Assembly: GCF_003670115.1 (NCBI RefSeq)
Contig: NZ_QQTY01000004.1
Location: forward strand, 1-64,000
Length of the DNA stretch: 64,000 bases
DNA from: Natronorubrum halophilum
Lineage (GTDB): Archaea > Halobacteriota > Halobacteria > Halobacteriales > Natrialbaceae
Direction of reading: 5' to 3'
Shown here: positions 1 through 64,000 of the stretch, one piece after another
Position numbering within the stretch: position 1 is the stretch's first letter
Layout of the letters: every line of letters begins with the position of its first letter
Position numbers and translations under genes: made by a program
The notes under the pieces: generated by a model
What the model saw: only the letters and a program-made list of their open reading frames with translations
Told to the model about the DNA's origin: nothing
The model's database searches: none

Positions 1-619
1 ACTGGGAGGGTTCATTTGGCGGTGAATGTCGTATTCTTGTACACACTCACACATAAATGGGTCCACGTTCGGTGACCGCGATCGAAGACCGATCGGGCGT
101 CACCGAACTACCAAGGCTAACATCAGACCCCTTCTGTACGGCGGACCGCAGGGGAAGGGTCCTCATCTTCCTTCGGATATAGTTGTAATCGCCGATCACT
201 ACTTAAGGCCTCCGAATCGGGACCTCAAAGGTAGGTAGTACCACGCACCCCGCTGTTATGTTTCTAAAACGGGACTTTCATAATCAGAGGAATGTTGAAG
301 TACTGTCTCTGAAGGAGTATCGGCTCGAGTGACGTCTCGACTCGCAAGAAAAGTTAACCGCCGTGAGTCTCGAGACCGCGATGAATCGTGACGCGATCTC
401 CAAAACGGACGGTGCGTTCTCAGAAGAGCAAATAGTTCTCCGAGAGTAGCTGAGAACGGCGATTCGCGGATCGTGGTTTCGATTCGCCGTGACGAAAACT
501 CGAGGACCGAATTCGCTTATTCGATACTGGCGCTGGTGTCAATCTGCTAGAAGTAACCGCGATGATAACATGGCGACTATCTCACTCCCGAGACTACCGA
601 GTGACGATGGGAGGAGAAG
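1..619. other. No supported gene (left flank)
   Basis: No reading frame here has haloarchaeal-looking protein composition or a recognisable family. The short frames present are rich in Arg, Ser and Pro, as expected of chance translation. The DNA is visibly less GC-rich than the backbone to the right of 2.7 kb and continues the composition of the DsbA-FNT gene. Nothing functional can be assigned. Confidence 0.5.
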
Positions 620-2146
620 TCAACGATCAACTGGTCGATTTTTGTCCTCGGTTCCCCGTGATTCTTCTTTTTTCGTTCGAACCCACGTCCAGAGACGAGC
701 GCCAAAGAGCCACTCGGGCCAGGTGAGTTCACGACGTCGCTGGTTCTGTTCAGGAAAGCGTCGGGTTTCGGTCATACTATAGTTGACGAGAGCGACAAAT
801 ACGAGACCTCCAACGGTATTCCCGAGGACGACTGGCACGAAGAAGTCGGAGAATACCACGAGCAATTCTGCCTGCCCATTGAACACTAAAAAGAGTACTT
901 CGCACGCGCCGACAATGCAGTGGAAGAGATGCGCGATGGGAATCAAAATCATGATGATATACACGATGAGAAAACGCGAGATGGTATCTCGCGCCGCGTG
1001 CACTACCCAGACCATCGTTGCGACAAGCCCACCGGCGAAGACGCCTTTGTAAAACAGTGCAGACCATGACGTACTCATCGCGTGTTCTCCGAACTCCGAT
1101 GCGGTCTCGGCGATGGCCGGGTCGAGAACGCCCGTCCGAGCCAGAATAAACGCGACGACCCCTGCGCCGATGACGTTCGCGGTGAGCACGATCGTCCAGA
1201 GACGAAGGAGTTGTGGAAGGCTCGCGAGTCGTGTTAAAACGAGCGTAACTGGGGTGAGCGTGTTTTCTGTAAACAGTTGATAGTTCCCGAGGACGATAAT
1301 GATGAATCCGATCGGATAGAGGAGATTTCCGACTCCAGACGGATCATCCGGATACGCTGCGGTCAACGCCGCTCGAGCAAGAAACGTCGCGCCGACGCTG
1401 AGCCCTGCGGCGAGTCCGCTGAAAAAGAGCAGTCGTTTACTGCGCCCGACTTCCTCGCCTGCAGTTGCCGTAACCCGCTGGAAGATCTCGTCCGCAGAAA
1501 ACCGATCGCGAACCGCTTCACCGGCGGCGGGTGCGCCTCGACGGGATCGATCGATCGTTTCTCGAAACTCGTGATTCTCGTACTTGAGTGACTGTTCGAG
1601 ATCGATGAAGTTCCCCGCATCAGCGATCTCGGCGAGCATCGAATCGAGATCCAGCGGGCCGTCGTAACGCGTTCCGTCGATAAAGAACGTTGGCGTCCCG
1701 TTCACGCCGCTCTGTACACCACTGAGAAGGTCCTCCTGAATTCGTTGTTCGTGTGCATCCGTTTCCAGTTCGGTTACGAACGAGTCGATGTCCAGATCGA
1801 GTCGCTCAGCGTAGCGAACCAGATCGTCTCGAGTAAGTGCGTCTTGATTCTCATAGAGGAGGTCGTGCATCTCCCAGAACCGGCCCTGAGCGCCGGCGGC
1901 CTCGGCCGCTTGCGCTGCCTGTTGGGCATGCGAGTGTTGTTGTGTGAGTGGAAAGTGTCGAAAGACGAGTCGAAGACGAGTCCCGACTCGGTTCAGGAGT
2001 CGCCGGACGATCGGGTAGATATCTCCGCAATACGGGCATTCGAAGTCGCTGTACTGGACGAGTGTTACCGAGGCATCGTCTGATCCGCGGATATGATCGC
2101 GCTCGCGTACCGGTAACGTTAGCGTAGTCGTCTCAGTTTGACTCAT
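620..2146 (-). CDS. DsbA-like thioredoxin fused to formate/nitrite transporter (FNT) family membrane protein
   Basis: A 508-residue two-domain protein. Residues about 15-180 form a DsbA/thioredoxin fold with active site CPYC at 37-40 (FECPYC context) and the cis-proline loop GTPTF at 150-154. Residues about 215-458 form an FNT-type membrane domain of about six hydrophobic helices, with the YfdC-like segment NYQLFTENTLTPV near 288-300. A charged tail follows. The thioredoxin domain has no signal peptide, so it is probably cytosolic and tethered to the channel; this is inferred from the sequence. FNT proteins conduct small monovalent anions (formate, nitrite, hydrosulfide); the substrate is unknown here. 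A TATA-like TTTAAG lies on the minus strand near 2205-2210, implying a leader of about 30 bases. A smaller shadow frame inside is not a gene. The gene lies on the lower-GC side of tRNA-Ile and may be acquired. Confidence 0.88.
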   Translation of the reverse strand: MSQTETTTLTLPVRERDHIRGSDDASVTLVQYSDFECPYCGDIYPIVRRLLNRVGTRLRLVFRHFPLTQQHSHAQQAAQAAEAAGAQGRFWEMHDLLYENQDALTRDDLVRYAERLDLDIDSFVTELETDAHEQRIQEDLLSGVQSGVNGTPTFFIDGTRYDGPLDLDSMLAEIADAGNFIDLEQSLKYENHEFRETIDRSRRGAPAAGEAVRDRFSADEIFQRVTATAGEEVGRSKRLLFFSGLAAGLSVGATFLARAALTAAYPDDPSGVGNLLYPIGFIIIVLGNYQLFTENTLTPVTLVLTRLASLPQLLRLWTIVLTANVIGAGVVAFILARTGVLDPAIAETASEFGEHAMSTSWSALFYKGVFAGGLVATMVWVVHAARDTISRFLIVYIIMILIPIAHLFHCIVGACEVLFLVFNGQAELLVVFSDFFVPVVLGNTVGGLVFVALVNYSMTETRRFPEQNQRRRELTWPEWLFGARLWTWVRTKKEESRGTEDKNRPVDR

Positions 2147-2545
2147 ACGAATGCACCTCGCGACTGCGTACGAGGGGCCATGAATTGGGAACGATGCCGA
2201 ACTGCTTAAATCACCGATCCGCTACCTCACCGTTTTGTACCCGCTGGTTCGGATTCGGCCCTGTGACTATCCAGCAACCACAGTATCTCTTCGACGATCG
2301 GTTTCGCAGGCTACCAGGACTGCTTCTCCGAGCGGAGCGAGTACCGTCTCACGGTCCCACGGCTGTCCGTAGCGTACCGCGCTGGTAGTAAAATCGCCAT
2401 CTCGCGGTCATCGTTCACAGATAGTCGATGGCAGATTCAGAGACGTAATCGTGACCCACAGATAATCGATCCCACAGACGACACGAACGGTACTGGTGAG
2501 TGCTAAAAATGGCGACACCGGGCGTTTAAGAACTCTGCAAAAGCC

Positions 2546-2642
2546 GGTGGCCAACTCGGATTTGAACCACCTCGAGACGGCCCTGCTCACCTCGTTGCAC
2601 TCGGTTGCGTGGGTCGCGACTCGTGGAATTCAAAACCTCGTG
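2546..2642 (-). repeat. tRNA-Ile tail hairpin unit
   Basis: Bases 2549-2568 repeat exactly 20 bases of the tRNA-Ile 3' part (copy at 2692-2711). They start one arm of an imperfect palindrome. The other arm, about 2610-2642, is a degenerate inverted copy centred on GAATTCAAAACCTCG. The loop contains CTGCTCACCTCGTTGC, closely matching the loop of the tRNA-Val unit. The direct tail copy is distal and the inverted copy proximal to the tRNA, the same order as at His, Phe and Val. Function is unknown. Confidence 0.7.
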
Positions 2643-2689
2643 ACTGTATGTATGTACTCGCGGCTCTCGATATTGTCCGTCGCGAGAAA

Positions 2690-2763
2690 TGGGCCAACTC
2701 GGATTTGAACCGAGAGCCTCCACCTTATCAGAGTGGCGCTCAACCTGATTGAGCTATTGGCCC
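2690..2763 (-). tRNA. tRNA-Ile (anticodon GAT)
   Basis: The minus strand folds as a cloverleaf with acceptor GGGCCAA/TTGGCCC, discriminator A, T-loop TTCAAAT and anticodon loop CTGATAA, so the anticodon is GAT. It is 74 bases, with no intron and no encoded CCA. Its 3' end faces the DsbA-FNT side, where a tail copy and a change in base composition are seen. Confidence 0.95.
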
Positions 2764-2830
2764 GCGTCGCAATCAGTAGTTGCCCGGTGGGATGTTTAAG
2801 GGTTTCTTTCTTCGGCCCCCGTGCGAACCG

Positions 2831-3439
2831 CTACCGAGCGTAGGGGTCGTCGTCTTCGTCCGTTTCGTCCGCCCGATCCGACGTCCGTTCGTTGCCGAAA
2901 TCGATCGAGTACGAGTCCTCGCTGCGGTCGGCGTCGACAGTATAGTCGTCGGCACCGAGGTCGTACGTTCCGCCGTCGGTTGGCTCGCTCCCGCCGTCTC
3001 GAGCCACCCCTCCGTCCGGGAAGCCGAACGTCCAAACCTGGCCGCTGGCGAATCCGCCGGTCTTCTTGTCCGCGTAGGGGATGATCACGAAGCGTTTGAG
3101 TGCGGCACGGATCGGGATTCGAGTCAGCGGAATCACCAGGAGGAATCCGATGGCGTCCGTGACCAGTCCGGGAGTCAAGAGGAAGGCTCCGGCGGCGATG
3201 AGCAGGCCGCCATCGAGCAGTTCGTCGGTCGGCGGCTTCCCCTGGGCCATGGACCGTTGCATTTTCCGGATGGTTCGGCGACCCTCGGCGCGGACGAGCA
3301 ACATGCCGACGAGGCCGGTCAAGACGACGAGCAGCACCATCCCGACCCAGCCGAGGTACGACGTCTGGCTGACGACGACGGCCAGGATCACCGCATCGAG
3401 GAACGGAATGAGCAACAGCGCGAAGATCCACCGGAGCAT
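2831..3439 (-). CDS. FxsA family membrane protein
   Basis: A 202-residue protein. Residues 1-125 match the FxsA family: an N-terminal hydrophobic pair of helices (about 1-50), a charged linker, then a third hydrophobic stretch (about 78-105, GGLLIAAGAFLLTPGLVTDA) followed by IPLTRIPIR. The C-terminal 70 residues are highly acidic and probably disordered. In E. coli, FxsA overproduction relieves F-plasmid exclusion of phage T7; the physiological role of the archaeal proteins is not established. The gene is divergent from the thioredoxin-domain gene at 3601 and ends close to tRNA-Ile. Length is somewhat above the bacterial family because of the acidic tail. Confidence 0.85.
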   Translation of the reverse strand: MLRWIFALLLIPFLDAVILAVVVSQTSYLGWVGMVLLVVLTGLVGMLLVRAEGRRTIRKMQRSMAQGKPPTDELLDGGLLIAAGAFLLTPGLVTDAIGFLLVIPLTRIPIRAALKRFVIIPYADKKTGGFASGQVWTFGFPDGGVARDGGSEPTDGGTYDLGADDYTVDADRSEDSYSIDFGNERTSDRADETDEDDDPYAR

Positions 3440-3600
3440 GCCGTCATATAGGCAGCGGAGAGTGAAAACGCTTTACTCTCGTGTCTCCCGGAGCAAGCGG
3501 ACTCCGCTCGAGCGGTGAGAGAGTCATCGAGTCCCGTGCTGGAACGAGTCATCGGAGGATCGAACGAAGGGCTTACGCCCGCGACACTCGAGGCACCGGT

Positions 3601-5259
3601 ATGGACGATCCGACACGCGTCGAGTGGCGGGAATGGGGACGGGACGCCTTCGACGAGGCGACGGCGGCCGACGTGCCCATGTTGCTCTCGCTCACTGCGA
3701 CGTGGTGTGACCACTGCCACGAGATGGACCGGGAGACCTACGCGGAGCCGCGAATCGCGGCGAACGTCAACGATAGTTTCGTTCCCGTTCGCGTCGATGT
3801 TGATCGTCACCCGCGCGTTCGTGATCGATACAACATGGGCGGTTTTCCGTCGACGGTCTTTCTCGCCCCCGACGGGGCGGTGTTGACCGGCGCGGGCTAT
3901 CTCGGCCCGGACGGGATGCGCCAGGTGCTGGACAGCGTCCGGACCATGTGGGAGACGAAAGGAAGCGACGCCGCACGGATCCCGCGGCCGCTCCGGGAGG
4001 ACAACCCGCCCGCGGGGGAGCTCACGCCCGACATCGAATCCGCGATGCTCGGTCAGTTGACCGAAACCTACGACGAGATGGCGGGCGGGTGGGGACAGAG
4101 CCCGAAGTTCCCGCTCCCCGACGCCCTCGAGTTCGCGCTCAAGCGCGACCGGGAGATGGCGCTTCGCTCGTTCGACGCGGTCAGTGCGAACCTTCTGGAC
4201 GAGTACGACGGCGGGTTCTATCGCTTCGGGGCCAATCGGGACTGGTCCGGGCTGCAGTACGAGAAGTTACTCGACTCCAACGGCGCGCTCGTGCGTGCGT
4301 TCGCGAACGCGTATCTCCACACCGGCAAAGACGAGTACCGCGAGCCCGCCGACCGAACCGTCGAGTACCTCACGGCGACGCTGTGGAACGACGATGCGGA
4401 CGCCTTCGCGAACAGTCAGGCACCTGGAGAGGACGACGCCCACACGCTCGACGCGACCGACCGCGCTGCAGCGACCGAACCGCCGGTCGACGAGGGCGTC
4501 TTCGCCGGGCCGAACGCGCTGGCGATCGAGGGACTGCTCACGTACTACGCCTACACCGACGACGAGCGCGCTCGCCGCTACGCCGAACGGGCGCTCGCGA
4601 CGCTGCGAGAGGACCTGCTCACGGACGGCGTCGTTGCCCACACGCTCGAAGGCGAGACAGCACTCGGCGAGGGCAGCGAACCGGTTCCGCTGCTCGCCAC
4701 CCAGGCTCGCGCGCTGTCCACGCTGACGACGACAGCGAGCACCCTGGAGACGGACGTTCTCGCGGACGCGACGGCGGTTGCGGACGCGACGATCGAGCGA
4801 CTCCACGACGGAGAGTCGTTCCTCGACGGGCCAGCGGCGGGAGTGGGACTGGTCGAGCGACCGCTCCGACCGCTGGACGCGAACGTCGCGTTCGCGGACG
4901 CGCTGCTCGAGGTGGCGGTCCTGACGGGCGAGGAGCAGTATCGCGAGCGCGCACGGGAAACGCTCGAGGCGTTTGCCGGGGCGAGCGACCGGTTCGGGGT
5001 CCAGATCGCCCGCTACGCGACGGCTACCTCGCGCCTGCTCGACGGACCGCTGGTGATTCGCGTCGGAGTCGAACCCGGAGCCGACCTCCATCGGGCCGCC
5101 CTGAGACTCGCGGACCACGAAAAGATCGTGGTCCCAAGCGCGGACGGCGGCGGCGATCTCGAGGCGGGGACGGCGCGAGTCGAGCGCGGCGACCGCGTCT
5201 CGAACAGCGCCGAAACCCCGGAGGAGTTGAGCGAACGGGTGCAGTCGCTCCTCGAGTAA
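3601..5259 (+). CDS. DUF255/YyaL-type thioredoxin-domain protein
   Basis: A 552-residue protein from ATG 3601 (MDDPTRVEWREWG). The frame is open for 120 bases upstream, but that stretch is Arg/Ser-rich and unlike the family start. Residues 1-110 are a thioredoxin-like DUF255 domain with WCDHCH at 35-40 and a GGFPSTVFL loop. Residues about 140-550 resemble the alpha-helical (alpha/alpha)6-barrel of the YyaL/SPATA20 family, which is related to six-hairpin glycosidases. The family is widespread but its reaction is not firmly known; a thiol-redox or sugar-related role is speculative. It is shorter than bacterial YyaL (about 690 residues), as usual in haloarchaea. It stands between divergent fxsA and the downstream TrmB gene, with no obvious operon. 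Confidence 0.87.
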   Translation: MDDPTRVEWREWGRDAFDEATAADVPMLLSLTATWCDHCHEMDRETYAEPRIAANVNDSFVPVRVDVDRHPRVRDRYNMGGFPSTVFLAPDGAVLTGAGYLGPDGMRQVLDSVRTMWETKGSDAARIPRPLREDNPPAGELTPDIESAMLGQLTETYDEMAGGWGQSPKFPLPDALEFALKRDREMALRSFDAVSANLLDEYDGGFYRFGANRDWSGLQYEKLLDSNGALVRAFANAYLHTGKDEYREPADRTVEYLTATLWNDDADAFANSQAPGEDDAHTLDATDRAAATEPPVDEGVFAGPNALAIEGLLTYYAYTDDERARRYAERALATLREDLLTDGVVAHTLEGETALGEGSEPVPLLATQARALSTLTTTASTLETDVLADATAVADATIERLHDGESFLDGPAAGVGLVERPLRPLDANVAFADALLEVAVLTGEEQYRERARETLEAFAGASDRFGVQIARYATATSRLLDGPLVIRVGVEPGADLHRAALRLADHEKIVVPSADGGGDLEAGTARVERGDRVSNSAETPEELSERVQSLLE

Positions 5260-5316
5260 CGGCCGACGGCCCGGCCGTGGGCGAACGAGAAACTCGGCTA
5301 TCAAACCACCACAGCG

Positions 5317-5325
5317 TTTATGTTT
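5317..5325 (+). promoter_or_regulatory. TATA-like box of the TrmB gene
   Basis: TTTATGTTT is 22-30 bases upstream of ATG 5347, the spacing of a haloarchaeal TATA box for a leaderless transcript. This supports ATG 5347 over the upstream in-frame ATG at 5320, which lies inside the box. Confidence 0.6.
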
Positions 5326-5346
5326 CTTCGGTTGGTCCCACAGCGT

Positions 5347-6150
5347 ATGTCCAGCCTCAGGGATCTCGGGCTCTCGGAATACGAGGCTCGAGCGTATCGA
5401 GCGCTACTCAGTACCGGGCCCACAACGGCCAAGGAGTTGTCACGCGCGAGCGACGTGCCGATGGGACGGATCTACGACGTGTTAAACAGCATCGAACAGT
5501 ACAACCTCGTTCGGAGTCAGACCGCGAGTCGCCCGAAGAAGTACGTCGCCGTCGAGCCCGCGACGGCCCTCGACCGGCTGCTCGACGACAAGAAACGCGA
5601 ACTCGAGGAGAAAGCTGACCAGTACGAGTCGATCGTCGACGACCTGGCCGACGAACTCGACGCCGCCGAGCCGGTCGAAGATCAGTTCTGGACCGCCGCC
5701 GTCGGTCCCGAGGAGACGATCGACCTCCTGCTCGAGCGGCTCGCAGCCGCCGACGACCACATCGTGATGGTGTCCGCAAACGCTGCTCCCCAGTGGGATC
5801 TGCAGGCCGTCAGCGAGGAGGTCAACGCGGAACTCGAGGAGGCGCTCGACCGGGGCGTCTCGATCGACCTCCTGATGACTCGCGAGATGGTCGGGTCCCT
5901 CTCGGAGGACGTGGGCCGACGCTACCGAACCACCCTCCAGCAGCGCGACGACTTCGACGTCCGGACGAACGACGACGTTTCGGGATCGTTCAACATTATC
6001 GACGGCGTCGAAATCTGTATCCAGGTGCCCAACCCGCTCTCCTCGGGCGACGCGTTCGGGATGATCGACCTCAAGGACCCGGAGTTCGCCGCGAACGTCC
6101 ACGCCGAGTTCGTCCCCCGGTGGGAGGAAGCGGAGCCGCTCGAGTTCTGA
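5347..6150 (+). CDS. TrmB family transcriptional regulator
   Basis: A 267-residue protein from ATG 5347 (MSSLRDLGLSEYEARAYRAL). Residues 1-70 are the TrmB winged helix; LGLSEYEARAYRALL is the family hallmark. Residues about 75-105 are a coiled coil (DDKKRELEEKADQYE), and 120-267 an effector-binding region with a phospholipase-D-like fold typical of TrmB proteins. Family members sense sugars and switch metabolic genes. The target here is unknown; the nearest genes encode a thioredoxin-domain protein and a convergent metallo-hydrolase, which give no clear clue. Transcription is probably leaderless from the box at 5317-5325. Confidence 0.9.
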   Translation: MSSLRDLGLSEYEARAYRALLSTGPTTAKELSRASDVPMGRIYDVLNSIEQYNLVRSQTASRPKKYVAVEPATALDRLLDDKKRELEEKADQYESIVDDLADELDAAEPVEDQFWTAAVGPEETIDLLLERLAAADDHIVMVSANAAPQWDLQAVSEEVNAELEEALDRGVSIDLLMTREMVGSLSEDVGRRYRTTLQQRDDFDVRTNDDVSGSFNIIDGVEICIQVPNPLSSGDAFGMIDLKDPEFAANVHAEFVPRWEEAEPLEF

Positions 6151-6185
6151 GCCTGACGACCGGCGACGCCGCTCCCGAGCGGCGA

Positions 6186-6935
6186 CTACTCCTCGTCGAG
6201 GACGACGGGAACGCCGCCGGCCGCGACGTCGGCGGCGAACGCTCGGGAGTCGGCCTCCAGGTCGGGGAAGGTGTTGTAGTGGATCGGGAGCACGAGCTCG
6301 GGCTCGATAGACGTCGCCAGCTCCGCGGCCTCGGTCCGGTTCATCGTGAAGTTCTGTCCGATCGGCGGCACGAACAGCGAGACCTCGAGGTCGTGGTGGA
6401 CGTCGAGCACGTCGGTGTCGCCGGACCAGAACGCGCTCGTCCCGTCGACGACGAATCGATAGCCGCAGCCGAACCCCTCCGGATGAAGGGGATTGCCGTC
6501 AGCGCCGACGTTGCGTCCGTCGGGGTGGTTGTACGCGGGGACGACCTCGAGATCGACGCCCGCGACGGTCGCCGTGTCGCCGTAACCGACGCGTCGGACG
6601 TCGTAGGGCAGCGACTCGAGGTCCTCGACGTCGCGGCCGCCCTCGCGGATCGCGCTCGCGTCGACGGACTCGTAGGCGACGACCGTCGCGTCGCCGCTCG
6701 CGACCCGGCGGACGCCGTCGGAGTCGTAGTGGTGATCGTGGGTTACCAGCACGAGGTCGCCGTCCCGTTCGTCGTACGTCCGGCCGCGCGGATGGGGCAC
6801 GTTGCGGTCCCACTCGCCGGTGAGCGTGCCGTACCGACCGGGGTCGACGTAGACGACCGTCCCGTCGTCCGATTCGATCCTGACCGTGGCGTAGCCGAGC
6901 CACGTAACCGTCAGTTCGTCGTGTCGTACCGTCAC
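6186..6935 (-). CDS. MBL-fold metallo-hydrolase (UlaG-like)
   Basis: A 249-residue metallo-beta-lactamase fold protein. The metal motif is THDHHYD at 65-71, with conserved FWSGDTD near 167 and a late LPIHYNTFP near 217-226. WLGYATVRI at the N-terminus and the spacing of the metal ligands match the UlaG/L-ascorbate-6-phosphate lactonase-like group that archaea carry as stand-alone cytosolic hydrolases. The substrate cannot be predicted. It converges on the TrmB gene with 35 bases between stops and starts about 1 kb from mptA on the same strand. Confidence 0.88.
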   Translation of the reverse strand: MTVRHDELTVTWLGYATVRIESDDGTVVYVDPGRYGTLTGEWDRNVPHPRGRTYDERDGDLVLVTHDHHYDSDGVRRVASGDATVVAYESVDASAIREGGRDVEDLESLPYDVRRVGYGDTATVAGVDLEVVPAYNHPDGRNVGADGNPLHPEGFGCGYRFVVDGTSAFWSGDTDVLDVHHDLEVSLFVPPIGQNFTMNRTEAAELATSIEPELVLPIHYNTFPDLEADSRAFAADVAAGGVPVVLDEE

Positions 6936-7051
6936 GGCGGAACGTATCCCGGTCGCACCGATAAACGTTGCCTCGAACGGGACGGAAGCGTCTCGAAGAA
7001 TTCGGGAGCGTCGCGAACGCCTCGAGCGCCGGTGGAGATCGAACCGCTAGA

Positions 7052-7984
7052 TCAGGCGTCGCCGTTGACTTCCTCGCGCAGCGTCTGCATCTCGACGACG
7101 CGGTCGGCGTGGGCGTTGTGTTGGTGGATCGATTCGTCGTTGGACTGTTTCATCGTGATCACCGCGTCGTCTGGCAGGTGATCGAACTCCTCGACGGTGC
7201 CTTCGGCCAGCGCGCGGACGCAGTCCTCGACGAACTTCGCGTCCGCGTGGGCCGCGTAGGTCATGTGATCTTCGTCCGGGCGCTTCGCGAGGTTGTAGAT
7301 TCGGGCGCTCATCGAGTCGCGCGCGATGTCGATGATGTCGTTCAGGTCGACCGCCGGATCGCCGTTCGATTCGATCGTCAGCGTCGCGTGGCCCCGCTGA
7401 GAGTGTCCCGCCTGCGGGACCTCGTCCAGAAACGCCGTGATCGTCTCGTCCTCGACGCCGAGGTTCTCGAGGGTCTGTTTCGCGCGCGCGGCGGACATCC
7501 CCTGGGAGCAGGGACAGACGGTCATCCCGGTCACTTCCGCGCCGATTTCCTCGCGGGTCCCGTCTTCGGTCGCGGTCGCCGAGGCGATGATGTCGACGGT
7601 GTGTTGGGTCTCACGATCGCTCGCGGGCGTCCGCTCGCGGCGCATGAACTCCGCTCGCATCGACACCTTCGCGGTGGAGGTGTAGTCGTGTTTCTCGAGG
7701 AGTCGTTCCGCGGCCTCGCCACAGACCTCCTCGACGCGGTAGGCTTCCTCGCGGGTCGCGTCCTCGAGGATTTCGTCGATGACCTCCATGTTGCGGCTCA
7801 TATCCGCGCCCTTGCGCCAGGCGGGGAGGTCGACGAAGACCTCGAACTCGGCGGTGAGCACGATCGGGCGTTTGCCCTCGCGGGCGAGTTTGACGAGTTT
7901 GTCGACGCCGGTGACGCCGACCTGACTCAGTCCGACGGTGACGTCGGGCGACGTGGCTTGCACGTCCGGAAGCTGGTGACTCAT
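7052..7984 (-). CDS. mptA: GTP cyclohydrolase MptA (FolE2/type IV)
   Basis: A 310-residue protein from ATG 7984 (MSHQLPDVQ). Another ATG 30 bases upstream adds a basic decapeptide and is less likely. Motifs: KGADMSRN (58-65), [11 protein letters not shown] (152-162, metal-ligand cysteines) and [10 protein letters not shown]. MptA converts GTP to 7,8-dihydroneopterin 2',3'-cyclic phosphate, the first pterin step. In haloarchaea it feeds tetrahydrofolate-type cofactor synthesis; in Haloferax volcanii loss of this gene causes thymidine and hypoxanthine dependence (established knowledge). The candidate later-step enzyme MptD is at 40910-41272. No operon partner is visible. Confidence 0.93.
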
Positions 7985-8110
7985 TGTCCGCATTCGGGGC
8001 AGGGGCCGATTCAACCTTTCGGAACTGGCAGTCGCCGACGTGTGATCGGGGATACCGAACCGATTCTAGCGACGGCGATCCGTTCTCGAGTCGCTCCCGA
8101 TCCCGCGTCG

Positions 8111-8149
8111 TTCTTTAAGTGCTTCTGGTCACAAGGTAAAGCTACGAAG
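8111..8149 (+). repeat. Promoter-like repeat element, copy 1
   Basis: Shared with copies at 9161 and 9304: GTTCTTTAAGT, then CTGGT(C/T)ACAAGGTA, then an AG..A-rich end. TTTAAGT looks like a TATA box, and the conserved block extends through the expected transcription start. This copy ends 55 bases upstream of the nucleotidyltransferase ATG. Confidence 0.75.
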
Positions 8150-8204
8150 GGCATTCGGGCGTGGTCCGCCCGCTTCTCGTTTCGCTACTCCTCGAGTGTC
8201 AGCT

Positions 8205-9131
8205 ATGACTACCGTCCCGGATCACGTCTTCGAGGCCGCCGACGAGTTGCTGACGGCGATCGAACGCGGGCACGACGTTTCCATAGCGCTGGCGGCCGCC
8301 CGCGGCAGTCACGCCTGGGGTGCGGCGAGTCCCGAGAGCGACTACGACGTCGGCTTCGTCTTCGTTCCTGACGACCTGCGGCGCTACGCCCACCTCGAGG
8401 AGCCACCGGCGACGATCCACGAGACGGCTGACGGCGACGAGATCGAACTGCAGGGCTGGGACGTTCGCACGTTCGCGCGCCTGCTCGCGGACTCCAACGA
8501 CGGCGCGATCGATCTGCTTCGGAGTCCGATTCACTATCGAACCGCCTACGATCCGACCGATCTCGCCGAATACATCGAACGCACGTACAACCCGATAGCC
8601 CTCTACCACGCGTGGCGGGGGATCGCGACGGGCAACTATCGCAAGTACATCTCGCACCACCTCGTGCGCACCGACGACGAAACGTTTCCGATCCTCGAGA
8701 TGCTCGAAGACGCCTACGTCGTCGAAACCGACGACGGGACAGCGACGATTCCAGCCGACGACGAGCGATTCGCCGAAACGCAGACGAAACCCACGGTGAA
8801 ACGGAACCTGACGATCTGTCGGGCGGCGATGTCGGCCCGATACCTGAAAGCGACCGGAGAGCGCGGGACGCACGAACTCCCGGCGCTCGAGTTCGAGCGC
8901 TTCCTGAGCGAACAGGCACCGGCGGTCTTCGAGCCGGATCGGATCGAACTCGCTCGAGACATGCTCGAGCGGAAACGACGGGACGAGGGAGCGACGACCA
9001 TCGGCGACGCCGTCGGTCGCGAGTTCGCCAGACCGCCGGCCGATATCGACCCCGAGGTTCACGCCGGCGATGGACCCGAAACTGAACGGCTGGACACGTT
9101 CGTCGACGAACTGATCGCCGCAGTCCGGTAG
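8205..9131 (+). CDS. Nucleotidyltransferase-superfamily protein (COG3541-like)
   Basis: A 308-residue protein from ATG 8205; an in-frame GTG at 8196 is possible. The N-terminus has the pol-beta-type nucleotidyltransferase signature GSHAWGAASPESDYDVG (34-50), where G-S and the D-x-D acidic pair would bind nucleotide and metal. The rest is helical. This matches the stand-alone predicted nucleotidyltransferases known from phages and many microbes (YcgL-like in Bacillus). Their substrate, protein or RNA, is unknown. It is not a typical short MNT of a HEPN/MNT toxin-antitoxin pair: it is three times longer and no HEPN partner is adjacent. Repeats with promoter character lie upstream (8111) and immediately downstream (9161). 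Confidence 0.82.
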   Translation: MTTVPDHVFEAADELLTAIERGHDVSIALAAARGSHAWGAASPESDYDVGFVFVPDDLRRYAHLEEPPATIHETADGDEIELQGWDVRTFARLLADSNDGAIDLLRSPIHYRTAYDPTDLAEYIERTYNPIALYHAWRGIATGNYRKYISHHLVRTDDETFPILEMLEDAYVVETDDGTATIPADDERFAETQTKPTVKRNLTICRAAMSARYLKATGERGTHELPALEFERFLSEQAPAVFEPDRIELARDMLERKRRDEGATTIGDAVGREFARPPADIDPEVHAGDGPETERLDTFVDELIAAVR

Positions 9132-9160
9132 CCGCGCCATTGATGTTAGCTGTTCGAGAG

Positions 9161-9199
9161 GTTCTTTAAGTATCTCTGGTTACAAGGTAGAGATATAGC
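9161..9199 (+). repeat. Promoter-like repeat element, copy 2
   Basis: Begins GTTCTTTAAGTATC and continues CTCTGGTTACAAGGTAGAG. It differs from copies 1 and 3 at a few positions, mainly after TTTAAGT and after GGTA. It begins 30 bases after the nucleotidyltransferase stop and 143 bases before copy 3. Confidence 0.75.
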
Positions 9200-9303
9200 A
9201 GGGGGACGCCGTTCTCGAGCGCTCGAACGTGCGAGTCACGACGCTTCCGAATTTTCGGCGGCAGGTTCGTCCGCTCGAGAACGCGACGTTGCGAGAGGCG
9301 ACC

Positions 9304-9342
9304 GTTCTTTAAGTGCTTCTGGTCACAAGGTATAGCTACGAG
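9304..9342 (+). repeat. Promoter-like repeat element, copy 3
   Basis: Over its first 29 bases (GTTCTTTAAGTGCTTCTGGT, then CACAAGGTA) it is identical to copy 1. It lies 137 bases upstream of the RNAP epsilon start, so if it is a promoter the leader would be about 110 bases. Confidence 0.75.
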
Positions 9343-9478
9343 GAGCTTTTCACGCCGCCACACCCAGAGCGAGAGCGCCGTCTAGCGGTCGGAACCGGTT
9401 GGAAAGACTGTTAGTCGCCCTATCAGACCGTTCGAAACGAGCGAGCCTTTTTCTGTCTGCCTGTCTGAGCGAGACGTA

Positions 9479-10261
9479 ATGAGAGACGACGGTATCGAAC
9501 CCGGCCCGGACGGCGAGCAGCCTGCGGCCGTCGGCGACAGTCCGCCCCTCGAGCACGACGAGCGCCGCCTCGAGACGCGTCCCGGATCCGGGGCGCTCTC
9601 TCGAGCGGACGTCCAGCGGGATTCGACGATCCGCCAGTGGGGCGTCGTCACGCCGAGTGCGACCGTTATCGGTCGCGCGGAGTCGCCCGAGGCGGACCTC
9701 TCCGAGAACATCCGGCGTCTCCACGACGAACAACACGGGGCGACGCCGGGCTACAGCGAGCGCGCCCACCACCTCGACCGGCTCCGGACGACGCAGGCGC
9801 TGTGCAACGCGCTCGACCTGACGCCGTGGCAACGCGACCTCGCGCTCGGCGTCATGGACAAAATCGACCTCACGGAGTTCGGTAGCCAGCGCGCGATTCC
9901 GAAAGTCGCCCTGGTAGTTATCCGGCACGTGGTCGACGTCGACCGACAGGCGTACTTCGGGCTCGACGACATCGACATGCAGGCGCTGTCGGCCGACCGG
10001 ATGGAAGAGCTGTTCGGCCAGTACCGAGCCCACGATATCACGGACGAGGAGACGTTCAAACGGCTCACCGCCGAGTACGGGCTGGACACGACGAGCCTGA
10101 ATCGACTCCGAAGGGTGCTCACGGAGCAACTCGAGGACGAACTTCCCGCCTACGGTCGAAACCCCTACCGAGACCCGAATCTGCCCGATCTACCCGGGAC
10201 GAGCGATGCCGGCAACGGAGGAGCCAGCGCGACAGCCGGCGGGGACGCGAACGGAAGCTGA
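9479..10261 (+). CDS. Haloarchaeal DNA-directed RNA polymerase subunit epsilon
   Basis: A 260-residue protein recognised by its conserved core: ADVQRDSTIRQWGVVTPSAT near 42-61, then LHDEQHGATPGYSERAHHLD and QRAIPKVALVVIRHVVD. The N- and C-terminal tails are acidic or Gly-rich and variable. This is the protein annotated in Halobacteria as RNA polymerase subunit epsilon; it has no homologue in most other archaea and its contribution to transcription is poorly understood (family knowledge). The start ATG 9479 opens directly into RDDGIEPGPDGE. Two copies of a promoter-like repeat lie upstream, suggesting special control. Confidence 0.8.
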   Translation: MRDDGIEPGPDGEQPAAVGDSPPLEHDERRLETRPGSGALSRADVQRDSTIRQWGVVTPSATVIGRAESPEADLSENIRRLHDEQHGATPGYSERAHHLDRLRTTQALCNALDLTPWQRDLALGVMDKIDLTEFGSQRAIPKVALVVIRHVVDVDRQAYFGLDDIDMQALSADRMEELFGQYRAHDITDEETFKRLTAEYGLDTTSLNRLRRVLTEQLEDELPAYGRNPYRDPNLPDLPGTSDAGNGGASATAGGDANGS

Positions 10262-10383
10262 ACGGGGCGTCAGACGATCTCGTGAACGGGACGTCCCACG
10301 ATCTTGTTGATCTCGCGCGCGCGTAACGCAGAGACGAATTCCGGTTACTATCGACTTTTCCGTCCGGACTCCCTAGCGACGCT

Positions 10384-11040
10384 ATGTCCGATTCAGTCGA
10401 CCGACTGCAGCTCTACGCCGACTACGTTTGCCCGTTCTGTTACCTGGGAACGCGATCGCTCGAGCGCTATCGCGAGGCGCGCGAGGACCCGCTCGAGATC
10501 GACTGGCGGCCGTTCGACCTGCGGAGCGGAAAGCGAAACGCGGACGGATCGATCGACCACGACGCGGACGACGGCAAGGATGACCACTACTTCGAGCAGG
10601 CGAAACAGAACGTCCGTCGCCTTCAGGAGGAGTACGACGCCGAGATGGCCCAGGAGCTGGCGATCGAGGTCGACTCGCTGCCCGCCCAGCAGGCCTCGTG
10701 GTACGTCAAACGGGAGTATCCCGACCGGTGGGCGGCGTTCGACGAGGAGATTTATACGGCGCTCTGGCGGGACGGTCGCGATATCGGCGACGGCGACGTG
10801 CTGGCGGATATCGCGGAGACCGCCGGGGTACCGGTCGACGAGATCCGATCCGCGATCGACGACGACGGACTCCGAGCCGAACTCGAGGGCGAGTTCGCCG
10901 CGGCTCAACAGCGGGGGATCACCGGCGTTCCGACGTTCATCTACGAGGACCACGTCGCTCGCGGTGCCGTTCCGCCGGCACAACTCGAGCGACTGCTCGA
11001 GGGAGCGACCGACGATGCACGAACGGGCGCGGGACGGTAA
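10384..11040 (+). CDS. DsbA family oxidoreductase (FrnE-like)
   Basis: A 218-residue FrnE/2-hydroxychromene-2-carboxylate-isomerase-like member of the DsbA superfamily. The N-terminus is LQLYADYVCPFCYLGTRSLE with the redox motif CPFC at 16-19; a helical insertion spans about 60-160 and the cis-proline loop GITGVPTFIYED is near 178-190. No signal peptide, so cytosolic. Family members act as dithiol oxidoreductases or polyketide-related isomerases; the substrate is unknown. It follows the RNAP epsilon gene on the same strand after a 122-base gap and converges with nadK (26 bases between stops). Confidence 0.88.
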   Translation: MSDSVDRLQLYADYVCPFCYLGTRSLERYREAREDPLEIDWRPFDLRSGKRNADGSIDHDADDGKDDHYFEQAKQNVRRLQEEYDAEMAQELAIEVDSLPAQQASWYVKREYPDRWAAFDEEIYTALWRDGRDIGDGDVLADIAETAGVPVDEIRSAIDDDGLRAELEGEFAAAQQRGITGVPTFIYEDHVARGAVPPAQLERLLEGATDDARTGAGR

Positions 11041-11065
11041 CGGGAACGGCGAGTCGTAGCGCCTC

Positions 11066-11926
11066 TTATTCGAGTTTCTCGAGGCTCGAGATGAAGTCCC
11101 CTTGCGGGCCGACGAGTCTGGTCGGATCGTCCGCGACCGAGACGGTGATCGTCGCGGGTGGCTCGAGTCGCTGCCGGTTGCGCCCGTCGCTGATCACGTA
11201 GGCGGTGTCGGTATCCGAGACGGAGAGAGTGAGATCGGTGCCGGGTTCGACGATCAGCGGGGGCATCGAGTCAGTGGCGGCCATCTGGCTGACGACGAGG
11301 GCGTGCGTCGTCGGGTGGACGAGCGGGCCCCCTTCGCTCAGATTGTACGCGGTCGACCCCGTCGGCGTCGCCACGAGCACGCCGTCGGCGTGACTCTCGG
11401 CGTAGCACTCGCCGTCGACCCGAATCTCGACGGTCGCGCCACCGCCGTGGCCCCGCCGCGGACCATGGACGACGATTTCGTTGAGCGCCGGTTCGAGCGT
11501 CCACGCGGAGTCGACGTCGTTCGCCTCGAGGCGAACGAGATCGCGACCCTCGAACCGACCGGTTTCGCGGTACTCCGCGACGAGATCGGTAACGACCGCG
11601 ACGGCGTCAGCGGGTGCGACGGCGTTGAGAAAGCCGACTTCGCCGAGGTTGACACCGAGAAGCGGCGTCGAACCGACCTCGCGGGCGACGAACAGCAGCG
11701 TGCCGTCGCCGCCGATACTCACGACGAGGTCGCGGTCGGCCATTTCGGCGACGGGAACGGCGGTCGCGTCGATCGCCTCGCCGGTCGCTTCGTCGACGAC
11801 GACCGACGTATCTTCGTCTGTTCGACCCTGTACACCCCCGCGCTCGAGCGTCTCGGCCAGCGTCGCGGCGAGTCCCTGTGCGCGCTCGTTGTCTCGTTGG
11901 GCGACGATTCCGACGGCGACGTCCAT
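11066..11926 (-). CDS. nadK: NAD(+)/NADH kinase
   Basis: A 286-residue ATP-NAD kinase, converting NAD(H) to NADP(H). Diagnostic motifs: SIGGDGTLLFVAR with GGDGT at 72-76, GVNLGEVGFL near 95-104, LNEIVVHGPRRG, and GVLVATPTGSTAYNLSEGG with the substrate-binding ATPTGSTAY. Length is typical of archaeal NadK. The start ATG 11926 gives MDVAVGIVAQRDNERA, the normal beginning. NAD synthase is encoded about 3.5 kb away, but the two are not in one operon. Confidence 0.95.
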   Translation of the reverse strand: MDVAVGIVAQRDNERAQGLAATLAETLERGGVQGRTDEDTSVVVDEATGEAIDATAVPVAEMADRDLVVSIGGDGTLLFVAREVGSTPLLGVNLGEVGFLNAVAPADAVAVVTDLVAEYRETGRFEGRDLVRLEANDVDSAWTLEPALNEIVVHGPRRGHGGGATVEIRVDGECYAESHADGVLVATPTGSTAYNLSEGGPLVHPTTHALVVSQMAATDSMPPLIVEPGTDLTLSVSDTDTAYVISDGRNRQRLEPPATITVSVADDPTRLVGPQGDFISSLEKLE

Positions 11927-12132
11927 CGTCGGCGGCTACCCGCCCCGTGATCAAAAAGCCACGCTTCGCCGCGTACCGCTCGCGCGCCAGCACCGGTCGT
12001 CGAGATACGCAGTGCTCGAGCGGGCCTGCCGGCTGGAAGCCAGTAGGTAGCTCCTGGATGTCACGGCAGTAACAGACTGTTAGCCCTGCGTTCGCTGCCC
12101 ATACTTTTGCGGGCGTCGGCGCGATGACTCGT

Positions 12133-12372
12133 ATGGCCCAACGGACAACAGCCGACGAGACGCTTCCGCGAACGGCCCTCGCATCGTATCTCGAGGCGCT
12201 CGCCGGGGAGTTCGAGGCGGACGAAGAGGAGGTCCACGTCGACGTCGGCAACAAGACGATCACGCTCACACCGCCCGAGGACGTCGATTTATCCATCGAC
12301 GTCGTCGAACGGTCCTCGCGGCTCCGAGGGAGTCGGGAGACGATCGAGATCGAACTGAGTTGGAAACCCTGA
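12133..12372 (+). CDS. Amphi-Trp domain small protein
   Basis: A 79-residue haloarchaeal protein. The core VHVDVGNKTITLTPPEDVDLSIDVVERSSRLRGSRE and the final ELSWKP match the amphi-Trp family (about 80 residues, function unknown; an amphipathic strand or helix ending in a Trp). ATG 12133 is favoured over ATG 12124 because the TATA-like ATACTTTTG at 12101-12109 is then about 25-31 bases upstream, fitting a leaderless transcript. Confidence 0.75.
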   Translation: MAQRTTADETLPRTALASYLEALAGEFEADEEEVHVDVGNKTITLTPPEDVDLSIDVVERSSRLRGSRETIEIELSWKP

Positions 12373-12562
12373 TCTCGAGCGCGAACGGTTCGTATCGGAC
12401 GAGCGGATCCTGCCAAAAATATAGAATTACAGACGTATTTCCGATTCCCTCAGTAGACCGATCGCAGAGACGGCAGTAGCGGGACCGTACACCGGTTGGC
12501 GCCGATATCACGAGGCGGACATCACGTACTTTGATATGTTTTCCATCGGTAGTGAGCGAAGA

Positions 12563-13909
12563 ATGCGTCGCTCGCTCGTAATCGCGATCACACTGCTCGC
12601 ACTGTCCGTGCTCTTCGTCGGCGGTCCGTCGCTGTTGTTCTCGCCATCGACCAGTGACATCGCACCCGACGAGACGGAAGTCTCGCCGCGAATGACTACC
12701 GTGGGAGACTCCGAAAGCAAATTCTGGCGGTTTATCAGCCCGCAGGAACGGTTTCAGCAGCGAAGCCCGCTCAACGTGATCGTCCGGGGAGACACCGACG
12801 ATATCCTGCAAGTGATGTCCGAAGAGGGTGACGGAGAGTGGGCAGAACTGGATGACCGAGCGGCGAACGACACCGAAAACGAGACGATCCTCGAGGAGGA
12901 GAACGGTCACGCGACGGGGGTCAAGTGGGGTGACGCTACCGGAGCGACCCGATACGCGTGGGTCGATCCGGGTCCCGGTGAGGACGCCTACTGGACGACG
13001 GAGTCGGCCCAACTCGAGGACGGTGACTACTACGGCCAGCGCTATCACATCCGGCTCTACGAGAGCCCGAACCCGGACGACCAGTGGGTTGCCATGCAGG
13101 GACACACCGAACACTTCGACTGGTTCACGCTCCGTCACCGCGTCGACGGTGTCGAAGCCGCCCAGTCGAAGATCGAATCGGACTTTATGGCCCTCCCGCA
13201 GGTCGATACCGAGCAGGACGTCCGTCGGATCTATCTCAATAATTCCGGCCCCTCGGACGCCAACGGCTGGGCGACCGTCGTCGATCTCACTGGGATGATC
13301 CTCCTGCCCGCGGGCGTGGGACTTGCGGCCCGCAAACGCACCAGGAGTACCGGGACCGGCACCGGTCGGGGAACGAATCCCGAGCGCGTCTCCGAGCACG
13401 CGCCCGACGCCGTCGACGATCGCTTGACCGACGTCGACCGCCGCCGGATCGCGGCCGCCTACGATCGCATCGAGGCCGGGCACATCATCCTCGTCTTTAC
13501 CGTCCTCGCGCTGTTCCTCGGCGTCCGGATGGGCGGACTCCTCCTCGAGCGCCGTGCCGGATTCATGACGCCGCACATGATCGCCGCGATGTTGTATCCG
13601 GTCATCGCGCTGGGAATCCCGACGGCGACCTATCTGATCGCCGGGACGCTCACCCGACGACTCGACGCCGCCATCGTCGCCGCGGGCTCGCTCGCGGTCG
13701 CAATCTGGCTCGATTACGGTCTGCTCGGCGTGGATTCGCTTCCCGTCGACGTCGTCTTACAGCGAATGCTCGTCGTCGTCGCGCTGGGGCTGATCGCCGG
13801 CGGTGCAGCCAAACGGGCGACGCGCGACTCCCGGTTCAACGATCTGCTGCTCGCCGGCGTCGCGATGTGGGTCGTCGTCCTCGTCGGAACCTTGTTCGGC
13901 TACTTCTGA
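12563..13909 (+). CDS. Membrane protein with LssY_C-like extracellular domain
   Basis: A 448-residue protein from ATG 12563 ([18 protein letters not shown]); TTTGATA at 12531-12537 is a plausible TATA box. It has one N-terminal helix, then a soluble region of about 230 residues. [18 protein letters not shown], the RYAW...YHIRLYES run and [14 protein letters not shown]...ESDF are arranged like the LssY C-terminal domain (PF14067-type). A helix near residue 245 follows, then a cytosolic linker and four to five C-terminal helices. Function is unknown; LssY-type domains are often linked to PAP2 phosphatases. The LssY assignment is by pattern and moderately uncertain. Confidence 0.68.
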
Positions 13910-14079
13910 GAAACCGGTCTCGAGGGGCTTCCGACGCCGGGATATCGATCGTTCTGCGACCGCGTCTCGGTCCGAGACGCCTTCGGCACGAGACGGGTCC
14001 GCTACCATCGTTTCCCCGGTGCTCGCCGAGTCGACAGCGTCGAGTATGACTTCGATACCGCTCTCGTGCTGGCAAGCCC

Positions 14080-14084
14080 TTAAG
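14080..14084 (+). promoter_or_regulatory. TATA-like box of the tfb gene
   Basis: TTAAG lies 28-32 bases upstream of ATG 14112, consistent with a leaderless tfb transcript and with choosing ATG 14112 rather than a longer upstream extension. Confidence 0.5.
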
Positions 14085-14111
14085 CCACTGGGACTCCGAT
14101 ATCGATTCGAA

Positions 14112-15077
14112 ATGGCTAGTTCCACCCGCCAGCGCCAGCGTGATTCTGAAACGGACGAAAAAACGCAGGAATCAGGGGGTGAGCGGGTATGCAGTGAGTG
14201 TGACAGCGGAACACTCATCAAAAGCGAGGATCAGGGAGAACTCGTCTGTGACCACTGTGGACTGATCGTCGAAGGAACGAACATCGATCGCGGCCCGGAG
14301 TGGCGCGCGTTCAACCACTCCGAACGACAGAACAAGTCTCGCGTCGGCGCGCCGACGACGCAGACGATGCACGACAAGGGGTTGACGACCTCGATCGACT
14401 GGAAAAACCAGGACGCGTACGGACGGTCGCTCTCCTCGGACAAACGCAATCAGATGCGCCGACTGCGCAAGTGGCAAGAGCGGATCCGAACGAAAGACGC
14501 CGGCGAGCGGAACTTGCAGTTCGCCCTTTCGGAAACCGACCGGATGGCCTCCTCGCTCGGCATCCCCCGGTCCGTCCGCGAGGTCGCCTGCGTGATGTAC
14601 CGACGGGCGCTGGACGAGGACCTCATCCGCGGCCGCTCGATCGAGGGCGTCGCGACCAGCACCCTCTACGCCGCCTGTCGCATGGAGGGGATTCCCCGAT
14701 CGCTCGAGGAGGTCGCCGCCGTCTCCCGGGTCGAGCGCAAGGAGATCGGTCGGACGTATCGGTACGTCGCCCAGGAACTCGGCCTCGAGATGAAACCGGT
14801 CAACCCGACGCAGTACGTGCCGCGCTTTTGTTCCGAACTCGAGCTTTCCGAAGAGGTGCAGGTGAAAGCCAACGAGATCATCGAGACGACGACCGAGAAG
14901 GGACTCCTGTCGGGGAAGTCGCCCACCGGCTACGCCGCCGCCGCGATCTACGCCGCGTCCTTGCTCTGTAACGAGAAGAAGACCCAGCGCGAGGTCGCCA
15001 ACGTCGCCCAGGTGACCGAAGTCACGATCCGAAACCGGTATCAGGAGCAGATCGAAGCGATGGGCATCTACGAGTAA
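14112..15077 (+). CDS. tfb: Transcription initiation factor IIB (TFB)
   Basis: A 321-residue TFIIB homologue that bridges TBP-DNA and RNA polymerase. Residues 27-49 hold the zinc ribbon (C27, C30, C46, C49; [10 protein letters not shown]...LVCDHCG). The B-reader/linker [19 protein letters not shown] follows, then two cyclin-like repeats at about 120-215 and 220-310, including [20 protein letters not shown] and [16 protein letters not shown]. Haloarchaea carry several TFB paralogues; which one this is cannot be told without comparison. It starts at ATG 14112; an upstream open stretch is not TFB-like. It is convergent with tRNA-Gly. Confidence 0.95.
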
Positions 15078-15178
15078 GGCGCGCCATCGGTCTTCGACAC
15101 GCGGTCGGTTCTGTCATTTTGATTCGGCTCCGACGCTCGAGCGCTCGCCGAGCGACGCGATATCCAGAAACCAGCGGA

Positions 15179-15249
15179 TGCGCCGACCGGGAGTCGAACC
15201 CGGGCTATGAGCTTGGGAAGCTCATGTCCTACCACTGGACCATCGGCGC
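15179..15249 (-). tRNA. tRNA-Gly (anticodon CCC)
   Basis: The minus strand gives acceptor GCGCCGA/TCGGCGC, discriminator A, T-loop TTCGACT and anticodon loop TTCCCAA, so the anticodon is CCC. 71 bases, no intron. Unlike tRNA-Ile, Phe and Val, no tail copy is visible downstream of its 3' end. Confidence 0.94.
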
Positions 15250-15433
15250 GCATCGTCGCTGCGAGCCTCGCGCGGCGAGGCCCGCAAGTCATCCGAACGT
15301 ACCCGCCGATTGCACTTCAACGTAGCGCTCTCCCCTCGAGTCACCGCATCCATGGCACCTCGAGAATGTAACACCCGTCCACTTTTTGCCTGCGAGGGGA
15401 GGCTATTAGGACGAGCCATCCGTACGAGGAGAC

Positions 15434-16234
15434 ATGCCTACGCTCGACCTTCGCTTCTCGGAAGGGGAACTGGAACAACGACGCGAACACATTACGGACT
15501 TTATCCGCGAGCGGGTCGATACCGCGGGAGCGGAGGGTGCCGTCCTCGGCCTTTCCGGCGGCATCGATAGCACGCTCACCGCCGAGCTCGCCGTCGAGGC
15601 GCTCGGCGCGGAGAACGTCCACGGGCTCGTCCTGCCCGCGACCGTCAGCAGCGGCGGGAACATGAGCGACGCCGAACGGGTCGCCCAGGACCTCGAGATC
15701 GGGTACGACGTCATCGAAATCGAACCGGTCATCGACTCGCTGCTGGCGGCCTACCCCGAAGCCGAGGAGGACCGCGAGGCCGTCGGCAACGCTCGAGCGC
15801 GCGTCCGGGCCGTCCTGAACTACCTCGTGGCGAACCACGAACAGCGACTGGTGCTGGGAACCGGCAACCGCAGCGAGGCCGCCGTCGGCTACTTCACCAA
15901 GTACGGCGACGGAGCCGTTGACTGTCACCCGATCGGCAACCTCTACAAGGCGCAGGTTCGACAGCTCGCTCGCCACGTCGGCGTTCCGGAGGATCTCGCC
16001 GCGAAAACCGCCACGGCGGAGCTGTGGGCCGACCAGACCGACGAGGACGAGATGGGCGTCAGCTACGAGACGCTCGACTCGATACTCGCGACGCACGTCG
16101 ACGGCCCGCTGTCAGTCGCCGCGACCTGCCGGCTGCTCGAGGTCGACGCGGAGACGGTCGAGAAGGTCCGCGGCATGTACGAGCGCAGCGAGCACAAACG
16201 ACGGGTGCCGCCGGCGCCCGAGCCGCCGAACTGA
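15434..16234 (+). CDS. nadE: NAD(+) synthase (ammonia-dependent type)
   Basis: A 266-residue N-type ATP pyrophosphatase that makes NAD from nicotinate adenine dinucleotide, ATP and ammonia. The PP-loop SGGIDSTLTAEL is at 41-52; LVLGTGNRSEAAVGYFTKYGDG and HPIGNLYKAQVRQLARHVG are family signatures, and TATAELWADQTDEDEMG is the substrate segment. There is no glutaminase domain, so it uses ammonia. The purine-rich GAGGAGA just before ATG 15434 may serve as a ribosome binding site. It stands alone between tRNA-Gly and a convergent acetyltransferase gene. Confidence 0.95.
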   Translation: MPTLDLRFSEGELEQRREHITDFIRERVDTAGAEGAVLGLSGGIDSTLTAELAVEALGAENVHGLVLPATVSSGGNMSDAERVAQDLEIGYDVIEIEPVIDSLLAAYPEAEEDREAVGNARARVRAVLNYLVANHEQRLVLGTGNRSEAAVGYFTKYGDGAVDCHPIGNLYKAQVRQLARHVGVPEDLAAKTATAELWADQTDEDEMGVSYETLDSILATHVDGPLSVAATCRLLEVDAETVEKVRGMYERSEHKRRVPPAPEPPN

Positions 16235-16257
16235 TCGCGACTCGCACAGTCCGCACC

Positions 16258-16803
16258 CTATTCCGATTCCGTCTCCGAGCGCCACTCGTCCTCGAGGACG
16301 CCGTACCAGTAGGTGTCGTGGTACTCGCCGTCGACGAACGCCTCGTCTCGGTGGACGCCTTCCCGCGTGAATCCGACCGACTCGAGCAGTCGCTGCGAGG
16401 CCTCGTTGAACTCGAAGACGCGAGCCGTGAGCTTGTGCAGACCGAACTGGTCGAAGCCGTAGGTGACGAGACGCTCGGTCGCGTCGCTTCCGTATCCCCG
16501 TTCGTGGTACGCTGGGGCGATCCAGTAGCCGATCTCCGCGCGCCGGGACTCCCACTCGATCGAGTTGAAGCCGATCGTTCCGACCGGCGTCGAATCGGCG
16601 ACGACGAGCAGGTTCACCGTGTCGTCGTCGCAGACGACGTTCTCGAAAAAGTCCTGTTCCTGCGCTCGGTTGATCGGCCTCGAGCCACCGATCGCCCGCC
16701 AGACGCGCGGATCGTTGATCTCTCGTTGCAAGAACTCGAGGTCGTCCTCCTCGATCGGTCGAAGATCGACGCGATCACCGGCGAGAAATACCGTCTCGGG
16801 CAT
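16258..16803 (-). CDS. GNAT family N-acetyltransferase (RimJ/RimL-like)
   Basis: A 181-residue protein from ATG 16803 (MPETVFLAGDRVDLRPIEEDD); an upstream in-frame ATG at 16827 adds only eight residues. The fold follows the RimJ/RimL subgroup: VDLRPIEEDDLEFL at the start, GTIGFNSIEWESRRAEIGYWI, then the acetyl-CoA loop YHERGYGSDATERLVTYGFDQ, and NEASQRLLESVGFTREG, which is the standard end of the fold. The substrate could be a ribosomal protein N-terminus or a small amine; unknown. It converges with nadE (23 bases between stops). Confidence 0.88.
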   Translation of the reverse strand: MPETVFLAGDRVDLRPIEEDDLEFLQREINDPRVWRAIGGSRPINRAQEQDFFENVVCDDDTVNLLVVADSTPVGTIGFNSIEWESRRAEIGYWIAPAYHERGYGSDATERLVTYGFDQFGLHKLTARVFEFNEASQRLLESVGFTREGVHRDEAFVDGEYHDTYWYGVLEDEWRSETESE

Positions 16804-16889
16804 TGGTCTGTGTACTATCGAGCGCATACAAAACCGTTAGGATACTCACACGTTCGCGGTGACCGACTGCCGCACCGAACTCGCGGCGA

Positions 16890-17600
16890 CTACTCGAGCA
16901 GCGCGTCGATATCGTCCGCGTGGGCTTCGACGAGGTCGCCGAAGGCCTGCGCTTCCCGTCGCTCCTGCGTCGCGCGCTCGCTGTCGTCCCGGATCCGGCG
17001 TTTCAGGACGGCGAGGGTGTCGACCGCGTTCGAAGCGATCTCTTCGGCGACGTCTCGCGGGTCGTCCTCGATCCGCGAGATCAGACCCATTCGCAGGGCC
17101 TCCTCGGCGTCGACGGCTCGGCCCGAGAGCGCGAACTCGAGGGCGTTTCCGTCGCCGACCGCGCGGGGCAGCCGGACGGTGCCGCCCCAGGCACCGAACA
17201 GCCCGAACGTCACGCCGGGCTCGCCGTAGGTCGAGTCGGGCGCGCCGACGCGGACGTCACACGCGAGCGCGAGTTCGAGACCGCCGCCGCGCGCGGGACC
17301 GTCGATACCGGCCACGACGACCGCCGGCGAGTCCTCGATGGTCCGGGCGACGCGCTGGCCCAGGCGGGCGAACTCGACGGCCCGGTCGCGGTCGCCGTCG
17401 AGGCCGCCGACCGCCGCGAGGTCCGCGCCAGCACAGAACGCCGAGCCGCGTCCGCGAAGATAGATCACGGGTTCGTCGGCCGCCTCGATCGCCGCCTCGA
17501 GCGACTCGAGCCCGTCGACGGTCAGGGCGTTTCGCGCCTCGGGGCGGTCGATCATGACGGTGCGGACGGACCGGTCGGCATCGATATCGACATCGATCAT
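16890..17600 (-). CDS. Enoyl-CoA hydratase/isomerase family protein
   Basis: A 236-residue crotonase-fold protein from ATG 17600 (MIDVDIDADRSVRTVMIDRP); longer readings upstream run into the oppositely oriented neighbour. Motifs: RPEARNALT, FCAGADLAAVGG (first oxyanion-hole segment), GPARGGGLELALACDVRVG (second oxyanion-hole segment) and YGEPGVTFGLFGAWGGTVRLPR. It could hydrate enoyl-CoA or do another crotonase reaction; the usual catalytic glutamates are not unambiguous by eye. It is divergent from the gene at 17662, sharing a short intergenic region. Confidence 0.86.
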   Translation of the reverse strand: MIDVDIDADRSVRTVMIDRPEARNALTVDGLESLEAAIEAADEPVIYLRGRGSAFCAGADLAAVGGLDGDRDRAVEFARLGQRVARTIEDSPAVVVAGIDGPARGGGLELALACDVRVGAPDSTYGEPGVTFGLFGAWGGTVRLPRAVGDGNALEFALSGRAVDAEEALRMGLISRIEDDPRDVAEEIASNAVDTLAVLKRRIRDDSERATQERREAQAFGDLVEAHADDIDALLE

Positions 17601-17661
17601 GTGCGGCAGTCTATCAGAGGTTTCCAAAGGTCTTTGGCTCCGCCGTCGTAAGCCTCTGCCA

Positions 17662-18447
17662 ATGGAAAAAGCCGACAGCTGTCGGCGTGCCGCCTCCGAG
17701 GCCGTCGCGGACGTGGAACCACCGCAGCTACACGACCACATCGAAACCACCCTCGAGGAAGCGTCGATGCTTCCGGGCGTGCTCACCATCGAGAGCGCCG
17801 CAGCGACAGTCGACGGAAGCGACGGGACCGCATTCGAGGCCGACCGATCGACGAGCCGAGCGCAAACCGGGGACCACCAACGCGACCGCGACACGGATCG
17901 CAGCCGTTCCTCCGAGCGCGAATTCGACGGCATCGCCACGCAAGCAGCCGGTGTGCAGCTCATCTACGAGGGGCTGCGCCTGACGCGGGCGCTCGCCCGC
18001 GACGAACCGTGGGCGGCGATGGAGACCGATCGGGACGACACGACCGCCAGCGACCTCGAGATTCTCGCCGCCGATATCCTCGTCGCTCGCGGGTTCTACC
18101 TGCTCGCCCGCACCGACGCCGCGGGGAAAGCGGTCCGAACCGTGCAGGCGTTCGGACGGGATCAGAGCCGCCACGGTGCAGTCGCTGACGCCGACGAGTC
18201 CGAACGCGAGTCCATCGACGCCAACCTGGAACGAGACATCCTCGAACTCGCCGTCCTCACCGGAGCCGCCGCCGTGGGCGACGCCCCGAGTTCGCGGCTG
18301 CTCGCCACGGCCGACGCCATCGCTGACGCCGTCGGGGCCTCGTTCCCGCCGGCCGGGACGTATCTCGTCGACCCCGATCCGTCGCGCTCCGGGCAGTCAC
18401 TCGAGGACCACACGACCGATCGAGCGACCTCCGCGACCGATCCCTGA
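17662..18447 (+). CDS. Haloarchaeal conserved hypothetical, helical (polyprenyl-synthase-like?)
   Basis: A 261-residue protein from ATG 17662 (MEKADSCRRAASEAVADVEP). The conserved part is helical: AAGVQLIYEGLRLTRALARDEPW, then DLEILAADILVARGFYLLARTDAAGKAV, with charged variable linkers. I recognise it as conserved in haloarchaea but not its function. The ILAADILVARGFYLLA segment recalls helices of heptaprenyl diphosphate synthase component I and other trans-prenyltransferases, but no DDxxD catalytic motif is present, so catalysis is doubtful. It is divergent from the crotonase gene and followed by tRNA-Thr. Confidence 0.65.
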   Translation: MEKADSCRRAASEAVADVEPPQLHDHIETTLEEASMLPGVLTIESAAATVDGSDGTAFEADRSTSRAQTGDHQRDRDTDRSRSSEREFDGIATQAAGVQLIYEGLRLTRALARDEPWAAMETDRDDTTASDLEILAADILVARGFYLLARTDAAGKAVRTVQAFGRDQSRHGAVADADESERESIDANLERDILELAVLTGAAAVGDAPSSRLLATADAIADAVGASFPPAGTYLVDPDPSRSGQSLEDHTTDRATSATDP

Positions 18448-18527
18448 CTCGAACCGCGCCACACCACCCCACGCCCGGTGGCGAATCGAAACGCATAAAG
18501 ACGACTCGAGACAACGATGAAATGCGC

Positions 18528-18599
18528 GCCTGGGTAGCTTAGCGGTAAAGCGCGTCCTTGGTAAGGACGAGAGCCCGGATTCAAATTCCGGCCTAGGCT
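18528..18599 (+). tRNA. tRNA-Thr (anticodon GGT)
   Basis: Acceptor GCCTGGG/CCTAGGC (one G-U pair), T-loop TTCAAAT and anticodon loop TTGGTAA give anticodon GGT. 72 bases, no intron, discriminator T. Downstream DNA only weakly resembles a tail copy. Confidence 0.94.
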
Positions 18600-18661
18600 T
18601 GGTTTCTCCACTGGACTCGAGCCCGTATCCTCGAGTCCAATTCTGGACAGGTTCGACGTCA

Positions 18662-19708
18662 CTACGAACGGTCCCGTGGTCGCTCGAGCCACGGCGAGTA
18701 CGAGACCGCGACGGTTCCGACGCCGAAAAACAGCGGGAGCCAGTACGTCGCCGCACGGTAGAGCAGCGTCGCGGCCGCCGCTTCGACGGCGGGAACGCCG
18801 GCGGTGGCGACGAGCAACAGGATGAACACCGACTCGACGGTGCCGAGTCCGCCCGGGAGAGGAAGCACGTTCGTCGTCGCGCCGAGCGGGACGATGAACA
18901 GCGCGATTTCCGGCGGGATCTTGTACCCGACCGCGTAGACGGCGAGCCAGAGCGCGAGCGAGAGACAGAGCCAGCCCGCCGTCGAGGAGACGAGTGCGCG
19001 CTTTAGATTGCGTCGGTCGGCGGTCACCCGTTCGACTTCTTCGACGAACAGCTCGAGGCGGTCGTATAATCGATCGACCGAAACCGCCCGAATACCGGGC
19101 ACGACCGCGCTCACTCGAGTCGAGAGGCCGCCGAAGAGACGAGCGGTGCCGACTATCGCCCGCCGCCGATACTGCCATCCCAGAACGATCCCGCCGAGAA
19201 TGAACCCGAACACGGCGACCACCGCCAGGAGTGCGAATTCGACTCGTCGACCGAGCGCCGCGGTCACGGTGATGTAGACGACGCCGATCCCGGCCAGTGG
19301 TAGCATGGGGGCGTAATTCAACAGATCGACGCTCGAGACCGTCGCGAAACTGGTCTCGTAGTCGCGGCCGGTGTGACGAGTCAGAAAGAACGCGGCGAGG
19401 GGTTCGCCGCCCAGATACGTCGACGGGGCGACGCTGTTGGCAAAGAGCACGTCGCCGAACATGAGGACCGCACCGATCGGGCCGTGGTCGACGTCGAGAA
19501 TGTGCAAGACGATCGAGAACGTGTACGTCCACGCGCCGGCCCAGAGCACGACGGCCGCGAGGACCGCGATCAGGCCGATGCTGTTTGCGGTCGCGACGGC
19601 GGACGCTGTCGCTCGAACGCCGACGGCGGAGAGAACGAGAAGAATCACGCCGAAAGCGACGACGAACCCGACCGCGACGGTCGTCACGCGAACGCCAGTA
19701 GTATCCAT
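18662..19708 (-). CDS. Lysylphosphatidylglycerol synthase-type (UPF0104) flippase-like membrane protein
   Basis: A 348-residue integral membrane protein from ATG 19708 (MDTTGVRVTTVAVGFVVAFG). About eight hydrophobic helices; the conserved loops FANSVAPSTYLGGEPLAAFFLTRHTG and PLGATTNVLPLPGGLGTVESVFILLL match the MprF-like flippase domain (UPF0104) without the synthase domain. Related proteins move lipids or polyprenyl-linked intermediates across the membrane, so a role in glycolipid or S-layer glycosylation export is possible but inferred. The reading frame extends upstream, but those residues are Arg/Cys-rich and unlike the family. Confidence 0.86.
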   Translation of the reverse strand: MDTTGVRVTTVAVGFVVAFGVILLVLSAVGVRATASAVATANSIGLIAVLAAVVLWAGAWTYTFSIVLHILDVDHGPIGAVLMFGDVLFANSVAPSTYLGGEPLAAFFLTRHTGRDYETSFATVSSVDLLNYAPMLPLAGIGVVYITVTAALGRRVEFALLAVVAVFGFILGGIVLGWQYRRRAIVGTARLFGGLSTRVSAVVPGIRAVSVDRLYDRLELFVEEVERVTADRRNLKRALVSSTAGWLCLSLALWLAVYAVGYKIPPEIALFIVPLGATTNVLPLPGGLGTVESVFILLLVATAGVPAVEAAAATLLYRAATYWLPLFFGVGTVAVSYSPWLERPRDRS

Positions 19709-19847
19709 GCGTGTGCCATACCGCGAACAGGAACAAAACAGTAGGCCAACACGGGACGGGACGAGCGCGCCCCGCCGACGCGAGTTCGCGACACCGGTGC
19801 AAATATTTGGGACCACGGTTTAGTGGGGTGACCGGTAGACGTCTAGC

Positions 19848-20771
19848 ATGACCGAGCTATCGACGCCGGAGTTCGATCACGACGTCAGTACCGCAGTCGT
19901 CACGGGTGCCCTCGGAGACGTCGGTTCGTGGGTCGTCGACCGACTCGCGGATGGCGGCGTCCACGTCGTTGGCATCGATCGCGAGCGTCCCGAGGGAGTA
20001 CGCGCGAACGCTGAGTTCCGTGCCGTCGACCTGACCGAACAGGCCGCCACGTGGGAGACAATTCGCGAGGTCGATCCCGACGCGATCGTCCACCTGGCGG
20101 CGATCTCAGACCCGCTCGTGAACCCGGCGACGCGGGTCTTCGAGAACAACGTTACGAGCACGTACAACGTGTTCCAGGCGGCCGGGCGCACGGGAACCGA
20201 CGTCGTCTGGTCGTCCTCACAGGCGGCCTACGGCGCGCTGTTCGCGGAGACGGACTGGACGCCGGACTACCTGCCGATCGACGAGGAACACGACCGCCGT
20301 CCGGAGGATTCCTACGGGCTGTCGAAGGTCTGTAGCGAGGAGATCGCACGGACGACCGCTCGGCGATACGATGTGACCGTTACCACCGTTCGGCCGGCGA
20401 CGGTGTTCACGCCGGACAACGCTCGAGCGCGCCCGACCGAGGACGGAACGGATCTCACGGACGAGGCGTCCGGCGGAAACTTCGGCTCCTACGTGGACGT
20501 GCGCGACGTTGCCCGGATGGTCGAAGCGGCGCTCGGAGCCGATCACAACGGCCACGAAGCGGTCTGTTGCGTCGCCGACGAGAACTACCTCGGACGGCCG
20601 ACGAGAGAACTCGTCGAGGCTGTCTGTGGCGAACGTCCCGACGACGCCTCCCTCGAGGGCAAGCAGTCCGCGCTCTCGAACGCGAAAGCCGCTGAGCTAC
20701 TCGGGTGGACGCCCGAATACTCGTGGCACGACGAGGATGCGGCGGACGCGTCTGGGCCGAACTGGTTGTGA
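19848..20771 (+). CDS. NAD-dependent epimerase/dehydratase (extended SDR)
   Basis: A 307-residue extended short-chain dehydrogenase. The nucleotide loop is VVTGALGDVGSW (GxxGxxG), D-loop VVGIDRERPEG, AIVHLAAISDPLVNP, VVWSSSQAAYG, and the catalytic pair in DSYGLSK (Y-x-x-x-K). Substrate-domain signatures are TTVRPATVFTP and FGSYVDVRDVARMVEAAL. The family makes or interconverts nucleotide sugars, but some haloarchaeal members act on free sugars; the exact substrate is unknown. It is divergent from the flippase-like gene; together they would suit glycan assembly, which is only a suggestion. Confidence 0.88.
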   Translation: MTELSTPEFDHDVSTAVVTGALGDVGSWVVDRLADGGVHVVGIDRERPEGVRANAEFRAVDLTEQAATWETIREVDPDAIVHLAAISDPLVNPATRVFENNVTSTYNVFQAAGRTGTDVVWSSSQAAYGALFAETDWTPDYLPIDEEHDRRPEDSYGLSKVCSEEIARTTARRYDVTVTTVRPATVFTPDNARARPTEDGTDLTDEASGGNFGSYVDVRDVARMVEAALGADHNGHEAVCCVADENYLGRPTRELVEAVCGERPDDASLEGKQSALSNAKAAELLGWTPEYSWHDEDAADASGPNWL

Positions 20772-20832
20772 TACGCCGACGGGACGGCGAAACCGTCGAG
20801 AAAGCGTCCGAGAGCGACCAGTAGGCGAGTCA

Positions 20833-21126
20833 CTACGAGACGTACAGCGAGTAGGCGATGATGAGAAAGCCGGCGAGCATGAGCAGACTCTCGAGAAGAA
20901 TGCCCGTCATCAGCGGGACCTCGAGCAGTTCGTAGAGCAAGCCGGCGAGCACCAGTCCGAGGGTGACGAGGCCGAATCCGGCAGCGAGATAGCCGAGCGC
21001 GCGCTGACGGGTCCGACGGTAGGCCTTGTACGCGAAGAACGTGATAACGCCGCCCACGAGCAGGATCAGCGTCTTGACGACGGTAAGGATGATCGCGATC
21101 GACGTTCCTGCATCGTGGAAACTCAT
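20833..21126 (-). CDS. Small haloarchaeal membrane protein
   Basis: A 97-residue hydrophobic protein with three predicted helices (about 10-32, 43-65, 70-93) and a basic loop AYRRTRQRALGY between the first two, suggesting an N-out topology. Members of this type are common in Halobacteria (DUF7521-like by appearance) and often lie next to ArsR-type regulators; no regulator is adjacent here. Function unknown. Confidence 0.7.
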   Translation of the reverse strand: MSFHDAGTSIAIILTVVKTLILLVGGVITFFAYKAYRRTRQRALGYLAAGFGLVTLGLVLAGLLYELLEVPLMTGILLESLLMLAGFLIIAYSLYVS

Positions 21127-21269
21127 GTCAGTTGCGTACGTCGAAATTACGAACGGGAACCAAGTAGCTTGCGTTTACGACGATTCCGGCCACCGCCTTC
21201 GGTCGCGACTCGAGAGCGGAGCGACCGATGACCAGTTCCTTTTCGGCGATCGGTCCCGAACCGCGAGTG

Positions 21270-21500
21270 ATGACACGACTCGTCGAACTCGAGGCAACCG
21301 GCCCGCGAAAACTGGACCCCACCGATATCGACGACGAGAAGGGCGACGTCGCGATCTGTCAGTGCGGTCTCTCGGACTCGTTCCCGTTCTGTGACGGGAG
21401 CCACCGCCACACCGAGGGCGAGGATTCTGAGACGACCTACGTTTACGAGGACGGCGAGCGCAGGGCAGTCGACCGCGTCGTTACGGCGGACGAGGGATAA
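21270..21500 (+). CDS. CDGSH iron-sulfur domain protein
   Basis: A 76-residue protein from ATG 21270 (MTRLVELEATGPRKLDP). The cluster motif CQCGLSDSFPFCDGSH supplies C30, C32, C41 and H45, the three-Cys one-His ligand set of [2Fe-2S] CDGSH proteins. It has a single motif and is soluble, as for archaeal stand-alone members. Role is probably in redox or iron handling. It sits between two small convergent or divergent genes without an operon. Confidence 0.9.
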   Translation: MTRLVELEATGPRKLDPTDIDDEKGDVAICQCGLSDSFPFCDGSHRHTEGEDSETTYVYEDGERRAVDRVVTADEG

Positions 21501-21546
21501 CGCAACACAGTCCCTCGAGCGGCGAATCGGAATGGATACCGGTAGT

Positions 21547-21858
21547 TCACCACGTTTCGATCCGGCCCTCGCGAACGTCCTCCGCACAGCCCTCGCAGTC
21601 GGGATGGCCCGCCTCGTAACAGGCCGGCCGGTACTGCTCGTCGAGCATCGCCGCTCGCTGTTCGGCGTAGCGGCGACAGACGATCTTCGCCCGTCCCGCC
21701 TCGTCCGAGGGGATCCCACGGGCGTTTTTCGCCACCCGGTAGGCCTCGCGAGCCTCCGCGAGTTGCTCGTCCGTCGATCCGCGAACCTGTTCGTACTGCT
21801 CGCCGGCTTGCTGGAGCTTCGAGCGAAGGAACCGCTCGAGACGACGACGGTCCGCCAT
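21547..21858 (-). CDS. Haloarchaeal conserved small protein with C-terminal Cys cluster
   Basis: A 103-residue protein from ATG 21858 (MADRRRLERFLRSKLQQAGEQ). The N-terminal two-thirds is a charged helical region; the end holds four cysteines: IVCRRYAEQ, then RPACYEAGHPDCEGCAEDVREG. These could bind a metal. I recognise it as conserved in Halobacteria but know no function. It lies back to back with the rpa3 operon, about 190 bases apart. Confidence 0.72.
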   Translation of the reverse strand: MADRRRLERFLRSKLQQAGEQYEQVRGSTDEQLAEAREAYRVAKNARGIPSDEAGRAKIVCRRYAEQRAAMLDEQYRPACYEAGHPDCEGCAEDVREGRIETW

Positions 21859-21983
21859 TACCGATCCGTTGGGCCGCGGGCCACATAGTCCCGTCGCCGG
21901 AATCGGAGCGGACCGCGAACCGAGATCTGGTTGCAGTTTCGCAGTTCGAGTCGTCCCGTTCACTTTCACTCCGGCCCCGTTAC

Positions 21984-21993
21984 TTTAAATACT
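21984..21993 (+). promoter_or_regulatory. TATA-like box of the rpa3 operon
   Basis: TTTAAATACT is 20-29 bases upstream of ATG 22013, placing the transcription start at or next to that ATG and leaving a leader of about 35 bases before rpa3. Confidence 0.65.
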
Positions 21994-22012
21994 ATTGGGC
22001 GCGAAGCTGGGT

Positions 22013-22045
22013 ATGCCTCCCACTGAAACGAAAGAGGAGGCGTGA
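22013..22045 (+). CDS. Candidate leaderless upstream ORF (leader peptide) of rpa3
   Basis: ATG CCT CCC ACT GAA ACG AAA GAG GAG GCG TGA reads MPPTETKEEA. The ATG is where the TATA box at 21984-21993 would start the transcript. Its GAGGAGG codons at 22034-22040 form a Shine-Dalgarno sequence about 9 bases before the rpa3 ATG, and its stop is 4 bases before that ATG. The arrangement suggests translational coupling. It could also be an untranslated leader. Confidence 0.45.
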   Translation: MPPTETKEEA

Positions 22046-22049
22046 CACA

Positions 22050-22979
22050 ATGAGCGACGTACGACAGCACGCGGACGACATACACGACCAGTTTTCAGAC
22101 CACATCGACGTCTCCGTCGACGACGTCGAGGAGCGCCTGACAACGCTCGTCGACGAGTACAAGGTTCCCATCGACGAAGCGCGACGGAGCGTCACCAACC
22201 ACTACCTGGAGGAAGCGGACCTAGAGCGCGAAGACATCTCGCGCGGCGGCAGCGAGGCCGTCAACGTCGAAGACGTCGACGAACCGGAGCAGTGGATCGA
22301 CCTCACCGCGAAGGTCATCGAGCTCTGGGATCCCCGAAGCGACTCCGTCGCACAGGTCGGCCTGCTGGGCGACCCCACGGGAACGATCAAGTTCACCAAG
22401 TGGGCGAAATCCGACCTGCCCGCCCTCGAGGAAGGCGGCGTCTACGAACTCCAGAACGTCGTCACCGACGAGTACCAGGGCCGGTACTCGGTCAAACTCA
22501 ACAGCACGACCGTCATCGAGGAACTCGACGAGGAGCTCGAGGTCGGCGACGACACGAGCGTGATCGAAGGCGCGCTCGTCGACATGCAAAGCGGCAGCGG
22601 GCTCATCAAGCGCTGCCCGAAGGACGACTGTACGCGCGTCCTCCAGAACGGCCGCTGTAACGAACACGGCGAGGTCGAAGGCGAGTTCGACCTCCGAATC
22701 AAGGCCGTCGTCGACGACGGCATCGACGCCCACGAGGTCATCTTCGACAAGGAGGCCACCGAGGACCTCACCGGGCTGAGTCTCGAGGAGGCAAAGGAGA
22801 TGGCGATGGACGCGCTGGATACGACCATCGTCGCCGACGAGATCATGGACGATATCGTGGGCACCTACTACCGAATAGAGGGGCCGACCTTCGGCCGCTA
22901 CGTGCTGGCCGACGACGTCGAGGAACTCGACGGGCCGGCCGATGCGGAGGAACTGCTGATCAAAGCGAGGTCGATGTGA
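22050..22979 (+). CDS. rpa3: Replication protein A, RPA3-type single-strand DNA-binding protein
   Basis: A 309-residue RPA. Residues 1-65 are a helical N-terminal domain; about 75-160 is an OB fold (WIDLTAKVIELWDP, VGLLGDPTGTIKFTKWAKSDLP); a zinc finger follows with C189, C194, C203 and H206; a second OB-like region runs to 300, ending YYRIEGPTFGRYVLADDVEEL. It coats single-stranded DNA in replication and repair. Length and the co-transcribed partner match RPA3 of Haloferax volcanii (about 311 residues), rather than RPA1 or RPA2. An SD-like GGAGG at 22036-22040 precedes the ATG, unusual in a largely leaderless genome. One base separates the stop from the next ATG. Confidence 0.92.
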   Translation: MSDVRQHADDIHDQFSDHIDVSVDDVEERLTTLVDEYKVPIDEARRSVTNHYLEEADLEREDISRGGSEAVNVEDVDEPEQWIDLTAKVIELWDPRSDSVAQVGLLGDPTGTIKFTKWAKSDLPALEEGGVYELQNVVTDEYQGRYSVKLNSTTVIEELDEELEVGDDTSVIEGALVDMQSGSGLIKRCPKDDCTRVLQNGRCNEHGEVEGEFDLRIKAVVDDGIDAHEVIFDKEATEDLTGLSLEEAKEMAMDALDTTIVADEIMDDIVGTYYRIEGPTFGRYVLADDVEELDGPADAEELLIKARSM

Positions 22980-22980
22980 C

Positions 22981-23622
22981 ATGAGCCAGTCAGAACTCAC
23001 CCGCGAAGTCGCCCGACGCGTCTTCGCATCCGAATTCAACGATTCGACGTACACCTTCAAAGAGAGCGACGACGAGCGCGCGCCGAACTACGCGCTCCTC
23101 CCGACCGGCGACCGCGCGAACCGCGCGTTCATCGTCGGAACCCTCACCGAGACCGAAGACGTCGGCGACGAAAGCGAGTACTGGCGCGGCCGGGTCGTCG
23201 ATCCGACCGGGACGTTCTTCGTCTACGCCGGTCAGTACCAGCCCGAGGCGGCCGCCGTTCTCCGGGACACGGAGCCGCCGGCCTACGTCTCGATCGTGGG
23301 CAAACCCCGAACCTACGAGACCGAAGACGGTACCGTCAACGTCTCCGTCCGGCCGGAGTCGATTTCGATCGTCGACGCCGCTACCCGCGACCGCTGGGTC
23401 GTCGAAACCGCAGAACGGACGCTCGACCGCATCGAAGCGTTCGAGGCGTGGGAAGCCGAACAGGAGGCACCCGAAAGCGGCTCGACGGCACCCACGAACG
23501 AGTACGCCCAGATGGCTCGCGAGCGCTACGACTCGCCCGTCATCAACTACCGCAACGACGTGATTCAGGCCCTCGAGAGCCTCGAGGATATCGAGAGCGA
23601 CGACGCCGAAGCGACGGTCTGA
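22981..23622 (+). CDS. rpap3: RPA-associated protein, RPAP3-type
   Basis: A 213-residue COG3390 protein. MSQSELTREVARRVFASEFNDSTYTFKE is the family beginning; an OB-like core reads AFIVGTLTETEDVGD, WRGRVVDPTGTFFVYAGQYQPEAA and PPAYVSIVGKPRTYETEDGTVNVSVRPE. In Haloferax, RPAP3 is genetically linked with and binds its cognate RPA and is needed for DNA-damage resistance (established knowledge). It starts one base after the rpa3 stop, so the two genes are certainly one operon. Confidence 0.93.
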   Translation: MSQSELTREVARRVFASEFNDSTYTFKESDDERAPNYALLPTGDRANRAFIVGTLTETEDVGDESEYWRGRVVDPTGTFFVYAGQYQPEAAAVLRDTEPPAYVSIVGKPRTYETEDGTVNVSVRPESISIVDAATRDRWVVETAERTLDRIEAFEAWEAEQEAPESGSTAPTNEYAQMARERYDSPVINYRNDVIQALESLEDIESDDAEATV

Positions 23623-23722
23623 GGTCGGTCGCGGTCACCGTTCTTTTTCGCAGCCGCTCGCGAGCGCAACCGGCGGAGCCTGCCGGCACAGTCGTTACCG
23701 GGCTCGAGCCGGAAGATAGCCT

Positions 23723-24208
23723 ATGGTCGACTCGGATAGCACCCACAGAGACGACGGACGCGCCAGGCTCGTCGGTATCAATCACGTCGCTTGCGAGGTC
23801 GGCGATATCGACGCCGCACTCGAGTTCTACGAGTCGCTGTTCGCGTTCGACCTCCGGAGTCGGAGCGATACGCACGCGTTTCTCGATATGGGCGACCAGT
23901 TCATCGCGCTCGCGGAAACCGATGCGGCTGGCGACGAGATCGACGACGCTCGCCACTTCGGTCTCGTCGTCGACGATACAGATCGCGTGTCCGAGCGCCT
24001 CGAGACGCTCGAAATCGACCGGCTCGATGAACCGGGGATCGAGATCCGTGATCCGTGGGGGAATCGCGTTCAGATCGTCGACTACGCGGAGATCCAGTTC
24101 GCGAAGGCGGATCACGTTCTCGAGGGGATGGGTCTTGGAGACCTCGACAAAACCGACGACGCGCTCGCGGAACTCGCGGCGAAAGGGGTAGCACCCGATT
24201 CCGAGTGA
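23723..24208 (+). CDS. VOC/glyoxalase-fold family protein
   Basis: A 161-residue vicinal-oxygen-chelate protein. GINHVACEVGDIDAALEFYESLFAFDLR begins the first beta-alpha-beta-beta-beta module and holds the first potential metal His (NHVA). RHFGLVVDDTDRVSERLE begins the second module (second His), and EIRDPWGNRVQIVDY is the usual end. Could be a dioxygenase, lyase or resistance protein. It follows rpap3 by 100 bases and is probably transcribed separately. Confidence 0.85.
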   Translation: MVDSDSTHRDDGRARLVGINHVACEVGDIDAALEFYESLFAFDLRSRSDTHAFLDMGDQFIALAETDAAGDEIDDARHFGLVVDDTDRVSERLETLEIDRLDEPGIEIRDPWGNRVQIVDYAEIQFAKADHVLEGMGLGDLDKTDDALAELAAKGVAPDSE

Positions 24209-24456
24209 TCGGATCGGCGCAACTACGTCTCCGTTCGGTCACCCTCGAGAACGGCCTCGAGTACCGTTTCGATCGCCTCTCGAGCGCCCGACGAATCTAC
24301 TCCCGTGATAGAGCCCTGCCGTGTCGGTGAGCGGCGGGAAACTTCGATCTCGGGAGAGTATACCGTCGCTCGGCGGGTCGGACGGACACTCCCGTCGTCC
24401 GACGGTACCTCCCGTCTGACGAACTGTTAAGTGTTATGCCCGACGAATAGCACTCA

Positions 24457-24867
24457 ATGGGCAACAAGAACAAGACGATCTCGTTTCGTGTAAACGAGGA
24501 CGCGTTCGCGGCGCTGCAGGATATCGCCGAGGAACGCGACATCTCGTTGTCCGCGGTCTTCCGGGACTACGTCGACCAACTCGTCGAACACGACGGGCAG
24601 GTCGCGGTCGTCACCGAGGCGGAACTCGAGGCGAGAGACGGGAGCACGGACGGCGAGGAGCAAACGTTCCCCCCGACCGTCGAGGTGCCAAAACGCTTCA
24701 TCCGCGAACACGAGCGCCTCGAACTCGAGGCCGACCACCTCCGCGAGCAACTCGACGAGTACAAATCCTACGTGAACGACCTACAGGATCGACTCGAGGA
24801 GGAAGAAGGCGAGGTCCTGTTGCTCGACGAGTTGGACAACGAGGACGAATCGTACCAGCTTCGATAA
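24457..24867 (+). CDS. Ribbon-helix-helix (CopG-like) protein with coiled coil
   Basis: A 136-residue protein. Residues 1-45 look like a ribbon-helix-helix domain (KTISFRVNEDAFAALQDIAEERDISLSAVFRDYV). A linker follows, then a long coiled coil at about 80-122 (RFIREHERLELEADHLREQL...QDRLEEEEGE) and an acidic tail. Such proteins are DNA-binding repressors or partition-like factors; conserved in haloarchaea. TTAAGT at 24426-24431 is a TATA-like box 26-31 bases upstream, indicating a leaderless transcript. Confidence 0.8.
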   Translation: MGNKNKTISFRVNEDAFAALQDIAEERDISLSAVFRDYVDQLVEHDGQVAVVTEAELEARDGSTDGEEQTFPPTVEVPKRFIREHERLELEADHLREQLDEYKSYVNDLQDRLEEEEGEVLLLDELDNEDESYQLR

Positions 24868-24933
24868 GGACGACGGTTCCGACTCGACTCGGTAACGATG
24901 ACGGCTCTGACTCGCGTCTAACGACGACGGCCC

Positions 24934-25389
24934 TTATCTCGAGAGATTCCGTTTTTCCCGCCGAATTTCGTCGTACTTCTCGTCTGCACCGTCGACCTGG
25001 GCGAGTCCCTCGGCCGCCTCGAGCGTGCGTACGGCGTTATCGAGAAACGAGAGCACGTCGCCGGGGTAAGCGTAGACCATGTAGTCGTCGGTCATCACGT
25101 CGACGATCGCGTCCGGCCCCAGCCCCTGCGCGCGGAGTTCGAGGAGATACTGGAGGAACTTCCGTTCCGGACAGCCACAGTAGGGGTTGTTGTCACAGCC
25201 GCAGTCGAGGAAGTCCTGCGTGAAATCGAGCACGCGATCGCGCGTCGCGTCGTCGAGTTTCTCGAGCCCCTGGCCCTGAAAGAGCATGTCGAGCGTCGCT
25301 CCCTTGAACGCACCCTTCGGGATGTTCGTCTCGAGTTGGGAGCTGAGTTGGCGGTGATTCTTGACGTAGATTTTGTCGGTGATGGCCAC
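24934..25389 (-). CDS. Haloarchaeal DUF5814-like Cys-cluster protein
   Basis: A 151-residue protein read from GTG 25389 (VAITDKIYVKNHRQLSSQLE); an in-frame ATG at 25473 would add an Arg-rich segment unlike the family. Conserved segments are IPKGAFKGATLDMLFQG, VLDFTQDFLDCGCDNNPYCGCPERKF and DAIVDVMTDDYMVYAYPGDVLSFLDNAVRTLEAAEGLA. Cysteines 63, 65, 71 and 73 form a compact CxC-x5-CxC that could hold zinc or an Fe-S cluster. The same sequence is found in Halobacteria as a stand-alone protein and near helicase genes; biochemical role unknown. Confidence 0.82.
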   Translation of the reverse strand: MAITDKIYVKNHRQLSSQLETNIPKGAFKGATLDMLFQGQGLEKLDDATRDRVLDFTQDFLDCGCDNNPYCGCPERKFLQYLLELRAQGLGPDAIVDVMTDDYMVYAYPGDVLSFLDNAVRTLEAAEGLAQVDGADEKYDEIRREKRNLSR

Positions 25390-25563
25390 GCGTTGGCGGT
25401 GATAGCGCCCGTACCCCAAAAAACGTCTCGGTCGTGAGTTGTCGGCGACTACCGACGGGCGGTGGGCATCCACCCGGAGATCGCGCGGTACGGAGTCGCA
25501 CGGCCTCGTGCTCGAGTCGTAACGTATTTGAGGGCAACCGCTCCTAATTCAGGACGCAAGCGT

Positions 25564-25637
25564 GTCCGGGTTAGGGTAGTGGACTATCCTTCAGCCTTGT
25601 GGAGGCTGAGACGCGGGTTCGATTCTCGCACCCGGAC
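25564..25637 (+). tRNA. tRNA-His (anticodon GTG)
   Basis: Acceptor TCCGGGT/ACCCGGA with an encoded extra G at the 5' end opposite C73, as expected for tRNA-His. T-loop TTCGATT and anticodon loop TTGTGGA give GTG. The 3' end is followed by TTTT, a possible terminator. Confidence 0.95.
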
Positions 25638-26026
25638 CTTTTGACGACGGCTTCACGGAGGAGTCAAAAGTCCGACCGAGATCGAACCACGCGAGACGAG
25701 CGTCAGCGAGTCTCGCAGTCGGGTTCGATTCTCGCACCCGGACCGGTAATCGAAATCGATACTCGTCCCTGAGACGCTCGACGACTTACTCACCGGAAGA
25801 TGCCCTCGAGAGATCGCTCCGCGGAGGTTCGGGCCTCTTCGAGAAGCCAACATCCTGTTCGCTCGAGCATTCGTCCGTGATAACCTCGGACGTCGTCGGT
25901 AATCAGCGGGGATCGTACGCGCCTGCTCGAGCGCTCGAGACGTCGCAAGCGGTGTCGTTCCGACGGACGCGAGCGAGCGCGGACCCACGGACAACGCCAA
26001 TACCGGTCCGTCCCTACACCCGATCG
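25638..26026. other. Intergenic stretch after tRNA-His
   Basis: Contains the His tail hairpin unit (25668-25744). From 25745 to 26026 I see no gene; an open frame entering the micro-protein gene from upstream lacks protein-like composition. Confidence 0.5.
25668..25744 (+). repeat. tRNA-His tail hairpin unit
   Basis: Bases 25721-25744 repeat exactly the last 24 bases around the tRNA-His 3' end (25615-25638). Bases 25668-25690 are an inverted, degenerate copy. Between them GCGAGAC (25691-25697) pairs with GTCTCGC (25710-25716) around a loop. The whole unit is one imperfect hairpin, with the inverted arm nearest the tRNA. Confidence 0.8.
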
Positions 26027-26194
26027 ATGTCAGAACCGGACGGTCCGTTCGAGTGTCGTTCCTGTGAGGTTTCGGTAGCGTTCGAGGACGCCCGTCGGAC
26101 GAAAACGATGGGGGGACTCGACCCGACGAAGTGGCAGACGCTTTGCTGCCCGAACTGCGGTTCGCGGCTGCAGACAGTTTTCGTCGGCGACTGA
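26027..26194 (+). CDS. Zinc-finger micro-protein (two CxxC)
   Basis: A 55-residue protein from ATG 26027 (MSEPDGPFECRSCEVSVAFE). Two CPxCG-like knuckles, CRSCE (C10, C13) and CPNCG (C41, C44), are typical of haloarchaeal zinc-finger micro-proteins, often under 70 residues and poorly annotated. It ends 74 bases before the next gene on the same strand. Function unknown. Confidence 0.75.
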   Translation: MSEPDGPFECRSCEVSVAFEDARRTKTMGGLDPTKWQTLCCPNCGSRLQTVFVGD

Positions 26195-26268
26195 GACGAC
26201 GGCTCAAGCGCCCGACGGCGGCGTGTTCATGCCTTCGCGTTTAGGCCGCCAAGCCTGTAGTGTGGCGT

Positions 26269-27558
26269 ATGGCGGAGCCCCAACTCGATGAGACGCTGGA
26301 TTCGACGCAACGAAACGCGGTGTTAGCCTGGCTCGTCACCGTCATTCTCGCGGCGCTCGCGGTCAATCACGGTCTCGCCGACTCGTATCGCTGGTTCGCG
26401 TTCACCTGGTTTGCGGTCGCGATCGTGTTGCTTCCGGTCGCCGCGTTCCGGGATCCGCTCGCGATGCCCCCCTGGGAGTTACTGGTCCTCGTCTTGCTCC
26501 CGGTCGCCGACGCGACGGTGCTCGGCGAATCACCGCTGACGATGATCGCGGTCTACATCGCCGTCGCCGCGGTCGCGCTCGTCGCGATCGTCGAGGTCGA
26601 CCGGTTCACCGCGGTCCGAATGAACTACCCGTTCGCGATCGTTCTGGTGGTGCTCACGACCCTCGCCGTCGCCGGCGCGTGGAACGTCGCCCAGTGGCTC
26701 TCCGACGCGACGTTCGGTACTAACTACATTCTGGACGGGCGCTCGCAAGATGCGGCCAACTACGCGCTGATGGTCGACTTCGCCTACGCGGCGCTCGCCG
26801 GCCTGCTCGCGGGCGCCGTCTTCAGTCGCTACTTCCAGTCCGCTCGCGAGTACGCTGACGAAATAGACCGCACCCCGACGCAGGAACCGCAAGACAAGAC
26901 GGCCAACTCGGGAACCGGGGCAGTTCCCAGCCTGATCCGCGATCGGCTGGACGTCCCCGATCGAACCGTCCGACTGCTCTCACGCGTTATGCAGGTCGCC
27001 CTCGCCGTTCTTCTGCTGTACGGGCTCGTCACGCGTGACCCGACCACGGTCACCAACAGCGCCATCGCGCTCGGCATCACGTTCCTCCCCGCGATACTCG
27101 AGGACGATTACCGGCTCCCGCTCGAACCGGGGCTCGTCTTCTGGCTCACGGCGGCGGTCTTCCTCCACGCGCTCGGCTCGGCCGGCCTGTACGGGGTCAT
27201 CGGTCAGTGGGACAGCGTGACGCATACGGTTTCGGCGTCGATCGTCGCTGCGGCCGGATACGCGGTCGTTCGTGCGATCGACCTGCACACTGACGAGATA
27301 TACGTTCCGTCGCGGATGCTGTTCGCGTTCATCCTCGTGTTCGTGCTCGCTTTCGGCGTCGTCTGGGAGCTCGCAGAGTTTGCGATCGACTGGAGCGCAC
27401 AGCAACTCGGTATGACGGCAATCGTTGCCCAACACGGCATCAACGATACGATCGTCGACCTCGTCTACGACGTCGTCGGTGCCATCGTCGCCGCAGTCTG
27501 GGGTTCGTTCTACCTTACCGATCTCTCTCAGCGTATCGCTGGCCGGCTCGAGGGGTGA
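26269..27558 (+). CDS. Polytopic membrane protein with DUF2238/YjdF-like C-terminal half
   Basis: A 429-residue protein from ATG 26269 (MAEPQLDETLDST). Two hydrophobic halves are separated by a soluble linker (about 200-235). The N-terminal half has about five helices and the C-terminal half five to six. The C-terminal half carries GQWDSVTHTVSASIVAAAGY, VWELAEFAIDW and INDTIVDLVYDVVGAIV, which correspond to the conserved loops of YjdF/DUF2238 proteins. Function unknown. It converges with the aldo/keto reductase gene. Confidence 0.75.
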   Translation: MAEPQLDETLDSTQRNAVLAWLVTVILAALAVNHGLADSYRWFAFTWFAVAIVLLPVAAFRDPLAMPPWELLVLVLLPVADATVLGESPLTMIAVYIAVAAVALVAIVEVDRFTAVRMNYPFAIVLVVLTTLAVAGAWNVAQWLSDATFGTNYILDGRSQDAANYALMVDFAYAALAGLLAGAVFSRYFQSAREYADEIDRTPTQEPQDKTANSGTGAVPSLIRDRLDVPDRTVRLLSRVMQVALAVLLLYGLVTRDPTTVTNSAIALGITFLPAILEDDYRLPLEPGLVFWLTAAVFLHALGSAGLYGVIGQWDSVTHTVSASIVAAAGYAVVRAIDLHTDEIYVPSRMLFAFILVFVLAFGVVWELAEFAIDWSAQQLGMTAIVAQHGINDTIVDLVYDVVGAIVAAVWGSFYLTDLSQRIAGRLEG

Positions 27559-27636
27559 CGCCGCTCTCCGAGCGCGGGTCGACGGTATCGAAGGGATGCG
27601 AATCACCGGCGTCGAAGAAACCCGATTCAGCGTGGG

Positions 27637-28494
27637 TTACTCCGCGATATCGGTCAGACGCTGTACCTCCTCGTCGTCCAGCGAGAGCCGCGAGGCGGCG
27701 ACGTTCGACTCGAGATGGTCCGGATCCGACGTCCCCGGAATCGGGAGGATGACGTCCGAGCGCTCGAGCAGCCACGCCAGCCCGACCTGTCGTCGGGTCG
27801 CGTCGTGGGCATCAGCAATCTCGTCCAGTAGGTCCCCGTGTTTCTCGAGGTCGTCGCCGTCGATCGGTGCCCACGGGATGAACCCGATATCGTTCTCCGC
27901 ACAGACCTCGAGGACGTCCGCGTTCGAGCGGTCTCCCACGTTGTACCGGTTCTGGACCGTCGCGACGTCGACGTGTTCCCGGGCCGTCTCGAGCTGTTCG
28001 ACGGAGACGTTACTGACGCCGACCTGATCGACGAGGCCCTCGTCTTTGAGTTCGGCGAAGGTCTGCACGGAGTTCTCGAAGGGCGTGTCCGGATCGGGGC
28101 GATGGAACTGGTAGAGGTCGATCGTATCGGTTCGGAGCCGGTCGAGCGAGGCAAGCACCTGATTTCGGATGTAGTCCGGTTCGCCGTGGGCGAGCCACTC
28201 GCCCTCGCGGTTGCGCAGGAGGCCGGCCTTGGTCGCGACCAGCACGTCATCGGGGTCGCCGATCGTTTCTCCGATGAGCCGCTCGCTCACCCCCGGCCCG
28301 TAGGAATCAGCTGTATCCATGAAGTCGACGCCGCAGTCGACAGCGTGCTGGACGACTTCACGCGCGGTTTCTTCGTCCTCGGGCGGGCCGATGATCGCGT
28401 CGCCACAGAGCCGCATCGCTCCGAATCCCAGCCGATGGACGGTTTTATCGCCGAGTTCGAGCGTGTCGCTCTCGTTTTCGATCGTGTTGCTCAC
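27637..28494 (-). CDS. Aldo/keto reductase
   Basis: A 285-residue NAD(P)H-dependent oxidoreductase. The catalytic tetrad positions are visible: D in FMDTADSYGPG with Y in the same motif, K in VLVATKAGL, and H in LYQFHRPDP. The C-terminal cofactor segment VILPIPGTSDPDHLESNVAA is typical. The TIM-barrel length is normal for the stand-alone aldehyde/ketone reductase group. Substrate unknown. A second, distinct member lies at 42382. Confidence 0.92.
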   Translation of the reverse strand: MSNTIENESDTLELGDKTVHRLGFGAMRLCGDAIIGPPEDEETAREVVQHAVDCGVDFMDTADSYGPGVSERLIGETIGDPDDVLVATKAGLLRNREGEWLAHGEPDYIRNQVLASLDRLRTDTIDLYQFHRPDPDTPFENSVQTFAELKDEGLVDQVGVSNVSVEQLETAREHVDVATVQNRYNVGDRSNADVLEVCAENDIGFIPWAPIDGDDLEKHGDLLDEIADAHDATRRQVGLAWLLERSDVILPIPGTSDPDHLESNVAASRLSLDDEEVQRLTDIAE

Positions 28495-28604
28495 ACGTCC
28501 AGTACGCCGGAATGCCAGATAATCGTTAGGTGTTCAGCCGCCAGGCCGTGTTCGGCGAGCAGCGGATCCACGGTAGCTATCACCGCCGGATGGGATGGGT
28601 GCAC

Positions 28605-29186
28605 ATGGCACGAATTTCGTACGTCGATCGCGGCGAGATGCCGGCCGACAAACGCGAACTGCTCGATACGCTCTCGAACGAGGACGGAGACGAAACGAAC
28701 CGCAATCACTCGCTGTCGGGGGGCACCCTGAACGTCTATCGGGCGATTGGGCGAAACGTCGATCTCCTCGAGGGATTTCGCAGGTATGGATCACTGGTCT
28801 GGCAGGAGAGCGGCCTGTCGCCCCACGAGCGAGAACTCGTCATCCTCGCGACGGCGTATCACGCGGAAACGGCCTACGAGTGGCAACAGCACGTCCGCGT
28901 CGCCCTCGACGAGGGGATGGACCCGCAACGGATTCTCGCGATTTCGCGCGAGGAACTCGAGCGACTCGAACCCGCTCACGCGGCCCTCGTCGAATACGTC
29001 GAGCAATTCGTCGGGGGAGCCGTCGATGACGCAACCCACGAACGGCTGAGCCAGCACTATAGCGACGGCGTGATAGTCGGCGTTGGAATGCTCGCCGGGT
29101 GCTACCTCGGTCTCGCGCGAGTGCTCCAGGCGCTCGAGGTCGACCTCGAGCGCGAATTCGTCGGCTGGGACCTCGAGAATTGGTGA
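28605..29186 (+). CDS. Carboxymuconolactone decarboxylase family protein
   Basis: A 193-residue alpha-helical CMD/AhpD-like protein from ATG 28605 (MARISYVDRGEMPADKRELL). LSPHERELVILATAYHAETAYEWQQHVRVALDEGM is the family core. The redox CxxC of AhpD is absent (AETAYEWQQH instead), so this is not a peroxidase partner; it may act as a decarboxylase or hydrolase. The upstream part of the open frame overlaps the promoter region and is not family-like. Divergent from the aldo/keto reductase gene. Confidence 0.85.
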   Translation: MARISYVDRGEMPADKRELLDTLSNEDGDETNRNHSLSGGTLNVYRAIGRNVDLLEGFRRYGSLVWQESGLSPHERELVILATAYHAETAYEWQQHVRVALDEGMDPQRILAISREELERLEPAHAALVEYVEQFVGGAVDDATHERLSQHYSDGVIVGVGMLAGCYLGLARVLQALEVDLEREFVGWDLENW

Positions 29187-29535
29187 GGACGACGGATCGG
29201 GTCGCTCCGCCCGCGGGAGGGCTCGAGCCAAGCCACCACGCGCTCTGCTACTCCGTCCGATGTACGAACGTGGAGGTAGATTAGCGAGGGTTGGATGAGG
29301 ATATGTTAACTGCCCATAACGCCGCGTTTGTCGCCTCAAACGGCGTATTTATGCGATCTACTCTACATCCTGACAGAATCGATACATTATTTTGAGAGGT
29401 TTGCGATAGGAGCGTATCGGCGTTCGTACCGCCGTCGATCGACGACTCAGTTCACGACACACGCACACAGAACCTACCGACAGGGGTACAACACGGAATC
29501 AGCCGCCGCCCAGAACGATCGCAGCTACCTGATCA
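29187..29535. other. Intergenic region with an imperfect inverted repeat
   Basis: No gene is seen. GCCGCGTTTG-TCGCCT-CAAACGGC near 29311-29334 is an imperfect inverted repeat and may be an operator or terminator. It is followed by GTATTTATG, a possible TATA element too far from ATG 29536 for a leaderless start. Confidence 0.35.
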
Positions 29536-30075
29536 ATGACAAGCCACCACGCTGGAGACGCGTCTTCGCCGACCGCCATCGAACCGATCATCGACCACGA
29601 ATCGCTGCGTGAACGCGACGACGTCCCGTTTCACGAGGAGACGGACGTGGTCGATGCGGAGATCGTCGAGCAAGTCGCTGCCCTCGCCGACCTCGCTGGT
29701 GTCGGCATCACGAACCGCGACGGCGAGGTTCTACTCCGACGGCTCACCGACACCTGCTCGTGGAAGATCCCCGTCGCCCCCGTCGGTCCGGAAGAGGATT
29801 TCGCCACAGCAATCGCGGCGCACATCTCGAAAACCATCGGACTCGCCGTTGCACTCGACGCGATCGAAGGCGTCTGGGATATCAGCGTCCGGACGGACAA
29901 CGGGACACAAACGGCGTCGCGAGCCTTCGTCATCTTCAGCGCCTCCGCCGTGTCCGGTACCGACGACCTCGAGGCAGCGACTCCCGAAGGTGATGCCGTC
30001 GAGGCGGCTGACTGGTTCGACGAACTCCCAGATGGGGCGGACGAAATCCCCGGCACAGGTCTGTTCATCGACTGA
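29536..30075 (+). CDS. NUDIX-fold-like protein lacking the catalytic box
   Basis: A 179-residue acidic protein. GVGITNRDGEVLLRRLTDTCSWKIPVAPVGPEEDF resembles the opening strands of a NUDIX hydrolase. The segment that should be the Nudix box (G-x5-E-x7-REUxEExGU) reads GPEEDFATAIAAHISKTIGL: the spacing and final G-aliphatic are kept but the R-E and E-E metal ligands are lost. SRAFVIFSASAV matches a later strand. Probably a non-hydrolytic binding protein; family assignment is by pattern only. Confidence 0.6.
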   Translation: MTSHHAGDASSPTAIEPIIDHESLRERDDVPFHEETDVVDAEIVEQVAALADLAGVGITNRDGEVLLRRLTDTCSWKIPVAPVGPEEDFATAIAAHISKTIGLAVALDAIEGVWDISVRTDNGTQTASRAFVIFSASAVSGTDDLEAATPEGDAVEAADWFDELPDGADEIPGTGLFID

Positions 30076-30129
30076 AAGGGCACGGAGGCGACGGGAGCGA
30101 GTCACAGTGGGTGTGGGCGCTGTCTGTCG

Positions 30130-30921
30130 TCAATCGGTCGGTGATAGGGTGCTGTTTCCCGGATTTGAACCTACTGTGTCCTGGGTCACGGTCACCGTTC
30201 CAATCGACCTAGTGTCACCTCCCATTGATGAACCGTCGACGGTGATTCTGCCTGCCAGTTCGTGCTCACCCGGTTCCTCGAAGGTGTAACTGAACTCGTA
30301 CTCCGGGCCGCTGGCATATTGACAGTCTGTACCACTGTCAACCGTTCCGTCGCGAGTTTCGATCGCTTCGCCGTCGACCAGAAGTGCGGCAGTAAATGAC
30401 GTCTCAGCACCGAACGTTGCAATGCTGAATACCACCGTGACGTCCTCGCCGACTGACACTGTCTCAGGCTCGAACTCAGGTCGCCAAACATCGAGGGTTG
30501 GCGAATCCAGATAGTGAGAAACGGTGAGTTGTTCCGAAGCAAGAATCTCCCTATCTGGGCCACGAATCCGTACACGTTTGTCGCCTGGACCGGGAATCGT
30601 CCGTACGTGTTCTGGTCCCTCACCGCCTGGTCCCTCGCCGAAATCGACCGACCACCTACCATTGTTGGTCTCGAAGGTAACTTCCTCAATAATTTCCTCG
30701 TCAACGATTTCGAGGATTAGTTCCGCGTTGCAGTCCTCTGCTTGTCCCTCTATGCTCCCTGTTCTGATTGGACCGGCACCACACCCGTATTCCACGGATA
30801 CGGACGCTCGGGTAATCTCAACAGTATCGCAAGCTTGAGATTGCGACGAGTTCGAGAGACAACCAGCCGAAAGCAGTAGAGCTGAGCCTGTAAACGTCGC
30901 GAGGAAAGCACGTTTTCTCAT
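30130..30921 (-). CDS. Haloarchaeal lipoprotein
   Basis: A 263-residue protein from ATG 30921. The signal peptide MRKRAFLATFTGSALLLSAGC ends with a lipobox (LSAGC, Cys about residue 21). RKRAFLATF resembles a Tat signal with one Arg replaced, so Tat or Sec export is open. The mature part is acidic and beta-rich, with two or three Ig-like or CARDB-like segments: VWRPEFEPETVSVGEDVTVVFSIATFGAE and YEFSYTFEEPGEHELAGRITVDG. Four conserved-looking cysteines are present. The last codons overlap a 15-base sequence shared with the tRNA-Phe tail. Confidence 0.72.
   Translation of the reverse strand: MRKRAFLATFTGSALLLSAGCLSNSSQSQACDTVEITRASVSVEYGCGAGPIRTGSIEGQAEDCNAELILEIVDEEIIEEVTFETNNGRWSVDFGEGPGGEGPEHVRTIPGPGDKRVRIRGPDREILASEQLTVSHYLDSPTLDVWRPEFEPETVSVGEDVTVVFSIATFGAETSFTAALLVDGEAIETRDGTVDSGTDCQYASGPEYEFSYTFEEPGEHELAGRITVDGSSMGGDTRSIGTVTVTQDTVGSNPGNSTLSPTD
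30157..30171 (-). repeat. 15-base tRNA-Phe tail match inside the lipoprotein gene
   Basis: TCCCGGATTTGAACC is identical to part of the tRNA-Phe gene (31263-31277) and of its tail unit (31133-31147). It lies at the 3' end of the lipoprotein coding region, in the same orientation. Confidence 0.6.
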
Positions 30922-30972
30922 CAAAAAATTAATACGTGATGTTCTGCATAAGCTTTTTGCCGATACGGTTCA

Positions 30973-31027
30973 GGAGCGTCAGCGTACCACGGCGAGCGAA
31001 GTGAGTCGCGGTTTCACTCGACGCTCC
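30973..31027 (-). repeat. Hairpin with the same loop core as the tRNA-tail units
   Basis: GGAGCGTC (30973-30980) pairs with GACGCTCC (31020-31027). The interior contains GGCGAGCGAAGTGAGTCGC, whose complement has the CTCACTTCGCTCG core found in the tail units. A further hairpin with GGTTTT/AAAACC arms and GTGAGCGAG follows near 31057-31108. Confidence 0.6.
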
Positions 31028-31126
31028 CGTCGGTCGCGTCGAGGTGCTCTCACCTGGTTTTTGCGACCGAGAGATTCCCGTAGCGGGCGTAGTGAGCGAG
31101 AAAACCCGAAGGAGTAGAAGAGGTAT

Positions 31127-31214
31127 GCCACCTCCCGGATTTGAACCGAAGGAAGACGGCCGCTCTCGCTCCGCTCGAGCGCTGCGACTTCCAGGGTTCA
31201 AAATCCGGAAGGCG
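31127..31214 (-). repeat. tRNA-Phe tail hairpin unit
   Basis: Bases 31124-31147 match the tRNA-Phe 3' part (31254-31277) with one mismatch. Bases 31194-31214 (GGGTTCAAAATCCGG context) are the inverted copy with one inserted base. Between them GGAAG and CTTCC close a loop with CTCTCGCTCCGCTCGAG. The order distal direct, proximal inverted is the same as at Ile, His and Val. Confidence 0.78.
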
Positions 31215-31255
31215 TCGTTTCTACGTCTCCTCACTTCGTTCGTCGCCGCAGAATA

Positions 31256-31329
31256 TGCCGCCTCCCGGATTTGAACCGGGGACAGCTCGATCTTCAGTCG
31301 AGTGCTCTCCCAGTCTGAGCTAAGGCGGC
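31256..31329 (-). tRNA. tRNA-Phe (anticodon GAA)
   Basis: The minus strand gives acceptor GCCGCCT/AGGCGGC, discriminator A, T-loop TTCAAAT and anticodon loop CTGAAGA, hence GAA. 74 bases, no intron. Confidence 0.95.
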
Positions 31330-31552
31330 GCATCTCTACCTCCGTCCATCGTATAAAAAAGGATTTCGAATCGGAGCCGTCGTTCGACCGACCGCGTCGA
31401 TCCTGCTAGTCTCCCGTTCGCTCCGCTGGTAGGCACACATATCACGCAGTAACGACAGAAATACGCACCCGTTTACCAACCCACGGCTCCGGTCTGTTGG
31501 ATTTTTAGATATTCAAGACACCCTTTTCCGCTCTGGCGGGTAATATCGTGTT

Positions 31553-31999
31553 ATGGAAGCACTTACCTCGAGTCAGGGGGCACAAGAACTCTCTGCAGAT
31601 ACCATCCTCGAGTTGCTGGCGAACCGTCGCCGGCGCTACCTCCTCTACGCGCTTCGCGGGCAGGACGGCCCAATCGAACTCTCCACGCTGTCCGAGCAGG
31701 TCGCCGGCTGGGAACACGACGTCCCGCCGGACGAGGTCGCCAAAAACGAGTACAAGAGCGTGTACGTCTCCTCGGTGCAGTGTCACGTCCCGAAACTGGC
31801 CGATGCGGGCGTCGTCGACCACAACGAGGATAACCACACCGTCATCCTCTCGTCGAACTTCACGCAACTCGAGCCCTATCTCCGAATCGTTGTCAAAGAC
31901 GAACCGGAGAATTCGACGTTGCACGCCGCCCTCCAGACGGAATCCGGCGACGGTTTGCTCGGACAGATTCGGGAGAACGTCGCACGACTCAAGCACTGA
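31553..31999 (+). CDS. Winged-helix regulator of the haloarchaeal DUF7344 type
   Basis: A 148-residue protein. The N-terminal LSADTILELLANRRRRYLLYALRGQDGPIELSTLSEQVAGWE is the typical opening of haloarchaeal DUF7344/ArsR-like winged helices. YKSVYVSSVQCHVPKLADAGVVDHNEDNHTVILS covers the recognition helix and wing. It lacks metal-site cysteines (one Cys only). Target unknown. It stands alone, so it may act in trans. A paralogous protein is at 51451-51765. Confidence 0.83.
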   Translation: MEALTSSQGAQELSADTILELLANRRRRYLLYALRGQDGPIELSTLSEQVAGWEHDVPPDEVAKNEYKSVYVSSVQCHVPKLADAGVVDHNEDNHTVILSSNFTQLEPYLRIVVKDEPENSTLHAALQTESGDGLLGQIRENVARLKH

Positions 32000-32348
32000 C
32001 TACTCGTTTTCGAACGGTGCGGACGGGGATAGTGGCGGCTTAGCGAGAACGGGTTGGCTCGAAGGACCCCGCATTTTTCGGCCGGAGAATGCAACAATTG
32101 TGACCGCCAGCGATGACGCCGTTCCCGGAGCGAGTTCCGGTGTCTCACGGACGATGGTGACGGTGTAGCATCGAATTACCCGCGCGAAACGTCGGTTGGG
32201 GGACGCGTCGCGATTCGTGCACGGAACCGACCGGCGGGAGCGATCCATCTCGGAGTGAGCTGGGTTCTGATCGTGCTCGGCGTTCATCTCGAGAGGGGTG
32301 GCGCGTAGTCGGTCTCGTCGTGTGGCTCGCGGAATCGTTCGACAGAAA
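32000..32348. other. Intergenic, no gene seen
   Basis: No frame on either strand has a credible protein signature between the regulator gene and the tRNA-Val tail unit. The DNA contains no obvious promoter. Confidence 0.4.
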
Positions 32349-32430
32349 TGGGCTCGGGCGGGTTCGAACTACGCCGAGACGTGCTCACTTCGTTGCGCGC
32401 GTCTCGTCTACTTCGAACCGCCACTCGCGC
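32349..32430 (-). repeat. tRNA-Val tail hairpin unit
   Basis: Bases 32349-32369 repeat 21 bases of the tRNA-Val 3' end exactly (32471-32491). CGAGACG (32375-32381) pairs perfectly with CGTCTCG (32400-32406) around TGCTCACTTCGTTGCGCG. CTTCGAACCGCCACTCGCGC (32411-32430) is the inverted tail copy. The clearest of the four units. Confidence 0.82.
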
Positions 32431-32470
32431 TACGATTCACTCCTCACGTCCGTTCGTCGCAGAATCGAAG

Positions 32471-32544
32471 TGGGCTCGGGCGGGTTCGAACCACCGACCT
32501 CGGCCTTGTAAAGGCCGCGTCATAACCAGCTAGACCACGAGCCC
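32471..32544 (-). tRNA. tRNA-Val (anticodon TAC)
   Basis: The minus strand gives acceptor GGGCTCG/CGAGCCC, discriminator A, T-loop TTCGAAC and anticodon loop TTTACAA, hence TAC. 74 bases, no intron. Confidence 0.95.
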
Positions 32545-32605
32545 GTACTCGAACCCTGTGCCCCCGTCCGAATAACCTTTACTTTCTCCCGTCGGAACAT
32601 CCGCC

Positions 32606-33100
32606 ATGGTTCTCGAGCGCGTCTGGAAGGCGCTGCTGGCCATCGTCGTTGTCGCCGTCATCGGCTTGCTCGTCCTCCAGATCGGGCTCGTTTCCCCGCC
32701 GTGGGCCGAGGACCAGGCCGAGGTCCGCGTTCTCGACGGCGACACCGGCGACGAACTCGCGGCCGTCGACGCCAAGGTCGCGGACACCCCAGCCGAGCGC
32801 TACACCGGGCTGAGCGATCACGACTCGCTCGAAGACGGCGACGGAATGCTGTTCGTCCACTCGAGCGAGGACGAGCGAACCTACGTCATGCGGGACATGG
32901 AGTTCGACATCGACATCGTCTTCATCGACGCCGGTGGCGAGATCACGGCGATCGAAGGCGCGAGAGCTCCCGAAGCGGGCGAGAACGGAAACGGCCTCGA
33001 GTACGAGGGCCGCGCTCGATGGGTGCTCGAGGTCCCGCGGGGGTACGCGAACGAGACGGGAATGGACGTCGGTGACGAGGTCGAGATCGAGTACGAATGA
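32606..33100 (+). CDS. DUF192 family protein, membrane-anchored
   Basis: A 164-residue protein. Residues 8-31 are a signal anchor (LLAIVVVAVIGLLVLQIGLV). Residues 45-162 match DUF192: VADTPAERYTGLSDHDSLEDGDGMLFVH, then RTYVMRDMEFDIDIVFIDAGGEITAIEGA and VLEVPRGYANETGMDVGDEVEIEY. The domain is expected on the outer face of the membrane. Function is unknown; DUF192 folds are widespread in bacteria and archaea. It precedes the ABC exporter gene by 77 bases but the latter has its own TATA-like element. Confidence 0.88.
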   Translation: MVLERVWKALLAIVVVAVIGLLVLQIGLVSPPWAEDQAEVRVLDGDTGDELAAVDAKVADTPAERYTGLSDHDSLEDGDGMLFVHSSEDERTYVMRDMEFDIDIVFIDAGGEITAIEGARAPEAGENGNGLEYEGRARWVLEVPRGYANETGMDVGDEVEIEYE

Positions 33101-33177
33101 GTCACTGAACGACCGGGAGAGACACTGTTTCGATTCGTAGCAAACCCTTATTGGCAACGACCCCCGAGACGAACGTA

Positions 33178-35187
<2,010 letters not shown>

Positions 35188-35260
35188 GCGATCAAACCGG
35201 CGAAATAACGGACGCGCCGGCGGAAACGCCCTCTTCTCGAGATCGGAACCCGCTCGAAAA

Positions 35261-36112
35261 TCAGCTGAGTATGGTCCGATTGAACCGATAGTAACCGATC
35301 GCGAGCGGAACCAGGATCCAGGCAGCGACGAACGCCCAGGCGAACCAGGGCTCGAGGAAGAACGGAACGTCTCCGGCGAGTCGATCCGCCGGCGAGACGG
35401 TCTCGGAACCGGGGATCTCGACGATCGTGCCGGAGATCGCGGCGAGCGGTTCCCAGATACCCAAGCGTTCGACGAAAAGGTACCAGACGGGGAGATCGGT
35501 ACCGCCGGGCAGTTCGCGCTCGAGAAGCCAGTAGATCGCCATCGGGACGACCCACCAGAGCCAGTCGGAGATGATGTAGACGCCGAGCACGCCGGCGACC
35601 GCCTTCGCGCGCGTGTCGACGCTCGCGGAGACGCCGACGGCGAGGGAGACGTACACCAGACCCACGAGGAGCGAGAACGCGAGGAGACCGGCGTAGGTCG
35701 CGATGTCGAAGCCGTCGTAGAGGATCGCGATCACGACGCCACCGACGGCGAAGCCGATCACCGTCGGGACGGCGACGACGGCTGCCCGACCGAGCACCTT
35801 CCCGACGACGACGTCGAGGCGGGTGTTCGGCAGGCCGAGCAGAAAGCGAATGCTCCCGGACTCGCGTTCCCCGACGATAGACTGATAGCCGACGACGAGG
35901 GCGATGATCGAGGCCATCGTCACGACCACCGAGAACAGGAAGCTTATCGCCTCGTCGAACCCGGGGGCAGGCCCCTGTCCGGGGGTGTGAATGAGGTGGG
36001 GGATCGACGAGATGCCGGCGACGAGCAGGATCATCAGCGCGGTCAGTATCCAGAGCGTCATCGCTCGACTCGCGTCTTCGAAGTCCTTCCGGGCGATCCG
36101 GGCCCAGGTCAT
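35261..36112 (-). CDS. ABC-2 type permease
   Basis: A 283-residue membrane protein with about six helices. MTWARIARKDFEDASRAMTLWIL opens as haloarchaeal ABC-2 permeases do; GYQSIVGERESGSIRFLLGLPNTRLDVVVGKVLGRA is the conserved cytoplasmic loop that contacts the ATPase. Its ATG overlaps the last four bases of the upstream ATPase gene (ATGA), so the two are translationally coupled. Together with the TetR gene at 37196 this is a regulated export module; the substrate is unknown. Confidence 0.9.
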   Translation of the reverse strand: MTWARIARKDFEDASRAMTLWILTALMILLVAGISSIPHLIHTPGQGPAPGFDEAISFLFSVVVTMASIIALVVGYQSIVGERESGSIRFLLGLPNTRLDVVVGKVLGRAAVVAVPTVIGFAVGGVVIAILYDGFDIATYAGLLAFSLLVGLVYVSLAVGVSASVDTRAKAVAGVLGVYIISDWLWWVVPMAIYWLLERELPGGTDLPVWYLFVERLGIWEPLAAISGTIVEIPGSETVSPADRLAGDVPFFLEPWFAWAFVAAWILVPLAIGYYRFNRTILS

Positions 36113-37080
36113 GCGTCGACCTCCTCGATGAGGTCGTCGGTCTGAGGCGGTTGGTGACCGCTGGGGCGTGCGCCCTCACCGGTCGTAAACGCCGCGAACA
36201 GATCGTCGAGCGAGTGGTCCTCGGCGGTGATATCGGCGACCACGCCGCCCGCGTCTTCGACCGCGTTGATAACTACGGCCTTCGATCGCGGGTTCGCAAC
36301 CGTCGTTACGATATCCGCCCCGTCGACACGGACATCGTGTACGCCGTCGATCGCTTCGAGCGTGCGCGCGATTCCGTCGGGGACGGCGTCGACGGTCAGC
36401 GTGAGACGGGATTCGGCGTCGAACTGGTCTTTGAGCGCGTCGATGGAATCCTCGGCGACGAGTCGGCCGCCGTTCATGATTCCGATGCGGTCGCAGATCG
36501 CTTCGACCTGTTCCATGATGTGACTCGAGAAGAAGACCGTCGCGCCCCGGTCGAGTTCCTCCTGAATGATCGCACGCATCTCTCGAGCGCCGTTGGGATC
36601 GATCCCGGAGGAGGGCTCGTCGAGAATGAGCAGGTCAGGCTCGCCGACGAGGGCCATCGCGAGCGCGACGCGCTGTTTCATGCCCGTCGAGAAGCCGCCG
36701 GCCTTTCTGTCGGCGGCCTCGGCCAGTCCCACGCGCGCCAGGAGGTCGTCGGGGTCGTCGGTTGCGCCTTTCGTATCGATGGCGAACTGGACGTGCTTTC
36801 GAGCGGTGAGGCGCTCGTACATGCCGAAGTCTTCCGGAAGGACCCCGATCGATTGTCGGATCGCGAGCGACTCGTCTTCGATGTCGTAGCCGAGTACCGT
36901 TCCCGACCCCGACGACGGCGGCGTGAATCCGAGGAGCATATTGATCGTCGTCGACTTGCCGGCACCGTTCGGACCGAGAAAGCCGTAGGCCTCGCCGGCT
37001 TCGACGTGGAGGTCGAGCGACTCGACGGCCGTGACGTCTCCGAATCGCCGAGCGAGTGCACTCGTTTGTATCGCAGTCAT
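36109..37080 (-). CDS. ABC transporter ATP-binding protein
   Basis: A 323-residue ATPase from ATG 37080 (MTAIQTSALARRFGDVTAVE). Walker A is GPNGAGKSTT, signature region STGMKQRVALAMAL, Walker B LLILDEPSSGID, H-loop SSHIMEQVE. The C-terminal 90 residues are the accessory domain of drug/Nod-type exporters. Upstream in-frame codons overlap the palindrome at 37095-37110 and are not coding. It is the first gene of a two-gene operon with the permease at 35261. Confidence 0.93.
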   Translation of the reverse strand: MTAIQTSALARRFGDVTAVESLDLHVEAGEAYGFLGPNGAGKSTTINMLLGFTPPSSGSGTVLGYDIEDESLAIRQSIGVLPEDFGMYERLTARKHVQFAIDTKGATDDPDDLLARVGLAEAADRKAGGFSTGMKQRVALAMALVGEPDLLILDEPSSGIDPNGAREMRAIIQEELDRGATVFFSSHIMEQVEAICDRIGIMNGGRLVAEDSIDALKDQFDAESRLTLTVDAVPDGIARTLEAIDGVHDVRVDGADIVTTVANPRSKAVVINAVEDAGGVVADITAEDHSLDDLFAAFTTGEGARPSGHQPPQTDDLIEEVDA

Positions 37081-37094
37081 TAGTTCACCTATAC

Positions 37095-37110
37095 TTTCCC
37101 AAACGGGAAA
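37095..37110 (-). promoter_or_regulatory. Palindromic operator candidate upstream of the ABC operon
   Basis: TTTCCC-AAAC-GGGAAA is a perfect 6-4-6 inverted repeat ending 14 bases before ATG 37080. On the minus strand, TATGATATTT lies directly upstream, so the palindrome covers the transcription start. The TetR-type gene at 37196 transcribes toward it and is the obvious candidate binder. Confidence 0.6.
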
Positions 37111-37195
37111 TATCATAACTGTTCCGATCCGTTCGGCGGGTAGATCGACGGGAACAGAAGTGTATGCCGCACTCAACGACCGAGCGCTCGAGGGC

Positions 37196-37825
37196 TCAGT
37201 TCGCCGTCGAAGGATCGGACGGGTTCAACTCGGCGATCACGAGCCGATCAATCATCTCTCGTGTCTCGAGGAGCGCGTCGTCGTTGCCGAGAAAGATTTT
37301 CTTGCATTGCGCTCCGGTGATGAGGTCGTCGATCACCTTCGCGAGGCGGACGGTATCGACGTCGTCGAAGACGCCCTGATCGATACCCTCCTGCATGATG
37401 GCGCTGAAGTGATCGACTGAGCGGTCGGTGAGTCGGTTGATTAGCTCTTGATGATCCGGATTGTGGTGAGACTGGGCCATGATTTCGTACAGCGCCGTCG
37501 CGAACGTCCAGTAATCGAACTCGTCCACCCCCGTTCCCAGGAGGATCCGATCGATTTCGCTCGTCAGTTTCGTCAGCGGATCGTCGTCGACCGAGCTGTC
37601 TAACTCCTCGGAGTGGTGGTCGACGAGGACCGAGAGCGTCTCGGTCACCAGCTCGTCCTTGCCGTCGAAGTAGTGGTGGATGAGCTGGCGACTCTTCGGA
37701 AATTCGGCGTCGATATCCCGGACCCGCAGATTGACGTACCCCTTCTTGGAGAGTGCGATGAGCGTCGCGTCGATGAGTTCCTCGTACGTGTCAGCCGGTA
37801 TTGATGGAGAGTTTGTCGCAGTCAT
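37196..37825 (-). CDS. TetR/AcrR family transcriptional regulator
   Basis: A 209-residue repressor. The N-terminal HTH is YEELIDATLIALSKKGYVNLRVRDIDAEFPKSRQLIHHYFDGKDELV, with the recognition helix around KSRQLIHHYF. The remaining helices form the ligand-binding and dimer domain, with no family-specific ligand clue. It sits upstream of the ABC exporter operon on the same strand (116 bases apart), the usual arrangement for a local repressor. It is likely to bind the palindrome at 37095-37110 and lift repression when the export substrate is present (inference). Confidence 0.9.
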   Translation of the reverse strand: MTATNSPSIPADTYEELIDATLIALSKKGYVNLRVRDIDAEFPKSRQLIHHYFDGKDELVTETLSVLVDHHSEELDSSVDDDPLTKLTSEIDRILLGTGVDEFDYWTFATALYEIMAQSHHNPDHQELINRLTDRSVDHFSAIMQEGIDQGVFDDVDTVRLAKVIDDLITGAQCKKIFLGNDDALLETREMIDRLVIAELNPSDPSTAN

Positions 37826-37913
37826 ATCGGTCGGTCGTCGCCTACGTCTAGTGGCTCAGACAACTTGAACTGTTCTTCCCTGCCACTCGTTACGGCGTCC
37901 GCGCCGTTCGCCT

Positions 37914-38258
37914 TCAGAAGGACTCCTGTTCGCGCTGGTCGTCTTGCTCCGGCGCACCCTCGTCCTGTCGATCCTCGCCCGCCGCGGGCGGCGTGCGGTC
38001 GCTGTAGTTCTTCCGCCCGATCGCTTCGTCGCCGACCATGTTCATGATCGCCTGTTCGACCTCGCCGTAGTCTCTGTACTCGTCCTCGTTCAACGGCGCG
38101 ATGAGTTCCTCGAGCGTCGCCGTTTCGTCCTCCATCTCGATCTCCTCGTCCCCGTACGTCTCGAGCAGTTCGTCCTCGCTGAGCGGGTAGTCGGCCGACT
38201 CGAGCTGGTCGCCGAGGTCGCCGAGTTCGACGCCGAGTTGGCGATTGTCGTCTGCCAT
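37914..38258 (-). CDS. Haloarchaeal DUF5789-like acidic protein
   Basis: A 114-residue, highly acidic protein from ATG 38258 (MADDNRQLGVELGDLGDQLE). YPLSEDELLETYGDEEIEMEDETATLEELIAPLN and AIMNMVGDEAIGRKNYSDR are the conserved parts of a Halobacteria-only family; function unknown. Its C-terminus is a charged, probably disordered tail. The open frame upstream of ATG 38258 is Arg-rich and not real. Confidence 0.82.
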   Translation of the reverse strand: MADDNRQLGVELGDLGDQLESADYPLSEDELLETYGDEEIEMEDETATLEELIAPLNEDEYRDYGEVEQAIMNMVGDEAIGRKNYSDRTPPAAGEDRQDEGAPEQDDQREQESF

Positions 38259-38373
38259 ACTCGTGTGTTGGCGAGGCGTCGGAAACCGGTTGGCCCTGCG
38301 TTCGCCACCGAATCGGCCGTCTCGACGCGCTGGTCGCACCGTGAGTCGTGCGATGTGAGCGGTCCCATCGGGC

Positions 38374-39303
38374 TCACGTCGACCACCGCGGAACCACCAG
38401 CGCTGGTGCGATCGCGAGCGCACCGAGGGCCGCAGCCGGGACGACCGTCATCGGCCCGCCCTCGAGGACGACGAGACCGGCGAGCAGCGCGAGTGCAGTC
38501 GTTGCCGTTTCGGCGTGATACGTCGTTCGCGGCGTCGGCGGCGATCGAGGTCGCGGCCGACCGATCGACCACGCGGCGAGCCCCCCGGCGGCGAGCGCGG
38601 CGTACGTCACCGAGCGACCCCCGGAACCGCTGACGGCCATCGCGACGAGCGCGAGGCCGAGCGCCGACGCGAACGCCGTGCTCGTCCGATCGAACGGGGA
38701 GCGCTCGAGGAGCCACAAGATCGCCGCGAGGTAGCCGACGCCGACGGCGATTCCGGCGACGATATCAGCCGGGTAGTGGACGGCGAGCACCACTCGAGAG
38801 AGGCTGATCGCGCCCACGAGAACGGCCGCGACTGCGAGCCGAACCCGTCGCGTACCGGTCCGTATCGTCAGCGCCAACAGTCCGTAGGCGACGGTTGCCC
38901 CGATGGCGTGCCCGCTCGGGAGGCCGTAGCCACCCACCGTCACCGTCGAAACGTACGTCGACTCGAGGGCGGTCGGCAGCACCGCAGGGGTCGCTGCGAC
39001 GAGTTCCGGCCGCGGGAGCGCGAAGAGGTATTTCAGCGCGGTCATCGCGGCCAGTCCGCCAACGACGACGCCGACGAGCCAGCACGCGGAGCCGTGAGTC
39101 GGTGCGTCGCGGGACGAGTCCGCGTGTTCCTGCCGATGGGAGTCGGCGTTGGCTCGGCCCCACGTCAGCACCCACGAGGCCGCGATCGCGACCGAAATGA
39201 CGATCCAGACGTCGCCGAGACGCGTCACCAGCGCTGCCAGAAGGAGCACCCACTCCGGAACGGAGTCGTGGACGGCCTCGAGTACGTCGCCACCGCGAAA
39301 CAT
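38374..39303 (-). CDS. PAP2 family membrane phosphatase
   Basis: A 309-residue membrane protein from ATG 39303 (MFRGGDVLEAVHDS). The three PAP2 catalytic motifs are present: KYLFALPRP (K-x6-RP), YGLPSGHA (PSGH) and SRVVLAVHYPADI (SR-x5-H-x3-D). The motifs face the outside of the membrane in a six-helix core, followed by a second hydrophobic block of about four helices. A likely lipid-phosphate or polyprenyl-phosphate phosphatase. Divergent from the creatininase-family gene. Confidence 0.92.
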   Translation of the reverse strand: MFRGGDVLEAVHDSVPEWVLLLAALVTRLGDVWIVISVAIAASWVLTWGRANADSHRQEHADSSRDAPTHGSACWLVGVVVGGLAAMTALKYLFALPRPELVAATPAVLPTALESTYVSTVTVGGYGLPSGHAIGATVAYGLLALTIRTGTRRVRLAVAAVLVGAISLSRVVLAVHYPADIVAGIAVGVGYLAAILWLLERSPFDRTSTAFASALGLALVAMAVSGSGGRSVTYAALAAGGLAAWSIGRPRPRSPPTPRTTYHAETATTALALLAGLVVLEGGPMTVVPAAALGALAIAPALVVPRWST

Positions 39304-39423
39304 GCTGTTCGGTTCGAGACACGACACGGTAACGGTCGGAGCGGCAGTTGCAAGGTCACTATCCCGCGGCGATTCGCCACGGCCACCGGGAGTTTCATAT
39401 CCGCCCCGCGGGAGTACTCCCGC

Positions 39424-40161
39424 ATGGACCTACGCGACGCGACGTGGACGGACGTTCGGGACCTCGAGACGGATCTCGCCGTCGTTCCCGTCGGCAGCAC
39501 GGAACAACACGGCCCCCACGCCCCGCTCGGCACGGACGTCGTGACGGCGGAAGCGGTCGCCGACGCTGGTCTCGAGCGATTCGACCACGAGGCCGTTCGC
39601 GCACCGGCGATCCCGGTCGGTGTCGCCGAGGAACACCGACAGTTCCCCGGCACGATGTGGGTTTCCGAGGAAACGTTCCGAAACTACGTCCGCGAGGTCG
39701 TCGAGAGCCTCGCCTCCCACGGCTTCGATCGCGTCATCATCGTCAACGGCCACGGCGGCAACGTCGACGCCGTACGAGAGGTCGGCGGCACCGTCACCCG
39801 CGACGGCGAGGCCTACGCCGTTCCCTTCACGTGGTTCGAGGCCGTCGGCGAGCACGCCGCCGAGATGGGCCACGGCGGCCCGCTCGAGACCGCCCTCCTG
39901 CGCCACTGCGAGCCGGAACTGGTTCGCGACGATCGGATCGAGGAGGCGAGCGCCGGCGGTGCCGATAGCTGGGGCGAGTGGGTCAGCCACACCAATCTGG
40001 CCTACGACGCGGCGGAGTTTACGGAAAACGGCGTCGTCGGCGATCCCCGGGACGGGGACGAACAGCGGGGCGAAGAACTACTGGAGTTGGCGGGCGACGC
40101 GCTGGCCCGACTGCTCGAGGCCGTCGCCGAGCGTGACGTTTCGCGGCCCGAGCGTCGATAG
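39424..40161 (+). CDS. Creatininase/ArfB family amidohydrolase
   Basis: A 245-residue protein from ATG 39424 (MDLRDATWTDVRDLETDLAV). Metal-binding motifs are VVPVGSTEQHGPHAPLGTD (E and H), RVIIVNGHGGN and EMGHGGPLETAL. Archaeal members include ArfB, which deformylates the product of GTP cyclohydrolase III on the way to riboflavin and F420. Others act on unrelated amides, so the function is unresolved. The frame upstream of ATG 39424 overlaps the PAP2 promoter area and is not coding. Confidence 0.88.
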   Translation: MDLRDATWTDVRDLETDLAVVPVGSTEQHGPHAPLGTDVVTAEAVADAGLERFDHEAVRAPAIPVGVAEEHRQFPGTMWVSEETFRNYVREVVESLASHGFDRVIIVNGHGGNVDAVREVGGTVTRDGEAYAVPFTWFEAVGEHAAEMGHGGPLETALLRHCEPELVRDDRIEEASAGGADSWGEWVSHTNLAYDAAEFTENGVVGDPRDGDEQRGEELLELAGDALARLLEAVAERDVSRPERR

Positions 40162-40255
40162 CGCTGGACGCGTCGGACGAACTCGGCGGCATCGGTGGGT
40201 CGCGTGGCGGGAGGCTACGCGTGCGACGGGAGCGGTGAACGACGGCTGGCTCGGC

Positions 40256-40717
40256 TTACTCCTCGTCCTCCTCCTCTTTGTCGACGTCGTCCGCCTCTGC
40301 CTCGTCCGCATCGTCGTCTTCGGCAGGCCCGGCGTCCTGTAGCGTCCCGCGAAGCGCCGGAATCGTCGAGGTGAGTTCGCCGACCTGTTCGCCCGCATCG
40401 GCGATGCCCTCGATCGCCTCCTCGAGGTCGGCGATCTCCTCCTCGAGATCGTCGGCGTCTTCGAAGGCGTCGGCCCGCTGGCCCATCGTGAACCACTTCT
40501 TGGCGTCGCGGAGGTGGTCTTCGGCGTCGCCGGCGTCCAGCGCGGACTTGAGGCCGTTGAGCACGCCCAGTACGTTGTCGGCGTCGGTCTCCCAGACGTC
40601 GTCGGAGCTCGGAAGCCCCTCCCACGCGCTCTCGAGCGACGATTCAACGTCCTCGCGCATCTCGTTGGCGGCTTCGCCGAACAGTTCCTCGTCGTCACCG
40701 AGTGTCGCTTGACTCAT
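40256..40717 (-). CDS. Haloarchaeal DUF5790-like acidic protein
   Basis: A 153-residue acidic helical protein. MSQATLGDDEELFGEAANEMREDVESSLESAWEGLPSSDDVWE and LNGLKSALDAGDAEDHLRDAKKWFTMGQRADAF are conserved across Halobacteria. Residues 90-125 form a coiled coil (DLEEEIADLEEAIEGIADAGEQV). The tail is almost entirely Asp/Glu. Function unknown. It converges on the creatininase-family gene. Confidence 0.82.
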   Translation of the reverse strand: MSQATLGDDEELFGEAANEMREDVESSLESAWEGLPSSDDVWETDADNVLGVLNGLKSALDAGDAEDHLRDAKKWFTMGQRADAFEDADDLEEEIADLEEAIEGIADAGEQVGELTSTIPALRGTLQDAGPAEDDDADEAEADDVDKEEEDEE

Positions 40718-40909
40718 GTCTTTGCCTTCACGGGGACCGAGGTTAAAAGGTCGCCCGAAAGTGAAAGTGAAAACGAACTCGAGCGGGGCGATACTGCCGC
40801 ATCGACGGATAGATTTCGAAAAGAAGGACGCTGGCCGTCTCCGTTTCGACGAGTCGCCGAAGGGGCGTTACACGACAGTCTACCGACAGGATTGCGCTCG
40901 CCGGCGTCG

Positions 40910-41272
40910 TTATCGACCGTGAATCGACTCGATGCGCATCAGCGGATAACCGTCTTCCATCTCCATACGCGTGCGGACTTCACAGCCCTCGTAGTCGACG
41001 ACGATCTCGACTTCGAGAAACCGGCCCGTCAGTTCGGTGTAGTCGGCGGTGGACGCCGCGAGCGCGGCCTCGAGTTCATCGATCCGGACGTCGACGGTCA
41101 CGTCGGTACAGTGGGGCTGGTTCTCGATGGCTTCCTCCATCGCCGTCGCGAGGCTCGAGGCGCTGTCCGGCGAGATCGGCGTGCCGGCGAACTGGTGGTA
41201 GAGCGTGCCGAACTTGATGCCCGCCTCGAAGCAGGCGGCCTCGGCGTCGGTCGGCGTCTCGTCTGTCGACAT
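40910..41272 (-). CDS. mptD: Archaeal dihydroneopterin aldolase, MptD type
   Basis: A 120-residue protein. EAACFEAGIKFGTLYHQFAGTPISPDSASSLATAMEEAIENQPHC and YTELTGRFLEVEIVVDYEG match archaeal dihydroneopterin aldolase MptD (DUF372), which splits 7,8-dihydroneopterin to 6-hydroxymethyl-7,8-dihydropterin plus glycolaldehyde. It is a later step of the pathway started by MptA (7052-7984 here), on the way to folate-type pterins. The two genes are 33 kb apart. It is transcribed away from the Azf gene, about 220 bases apart. Confidence 0.87.
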   Translation of the reverse strand: MSTDETPTDAEAACFEAGIKFGTLYHQFAGTPISPDSASSLATAMEEAIENQPHCTDVTVDVRIDELEAALAASTADYTELTGRFLEVEIVVDYEGCEVRTRMEMEDGYPLMRIESIHGR

Positions 41273-41490
41273 ACGCGAGTGCTCGAGCGCGGTCGGGAAG
41301 GGGATTGCGGTGCCCGCTCGTCCAGCGGAAGACGCGACGTGCGTCTATCACTCGCCTCGTTCGCGACGGCCTCGAACGGCGTCAGGCCGCGACTCAGCCC
41401 GCACCGCCGCGGACTGGGCGCGCGGCACCGCCGATCGCGACGACGCGGAACCGCATGGTACTTATCGCCGCTTTCCCTCACACCGAACGA

Positions 41491-42234
41491 ATGGCACAGT
41501 CGGTCCTGCTGACGGGGGCTGCGGGGCGCGTCGGAGAGGCGATCCTCGACGGCCTCGCGGACGAACACGAGTGGCGATTGCTGGATCGCGATCCGCCGAC
41601 GGACGAGCAGCCGGGCGAGTTCGTCGTCGCGGACATCACCGACGACGAGGCCGTCCGCGAGGCGATGGAGGGGATCGACGTCGTCCTCCATCTCGCGGGC
41701 GACCCCCGAAAAACCGCCCCGTGGGACAGCGTCCTGACGAACAACATCGACGGGACACAGACGGTCTTCGAGGCCGCCGTCGACGCCGGCGTCGAGAAGT
41801 TCGCCTTCGCCTCCTCGAACCACGCCGTCGGGGCCTTCGAGACCGACGAGCGAACGCCCGATCTGTACCGCACGCACGACGACTACCTGCTCGACGGGAC
41901 GGAACTCCCCCGGCCGGGAAACCTCTACGGCGTCTCGAAAGTCGCCGGCGAAGCCCTCGGACGGTACTACCACGACGAGTACGGCATCTCGGTCGTCAAC
42001 GTTCGCATCGGAAACCTCACCGAGGGCCACCCGCCGATCGACTACGAGCGCGGGCAAGCGATGTGGCTCTCCTATCGGGACTGCGCGCACCTGTTCGATC
42101 GCTGTATCCGGGCCGACTACGAGTACGAAATCGTCTACGGCATCTCCGACAACGACCGCAAGTACTACTCGCTCGAGCGCGCTCGGGAGGCGCTCGGCTA
42201 CGAGCCGCGGGACAACTCCGCGGATCACAACTGA
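41491..42234 (+). CDS. azf: NAD-dependent glucose-6-phosphate dehydrogenase-like SDR (Azf)
   Basis: A 247-residue extended-SDR protein from ATG 41491 (MAQSVLLTGAAGRVGEAILD). LTGAAGRVG is the GxxGxxG loop; VLHLAGDPRKTAPWDSVLTNNIDGT, FASSNHAVGAFETDERTPDLYRTHDD, YGVSK (Y-x-x-x-K), VNVRIGNLT and AMWLSYRDCAHLF match the haloarchaeal archaeal zwischenferment Azf, which oxidises glucose-6-phosphate with NAD in the oxidative pentose phosphate pathway of Haloferax volcanii. Uronate dehydrogenases are close relatives, so biochemical proof is wanted. The upstream open frame is not coding. Confidence 0.8.
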   Translation: MAQSVLLTGAAGRVGEAILDGLADEHEWRLLDRDPPTDEQPGEFVVADITDDEAVREAMEGIDVVLHLAGDPRKTAPWDSVLTNNIDGTQTVFEAAVDAGVEKFAFASSNHAVGAFETDERTPDLYRTHDDYLLDGTELPRPGNLYGVSKVAGEALGRYYHDEYGISVVNVRIGNLTEGHPPIDYERGQAMWLSYRDCAHLFDRCIRADYEYEIVYGISDNDRKYYSLERAREALGYEPRDNSADHN

Positions 42235-42350
42235 GGTCGGCCAAACCTGGCCATCGATCCCCGTTTCCGCCCTTCGATGTCCGTTTTTCGCACTCGAAAC
42301 GACTCCCGACGAGCGTGAGTGCCGGCGACTCGAGACGCCGGACAGCGACG

Positions 42351-42357
42351 TTTTTAA
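42351..42357 (+). promoter_or_regulatory. TATA-like box of the aldo/keto reductase gene
   Basis: TTTTTAA lies 25-31 bases before ATG 42382, consistent with leaderless transcription. Confidence 0.55.
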
Positions 42358-42381
42358 CGGTCGGCCGTCGCAGAGGGTCCT

Positions 42382-43353
42382 ATGGAGTACACCACGCTCG
42401 GTTCGACCGGGATGTCGGTTAGTCGCATCGGCCTCGGCTGCATGAGTTTCGGCAGCGGTCGGGAGTGGATGCTCGAGCGCGAGGAGGCCATCGAACTCAT
42501 CGAGCGCGCGATCGACCTCGGAATCAACTTCTTCGATACGGCGAACGTCTACTCGACGGGCGAATCCGAAGCGATTCTGGGCGACGCGCTCGCGGGCTAC
42601 GATCGGGACGCACACGTCATCGCGACGAAAGTGTACGCCGAGATGGATCCGGACAACCCGAACTCGAGCGGCCTCTCCCGGAAGACCATCGAGCAGGAAC
42701 TCGAGGCGAGTCTGGATCGACTCGGGGTCGACACCATCGACCTCTACCAGACCCATCGGTGGGATTCCGAAACGCCCATCGAAACCACCCTTCGGGCGCT
42801 CGACGACGCGGTCCGTCGCGGAACGGTACGGTACGTCGGCACCTCCTCGATGTGGGCTCACCAGTTCGCCGACGCCTTACGGACGAGCGACAGGCTGGGG
42901 CTCGAGCGGTTCGCGACGATGCAAAACCACTACAACCTCTTCTACCGCGAGGAGGAACGCGAGATGCTCCCCCTCTGTGCGAAGGAGGGCGTTGGCGTCA
43001 CCCCGTGGTCGCCCCTCGCCCGCGGCGTCGGAACCCGCCCGCACGATCGAATCGAATCGACGACCCGCGGCCGGACGGATCAGTACCTGGAACAGATTCC
43101 GTACCTCCAGGGCGGCGGCGAGGAGATCAACGAGCGCGTCCAGGAACTCGCCGCCGAGAAGGGCGTGACGATGGCCCAGATCTCGCTCGCGTGGGTGCTC
43201 CACAAGGAACGGGTCGACGCCCCCATCGTCGGCACGACGAGCGTCGACCACCTCGAGGAAGCCGTCGAAGCGATCGAGATCGACCTCTCGCCGTCCGAGA
43301 TGGCGTACCTCGAGGAGCCCTACGCGGCGCTGCCGATCGCCGGACACGAGTGA
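42382..43353 (+). CDS. Aldo/keto reductase
   Basis: A 323-residue oxidoreductase of the long, bacterial-type group. MEYTTLGSTGMSVSRIGLGCMSFG is the usual beginning. The tetrad appears as D and Y in FFDTANVYSTGESE, K in HVIATKVY and H in LYQTHRWD. GVTPWSPLARGVGTRP and DAPIVGTTSVDHLEEAVEA form the cofactor-binding end. It differs in sequence from the member at 27637. Natural substrate unknown. Confidence 0.92.
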   Translation: MEYTTLGSTGMSVSRIGLGCMSFGSGREWMLEREEAIELIERAIDLGINFFDTANVYSTGESEAILGDALAGYDRDAHVIATKVYAEMDPDNPNSSGLSRKTIEQELEASLDRLGVDTIDLYQTHRWDSETPIETTLRALDDAVRRGTVRYVGTSSMWAHQFADALRTSDRLGLERFATMQNHYNLFYREEEREMLPLCAKEGVGVTPWSPLARGVGTRPHDRIESTTRGRTDQYLEQIPYLQGGGEEINERVQELAAEKGVTMAQISLAWVLHKERVDAPIVGTTSVDHLEEAVEAIEIDLSPSEMAYLEEPYAALPIAGHE

Positions 43354-43378
43354 GCCGGTACGTACCGCGAGGGGCGGC

Positions 43379-43993
43379 TCAGAACAGTCCATCGACGGAC
43401 GACTCGCGGGCCTGTCGTCGCCCGACGTGGTCCGTCAGTCGCCGATAGACGAGGCCGCGGTGCTCGTCCTCGCGGACGAAATCGAACAGCAACGTGATGA
43501 ACCGGCTGTCGTCGTCGCCGGCCTCGAGATCCGCGCGGGCGTACGTCCGGGCTCGCTCGATCGGCTCCGCATCGAGTCCGAACTCGTCTGCAAGGACCGT
43601 CGCCGCGACCGCCGTCGGCGCGAACTCGAGTGCGTCGAGCGACGGGACGGTCCCTTCGTGCTCGATTCGAACGGGTCGTCGACGCTCGAGGAGTTCGGGA
43701 TCGGCCGCGAGGGCCGCGAGGAACGCCCGCACTGGCGGGAGTCGGACGTCCCGATACGCCGCGGGCAACTCGGCGAGGTACTCGAGTGCGCTGTCCGCCA
43801 GTCCGGTGGCCCCCTCCCAGTTGCGCTCGCGGGCGTGGTGCACCGCGGCCGTGAACTGGATCAACCCGTGGAGCAGTCGCTCGTCGTCGGTGCCGGCCTC
43901 GAGGTCGAGCCAGTACGCCTCCCACGCATCGTGGGCAGCGTGGTAGTGCCCCGCGTTGTAGATCGCGGCCCCTGCCCGAAGCTGATCGCGCAT
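43379..43993 (-). CDS. DUF309 domain protein
   Basis: A 204-residue helical protein from ATG 43993 (MRDQLRAGAAIYNAGHYHAAHD). AAIYNAGHYHAAHDAWEAYWLDLEAGTDDERLLHGLIQFTAAVHHARERN is the DUF309 core, containing the conserved H-x2-HD-x-WE; the rest is a haloarchaeal extension. Function unknown; the histidines and acids could bind metal. The N-terminal extension of the open frame is Pro/Arg-rich and not real. Confidence 0.85.
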   Translation of the reverse strand: MRDQLRAGAAIYNAGHYHAAHDAWEAYWLDLEAGTDDERLLHGLIQFTAAVHHARERNWEGATGLADSALEYLAELPAAYRDVRLPPVRAFLAALAADPELLERRRPVRIEHEGTVPSLDALEFAPTAVAATVLADEFGLDAEPIERARTYARADLEAGDDDSRFITLLFDFVREDEHRGLVYRRLTDHVGRRQARESSVDGLF

Positions 43994-44381
43994 ACCGTTC
44001 GTAGGGACTCGAGAACCGAGATACTGTCGGCCGTGAGGGGCGGTGGTCGCGATAAAAACGGCGAGTACCGGACACGTACCGCCTCCGGCGGGGCGGGTAG
44101 ACAACTGTGGAAGGGAGTACGCCGCCGGCCGTAACTGGGTTGGAGTCCCCGAACTGTCTCGGCGACTCCGCCGACACGGGCTACGGCCGACGGGATACAT
44201 CGGTCGCTGCAATGACGGGCAGCGGACCGCGTGCGGGACGAACAGCGGGTCCCCGACCGGTTACTGGCCGCCACCGGTCATGGCGGGACTCGATGAGAGG
44301 TCGGATTGGGATATGAGTATGTCCCGATTTCGGGAGTGTTTGGGATCGGTTGACGACGCACGGGAAGCGAGTAAGCGGATG
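43994..44381. other. Intergenic, no gene seen
   Basis: The open frames here are Arg/Ser/Thr-rich and none begins with a plausible promoter. Nothing can be assigned. Confidence 0.4.
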
Positions 44382-44567
44382 CTACTCGTCGCGCCGGGGG
44401 TGTGATTCGCCCTCGGATAGTTCGTGATCCTCGCGAAGCATCCCCTCGGCCTCGGCTGAACGCCGGTGTTGTGGCGACGCGATCGGCTCGCCCGACCCCT
44501 CGATTCGTTCTTCGGGGTCGTCCACCGCAACCCACTCGCGAAGCCGCGAGAGCAGTCGTCCGAACAT
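44382..44567 (-). CDS. Possible small hypothetical protein
   Basis: A 61-residue frame from ATG 44567 (MFGRLLSRLREWVAVDDPEE): an amphipathic basic helix followed by a charged, acidic tail, the composition expected of a halophile protein. I do not recognise it, and the evidence is limited to composition. Confidence 0.35.
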   Translation of the reverse strand: MFGRLLSRLREWVAVDDPEERIEGSGEPIASPQHRRSAEAEGMLREDHELSEGESHPRRDE

Positions 44568-44699
44568 GGCTGTCTCTACCGGTTTCTCGAGCATAGTTCT
44601 TGGGCGTCGCCCGCCGGTCGGGTAACTGTCCGACAGCGTCGGTTCGATGTGTACCCGTTCGAACCGTCGCGATTCGGAGACCGGAGGCCGAAAACCGCG

Positions 44700-45782
44700 T
44701 TACTCCCACCGGAACCGGCCGTTTCGCTGCACGACTTCCCCGTCGATCTCGAGTCGCGAGTCCTCGCTGACGTCGGTGATCAGGTCGACGTGGATCGCGG
44801 AGTCGTTTCCCGACTCGCCGTCGGGGAGGTTCGCGTCGTAGGCCCGGCCGAGCGCGAGATGGATCGTATCGCCCATCTTCTCGTCGAAGAGGATATTGTC
44901 CGTATAGCGGTCGATACCGCGATTCATGCCGATCCCCAGTTCGCCGAGACGGCGCGCACCGTCGTCAGTCTCGAGGATTTCGGCGATCACGTCCTCGCCT
45001 TGCTCGGCGTCGTAGTCGACCACCGCGCCGGATTCGAACTCGAGGCGGACGTTCCGAACGGATTCCCCGTGGAGCGTCATCGGGACGTCGAAGGTCACCT
45101 CGCCCTCGGTGGCGTGCGGTGCGGTAAAGACTTCGCCGCTAGGGAGGTTGTGCGAGTCGTACGCGACCGACGCGGCGCTGTTGACCGCGGTGCGGCCGTC
45201 GATCCGCATGGTGAGGTCGGTGCCCGTCGAGACGAGGTGAACCTCCGATCCCGAATCGAGCAGCGCTTTCAGTTGTGCCATCTCCTCGGCGAGGGACTCC
45301 CAGTCGCGCAAGATGGCGTCGTATGCGAAGTCCTGGTACTCTTCGAACGCCATGTTCGCCTGCTGCGCGAGCGAGCGCGTCGGATGAACCGTCGAGATCC
45401 AGCGGGTGTCGAGGCGGGCCTCGCGGATGTCGCTCCTGGCGCTACTGTAGGCCTGTCGGATCTCGCCGGGAACGTCTGCCGTCGCGCTCGTATTTCGACC
45501 GCCACCGAGCGAGAGCACGACGTCGGCCCGTTCGAACAGCAAGCGTTCGTACTCCGGGCTCTCGTCGAAGTCGCCGTCGTGGGTCCGGAGATAGGCGCGC
45601 TTGATTTCCCCGGAGCTGTACATCGTGAGCAGGTTCGCACCGCGTTCACCGAGCGCCTCGGCGACCGCAACGGCGAGGTCGTGGGCGTCGGGCCCCGCTA
45701 CGAGCACGACGTCGTCTCCGTCCTCGACACGAGCGCTCCAATCGACCAGCACTGCGGCGTGTTCGCGTACGCGTTCGTCCAT
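44700..45782 (-). CDS. M29-family aminopeptidase
   Basis: A 360-residue metallo-aminopeptidase (thermophilic aminopeptidase, AmpS/PepS) from ATG 45782 (MDERVREHAAVLVDWSARVE). The catalytic half carries GSEVHLVSTGTDLTMRIDGRTAVNSA, NLPSGEVFTAPHATEGEVTFDVP, LGELGIGMNRGID, ILFDEKMGDTIHLALGRAYD, and the closing IHVDLITD...EIDGEVV. These supply the Glu, His and Asp ligands of the two-metal site. Length is at the short end of the family (about 360-410). It removes N-terminal residues from peptides in the cytosol. Confidence 0.92.
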   Translation of the reverse strand: MDERVREHAAVLVDWSARVEDGDDVVLVAGPDAHDLAVAVAEALGERGANLLTMYSSGEIKRAYLRTHDGDFDESPEYERLLFERADVVLSLGGGRNTSATADVPGEIRQAYSSARSDIREARLDTRWISTVHPTRSLAQQANMAFEEYQDFAYDAILRDWESLAEEMAQLKALLDSGSEVHLVSTGTDLTMRIDGRTAVNSAASVAYDSHNLPSGEVFTAPHATEGEVTFDVPMTLHGESVRNVRLEFESGAVVDYDAEQGEDVIAEILETDDGARRLGELGIGMNRGIDRYTDNILFDEKMGDTIHLALGRAYDANLPDGESGNDSAIHVDLITDVSEDSRLEIDGEVVQRNGRFRWE

Positions 45783-45874
45783 ACCGGCCACTCGCAACCG
45801 ATTCACTAAACGCTCCTCGTTTGCCGTGACGAGTCGGTACTCGAGGAGAAACGGAGGAGAGATCGGAGACGGAC

Positions 45875-46609
45875 TCAGGCGGCGTGAGTCTCGTCGGCGG
45901 TCGTCTCCTCTCGCGATCGGACGAGCGAAACGACCGCGTAGACGACCGGCGTATCGAGGACGGCGATGGCGAGTTTCAGGAGGTACTGACCGACCATCAA
46001 CGCGAGGAGGTCGCCGACGCCGAGGACGGGGCCGACGCCCACCAGCGCGGGCGCGAGCGAGAAGGCAATCGCGACGAAGATGACGGTGTCGATGGCCTGG
46101 CTGCTGGCCGTCGAGGCGATGTTCCGAAGCCAGAGTTTGTCGGCTCCGGTGTACGCCCGGATGCGGTGAAAGACGACGACGTCCCAGTTCTGGCTAACGA
46201 CGTAGGCGAGCAGACTTCCGAGGACGATATTCGTCGAGGCACCCAGAACGTCCGCGAACTGCCCGGAAACGTCGGGGTCGGCCGCCGGCGCTGCGATCGT
46301 CGACCAGACGAGCGCGAGCACGACGAAGTTCATCGCGAAGGCAACGTTGACGACCACCTGCGCCGCTCGCCGACCGTACAGTTCCGCGTAGCAGTCGCTC
46401 GCGAGGAAGGTGAGCGCGTACGCGAACGCCGCACCGGGCAAGACGAGTTCCGCGCCGGTGATCGGCAGCGAGAACGGCAACGAGAACGCGAGCAGCTTCG
46501 AGGCCGTCAGCTGTGCCGTGACGAGCGCCGTCACGAACAGCCCGATCAGCGCTACCTGCGCGATCATCGGCCCCGCGGATGGCCGGGACTGCGAGTTCGA
46601 GTGGGTCAT
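45875..46609 (-). CDS. VUT-family queuosine/archaeosine precursor transporter (YhhQ-like)
   Basis: A 244-residue membrane protein from ATG 46609 (MTHSNSQSRPSAG) with six to seven helices. VTAQLTASKLLAF, LVLPGAAFAYALTFLASDCYAELYGRRAAQVVVNVAF and RIRAYTGADKLWLRNIASTASSQAIDTVIF are the YhhQ signatures, including the SDCYAELYG motif. Bacterial YhhQ imports the queuosine precursors preQ0/preQ1; in archaea preQ0 feeds archaeosine, so salvage of preQ0 is likely. An in-frame ATG two codons upstream is also possible. Confidence 0.88.
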   Translation of the reverse strand: MTHSNSQSRPSAGPMIAQVALIGLFVTALVTAQLTASKLLAFSLPFSLPITGAELVLPGAAFAYALTFLASDCYAELYGRRAAQVVVNVAFAMNFVVLALVWSTIAAPAADPDVSGQFADVLGASTNIVLGSLLAYVVSQNWDVVVFHRIRAYTGADKLWLRNIASTASSQAIDTVIFVAIAFSLAPALVGVGPVLGVGDLLALMVGQYLLKLAIAVLDTPVVYAVVSLVRSREETTADETHAA

Positions 46610-46883
46610 GCACATCGCGTATCCACTGAGACCACCTAAACGGTTCGAGACAGCCGATACGAACCGCTCGAGCGAGAGACCGACGGCTCAGGAAGCCGTA
46701 CGGATCGAACACATCAGACAACGGAGAGTCGAAACGGGTAGCAACGGGCCCGGACGGGCACTTCTCACGCATCTAAGAACAAACTACTCTGACATCTATC
46801 AATTTCAAAATGTGGAAATAGCGGCACTCTCCCCGAAGAGACGCCATTTCGCTCACGTGTGTGTCTGACTCTCGAGAGGACGA

Positions 46884-46903
46884 GTATAACACAACTGTTA
46901 TAC
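46884..46903 (+). promoter_or_regulatory. Inverted repeat over the cspA TATA box
   Basis: GTATAAC-ACAACT-GTTATAC is a perfect 7-6-7 inverted repeat. Its right arm, 27-33 bases before ATG 46930, is at the TATA position of a leaderless transcript, so a bound dimer would block or gate the cold-shock gene. Confidence 0.55.
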
Positions 46904-46929
46904 GTCTCCCGGGGTTTTGTTGAATCGCA

Positions 46930-47124
46930 ATGGCGAAAGGAAACGTTGATTTCTTCAACGACACAGGCGGCTACGGTTTCATTGAGACGGACGACGCAGA
47001 CGATGACGTTTTCTTCCACATGGAAGACGTTGGCGGTCCGGACCTCGAAGAAGGCACAGACATCGAATTCGATATCGAACAGGCCCCCAAGGGCCCCCGC
47101 GCCACCAACGTCACCCGCCTGTAA
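46930..47124 (+). CDS. cspA: Cold-shock domain protein
   Basis: A 64-residue single cold-shock domain. MAKGNVDFFNDTGGYGFIETDDADDDVFFHMEDV carries RNP1 (GGYGFIE) and RNP2 (VFFHM); GPRATNVTRL is the usual end. It binds single-stranded nucleic acid and probably destabilises RNA structure. Expected start at ATG 46930; promoter and inverted repeat at 46884-46903. Haloarchaeal versions are acidic, as here. Confidence 0.95.
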   Translation: MAKGNVDFFNDTGGYGFIETDDADDDVFFHMEDVGGPDLEEGTDIEFDIEQAPKGPRATNVTRL

Positions 47125-47470
47125 CACGGCTTCTAGCGTTCGGTAACGCGTTTCAAACCTAATATCATTCTTCGGACGACTACCTCGGAAGCGATAGCTT
47201 CGTCCCCAGTCGCAGTCACTGCGGGCTGAGTGGTTTCGGCCGGCGTCAGCTACGTCTCGAACTCGGAACGGGGTACGCCGACGTCACAACGGATACACTC
47301 GCCGTCAAACGAAATGTATCTAGATGGAACGTCTGTAGTCCCCGCTTACTAATTCCAGGGGGACCGATCATCGTTAGCGGCTCAGTTAGCCCGTCAAAAC
47401 GTCCGAGAAACAGTTGATACGAGAACGATAACAAATAGTCGGTTAGTTGGTTTGTCGGTGTGGTTGTAAC
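47125..47470. other. Intergenic between cspA and the PadR gene
   Basis: No gene is seen. Short minus-strand frames are hydrophobic or Ser-rich but have no family signature and run against the PadR promoter. CGATAACAAATAG near 47427-47439 may contain the PadR promoter. Confidence 0.35.
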
Positions 47471-47743
47471 ATGGACGATCTGACCGGATTTCAACGCGAT
47501 CTTCTGTACGTGATCGCCGGGGCCGACCAGCCGTCGGGCCAGGAAGTAAAAGACGAAGTCGAGAAGTATTACAACAGTGAAATCAATCACGGCCGACTGT
47601 ATCCCAATCTCGATACGCTCGTCAACAAAGAGCTCGTCGAGAAGGGAGAACTCGACCGACGAACGAACTACTACGCGATCAGCGACAGCGGATACGAGCA
47701 AATCGAAGCCCGGAGAGAGTGGGAACAACAGTACATCGATTGA
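47471..47743 (+). CDS. PadR-like transcriptional regulator
   Basis: A 90-residue winged-helix protein from ATG 47471 (MDDLTGFQRDLLYVIAGADQ). GQEVKDEVEKYYNSEINHGRLYPNLDTLVNKELVEKGELDRRTNYYAISDSGYEQI is the PadR domain; NHGRLYPNLDTLV is the recognition helix segment. It lacks the C-terminal dimerisation helix of long PadR proteins, as is usual for haloarchaeal stand-alone members. Target unknown; no exporter is adjacent. Confidence 0.88.
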   Translation: MDDLTGFQRDLLYVIAGADQPSGQEVKDEVEKYYNSEINHGRLYPNLDTLVNKELVEKGELDRRTNYYAISDSGYEQIEARREWEQQYID

Positions 47744-47963
47744 CCCGACCTCGAGTAGGGCAGACTGGACTCCTTGTGACAGCTACGGTGCTGTGAGTAG
47801 CGTCTCCGACCGCCGCTCGCTCGAGCGACGGCAACGGCACCGGCCGCCGCGAGCGTTGCGACGGCCGGTCGACCAGCGTGGTCGGTTCCTGACCGCTATC
47901 GGGCCGACCCGAATTTGGAACCCGTCCTCGAGGCGACCCGACGAGGGCGTTTGGCATCGTCCA

Positions 47964-48380
47964 TCAATTCGTCAGGTACCATCCGAATACCAGTGGAGAG
48001 CAAAAGAGTACCAGCGGGACGAGTATCCAGACCTGTCCCGCGAACACGTTGTACTGTGCGAGCGTTACCGCAACCGGTGTTCCCTCGAGATAGCCCACGA
48101 GGAACTCGAAACCGACGGTCAACGCCGTCCACAGCGTTCCGACGAGTAGCAACTCCACCGGAAGATACGCGATCGGCGTATTCGTAAAGTACAGGAACGA
48201 AAGAACGAGGATCACCGTCGTCAGAACGGCCGTACTGAGAACATGCCCGGGATACGCACCGACGCGAGGAATCAAGACGACTTCTCTCAGTCCGCCGTTC
48301 AAAACGGCCAGAACCGCCATGAGAACCCAGACGCCGAGCGGGTACAGGAACACGCGTGGGCGAACCGCCCGAATATCCAT
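47964..48380 (-). CDS. Small membrane protein, four helices
   Basis: A 138-residue hydrophobic protein from ATG 48380 (MDIRAVRPRVFLYPLGVWVLM) with helices near 10-28, 45-64, 68-88 and 108-132. The GGLREVVLIPRVGAYPGHVLSTAVLT and FEFLVG segments resemble small membrane proteins of unknown function found in bacteria and archaea. No partner gene is evident. Confidence 0.65.
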   Translation of the reverse strand: MDIRAVRPRVFLYPLGVWVLMAVLAVLNGGLREVVLIPRVGAYPGHVLSTAVLTTVILVLSFLYFTNTPIAYLPVELLLVGTLWTALTVGFEFLVGYLEGTPVAVTLAQYNVFAGQVWILVPLVLFCSPLVFGWYLTN

Positions 48381-48772
48381 ACTGGCGATCATCAACGAGG
48401 ACATCGTCTCACACAGACACCGTACGCAGGGAAAATCACCCGTCCGCGATTTCAGTGACTGTCGTCTTGAGCGACACCAGTCTGTGGACCTATTTCCCGG
48501 TCGACCGATCGCAGAGACGGTCCGATCACCCGATGCTCATGGACAGGGTGTACGAGCACTGCGTCTCCCGTTACTTCGGCGGTACGGTGGCGTCGACTAT
48601 CATCGGACGGACCGGGCGAAAGAGCGCTGGTGGCCGATTTGAACCACCCCTATCGATAACGACGGTGTGGTTAGCACTCTTGATAGTCCTCGGGAAAAGA
48701 TATTATTTTCACGGTTAGTATAGAAGAATTTAGACCATAAGGGATATGTTCCGGCTCCGCTGACGGGTGCGT
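48381..48772. other. Intergenic with a degenerate tRNA-tail-like sequence
   Basis: No gene is credible. At 48629-48648 GGTGGCC-GATTTGAACCACC matches the distal arm of the tRNA-Ile tail unit (2546-2570) with a six-base deletion. From about 48690 the DNA is markedly A+T-rich (AAAAGATATTATTTTC), marking the start of the accessory zone. Confidence 0.45.
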
Positions 48773-48892
48773 ATGGTTCGCTACTCGGATGAGCGTTGTT
48801 CCGATTGTGGTGGCAAACAGAAGGTACGAGCGGACAGTTCAGTGTGGTGCCCGAACTGTTCCCTGTTCACTTCTCCCGAAGTGAAGCCGTAA
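48773..48892 (+). CDS. Zinc-finger micro-protein (39 residues)
   Basis: ATG 48773 to TAA 48890-48892 encodes 39 residues. Two knuckles, CSDCG (C9, C12) and CPNCS (C26, C29), make a probable treble-clef or rubredoxin-like zinc site, as in the haloarchaeal micro-proteins with two CPxCG motifs. Too short for most gene finders. No operon partner. Confidence 0.65.
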   Translation: MVRYSDERCSDCGGKQKVRADSSVWCPNCSLFTSPEVKP

Positions 48893-49090
48893 CAGTCGGC
48901 TCTGCTGCACTCCCAGCCTGGAGACGTGTTCGGGCGTGAAACGGATGTTTACGCCACGTGCGTACCGGTCGGTTCTCACCCTTCTCGGCTCGAGTAGGTG
49001 GAGAGACCGACGACGTTCGAGAACCCTCTACTAGCAACATCCTGTCCGTTCTGACGGGAGGTTTTTCGTCGGTTACCGTGTCTAGGTAGT

Positions 49091-49249
49091 ATGGCAACCA
49101 GGTCTCCGATTTACTGTTGCCTATGTAACGAAACGATCGCTCCAGACGACGACCTCGAGCATCACTTAGTGTACAGCCACAAACCGCGTGAGCTCGCCAT
49201 GGAACTCGCTTCCGAGTGGGAAACAGAAGAACTCGGCGATGCCGTGTAA
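49091..49249 (+). CDS. C2H2-type zinc-finger micro-protein (52 residues)
   Basis: ATG 49091 to TAA 49247-49249 encodes 52 residues. C9 and C12 (YCCLCN) and H25 with H30 (DLEHHLVYSHKPRE) give a C-x2-C-x12-H-x4-H finger, followed by a helical acidic tail. Haloarchaeal viruses and plasmids often carry such fingers as regulators. TCTAGGTAGT just upstream offers no clear TATA box, so promoter location is uncertain. Confidence 0.6.
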   Translation: MATRSPIYCCLCNETIAPDDDLEHHLVYSHKPRELAMELASEWETEELGDAV

Positions 49250-49378
49250 CCGCGCCTCGTTCGATGGCCCTGACGCGGAACGTCCAGATTTTCCGGGGAA
49301 CGTCCAGCTGTTAGTACGCGAGAGAAGCGCCAAAAGTGGCGTTTAGAATTTGCTGTCTCCGGCCTTCTGTGAGAGACC

Positions 49379-49695
49379 ATGACGGAAAACCTCGAACCCC
49401 TCGCACCAGCGGAAGCCATGAAGATGTACTCGACGAGCGACATCACGAACTCGCGGATGCGACGGTTCAGTCTCACCGTATCGTCTCAAGCAGTTCGTCC
49501 AGTGGTGTGAACAGGATGGTGTCGGCAATCTCAACGAATTTAGCGGACGGGACATCCATCGCTTCCGCATCAAACGGGGAAATGAAGACGAACTCGCAAC
49601 AGCCAGCGTGAAAGGGCGGCTGGCAACCCTGAGAATGTTCCAAGAGTATGATATCACTTTCAAACCCCAGAATCAGAGATTAACTGACTTTTAGT
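49379..49695 (+). pseudogene. Frameshifted N-terminal remnant of a XerC/D-like integrase
   Basis: Three frames in series read as one integrase N-terminus: MTENLEPLAPAEAMKMY (49379-49429), then DERHHELADATVQSHR in a second frame, then FVQWCEQDGVGNLNEF, SGRDIHRFRIKRGNED and KGRLATLRMFQEYDIT in a third, ending at TAG 49693-49695. This parallels the intact integrase at 62599-63633 (LDPLSPEQAVEMY; QWCAEEEIENLNELTGRDLYAYR; LRGQLATLRAF). Two frameshifts have occurred and the catalytic C-terminal domain is missing. It marks an old integration event. Confidence 0.85.
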
Positions 49696-49855
49696 GTTTA
49701 TTCCTCTGAGCGATACACCCACTCTCGGCGGTATTGCGATATGTTATAGAACCCAAATTGTATAACTGTTAGATGGACGCAGACTAACAGAGGTTCGATC
49801 AATTGATTGGTTCCTTTCCCACACGGGGTCACACGTCTCGAGAATCGGTTTCCCG

Positions 49856-49892
49856 AATATGAACACGAGCGCGAGCACCGCGTGTTCATATT
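49856..49892. repeat. 12-base perfect inverted repeat
   Basis: AATATGAACACG (49856-49867) and CGTGTTCATATT (49881-49892) are perfect complements with a 13-base spacer. Confidence 0.8.
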
Positions 49893-49896
49893 TCGT

Positions 49897-49914
49897 CGAT
49901 CGCGAGCGCGATCG
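49897..49914. repeat. 8-base perfect inverted repeat
   Basis: CGATCGCG-AG-CGCGATCG lies four bases after the preceding palindrome and 43 bases before the TATA-like box of the DUF7692 gene. The two may form one operator or origin-like structure. Confidence 0.75.
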
Positions 49915-49956
49915 CCACGTCGACCGCGCCGATCACCGGCCACCCCGACATACCCT

Positions 49957-49965
49957 TTATATACA
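49957..49965 (+). promoter_or_regulatory. TATA-like box of the DUF7692-like gene
   Basis: TTTATATAC is the strongest TATA match in this part of the window. It predicts a start near 49985-49990 and a leader of about 30 bases before ATG 50020. Confidence 0.6.
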
Positions 49966-50019
49966 GAACCCTGTTCGCTCACCCGAAAAAACTAGGATAT
50001 CCGACTCGTGTTCACGAGC

Positions 50020-50313
50020 ATGGTCCGAGACAAGACCGACATTCCCGGCTCGGTTCGAATCCGAACCGACGACGGCAACGAGTGGCGATTCGACGAAATC
50101 GAGAAAGCTGCCGACTATTACGACTGTAATCGATCGAATGCAGCCGCGTTCGCCTGTCACGACGTTACCCGGCTCGTCGCGAACGCTCGCCACGTCCTCG
50201 AGCGTTCAGATCTCACCCTCGAGCAGCGCCAGGAGATCGCCGACCAGCTGTCGACCGGCACCGTGACGTTTTCTGTCGAGACCGGCGTCGAGGTCGAAAC
50301 CGGCCGCGACTAG
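50020..50313 (+). CDS. DUF7692-like haloarchaeal protein
   Basis: A 97-residue protein from ATG 50020 (MVRDKTDIPGSVRIRTDDGN). VRIRTDDGNEWRFDEIEKAADYYDCNRSNAAAFACHDVTRLVANARHVLERSDLTLEQRQEIADQLST is the family core: a short strand (VRIRT), then helices, similar in layout to ribbon-helix-helix proteins. It is frequent in haloarchaeal plasmids and proviruses. A DNA-binding role is a guess. An ATG four codons upstream is possible but not preferred. Confidence 0.75.
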   Translation: MVRDKTDIPGSVRIRTDDGNEWRFDEIEKAADYYDCNRSNAAAFACHDVTRLVANARHVLERSDLTLEQRQEIADQLSTGTVTFSVETGVEVETGRD

Positions 50314-50756
50314 ACGTCGTGCGTGGTGCGGGCGTACACCCGCACATCGCCTGTACGCTACGTACACGTCGCCTGCACACCGCCTGTCTGCGTATACGCG
50401 ATCCGCCTGCGACGCCTGCGCCTAACGCCCATCCGACGTGTACGCGTCGCTCGCCCGTCGCCTGCACGATACGTACATCCGCCCGCCCGTCACACGCCTC
50501 ACGCCTACACACCCGCCCGACACGCATACAACGTCACGCGGGTCTTCCCGAGCGCGCATTTACGGCGCGCACCCGTGGGGGGGACCCCACCGCGCCTATC
50601 TGAACTGCGCGCGCGCGTATTCTGTCGATCGCGACGCTCGAGCCGCACCAGTATCTGTTCTGTCGACGTGAAACCGGCGTCAGTGTCCAAGAATGACGAG
50701 ATCCACCGGTAGCACCACCCTTTAACACTGGGGAGGTTACTCCGGTCAGTTACCGC
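50314..50756. other. G-poor low-complexity tract with CGCCTG repeats, no gene
   Basis: From about 50319 to 50560 the plus strand is strikingly C-rich and G-poor, with CGCCTG at least six times, two TACGTACA words, many purine-pyrimidine alternations, and a terminal run GTGGGGGGGACCCC then GCGCGCGCG near 50572-50616. The frames through it are open only because stops need T-A-rich codons. Not a protein-coding pattern. The last part holds the promoter of the gene at 50757 (CCCTTTAACACT near 50718-50729). Confidence 0.6.
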
Positions 50757-50936
50757 ATGGCAATTCGAAAAATCAGAGATATTGACGGCTCTGGCGGCGT
50801 AACGCTCCCAAAAGACGATCTCCGCCGAGACGGAATCGTAGATTCGGATGGAGAAGTTCTGAGCGCGTACGTGACGATCGATCGCGTTGACGAGGGCGAG
50901 TATTTAGTACGACAAGTTGATCCGGACACTCTCTGA
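50757..50936 (+). CDS. AbrB/SpoVT-like micro-protein (59 residues), possible antitoxin-type
   Basis: ATG 50757 to TGA 50934-50936 encodes 59 residues. GSGGVTLPKDDLRRDGIVDSD resembles the first half of a swapped-hairpin AbrB domain (G-x-VTIPK-x-x-R), and GEYLVRQVDPDTL closes it. CTTTAA at about 50719-50724 is a TATA-like element. The next gene starts 14 bases later, so this is a two-gene unit. The family resemblance is by eye; similar small proteins occur on haloarchaeal plasmids. Confidence 0.6.
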   Translation: MAIRKIRDIDGSGGVTLPKDDLRRDGIVDSDGEVLSAYVTIDRVDEGEYLVRQVDPDTL

Positions 50937-50950
50937 ACTTCGGTTCAAAT

Positions 50951-51244
50951 ATGATCAATTCAATCCCACACCCGCTGACCCCGGTTATCGCAGATCACAT
51001 CAGCCGATCGAACGTCATTCGCGAACTCCATCCAGAAGTTGTTTCCTCCAGGTACGCCGATGCGAGCACCACCCAGGTGATTCCTGCGTTCTTCTTGCTC
51101 ACGGAGAAAAATGCATTCGCAGTCGTCGAAAACGAACACCGAGATGGCTACCGAATACTCAGCAAAGGCTCTGTCCACGATCAGGATGCTGTCTACGCCG
51201 ATCTCGACGACTGGTGTGAACAGCACGGCTATCTTGAACAATAA
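50951..51244 (+). CDS. Small hypothetical protein, partner of the AbrB-like gene
   Basis: A 97-residue protein (MINSIPHPLTPVIADHISRSNVIRE). No family is recognised. FFLLTEKNAFAVVENEHRDGYRILSKGSVHDQDAVYADLDDWCEQHGYLEQ suggests an alpha-beta fold with an acidic end. It lies 14 bases after the AbrB-like gene and is almost surely co-transcribed. A toxin role is conceivable from the arrangement alone; there is no sequence evidence for it. Confidence 0.6.
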   Translation: MINSIPHPLTPVIADHISRSNVIRELHPEVVSSRYADASTTQVIPAFFLLTEKNAFAVVENEHRDGYRILSKGSVHDQDAVYADLDDWCEQHGYLEQ

Positions 51245-51450
51245 CAGTCGGTAATAGCAGTGGTTCTTTTCCGGAATAAGATCGAAACTGGATCGGGCGA
51301 TTCGGCAACTACAGGTGCGAACAGAGTACCGAATCGGGTATTCACCGATCAATAGGGAGTCATAGAACAGTTCACAAGGTGTTTGATTTCATTGCCGCTA
51401 AAGGTAAATCTCGTGCTTGGTACAGGAGAAGCACAGAACAAAGTCCACCG

Positions 51451-51765
51451 TCACGGAATTACGTCGCGAGCGAATCTGGGATTGTCAGAGTCCTCAATGA
51501 GATCGAGCAGCAGTCGAGCCTCATCGAACTGTGGGCCCTTTGCAACCATTCCTTGCTCGCGGTCCCAGTCAACAAAGCCTGCATCATCGAGTTTCGGGAG
51601 GTGGGTGTGATGGAGGGCGATTTCAAACGACTCAGGCGGCACCTTGTAGATACTTGGTTCATCAGGTAGCGCGTTAAGGTCGATCGGCGAATTACGCTCG
51701 TGTAGGACCTCCAACACCCATCGTCGCGTGGCATTGGACAAGGCCCCAAAGGCCTCTTCACTCAT
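51451..51765 (-). CDS. Winged-helix regulator of the haloarchaeal DUF7344 type
   Basis: A 104-residue protein from ATG 51765 (MSEEAFGALSNATRRWVLEV). FGALSNATRRWVLEVLHERNSPIDLNAL and FEIALHHTHLPKLDDAGFVDWDREQGMVAKGPQF match haloarchaeal ArsR/DUF7344 regulators; HHTHLPKL is the recognition helix segment. It is a shorter, diverged relative of the protein at 31553-31999. Divergent from the histidine kinase at 52078, with which it may form a local sensory pair (inference). A longer start at 51834 adds an odd His/Trp-rich segment. Confidence 0.82.
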   Translation of the reverse strand: MSEEAFGALSNATRRWVLEVLHERNSPIDLNALPDEPSIYKVPPESFEIALHHTHLPKLDDAGFVDWDREQGMVAKGPQFDEARLLLDLIEDSDNPRFARDVIP

Positions 51766-52077
51766 AATATCACAGATCCACAGCCAACCGAATACGCCGT
51801 ATGCAGGAGACTGCCAGTGAAAATGATATTTCACCTTAGAAACGTCCTCCCTTCATCCGCTTTCAGATATCATCCACCAATGCTCAAATATAAATCACTC
51901 AATATCTTTATTTTTCCGCTGTCGTCCTACCACACAAGCTGTTGTCCTGCCGAACACTCCACTTGTAGCTGTAGTGAGCGAATAGAGGAAGCGGAGAACG
52001 CGGGTACGAGAACCGTTGTATGACACCCTCTGACAAATTCAAAAGGGCTATAGTTGGTCCCACTCCCAATTACCTCA
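51766..52077. other. Divergent intergenic region
   Basis: A+T-rich. Holds the promoters of the DUF7344-type regulator (minus) and the histidine kinase (plus); AAAAGGGCTATAG near 52041-52053 is 25-37 bases before ATG 52078. No gene is seen. Confidence 0.5.
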
Positions 52078-53265
52078 ATGCGCCTCTGGGAACGCTTCGT
52101 AGGCGTTATAGGTGGCAGAAATGTGATTATAGCTCTCGGCGGGCTGTACCTCATACTCGTTATAGGCTGGCTGCTCATGCCGACCTCTCCGCAGATGACT
52201 CTTGCGAATACTCTCATCGTTGCCTGCTTTATCGGCGGCTCTGGTGCCCTCCTCCTCGGTGGCGGATATCGATTGCCCCGCACCGACATCCACCCGAGAT
52301 TCTACTCCACTATTGCCGGCTGGTGTCTCGTCAGTATTGGGGTAATGCTCGCTATTCTCGCGCTCTACAACTTCCAGCCCGGTCCAGGCCTCTCTAACCC
52401 AATCCGGTCTGTGCTTATGCTTACAGGGTTCAGTTCCGTCGCCGGATACGGTGTCGGGACGTACGCTGCGCAAGCGAAAACACGGGCCCACCAACTTGAA
52501 CGGCAAAATTGTCTGCTGGAACAAACACAAAGACAACTCGAAGAATCGAACCAACGACTCGAGCAGTTTGCGTACGCCGCATCTCATGATCTACAAGAGC
52601 CGCTCCGAATGGTTTCAAGTTATCTGGAACTTATCGAGCACCGATACGGTGACGAACTCGACGAAGATGGTGAAGAGTTCCTCGACTACGCGATTGACGG
52701 ATCGGAACGAATGAAAGAGATGATCCAGGGGCTGCTCGAATATTCACGTGTAGACACGCAGGGGGAACCGTTCGAGCCCGTTGATCTTGACGAGGTGCTT
52801 GCCAACGTTCGCAAGGATCTCGAACTACAGATCAATGAGTCCCACGCCACTATCGAAACCGGCGAATTACCACGTGTTGAGGGTGATGAGAGACAATTAT
52901 ACCAACTCTTTCAGAATCTCCTTTCGAACGCGATTGAGTATAATAGCGACGAACCGCCACGAATCGACGTTTCCGCTGAACGTGATGCCGAGAAATGGGT
53001 TATTTCGGTTTGTGATAACGGCATCGGGATCGATCCAAAGGATCAAGACCGCGTCTTCGAGGTATTCCAACGGCTTCACAGCCAAGAAGAGCATTCGGGG
53101 ACGGGAATCGGACTCGCACTCTGTAAACGAATTGTCGAACGACATGACGGCGAGATTCAGATCGATTCCACAGCTGGCGAGGGGACGTCATTCACGTTTT
53201 CGTTACCAGCAGTGCTCAATAGTGCAGATAGCCACTCTACACAAAACGACTCAGTATCGACCTGA
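52078..53265 (+). CDS. Membrane sensor histidine kinase
   Basis: A 395-residue kinase from ATG 52078 (MRLWERFVGVIGGRNVIIAL). Four helices lie at about 14-34, 42-63, 78-98 and 110-131, then a coiled coil (135-162). The H box is FAYAASHDLQEPLRMV with H170. The ATPase domain has N box LLSNAIEYNSDEPP, G1 DNGIGIDPKDQDRVF, F box VFEVFQRLHSQ, G2 GTGIGLALCKRIVERHDG and GEGTSFTFSLP. It signals by autophosphorylation; no response regulator lies next to it, so it is an orphan. Stimulus unknown, probably sensed in or by the membrane region. Confidence 0.92.
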   Translation: MRLWERFVGVIGGRNVIIALGGLYLILVIGWLLMPTSPQMTLANTLIVACFIGGSGALLLGGGYRLPRTDIHPRFYSTIAGWCLVSIGVMLAILALYNFQPGPGLSNPIRSVLMLTGFSSVAGYGVGTYAAQAKTRAHQLERQNCLLEQTQRQLEESNQRLEQFAYAASHDLQEPLRMVSSYLELIEHRYGDELDEDGEEFLDYAIDGSERMKEMIQGLLEYSRVDTQGEPFEPVDLDEVLANVRKDLELQINESHATIETGELPRVEGDERQLYQLFQNLLSNAIEYNSDEPPRIDVSAERDAEKWVISVCDNGIGIDPKDQDRVFEVFQRLHSQEEHSGTGIGLALCKRIVERHDGEIQIDSTAGEGTSFTFSLPAVLNSADSHSTQNDSVST

Positions 53266-53551
53266 ATAGTCTATTTTACTGCGTCGGTACATTAGCGGCC
53301 TGAAACAAACGCAGTTGGTGGTGCTGAACTCAATCTCTGTATTTAGCATGGTATTTATGACGCCTTCTGGAGATAGAGAGTGCCGCCCGGTAACGTCTCC
53401 ACTGTACTTGCCGCGAGAAAGTTGAGTCGCCCTTAATTTTCTCCCGTCCTAAGGCTCTCCGCTAGCCGCTGTTATCACGGTCCCACCATCTGTAACAGTC
53501 ACTCTCGAGCACTCAGCCGCGTGGTTTCTGCAGATCGGCCTTTCCTCGAGC

Positions 53552-53574
53552 GCGGCGCGCGCTCTGCGCGCCGC
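53552..53574. repeat. GC hairpin
   Basis: GCGGCGCGC-GCTCT-GCGCGCCGC: nine perfect base pairs around a five-base loop, a very stable hairpin. Confidence 0.85.
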
Positions 53575-53584
53575 AAGATTACCC

Positions 53585-53617
53585 TGCCCCCTTAGGGGCA
53601 CCTACGGTAGGGGTGCC
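53585..53617. repeat. Two overlapping inverted repeats
   Basis: TGCCCC-CTTA-GGGGCA (53585-53600), and GGCACC (53597-53602) pairing with GGTGCC (53612-53617). The overlap allows two mutually exclusive folds, a switch-like feature. Confidence 0.7.
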
Positions 53618-53887
53618 TGCTAGTCGCGGTGCGTATACCGATCCCTGAAACGCCAGATTTAGGACCGTACGTACGCTTACTCTCCCGTCACCACATAGCC
53701 AGTTTTCGCTCCAACTCGCCCAAAACGGTCCGCTTTCGCTCGTTAACACGCTGGTGAAAGTGAAATACGCGTCAACGTGAGAACTTGTCTGAAATACCTG
53801 TATGATTCGGTGAAAGTTATCGACGAAACACGCGAGAAAAGACGTCTGCTGTAGCTATTCGACCGAGCAAACCGAACCGACGCAGGG

Positions 53888-55291
53888 TTATCTCAGTCGG
53901 CCCGGCAGCTCGTCAGCGCGAACCCGAACGTCGCGATCGTCGAGCCGATCGCGGTCGTACTCGAGCGCGATATCAGCGAGCGACGCACTCAGCGTCGCGA
54001 GGTACTGGAAGCCGATCTCGTCCGGATCACTGGCGCTATCAGGCGCTGGTTCGTCGTCGGTGCTCTGTTCCTCACGTTGTTCCTCACGGCGCTCAGTGCG
54101 TTCCTCAGCGCGTTCTTCCATGTCTTCGGGCATATCCTCCGGCCGCACTTCTCGAAGGATCTCGCGAGCCCGCTCGAGGAGCGCCTGGGAAACGAACACA
54201 ACGAGTACCGGATTCCCAAGTCGTTTGACGACACCAGCTTCCGCGAGTCGAGCGACGTGATACCGGACCGTCGATCTCGCGAGCCCGGTCCGCTCCTGGA
54301 GACAGTCGTAACTCGCGCCGGTTTCCTCAGCGATCACGCGGAGGATATCGTAGACGGCCGTCGTGCTTTCCTTGAGCGCTTCCCGGTAGATATCCGTCGC
54401 CAAGTCTTCGTACCGGTTCTTGAGCATCTGACGGCGTCCTGTCGGACGTTCGAACTCCCACGGTGGAGAAGTCGGTCCGTCGAAGAAATCGTCGGCCACG
54501 AGGTCCGAGCGCTCGATACCGGCCCATTGCGCGTGCGTAGCGACGATCGCGCGGAGGTGATCCATCACCGTATCCCACTCGTCAATGTGGGGGAGTTCCC
54601 CACCGTTCACACCAGCGTAAGACGCTTCGAGCTTCGGGTGGTGGAACGGATCGTTTTTGGGCTTTTTGTGCCAGCCGTTCGCCTGGTACAGCTTCAGTTC
54701 CGTACTGTAGCGCTGCTCGTCGAACCCGAGCAAATACCATCGATCGGTTTCGACCTTCGCCTCGAGCCAGCCTTCTTGCTGGCGCCGCTGGTGAGCGTCG
54801 ATCTCCGACTCGCCACCCCAGGCGACGAACTGCTTTGATTGTTCCATCGTCTCGACGACGGCGTTTTTCTTCGCGATCAAGAAGCGAATGTGCGCTTCGG
54901 CTCTCGCGAGTTTTCGCGCGTCGTCGACGCGATCGCGAAGGTCGAGCGCGTCGTTTCCGTACACCGCGAGAATCGCGTCATACATTCGGCGTTCGATCTC
55001 GTAGGGATCTTCTGCCCAGGTCGTCCACGCGAGCAACCGCGTTCCTTCTCCGTGTGGACACTCGAGCGGATCGCCGGACTTGTAGACCATATCACGGAAC
55101 TGGGGCATGATCTCGACGTGTAACGCCAGCGGTGGCTTTCGAAGCGACCGCTCGCCGTTATCGTCTTCTGGTCCCCACTCGCGGAGCTTCAGGTGCTGTT
55201 CGTAATACGCGCGGTAGTCGTCACCGCGGCCGGTGCCTGCTTTCCAGCGCGACGACGTGAGCACAGCGCGTAGTCGCCTCCAGGTAACCAC
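53888..55291 (-). CDS. DUF7845-like haloarchaeal winged-helix protein, 5' end uncertain
   Basis: A 467-residue frame. From about residue 24 (GDDYRAYYEQHLKLREWGPE) it resembles the large haloarchaeal plasmid/provirus protein family I take to be DUF7845: LHVEIMPQFRDMVYKSGDPLECPHGEGTRL, AEAHIRFLIAKKNAVVE, HPKLEASYAGVNGGELPHIDEWDTVMDHLRAIV. Residues about 315-375 are a winged helix (LRVIAEETGASYDCLQERTGLARSTVRYHVARLAEAGVVKRLG). A charged region with Arg/Glu repeats follows. The first 22 residues (starting GTG 55291) look non-native and the family normally extends further, so the gene may be truncated or frameshifted at its 5' end. Confidence 0.68.
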   Translation of the reverse strand: MVTWRRLRAVLTSSRWKAGTGRGDDYRAYYEQHLKLREWGPEDDNGERSLRKPPLALHVEIMPQFRDMVYKSGDPLECPHGEGTRLLAWTTWAEDPYEIERRMYDAILAVYGNDALDLRDRVDDARKLARAEAHIRFLIAKKNAVVETMEQSKQFVAWGGESEIDAHQRRQQEGWLEAKVETDRWYLLGFDEQRYSTELKLYQANGWHKKPKNDPFHHPKLEASYAGVNGGELPHIDEWDTVMDHLRAIVATHAQWAGIERSDLVADDFFDGPTSPPWEFERPTGRRQMLKNRYEDLATDIYREALKESTTAVYDILRVIAEETGASYDCLQERTGLARSTVRYHVARLAEAGVVKRLGNPVLVVFVSQALLERAREILREVRPEDMPEDMEERAEERTERREEQREEQSTDDEPAPDSASDPDEIGFQYLATLSASLADIALEYDRDRLDDRDVRVRADELPGRLR

Positions 55292-55811
55292 TCGGCGTCG
55301 AAATCTTCGACGGCAATATGCGGCTCGAGGTCGCGATCGCCGACGTTCGGTATCGAAGTCTGATCAGTGGATCCGCTGAGTACGGAATATCAATACGACA
55401 CCGATTGGTCTTCTGCCGATGTGCCAACGGAATGCCTGGCGCGCTCACATGTATGCGACTGGGCTACCATCGGACAGGTCACTGAACCGATAAGGCGACT
55501 GCCACGCGAGAAGCGGCCTGAAACCTGGCTTCACAGCCAATAGGCTGGGTGGGATGAGAGGAAGAAGTCAGACGTGAGGGATTCTCTATAGCTAACGCAA
55601 TGCTGGATACGCGTGCGTGTTGATCGAAAAGTCGGTACCAATATCTGGTGGATTGGGAGTACCGCCAAGTTGTGCTGAACACACGGCGCGAGTCGGTCGA
55701 AAGACGCTGTCAACGCGACAGTCACGGCGACCGTTCCGGTCTATAGTGGATATGACCGTACTATGATTTGACACTGCTAGCTTATGCTGCATCCAGCCCT
55801 CTCTACTCACC
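55292..55811. other. Intergenic, no supported gene
   Basis: Part of the region just upstream of 55291 may be the decayed 5' end of the DUF7845-like gene in another frame. Between 55500 and 55800 there are minus-strand frames of 60-75 residues without family signature. The composition suggests decayed mobile DNA, but no transposase motif is visible. Confidence 0.35.
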
Positions 55812-56903
55812 ATGACTCATGGCGCCGTCGATAACGTAACTGAGAGCGTTGCGAAACCGGCCGTCAGCGATTTGACGGGGGCGACTACGCAGCGAGCCAC
55901 TGACGAGTCCCGACGAGACGACGGACGGATGCGGGCGGTCGTCCACACCCGCTACGGGCCCCCGGACGTGCTCGAACTGCGGGACGTCGAACGTCCGACG
56001 CCTGACGCAGATCAAGTGCTTGTCCGCGTGCGGGCGGCGTCGGTCAACGCCGCTGACGGACACCTCATGCGCGGGACGCCGTTCCTCGTGCGCCTCATGG
56101 GATACGGGATCCTGGGACCCAAGCGCCCCCAGTTTGGGGCCGACGTGGCTGGCGTGGTCGAAGCAGTCGGGAGCAGGGTGACGTCGTTCCAGCCCGGAGA
56201 CGGCGTGATCGGCGACCTCTCGGGGTCGGGTAGGGGCAGTTTCGCGGAGTTCGTCTGTGCCGACGAGGCTATGTTGGCATCCCTTCCGGACGGCGTCGAC
56301 TTCGAGGCGGCCGCGGCCGCACCGATGGCGGCGGTCACCGCGCTCCAGGCTCTACGAGACCACGGGCGGATCCAGGAGGGTGACCGTGTACTGATCAACG
56401 GCGCTTCCGGTGGCGTCGGGTCGTTCGCGGTGCAGATAGCGAAGGCGTACGGCGCAACGGTGACCGGCGTCTGTCGCACGGAGAAGGTCGAAGCGGTCAG
56501 GTCGATCGGCGCCGAGGACGTCATCGACTACACCGAGGTGAACTACGCCGAGACCGGCGAGCGTTATGACCTGATCCTCGACGCCGGCGCACACCAGTCG
56601 GTGTTCGCGTCACGCCGCGCTCTCGCGTCCGGTGGTCGGTACGTCCTGGTCGGCGGAGCCCTGGGGCCGATGATGCAGGCGATGGTACTCGGTCCGCTCC
56701 TTTCGCGACTCGGGTCCAAACACACAACCGGCTTTATCGCATCGCCAAATCGAGCGGACTTAGACGTCGTGGCCGAACTCATCGCATCCGGTGACGTCGT
56801 CCCCCTCGTCGACCGACAATTCACCCTCGAGGAAGTACCCGAGGCGATCGCCTACCTCGAAGCGGGTCGGGCGACCGGGAAAGTCGTCGTCACCGTCGAG
56901 TGA
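55812..56903 (+). CDS. NAD(P)-dependent zinc-independent alcohol dehydrogenase/quinone oxidoreductase
   Basis: A 363-residue medium-chain dehydrogenase. The family-typical beginning is MRAVVHTRYGPPDVLELRDVERP at ATG 55929; the 39-residue extension from ATG 55812 is unusual but compositionally acceptable. VLINGASGGVGSFAVQIAKAYGATVTGVCRTEKVEAVRSIGAEDVIDY is the cofactor domain (AxxGxxG type). The structural and catalytic zinc ligands are missing (GADVAGVVEAVGSRVTSFQPGDGVIGD has no C-H-E set), so it is a quinone-oxidoreductase-like enzyme, probably NADPH-linked. Backbone-like GC content differs from its neighbours. Confidence 0.87.
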   Translation: MTHGAVDNVTESVAKPAVSDLTGATTQRATDESRRDDGRMRAVVHTRYGPPDVLELRDVERPTPDADQVLVRVRAASVNAADGHLMRGTPFLVRLMGYGILGPKRPQFGADVAGVVEAVGSRVTSFQPGDGVIGDLSGSGRGSFAEFVCADEAMLASLPDGVDFEAAAAAPMAAVTALQALRDHGRIQEGDRVLINGASGGVGSFAVQIAKAYGATVTGVCRTEKVEAVRSIGAEDVIDYTEVNYAETGERYDLILDAGAHQSVFASRRALASGGRYVLVGGALGPMMQAMVLGPLLSRLGSKHTTGFIASPNRADLDVVAELIASGDVVPLVDRQFTLEEVPEAIAYLEAGRATGKVVVTVE

Positions 56904-57141
56904 CCTTCTCGCCGTCGTCAACAGACCCGGAGAAGCGCTTCCTCGACGGCTACGAGTAAAATCGTTGATTCATATACAGTGCCCGAACTTCGTTCCCACG
57001 TGTGAACCTAAACCGCTTTGCTGAATAGAACCTCTGTATTCAGCGCGCGATTCTCGACAGCCAGCAGATAGATCGACGGCTCTGCTGGTAACGCTCTCAC
57101 CTGTACGTAACGCGGAATCTTCTTGATGTGATTTACTACAG

Positions 57142-57585
57142 TTAGTTCGAATTCTTCCGCATCCATATCAAGGACAGTAGCAGTGAGAGCACTAGTACCA
57201 TCACAATGTATTCGAGGCTGTCAACGGGGGTTCGAACAGCAATGATCCACACTGGAAATATTGTCTCAATGACACGGGCGATGACCCAGAACACGAGAAG
57301 GCCAGCGTTGAATAGAACTCCCAGTCTGAACGTCCACCGACCAGGGTCGAATAACAGATTGACAGCCAATAGTCCCTGACCAATAGCAAGCGCCGCAAAG
57401 AACGCCCCGTGTACTGGCCAGAATAACAGTGCCTCCGCCGCTACCCAGAGATAGAGCAGTTCTACCACGAATGCAAGACCAGCTGTGAGATATTGCGGCC
57501 GAGTAACCGACTCACCGACGAGAGAGCCAAACAGTGATCTCTCCGAGTTCGACTGGGGATCCAGACTCACGTCAGACCACCTCAA
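57142..57585 (-). CDS. Small membrane protein, four helices, coupled to the multicopper oxidase gene
   Basis: A 147-residue protein. Helices lie near 35-60, 64-80, 86-108 and 122-140. The ATG at 57585 overlaps the last 14 bases of the multicopper oxidase gene, suggesting translational coupling. VTRPQYLTAGLAFVVELLYLWVAAEALLFWPVHGAFFAALAIGQGLLAVNLLF resembles small quinone- or copper-linked membrane proteins only in general terms; function unknown. Confidence 0.7.
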   Translation of the reverse strand: MRWSDVSLDPQSNSERSLFGSLVGESVTRPQYLTAGLAFVVELLYLWVAAEALLFWPVHGAFFAALAIGQGLLAVNLLFDPGRWTFRLGVLFNAGLLVFWVIARVIETIFPVWIIAVRTPVDSLEYIVMVLVLSLLLSLIWMRKNSN

Positions 57586-59122
57586 AGTTTGCCATCATCA
57601 TCATATCTTCGTGCTCAAGGTTGTGACAATGGAAGACGTATTTCCCACGGTATGGTCCAAATCGAGCGACGACCTCGATAGTGTCACCGTCTAAAAAGAC
57701 CGTATCTTTCCACCCCGCATCGTACGGACCTGGAGGGCCGCCATTTCGGGAGAGGACTTTGAAGTGAACCAGATGCAGATGAGCAGGATGGGCAGGGTCG
57801 CTATCGAGCTCCCAGATTTCTACCGTGTCAAGTTTCGGGTTAGCGTCGATTCGCTCCGGGTCGAACGATTGGAGGTTGATCGTTGACATTCCTCCTTCCA
57901 TCCCCGCGAGGAAGTTGAACCGCCGAGTTTCAACAGCATCGTCAGGATCAGGGAACTCTAGTGGAGGGGAAAGTGTCGATGTAATCTCACTTTCATCGGA
58001 TTCTTCGCGGGTCACCTCAAACTGCATGATGTCGGCCGTCTTTCCTGATCCACGCCGGTTCGTGAGGGTCACTTCTGTCCCGATCGAATAGTTCGAGAAA
58101 TCAATGATGACGTCGAATCGCTCCGCCGGTGAAATACGAAGTCGATCGTGTGAGAGTGGTGTTTCAAGCAGTCCACCATCGCTTCCGATCTGTACGAATG
58201 CACTTCCATCAGATGGTACCGGGTCGAGTTCGAGATCGTACACCCGCGCGTTTGACCCGTTAAGCATTCGAAAGCGGTACTTCGTATTCGAGACATCCAA
58301 TTTGGGCCACGGTGCCCCGTTTACGAGTATCGTATCGCCGTACCAGCCGTCGCTCGCAACCGGCAGGACCCCGTGTTCGCCGAGGAGCGACGGATCGAGT
58401 GACGGGTAATACAGTTCGCCGTCCTCTCGGAAGGTCCGATCGCAGATCAAGAGTGGAATCTCTTTCTCGCCTGATGGGAGCAGAAGGTCATCTTCGATCT
58501 CATCGCGGATGATGTAGAAACCCGCTAGTCCCTTGTAGACCTGTGGGCCGGTGAAATCCATCCGGTGATCGTGGTACCAGAGCGTCGCCGCCCGCTGTTC
58601 GTTCGGGTACGTGTACTCTTTGGTGCCGTGAGAAAACCCATCAACGGTGCCAGCAGTGTGATGACTGGGGATTGCATCGTGATCGAAGTCCGGTGGAAAG
58701 AGGAGATCCGTAGGGTATCCATCGCTCTCCGGAGGAGTGACGCCGCCGTGGAGGTGTACGGAGACTGGAACGGGTAACTCGTTTTGCTGTTCGATCACAA
58801 CGCTCCGTCCGCTTTGCGCTTCAATCGTTGGACCGGGAAAGAGCCCGTCGTACCCCCAGATCGTCGTTTCGTATCCGGGGAGAATTTCTGCCGTTTCCTC
58901 CTGCTGTGTGATTTCATAATAGTCGGTCGTTTCATCGGTACGGACCGGTTCCGCCGTCGGTGGCACGGGGAGTGACGTCTCAAACCGTTCAACTTCGGGG
59001 CTCGCAACCCGACTCGCATCAAGGAGGCGCGCAACGGGGCGCGAGAGCGCACCGACGGGGAGGGCGACTCCGACCCCGGCCGTCAATCCGAGCTTCGTCA
59101 GCTGTCTGCGGGTAAATTCCAT
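57572..59122 (-). CDS. Multicopper oxidase (laccase/bilirubin-oxidase-like)
   Basis: A 516-residue exported copper oxidase. MEFTRRQLTKLGLTAGVGVALPVGALS is a twin-arginine-type signal (TRRQLTKLG). Copper motifs: HLHGG (123-127), LWYHDHRMD (181-189), HPAHLHLVHF near 448-457 (type 1/3 ligands) and HCHNLEHEDMMMM near 498-510. The final motif is H-C-H-x3-H-x4-M, giving the type 1 copper. It oxidises phenolic or metal substrates with oxygen outside the cell. The sequence resembles CotA-type laccases, including the long N-terminal segment; substrate unknown. A TGAACATGT box lies about 42-52 bases upstream of the ATG. Confidence 0.92.
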   Translation of the reverse strand: MEFTRRQLTKLGLTAGVGVALPVGALSRPVARLLDASRVASPEVERFETSLPVPPTAEPVRTDETTDYYEITQQEETAEILPGYETTIWGYDGLFPGPTIEAQSGRSVVIEQQNELPVPVSVHLHGGVTPPESDGYPTDLLFPPDFDHDAIPSHHTAGTVDGFSHGTKEYTYPNEQRAATLWYHDHRMDFTGPQVYKGLAGFYIIRDEIEDDLLLPSGEKEIPLLICDRTFREDGELYYPSLDPSLLGEHGVLPVASDGWYGDTILVNGAPWPKLDVSNTKYRFRMLNGSNARVYDLELDPVPSDGSAFVQIGSDGGLLETPLSHDRLRISPAERFDVIIDFSNYSIGTEVTLTNRRGSGKTADIMQFEVTREESDESEITSTLSPPLEFPDPDDAVETRRFNFLAGMEGGMSTINLQSFDPERIDANPKLDTVEIWELDSDPAHPAHLHLVHFKVLSRNGGPPGPYDAGWKDTVFLDGDTIEVVARFGPYRGKYVFHCHNLEHEDMMMMANFEVV

Positions 59123-59150
59123 GCGATACTCGGATCTGGAGTCAGATTCC

Positions 59151-59174
59151 GTTCAAGATGCTGGTGAACATGTT
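59151..59174 (-). promoter_or_regulatory. TGAACATGT box, multicopper oxidase copy
   Basis: GTTCA-AGATGCTGG-TGAACATGTT is an inverted repeat GTTCA-N9-TGAAC followed by ATGT. The FAD monooxygenase copy matches at 19 of 23 positions. Confidence 0.6.
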
Positions 59175-59238
59175 GTTCTCGACCAAATAACGGGACCCAG
59201 TGGAGATTCGCGGGGTTTGGATCTGGAGTGAGAACCAA

Positions 59239-59799
59239 CTATTGTTCGACGACGGACGGAATTCCGTTCGTTATCGACGGTTCGAGGTAGGTGTAGTAAT
59301 TGAACATATCTGTGTAAGATGGCCGATCGATTTCGACCAATGTGTCCTCGTAACTCGCGTCTAGCGCGCTTTTCGCGTCGTCAAGCGAGGTTCCCTCCGA
59401 GAGGAATCCGCGAACTTCGTCGCCTCGGCGGAACGCGCGCCTGCCGACGAGTAGCGCGTCCGGTGGGACGCCGCCACGAACCCGAAGCACGGGTGGAAGC
59501 GTTTCGAGTAGCGCTTCCGGCGCGCTACTTGTGTTGATGCGTCCGTGCTGACCGAAAGCGATACGATCGGCGATCTGCGCATCGAGCGGTGTGTGACTTG
59601 TGATGAGGAACGTGGCTCCGGTTTCTCTACGTTCGAGGATCATATCGTGTAGCACCCGAATCATCGATAGATCGAGTTCCGCGACGGGTTCGTCGAGGAG
59701 ATACAATGGGACATCCATCGACAGCGCGATTGCGACCTCGATCTTCCGTTTCATCCCGCCGGAGTACGTCCGGACGAGGCGATCGGCGTCGTCTTCCAT
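59239..59799 (-). pseudogene. ABC transporter ATPase, N-terminally truncated (no Walker A)
   Basis: A 186-residue frame from ATG 59799 (MEDDADRLVRTYSGGMKRKIEV). The signature YSGGMKRKIEVAIALS and Walker B PLYLLDEP are present, as is the H-loop LITSHTP. But the first about 115 residues of a normal ABC-2 type ATPase, including Walker A, are missing, and the adjacent upstream DNA does not encode them in any frame. Without Walker A it cannot hydrolyse ATP normally. The C-terminal accessory domain continues to the stop. No cognate permease is nearby. Treat as a decayed gene, though a stand-alone function is not excluded. Confidence 0.75.
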
Positions 59800-59877
59800 C
59801 GTGTATAGAGACTATGTGTACTCTCCAATATCTCCTCACAAAATCGATGATAAGTGTAGGAACCAGAGGGTGGTAAA

Positions 59878-59888
59878 GTGAACATGTG
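59878..59888 (+). promoter_or_regulatory. TGAACATGT box, third copy
   Basis: GTGAACATGTG lies 42-52 bases before ATG 59930 on the plus strand and about 79-89 bases before the ABC remnant on the minus strand, so it may serve either. Confidence 0.5.
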
Positions 59889-59929
59889 GCCGTCAAATCT
59901 CAACCGTCTCTGCGGCCATCATCTACCTG

Positions 59930-60340
59930 ATGGCAGAGTTAACAAACGTGCAATGGAAACGGATCCTCGCCGGTGGCATCGCTCCCCACGCGCTCTCGAT
60001 CGGCCTACTAATCGTAGCGATCGTCGCGTATACATTCCTCATCGCGTTCGGAACTGGTGGCGAACCCGACCAGGGATCACTGGACCAATTCAACACGGTA
60101 GTCGGGACGCAGCTGTTTCCCATCGTGACGATTCTGCTCACAATCCCGGCCGCAGCATGGGCTGCCAACAAGGCCGATCCGAAGGTGGCTACGATGCACG
60201 GGTTCGCTGTCGGATTTCTCGTCGCTGTAATCGGACTCGCCTTCGGTGCACTTGATCTACTGATGGGAGTTCAGTTTGTGATCACCATCATCGCCGGGAT
60301 TCTCGGTGCGAAACTGGAACCGGCGATTTTCAGCCGGTAG
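59930..60340 (+). CDS. Small membrane protein, four helices
   Basis: A 136-residue protein (MAELTNVQWKRILAGGIAPHALS). Four helices near 18-42, 60-78, 88-108 and 112-130, with short polar loops (TGGEPDQGSLDQ; NKADPKVAT). The gene is divergent from the ABC remnant, and the TGAACATGT box lies about 42-52 bases upstream. No family is recognised. Its position among copper-oxidase and HTH-10 genes suggests a role in the same response. Confidence 0.7.
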   Translation: MAELTNVQWKRILAGGIAPHALSIGLLIVAIVAYTFLIAFGTGGEPDQGSLDQFNTVVGTQLFPIVTILLTIPAAAWAANKADPKVATMHGFAVGFLVAVIGLAFGALDLLMGVQFVITIIAGILGAKLEPAIFSR

Positions 60341-60391
60341 CAGAATCCAGGATTGAAGATCGTAAGACTCTATTTTGCATTTTATGCGCCG

Positions 60392-61036
60392 TTACGGGTG
60401 AGGGACTGTCTCGGAGTCTCGTGGATCTCCGATAGCATCTTTGATGATCTCCCCTTCTGCCCGATGGAGGACACCGCTGATGACCGATTTATTGACGTTG
60501 AGTTCGTCGGCAAGATCAGTGAGTGAACACCTGCGCGGGTTATCGTAATACCCTCGCTCGATAGCAACAGTCAATATTTCGCGCTGGCGGGCTGTGAGCG
60601 AATCGACGACGTCGTACCCTTCCGTGATAGATAACACGTCATAATTGACGTCTCGCTCATCCAGAGACTGCCACAAGTCACCCATCTTTGATTCTGGCAT
60701 AACGAACTCGATGAACAGGTAGCCGTCACGAGCGACGACGGGAGATGTTGGATGGTATCCGATGTCTTCAGAAACGAAATACCCCTCGGGTGGTTCCCCT
60801 TCTAACATGACGACCACCGTCTCGTCGTCACTGTGCAATATCTCTACAGTCTCCGTGTCCCAGTACTTCATCGTTTCTTTGAACCGTTCTGTTTCATCCG
60901 TTCGAACTTCCAGTACGCTACAAACGTCCTCATCTTTCGGATAGTTCGCTAAAAATCGGAGAGAAATATCTGGAAATTCCTCGGCTAATGTCATCATATC
61001 CGGCATTGGTCCAACTTTCAGACGGACTCGTGGCAT
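60392..61036 (-). CDS. HTH-10 (bacterio-opsin activator family) transcriptional regulator
   Basis: A 214-residue regulator from ATG 61036 (MPRVRLKVGPMPDMMTLAEE). Residues 1-155 are a sensor/N-terminal domain of the GAF/bat-associated type; residues about 160-205 form the HTH-10 domain: LTARQREILTVAIERGYYDNPRRCSLTDLADELNVNKSVISGVLHRAEGEII. Members of this large haloarchaeal family activate or repress nearby operons. Its own promoter carries the TGAACATGT box (61073-61083), suggesting autoregulation and control of neighbouring genes. Confidence 0.88.
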   Translation of the reverse strand: MPRVRLKVGPMPDMMTLAEEFPDISLRFLANYPKDEDVCSVLEVRTDETERFKETMKYWDTETVEILHSDDETVVVMLEGEPPEGYFVSEDIGYHPTSPVVARDGYLFIEFVMPESKMGDLWQSLDERDVNYDVLSITEGYDVVDSLTARQREILTVAIERGYYDNPRRCSLTDLADELNVNKSVISGVLHRAEGEIIKDAIGDPRDSETVPHP

Positions 61037-61072
61037 ACGCACTCTTGGAGGTCTGACCTATTGGGGGCGCGG

Positions 61073-61083
61073 GTGAACATGTT
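61073..61083 (-). promoter_or_regulatory. TGAACATGT box, HTH-10 gene copy
   Basis: GTGAACATGTT is 37-47 bases upstream of ATG 61036 (minus strand). The GTTCA half-site of the longer form is not preserved here. Confidence 0.5.
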
Positions 61084-61111
61084 GGCGTTCTTGCGGCGGA
61101 ACGTTTCAAAC

Positions 61112-62347
61112 TTATTTTACTAGTTCAATCGGTTCGTCCCACCCGACTCGATATGAGTAGATCTGCTCGAAGCGTTCGACTCCCCGCTTGAGGAAAAACG
61201 GAAGGACGAGATCACGGAATTTTCGAGTTATCACGTTCGATGGTGCCTTCTGATTTCCCGTCTCCCGAGACATCTCGACGATCGCTTCCACTCGTTCTCT
61301 CCGAAGTTCTTCGAACACTGCGAAGGCATCAGACACTCCCTCCACGTCTCGGAGACACTTTGCCAGTACAATTGCATCTTCCATCGCCAGTGACGCTCCT
61401 TGGCCAACATGTGGAGACGTCGCGTGAGCAGCGTCACCGATCAGACAGACCGTATCTTGGTGCCACACCGGGAGCGACGGCAGGTCGTATACTGGCCACT
61501 TGCCGATGTCTCCTTCAGTCGAGCGAATGATGTCGGTAATTGGCTCGGAATCAGGTTCGTGTAGTGTAAGCAGTTTGTCTTTCCACTGGCTCTGAGAGAT
61601 TTCGTCCAGCTCTCCGCGACTAGGTGCGTGCGACTGCTCGTGGTTTTCGAACCAATAGATCTCCCCGGCCGGGACCTTCTGGTAGCCGAAAAACCCGTTC
61701 ACGCCGAACGTCATCCGCATGATCCCATCGGACGGAGGGACCGACTCATTTCGCGTGAACGCACCGGAATCAATTATCCCGGTGTACTCCGGTTCAGGTG
61801 CGTCTGGGAAGATTGAGTTCCGGGTCTGTGAGTGGATGCCGTCGCAACCAACAAGGAAATTCCCGTGGGCTTCTGTTCCATCGTCAAAGTATGCGATGGC
61901 CATGTCTTCGTGCGGGATCTCGACGTCAGTGAGTCGCTTTCCGAACTCGATGGTGATTCCACGTTCGAGCGCTTCTTCTCGGAGCGCCTTCGTAAGGTGC
62001 CCGCGCTTGATGAGTACGGTTTCCTGCTGATTTTCACCAAGTCGTTTGTTTACGTGATTCTGAAAAACCAGTTTCTCCGATCGGTGGCCATGTTCGAGAA
62101 CATGCTCTTCGATTCCAAGCGTTTCGAGTACGTCGGTCCCGTTCGCCGCCAGATTGAGGAAGAAACCCGCATCGTCTCGCGGTTCGGGTTTCCCTTCGAA
62201 AATAACCGGTTTGACTCCAATCCGTTGGAGAAACATCGCAAGGACTGGTCCTGCGACCCCACACCCGATGAGTAGTGCTTTTTGATCTGAGACCTCTGAT
62301 TGATTGCTAGCCGTTTGTTTAGCGCTACGGTTATTTTGTCGGTTCAT
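61112..62347 (-). CDS. FAD-dependent monooxygenase
   Basis: A 411-residue flavoprotein from ATG 62347 (MNRQNNRSAKQTASNQSEVS). The dinucleotide-binding site is ALLIGCGVAGPVLAMFLQRIG (GxGxxG) with E in VIFEGKPEPRDDAGFFL; the DG motif is FLVGCDGIHSQTRNSIF and the second FAD motif VCLIGDAAHATSPHVGQGASLAMEDA. This is the phenol/salicylate hydroxylase (PHBH-like) group using NAD(P)H and O2 to hydroxylate aromatics or polyketide-like compounds. Substrate unknown. It starts with a 25-residue polar extension. The longer TGAACATGT box lies 26-48 bases upstream. Confidence 0.9.
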   Translation of the reverse strand: MNRQNNRSAKQTASNQSEVSDQKALLIGCGVAGPVLAMFLQRIGVKPVIFEGKPEPRDDAGFFLNLAANGTDVLETLGIEEHVLEHGHRSEKLVFQNHVNKRLGENQQETVLIKRGHLTKALREEALERGITIEFGKRLTDVEIPHEDMAIAYFDDGTEAHGNFLVGCDGIHSQTRNSIFPDAPEPEYTGIIDSGAFTRNESVPPSDGIMRMTFGVNGFFGYQKVPAGEIYWFENHEQSHAPSRGELDEISQSQWKDKLLTLHEPDSEPITDIIRSTEGDIGKWPVYDLPSLPVWHQDTVCLIGDAAHATSPHVGQGASLAMEDAIVLAKCLRDVEGVSDAFAVFEELRRERVEAIVEMSRETGNQKAPSNVITRKFRDLVLPFFLKRGVERFEQIYSYRVGWDEPIELVK

Positions 62348-62372
62348 CAATAGGTGATAGCATTTAATCCAG

Positions 62373-62396
62373 ATTCAAGATTCAGATGAACATGTA
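62373..62396 (-). promoter_or_regulatory. TGAACATGT box, FAD monooxygenase copy
   Basis: ATTCA-AGATTCAGA-TGAACATGTA lies 26-49 bases upstream of the ATG and matches the multicopper oxidase copy closely. Confidence 0.6.
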
Positions 62397-62537
62397 GACC
62401 AAAACTCTGGACCCGTCATTCCTTCGAATATTGATGGCTCAGAACCCCGCAAATTTTTGATGATTCCCTCGCCCGAAAATGAGTGAAATGCCAAATTTAG
62501 CCGCTTCAGTGCCTCAAAGACGATTTTACGGGTGCCA

Positions 62538-62559
62538 TGGGCCCTGACGGGACTGGACC
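62538..62559 (-). other. Degenerate tRNA 3'-tail-like sequence next to the integrase (possible att site)
   Basis: TGGGCCCTGACGG followed by GACTGGACC resembles the complement of a tRNA acceptor end plus T-arm, with the T-loop changed. It is 40 bases from the integrase stop, where an attachment site would be expected. Confidence 0.4.
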
Positions 62560-62598
62560 CTCGGGTCGTCGCAGTCGTCTGATTTTCGTGGATCATGA

Positions 62599-63633
62599 TC
62601 ATAGGTCTGGAAGGTAGTCGCGTCGCTGTTCTGCCTTTTCTCGGGAGTTACGGCGGTCATAGTGGCGATCGAGAATATCGTCACTCGCGTCGAGACGATC
62701 GCCAACGACTCGACGCGGGACGTCCTCACGGCGGTAGGCCGTCACCCGGCCACTTCGAACGTCGTGGGGCGACCTCGAGGACGGACACGTGCTCGCCTTC
62801 GCGTAGTATGTCGCGTCACACTCGGCAGGGTCACGGTCGTGTGGACACTCAGCGTCGCGCCAACAGGGACGGGTGAGTCCGTACATCGTGTCTCGAAGCG
62901 TCGAAATAGATGGCCTACCCGCCCTCGTCGTCAGTAACGGTGATCGGTCGTGGTCGTCAGTCACTTCCTCTCGAGGGCCGTCGACGTAGTCCAGAAGGAC
63001 GCCAGCGACGTGACCGCTGATACTGTTCCACCGCTCGCCCTTCTCACCCTTCTTGAGCGGCGTTTCCGTCTCCGGTCGGTGGACGAATTGGAATCCGGGC
63101 GAGTCGCCCTCGAGGTCACAGTCACGGAGATCAAGCGCTCGAATACCTCCCGCACGCGCGCCTGTATGCCAGAGCAAGAGGAGCGTGACGTGCTTCCGGG
63201 ATGCGTAGTGATACCGCGCCAGGTAATCGAGAATCTCGACAACGCGGTCCGGCTCGAGTGTGCTATCACTCACGCCTTCGCTCGCTGAAACCGTCGGGAG
63301 CGGCACCTTTGCGAACAGGTCCTCCGGCACGGCGTCGATGTCCGCACAGAATCGAAGGAACGCGCGCAGCGTGGCCAACTGACCACGGAGAGTTATCGTC
63401 GTTACTTCCTCGCGGCCCTCGCCATTGCCTTCTCGACGCCAGACTCGGTAGGCGTACAAATCGCGTCCCGTGAGTTCGTTCAGGTTCTCGATTTCTTCCT
63501 CGGCGCACCACTGGGTGAACGCCTCGAGGCGGTAGACGTGCGATGGAAGCGTCTGGGCGCTCAACTCGTCTCGACGGCCCTCAATGTACATCTCGACAGC
63601 CTGTTCAGGAGAAAGCGGATCAAGGCCGCTCAT
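62599..63633 (-). CDS. Tyrosine recombinase/integrase (XerC/D-like), haloarchaeal
   Basis: A 344-residue integrase. Residues about 1-115 form the SAM-like core-binding domain (EMYIEGRRDELSAQTLPSHVYRLEAFTQWC; LRGQLATLRAFLRFC). The catalytic domain has R160 in HTGARAGGIRALDL, H290 and R293 in SPHDVRSGRVTAYR, and Y325 in DDILDRHYDRR. This set (R..HxxR..Y) is complete apart from a third conserved His/Trp that is not obvious. A Cys-rich insert (C257, C263, C272, C283) suggests a bound metal, seen in haloarchaeal integrases. It lies at the right edge of the accessory zone, near a tRNA-tail-like sequence. Confidence 0.9.
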   Translation of the reverse strand: MSGLDPLSPEQAVEMYIEGRRDELSAQTLPSHVYRLEAFTQWCAEEEIENLNELTGRDLYAYRVWRREGNGEGREEVTTITLRGQLATLRAFLRFCADIDAVPEDLFAKVPLPTVSASEGVSDSTLEPDRVVEILDYLARYHYASRKHVTLLLLWHTGARAGGIRALDLRDCDLEGDSPGFQFVHRPETETPLKKGEKGERWNSISGHVAGVLLDYVDGPREEVTDDHDRSPLLTTRAGRPSISTLRDTMYGLTRPCWRDAECPHDRDPAECDATYYAKASTCPSSRSPHDVRSGRVTAYRREDVPRRVVGDRLDASDDILDRHYDRRNSREKAEQRRDYLPDL

Positions 63634-63908
63634 CGATACCCCTCAAATATCTCGGCGTCAGCACTACCTCCGGTACGTTTACTGTGGTTGCGTGTAATTT
63701 CGATCATGGTCTCACTGTTGTGGGACCGCGGACTCACCGCGTGCGCCGCTTGTTGGACCAGGAGGCGCGCGCGGCTGCTGTCCGTCGGTGCGTTGTAACG
63801 ACTGTATGTGACCCTCTTAGTTGTCAGAAGGCGATTTCCGATAGTTCCGAAAATAGTCGGATTCTGTGACTGACACGCTCTCGTTAATGTTGAGCGGCGG
63901 TTCTCCAT
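63630..63908 (-). CDS. Doubtful small ORF overlapping the integrase start
   Basis: A 92-residue frame whose stop overlaps the integrase ATG by four bases (ATGA), an arrangement typical of coupled genes. The composition (Arg/Ser/Thr-rich, not acidic) is not halophile-like and no family is recognised, so a chance frame is as likely. A shorter start at 63707 is possible. Confidence 0.25.
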   Translation of the reverse strand: MENRRSTLTRACQSQNPTIFGTIGNRLLTTKRVTYSRYNAPTDSSRARLLVQQAAHAVSPRSHNSETMIEITRNHSKRTGGSADAEIFEGYR

Positions 63909-64000
63909 GATTCCGATAGTTTCGATATCGGAACTCGAGGCGGCCGTAGGCTGTGGGCCGCGGTCCGTACTATGCGATCGATCGGGGGCTTTATCCCCCG
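63634..64000. other. Right edge, upstream of the integrase
   Basis: Apart from the doubtful small ORF, no gene is seen. The region contains the direct repeats at 63836 and 63911 and an A+T-rich stretch that should hold the integrase promoter. The window ends inside unassigned sequence. Confidence 0.4.
63836..63925. repeat. Pair of 15-base direct repeats
   Basis: TTCCGATAGTTCCGA (63836-63850) and TTCCGATAGTTTCGA (63911-63925) differ at one base and are 75 bases apart, a candidate operator pair for the integrase side. Confidence 0.65.

Follow-up and report, generated by a model that had tools for sequence, protein, structure and literature searches.

Three near-identical promoter-like elements surround two genes, encoding a nucleotidyltransferase and RNA polymerase (RNAP) subunit epsilon, in a 64,000-nucleotide stretch of the Natronorubrum halophilum genome (the window). 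Their conservation extends well beyond a TATA box, which raises the question of what factor reads them and what they produce. A sequence-only reading of this locus offered three answers, a shared operator, a family of small RNAs with a common 5' end, or a binding site for an unusual TFB/sigma-like factor, and suggested that both genes are co-controlled. Polymerase with epsilon has long been recognised as efficient on native templates, and the biological relevance of this RNAP subunit has been called enigmatic (PMC8305020). The Halobacterium epsilon for which that activity was reported (rpoeps, OE_1279R; PMC8305020) belongs, by homologue annotation, to the same protein family as the window epsilon. 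The literature that we found gives no DNA target, regulon or fold for the Halobacterium protein; here we propose a cognate promoter class.

Element copies and neighboring genes

The three elements are present on the same strand, with copies 2 and 3 each starting one base away from the positions first given (9161 and 9304) (Table 1). Repeat detection grouped them over 47 nt, with 91% and 66% identity to copy 1. Copy 2 is the more divergent of the window copies, and copy 3 is the closest to epsilon, with 171 bp between its TATA and the epsilon ATG. A pattern search of the 4.67 Mb genome returned these three as the only forward matches, with none in reverse and none for the reversed-pattern control; a separate genome search recovered copies 1 and 3. 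The conservation said to run from the TATA-like part through the expected start continues to about +10, and 38 nt are nearly invariant. Same-genus copies ahead of the nucleotidyltransferase gene have inserts resembling the hairpin downstream of copy 1.

Both genes had been named correctly. Epsilon is the NCBI annotation of the protein, and its homologues carry the annotation DNA-directed RNA polymerase subunit epsilon. The nucleotidyltransferase is RlaP-type, that is, an RNA repair nucleotidyltransferase, and its gene is interleaved with the element array in many Natrialbaceae. Epsilon also has a TATA-like CCTTTTTC of its own, which is likely a separate leaderless-type promoter, judging from sequence comparison; among Natrialbaceae it is retained where the array is absent (loci L049, L053 and L054).

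Table 1 Features of the epsilon locus in the window, and distant epsilon-like proteins at three other loci
Feature	Position	Strand	Description	Basis
GTP cyclohydrolase MptA	7052..8014	-	Divergent flank holds elements in several genera	
Element copy 1	8111..8152	+	TTTAAGT 8114-8120; expected start ~8141-8144; intergenic, divergent mptA on one side, nucleotidyltransferase gene on the other	Sequence, repeat detection, genome searches
Hairpin CGGGCG-TGGTC-CGCCCG	8156..8172	+	Between start-block GGG and TTCTC (8174-8178)	Sequence
RlaP-type nucleotidyltransferase	8205..9131	+	PF10127, E 1e-28	Profile match
Element copy 2	9162..9203	+	TTTAAGT 9165-9171; start block GAGATATAGCAGG	Sequence, repeat detection, pattern search
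Element copy 3	9305..9346	+	TTTAAGT 9308-9314; start block TAGCTACGAGGAGCTTTT	
TTTTT of CCTTTTTC	9448..9452	+	~30 bp before epsilon ATG	Sequence comparison, inference
RNA polymerase subunit epsilon, 260 aa	9479..10261	+	Proposed recognition factor	Homologue annotation
Two-repeat TFB gene	14112-15077	+	~4 kb downstream of epsilon	
Epsilon-like protein, L406	993-1742		25-32% identity to window epsilon (range for L406-L408)	
Epsilon-like protein, L407	1348-1959		As for L406	
Epsilon-like protein, L408	1219-1836		As for L406	

A dispersed element family

The observation at this locus is real and far larger in extent than first reported. The family consensus reads TTTAAGT-nn-YTCT[GC]GYnACAA[GC]GG, followed by a clade-specific start-site block, GATACGA in type I and GTAGTGA in type II. 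The pattern matches 83 of the 101 genomes in the taxonomic family of the window genome, at 1-11 copies per genome, and the reversed-pattern control always gave 0. Matching genera include Natronorubrum, Natrinema, Natrialba, Natronococcus, Haloterrigena, Halopiger, Halobiforma, Halovivax, Halorhabdus and Halorientalis. Scored with a 50-column PWM made from 403 copies, most elements reach ~50-69 bits, and 3 Mb of Markov sequence yields 5 bits at most. Given these scores and the absence of control matches, the element is not a product of chance.

Per-position statistics on 159 copies delimit a near-invariant stretch, TTTAAGTGCTTCTGGTCACAAGGTGAAGMTAYGAMGGG, from TTTAAGT (position 3) to GGG (position 40); upstream of the TATA there is just a weak C ~9 bp before it. 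Other families retain this architecture with variant right halves, and the element is dispersed across Halobacteriales. The right half is AAGGTRNAGATACGAnGG in type I and AASGGYTCRTAGTGAnG in type II, with the further variants AACGGTCTATAGTAAG (f4 g86), AAGGTAGAGATATGGACGG (f17 g54) and GATATAGACGG (f4 g61). A literature search for the motif or for epsilon promoters found no description of the motif, and the family appears to be real, widespread and previously undescribed. A viral origin was also considered and dropped, as a search of IMG/VR gave no element match and a phage search no credible one.

A TATA-like box without a BRE

The consensus haloarchaeal promoter combines a TATA, a BRE of CGAAA and a -10 WW (PMC4983044). 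Such TBP/TFB promoters have a TATA-like box 25-30 bp before the start. The nearly invariant TTTAAGT of the element resembles such a box and would stand at a normal distance from the expected start. The element differs in lacking the CGAAA directly upstream. Across 380 elements this position is C/T-rich instead, with pyrimidines at 93, 87 and 79% of bases -3, -2 and -1 before TTTAAG. Also unlike the canonical promoter, the element has a conserved block of ~20 nt directly downstream of the TATA that is, together with the start region, nearly invariant and of a type that follows epsilon.

Elements co-occur and co-diverge with epsilon

Full-length epsilon (E below 1e-50; 17 genomes with weak matches set aside) is found in 180 of 392 Halobacteriales genomes. 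Type I elements occur in 105 genomes and type II in 24, with no overlap. All 129 of these genomes have full-length epsilon, and none of the 212 genomes lacking it has an element (Fisher 9e-62 over the 392 genomes, with shared ancestry ignored). The distribution is patchy at several levels. In family f5 a single genome (G306) has full-length epsilon and the same genome alone has elements; in genus g11 of family f1, two genomes (G011, G070) have both and three (G038, G057, G082) neither; and in f7, genus g35 has both, and the g49/g59 genomes have no element and, among the matches listed, no epsilon. Such patchiness makes ancestry alone a poor explanation.

Far from being absent upstream of epsilon orthologues, the element stands there at 72 of 80 loci from seven families (36 of the first 40, 33 by PWM and three by the type II variant, and 36 of the second 40). 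Linkage is not required for co-occurrence. In G306 epsilon lies on contig C22 and the four elements on C5, C70 and C2, and in f4 genus g69 element and epsilon are ~0.8-2 Mb apart or on different contigs.

Element distances were compared with those of epsilon and RpoB, using elements gathered with two patterns that were both run on all genomes. Element sequence tracks epsilon (partial Mantel r 0.70 given RpoB, 59 loci) and not RpoB (-0.05 given epsilon). With unlinked elements only, from 29 genomes, the values are 0.795 for epsilon versus -0.256 for RpoB, and 0.71 within family f1 alone. None of 5000 permutations reached the observed value in any run, with the qualification that these permutations leave some phylogenetic structure in. 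Since sites far from the gene co-vary with it as well, the relation between element and epsilon would seem to act in trans, not in cis alone. Another factor co-inherited with epsilon would produce an identical pattern of co-occurrence and co-divergence.

Arrays and genomic context

Copies are arranged in tandem on one strand or occur singly between genes, and singletons are found on plasmids as well. A further copy lies behind 130 of the 381 elements in the fetched loci (reversed control 0), and orientation within a cluster is nearly always uniform. Tandem spacing has a sharp minimum of 108 bp and is mostly 108-147 bp, with three shorter exceptions. Terminal copies precede epsilon on the same strand in 77 cases and the nucleotidyltransferase in 34, counts that are biased by a sample fetched around epsilon loci. 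Away from these two genes, copies show no preference for any downstream gene; the gene that follows is same-strand for 52 and convergent for 38. Two sites recur, the divergent mptA flank, which is occupied in several genera even where epsilon is not adjacent, and the interval separating an AEC-type transporter from a GNAT/thiE cluster (AEC and GNAT names were assigned from gene sequences). At matched sites in different genera the core is up to 100% identical (1.00), with flanks at 0.42 and 0.22. A core kept between near-random flanks is the picture expected of independent, selected units, which we presume to be transcribed.

Arrays at L102, L018, L042 and similar loci contain two kinds of unit, GACGGGAGA..TTCTCGAG inside and GAAGGGCTTTTCG usually last before the gene. 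A fixed order of units, with the GACGGG type inside and the GAAGGGCTTTT type last before the gene, fails in some genera, and L059 and L062 hold a single type.

These contexts leave the proposed co-control of the two genes poorly supported, and that reading is too narrow. The nucleotidyltransferase gene is interleaved with the array in many relatives, though not in all, and is absent beside many element-bearing epsilon loci; two genomes have their elements 3' of epsilon and others have them far off; and epsilon has the TATA-like CCTTTTTC ~30 bp before its ATG. The nucleotidyltransferase was likewise dropped as the partner of the element, because elements adjoin epsilon without it in several genera. 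It might act on short RNAs made from the elements.

Predicted fold of epsilon

Two AlphaFold2 (AF2) models of epsilon, the second built with 60 sequences and with a core (90-222) at pLDDT ~93, suggest a cyclin-like fold whose best matches are the TFIIB first repeat and cyclins. In yeast and human TFIIB, Brf2 and P. woesei TFB alike, it is the first cyclin repeat that the models resemble (Z ~8.5-11); the other top structural matches are cyclins. Foldseek E-values are not significant, and a Z of 9-11 for an all-helical domain is no proof of kinship. Aligned with nine TFBs by hhalign, epsilon showed no sequence homology (probability 0.3%), and a Pfam scan of 18 members up to E 1 gave no TFIIB (PF00382) match. 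Epsilon as a TFB homologue by sequence was rejected on these negative searches, and together with the Foldseek values they indicate fold likeness, not TFIIB membership. Members of the TFIIB/Brf/TFB family have two repeats, whereas epsilon, whose predicted helical core superposes on the first, would have one. It is also without their zinc ribbon; in epsilon alignments C109 is the one cysteine that is nearly invariant, and there is no N-terminal ribbon with two Cys pairs. The DNA downstream of the TATA is contacted, in structures of TFIIB, by the first cyclin repeat.

A proposed epsilon-dependent promoter class

We propose that haloarchaea have a distinct promoter class that depends on RNAP epsilon, with the element as its core, a reading that we judge to be slightly on the probable side. 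TBP or an equivalent would bind TTTAAGT, and the epsilon-containing polymerase would read the TATA-to-start block and the start directly, which would substitute for the missing TFB-BRE contact. That the family is confined to species with epsilon and changes along with it points to epsilon as a specificity factor for promoters of its own class. Among the options of the sequence-only reading, an unusual TFB/sigma-like factor fits best, given the co-occurrence, the co-divergence, the lack of a BRE and the TFIIB-like predicted fold; small RNAs that share a 5' end fit too, in view of the copies that show no preference for a downstream gene. Most copies would be autonomous units producing short non-coding RNAs that begin with GATACGA.. 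or GTAGTGA... Because CCTTTTTC is kept in loci without the array, we think that the array yields mostly short RNAs rather than the main epsilon mRNA. The unit array beside the epsilon gene may exert feedback on epsilon. Besides the lack of sequence homology with TFB and the non-significant Foldseek values, some observations on the elements count against an epsilon promoter class. At three mismatches, 51 epsilon-positive genomes have no type I/II match (several carry further variants); eight of the 80 loci have no upstream element; and conservation continues into the transcribed part, beyond what promoter recognition usually needs.

A bolder formulation, which we offer tentatively and regard as doubtful, is an archaeal sigma-like system in which epsilon would be a relative of TFB, or a mimic of it, with a single cyclin fold. 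It would redirect RNAP to BRE-less promoters of its own that drive multi-copy short regulatory RNAs, with arrays beside the epsilon gene. A bacterial alternative sigma factor with an autoregulated promoter is likewise a polymerase-associated specificity factor with a promoter class of its own, sites next to its gene and factor-site co-divergence. Epsilon, by contrast, is archaeal and unrelated to sigma, its sites are tandem arrays that probably give short RNAs, and its recognition of them is predicted.

The proposal provides a concrete, testable DNA target for epsilon, and the known biochemistry, activity on native templates with a relevance called enigmatic (PMC8305020), makes it directly testable. 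If true, archaeal promoter choice goes beyond TBP/TFB variants, an accessory subunit bound to the polymerase can define a promoter class in the fashion of a sigma factor, and that class is accompanied by short RNAs that are widespread and so far undescribed.

Alternative explanations

The strongest competitor, in our view unlikely, is a small RNA gene family under ordinary TBP/TFB control, whose RNAs act on epsilon-RNAP in a 6S-like manner or on epsilon expression. It would account for conservation reaching ~+10 in the transcribed region, for a TTCT ~10-20 nt past the expected start (294 of 408, versus 97 in control windows) with a weaker GAGC[GC]AC ~30-40 nt past it, for the sharp 108-bp minimum spacing, and for the lack of a preferred downstream gene besides epsilon and the nucleotidyltransferase. 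Yet the strongest, co-varying conservation takes in ~20 nt upstream of the expected start, outside any such RNA, and the BRE of an ordinary promoter is absent. Furthermore, no RNA structure is conserved past the expected start (mean z -0.08), and an Rfam 15 scan of the window found tRNAs only, with no match at the elements.

Somewhat less probable again is the shared operator, in which a co-inherited regulator other than epsilon binds from TATA to start and controls a regulon with epsilon and the nucleotidyltransferase among its members. A bound protein suits the conserved 20-nt block, and two annotated genes do lie behind the window copies, but the site is long and non-palindromic, and the nucleotidyltransferase is missing near many loci. 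The regulator would also have to match the patchy distribution and the divergence of epsilon, even where the two are unlinked.

Ordinary alternative tandem promoters for the epsilon and nucleotidyltransferase mRNAs, served by one of many TFBs, are improbable. The TATA-like box is at the usual distance, copies often lie 60-250 bp upstream of epsilon, and the genome has at least nine two-repeat TFB-like genes (plus one short single-repeat protein). Against this, no BRE is present, many copies face no gene, and in G069 and G090 the elements are found 3' of epsilon. The 50-200 nt leaders implied would also be unusual in haloarchaea; 72% of Haloferax mRNAs are leaderless (PMC4983044).

A mobile or duplicating intergenic repeat (MITE/REP-like) spreading from the epsilon locus would fit multiple intergenic copies, on plasmids too, but is very improbable. 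There are no conserved mobile-unit boundaries (at matched sites the 38-nt core alone is kept, and the flanks of some pairs are close to random). Inspection by eye revealed neither terminal inverted repeats nor target duplications, the phage and IMG/VR searches gave no match, and none of the 212 epsilon-negative genomes has a copy.

Distant homologues and plasmid-borne epsilon

The weak epsilon homologues of the 17 genomes set aside (E 1e-7 to 1e-22) look like a separate, distant paralogue family. At the three examined (Table 1), no element was found in the 3-3.5 kb read. The L406 gene adjoins a resolvase-like gene, which suggests that it has a mobile origin.

Several haloarchaea carry epsilon on plasmids. 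Among the Halococcus dombrowskii plasmids CP095006, CP095007, CP095009 and CP095010, three carry elements and the fourth carries epsilon; on the Halorussus halophilus plasmid CP044526, element and epsilon stand side by side.
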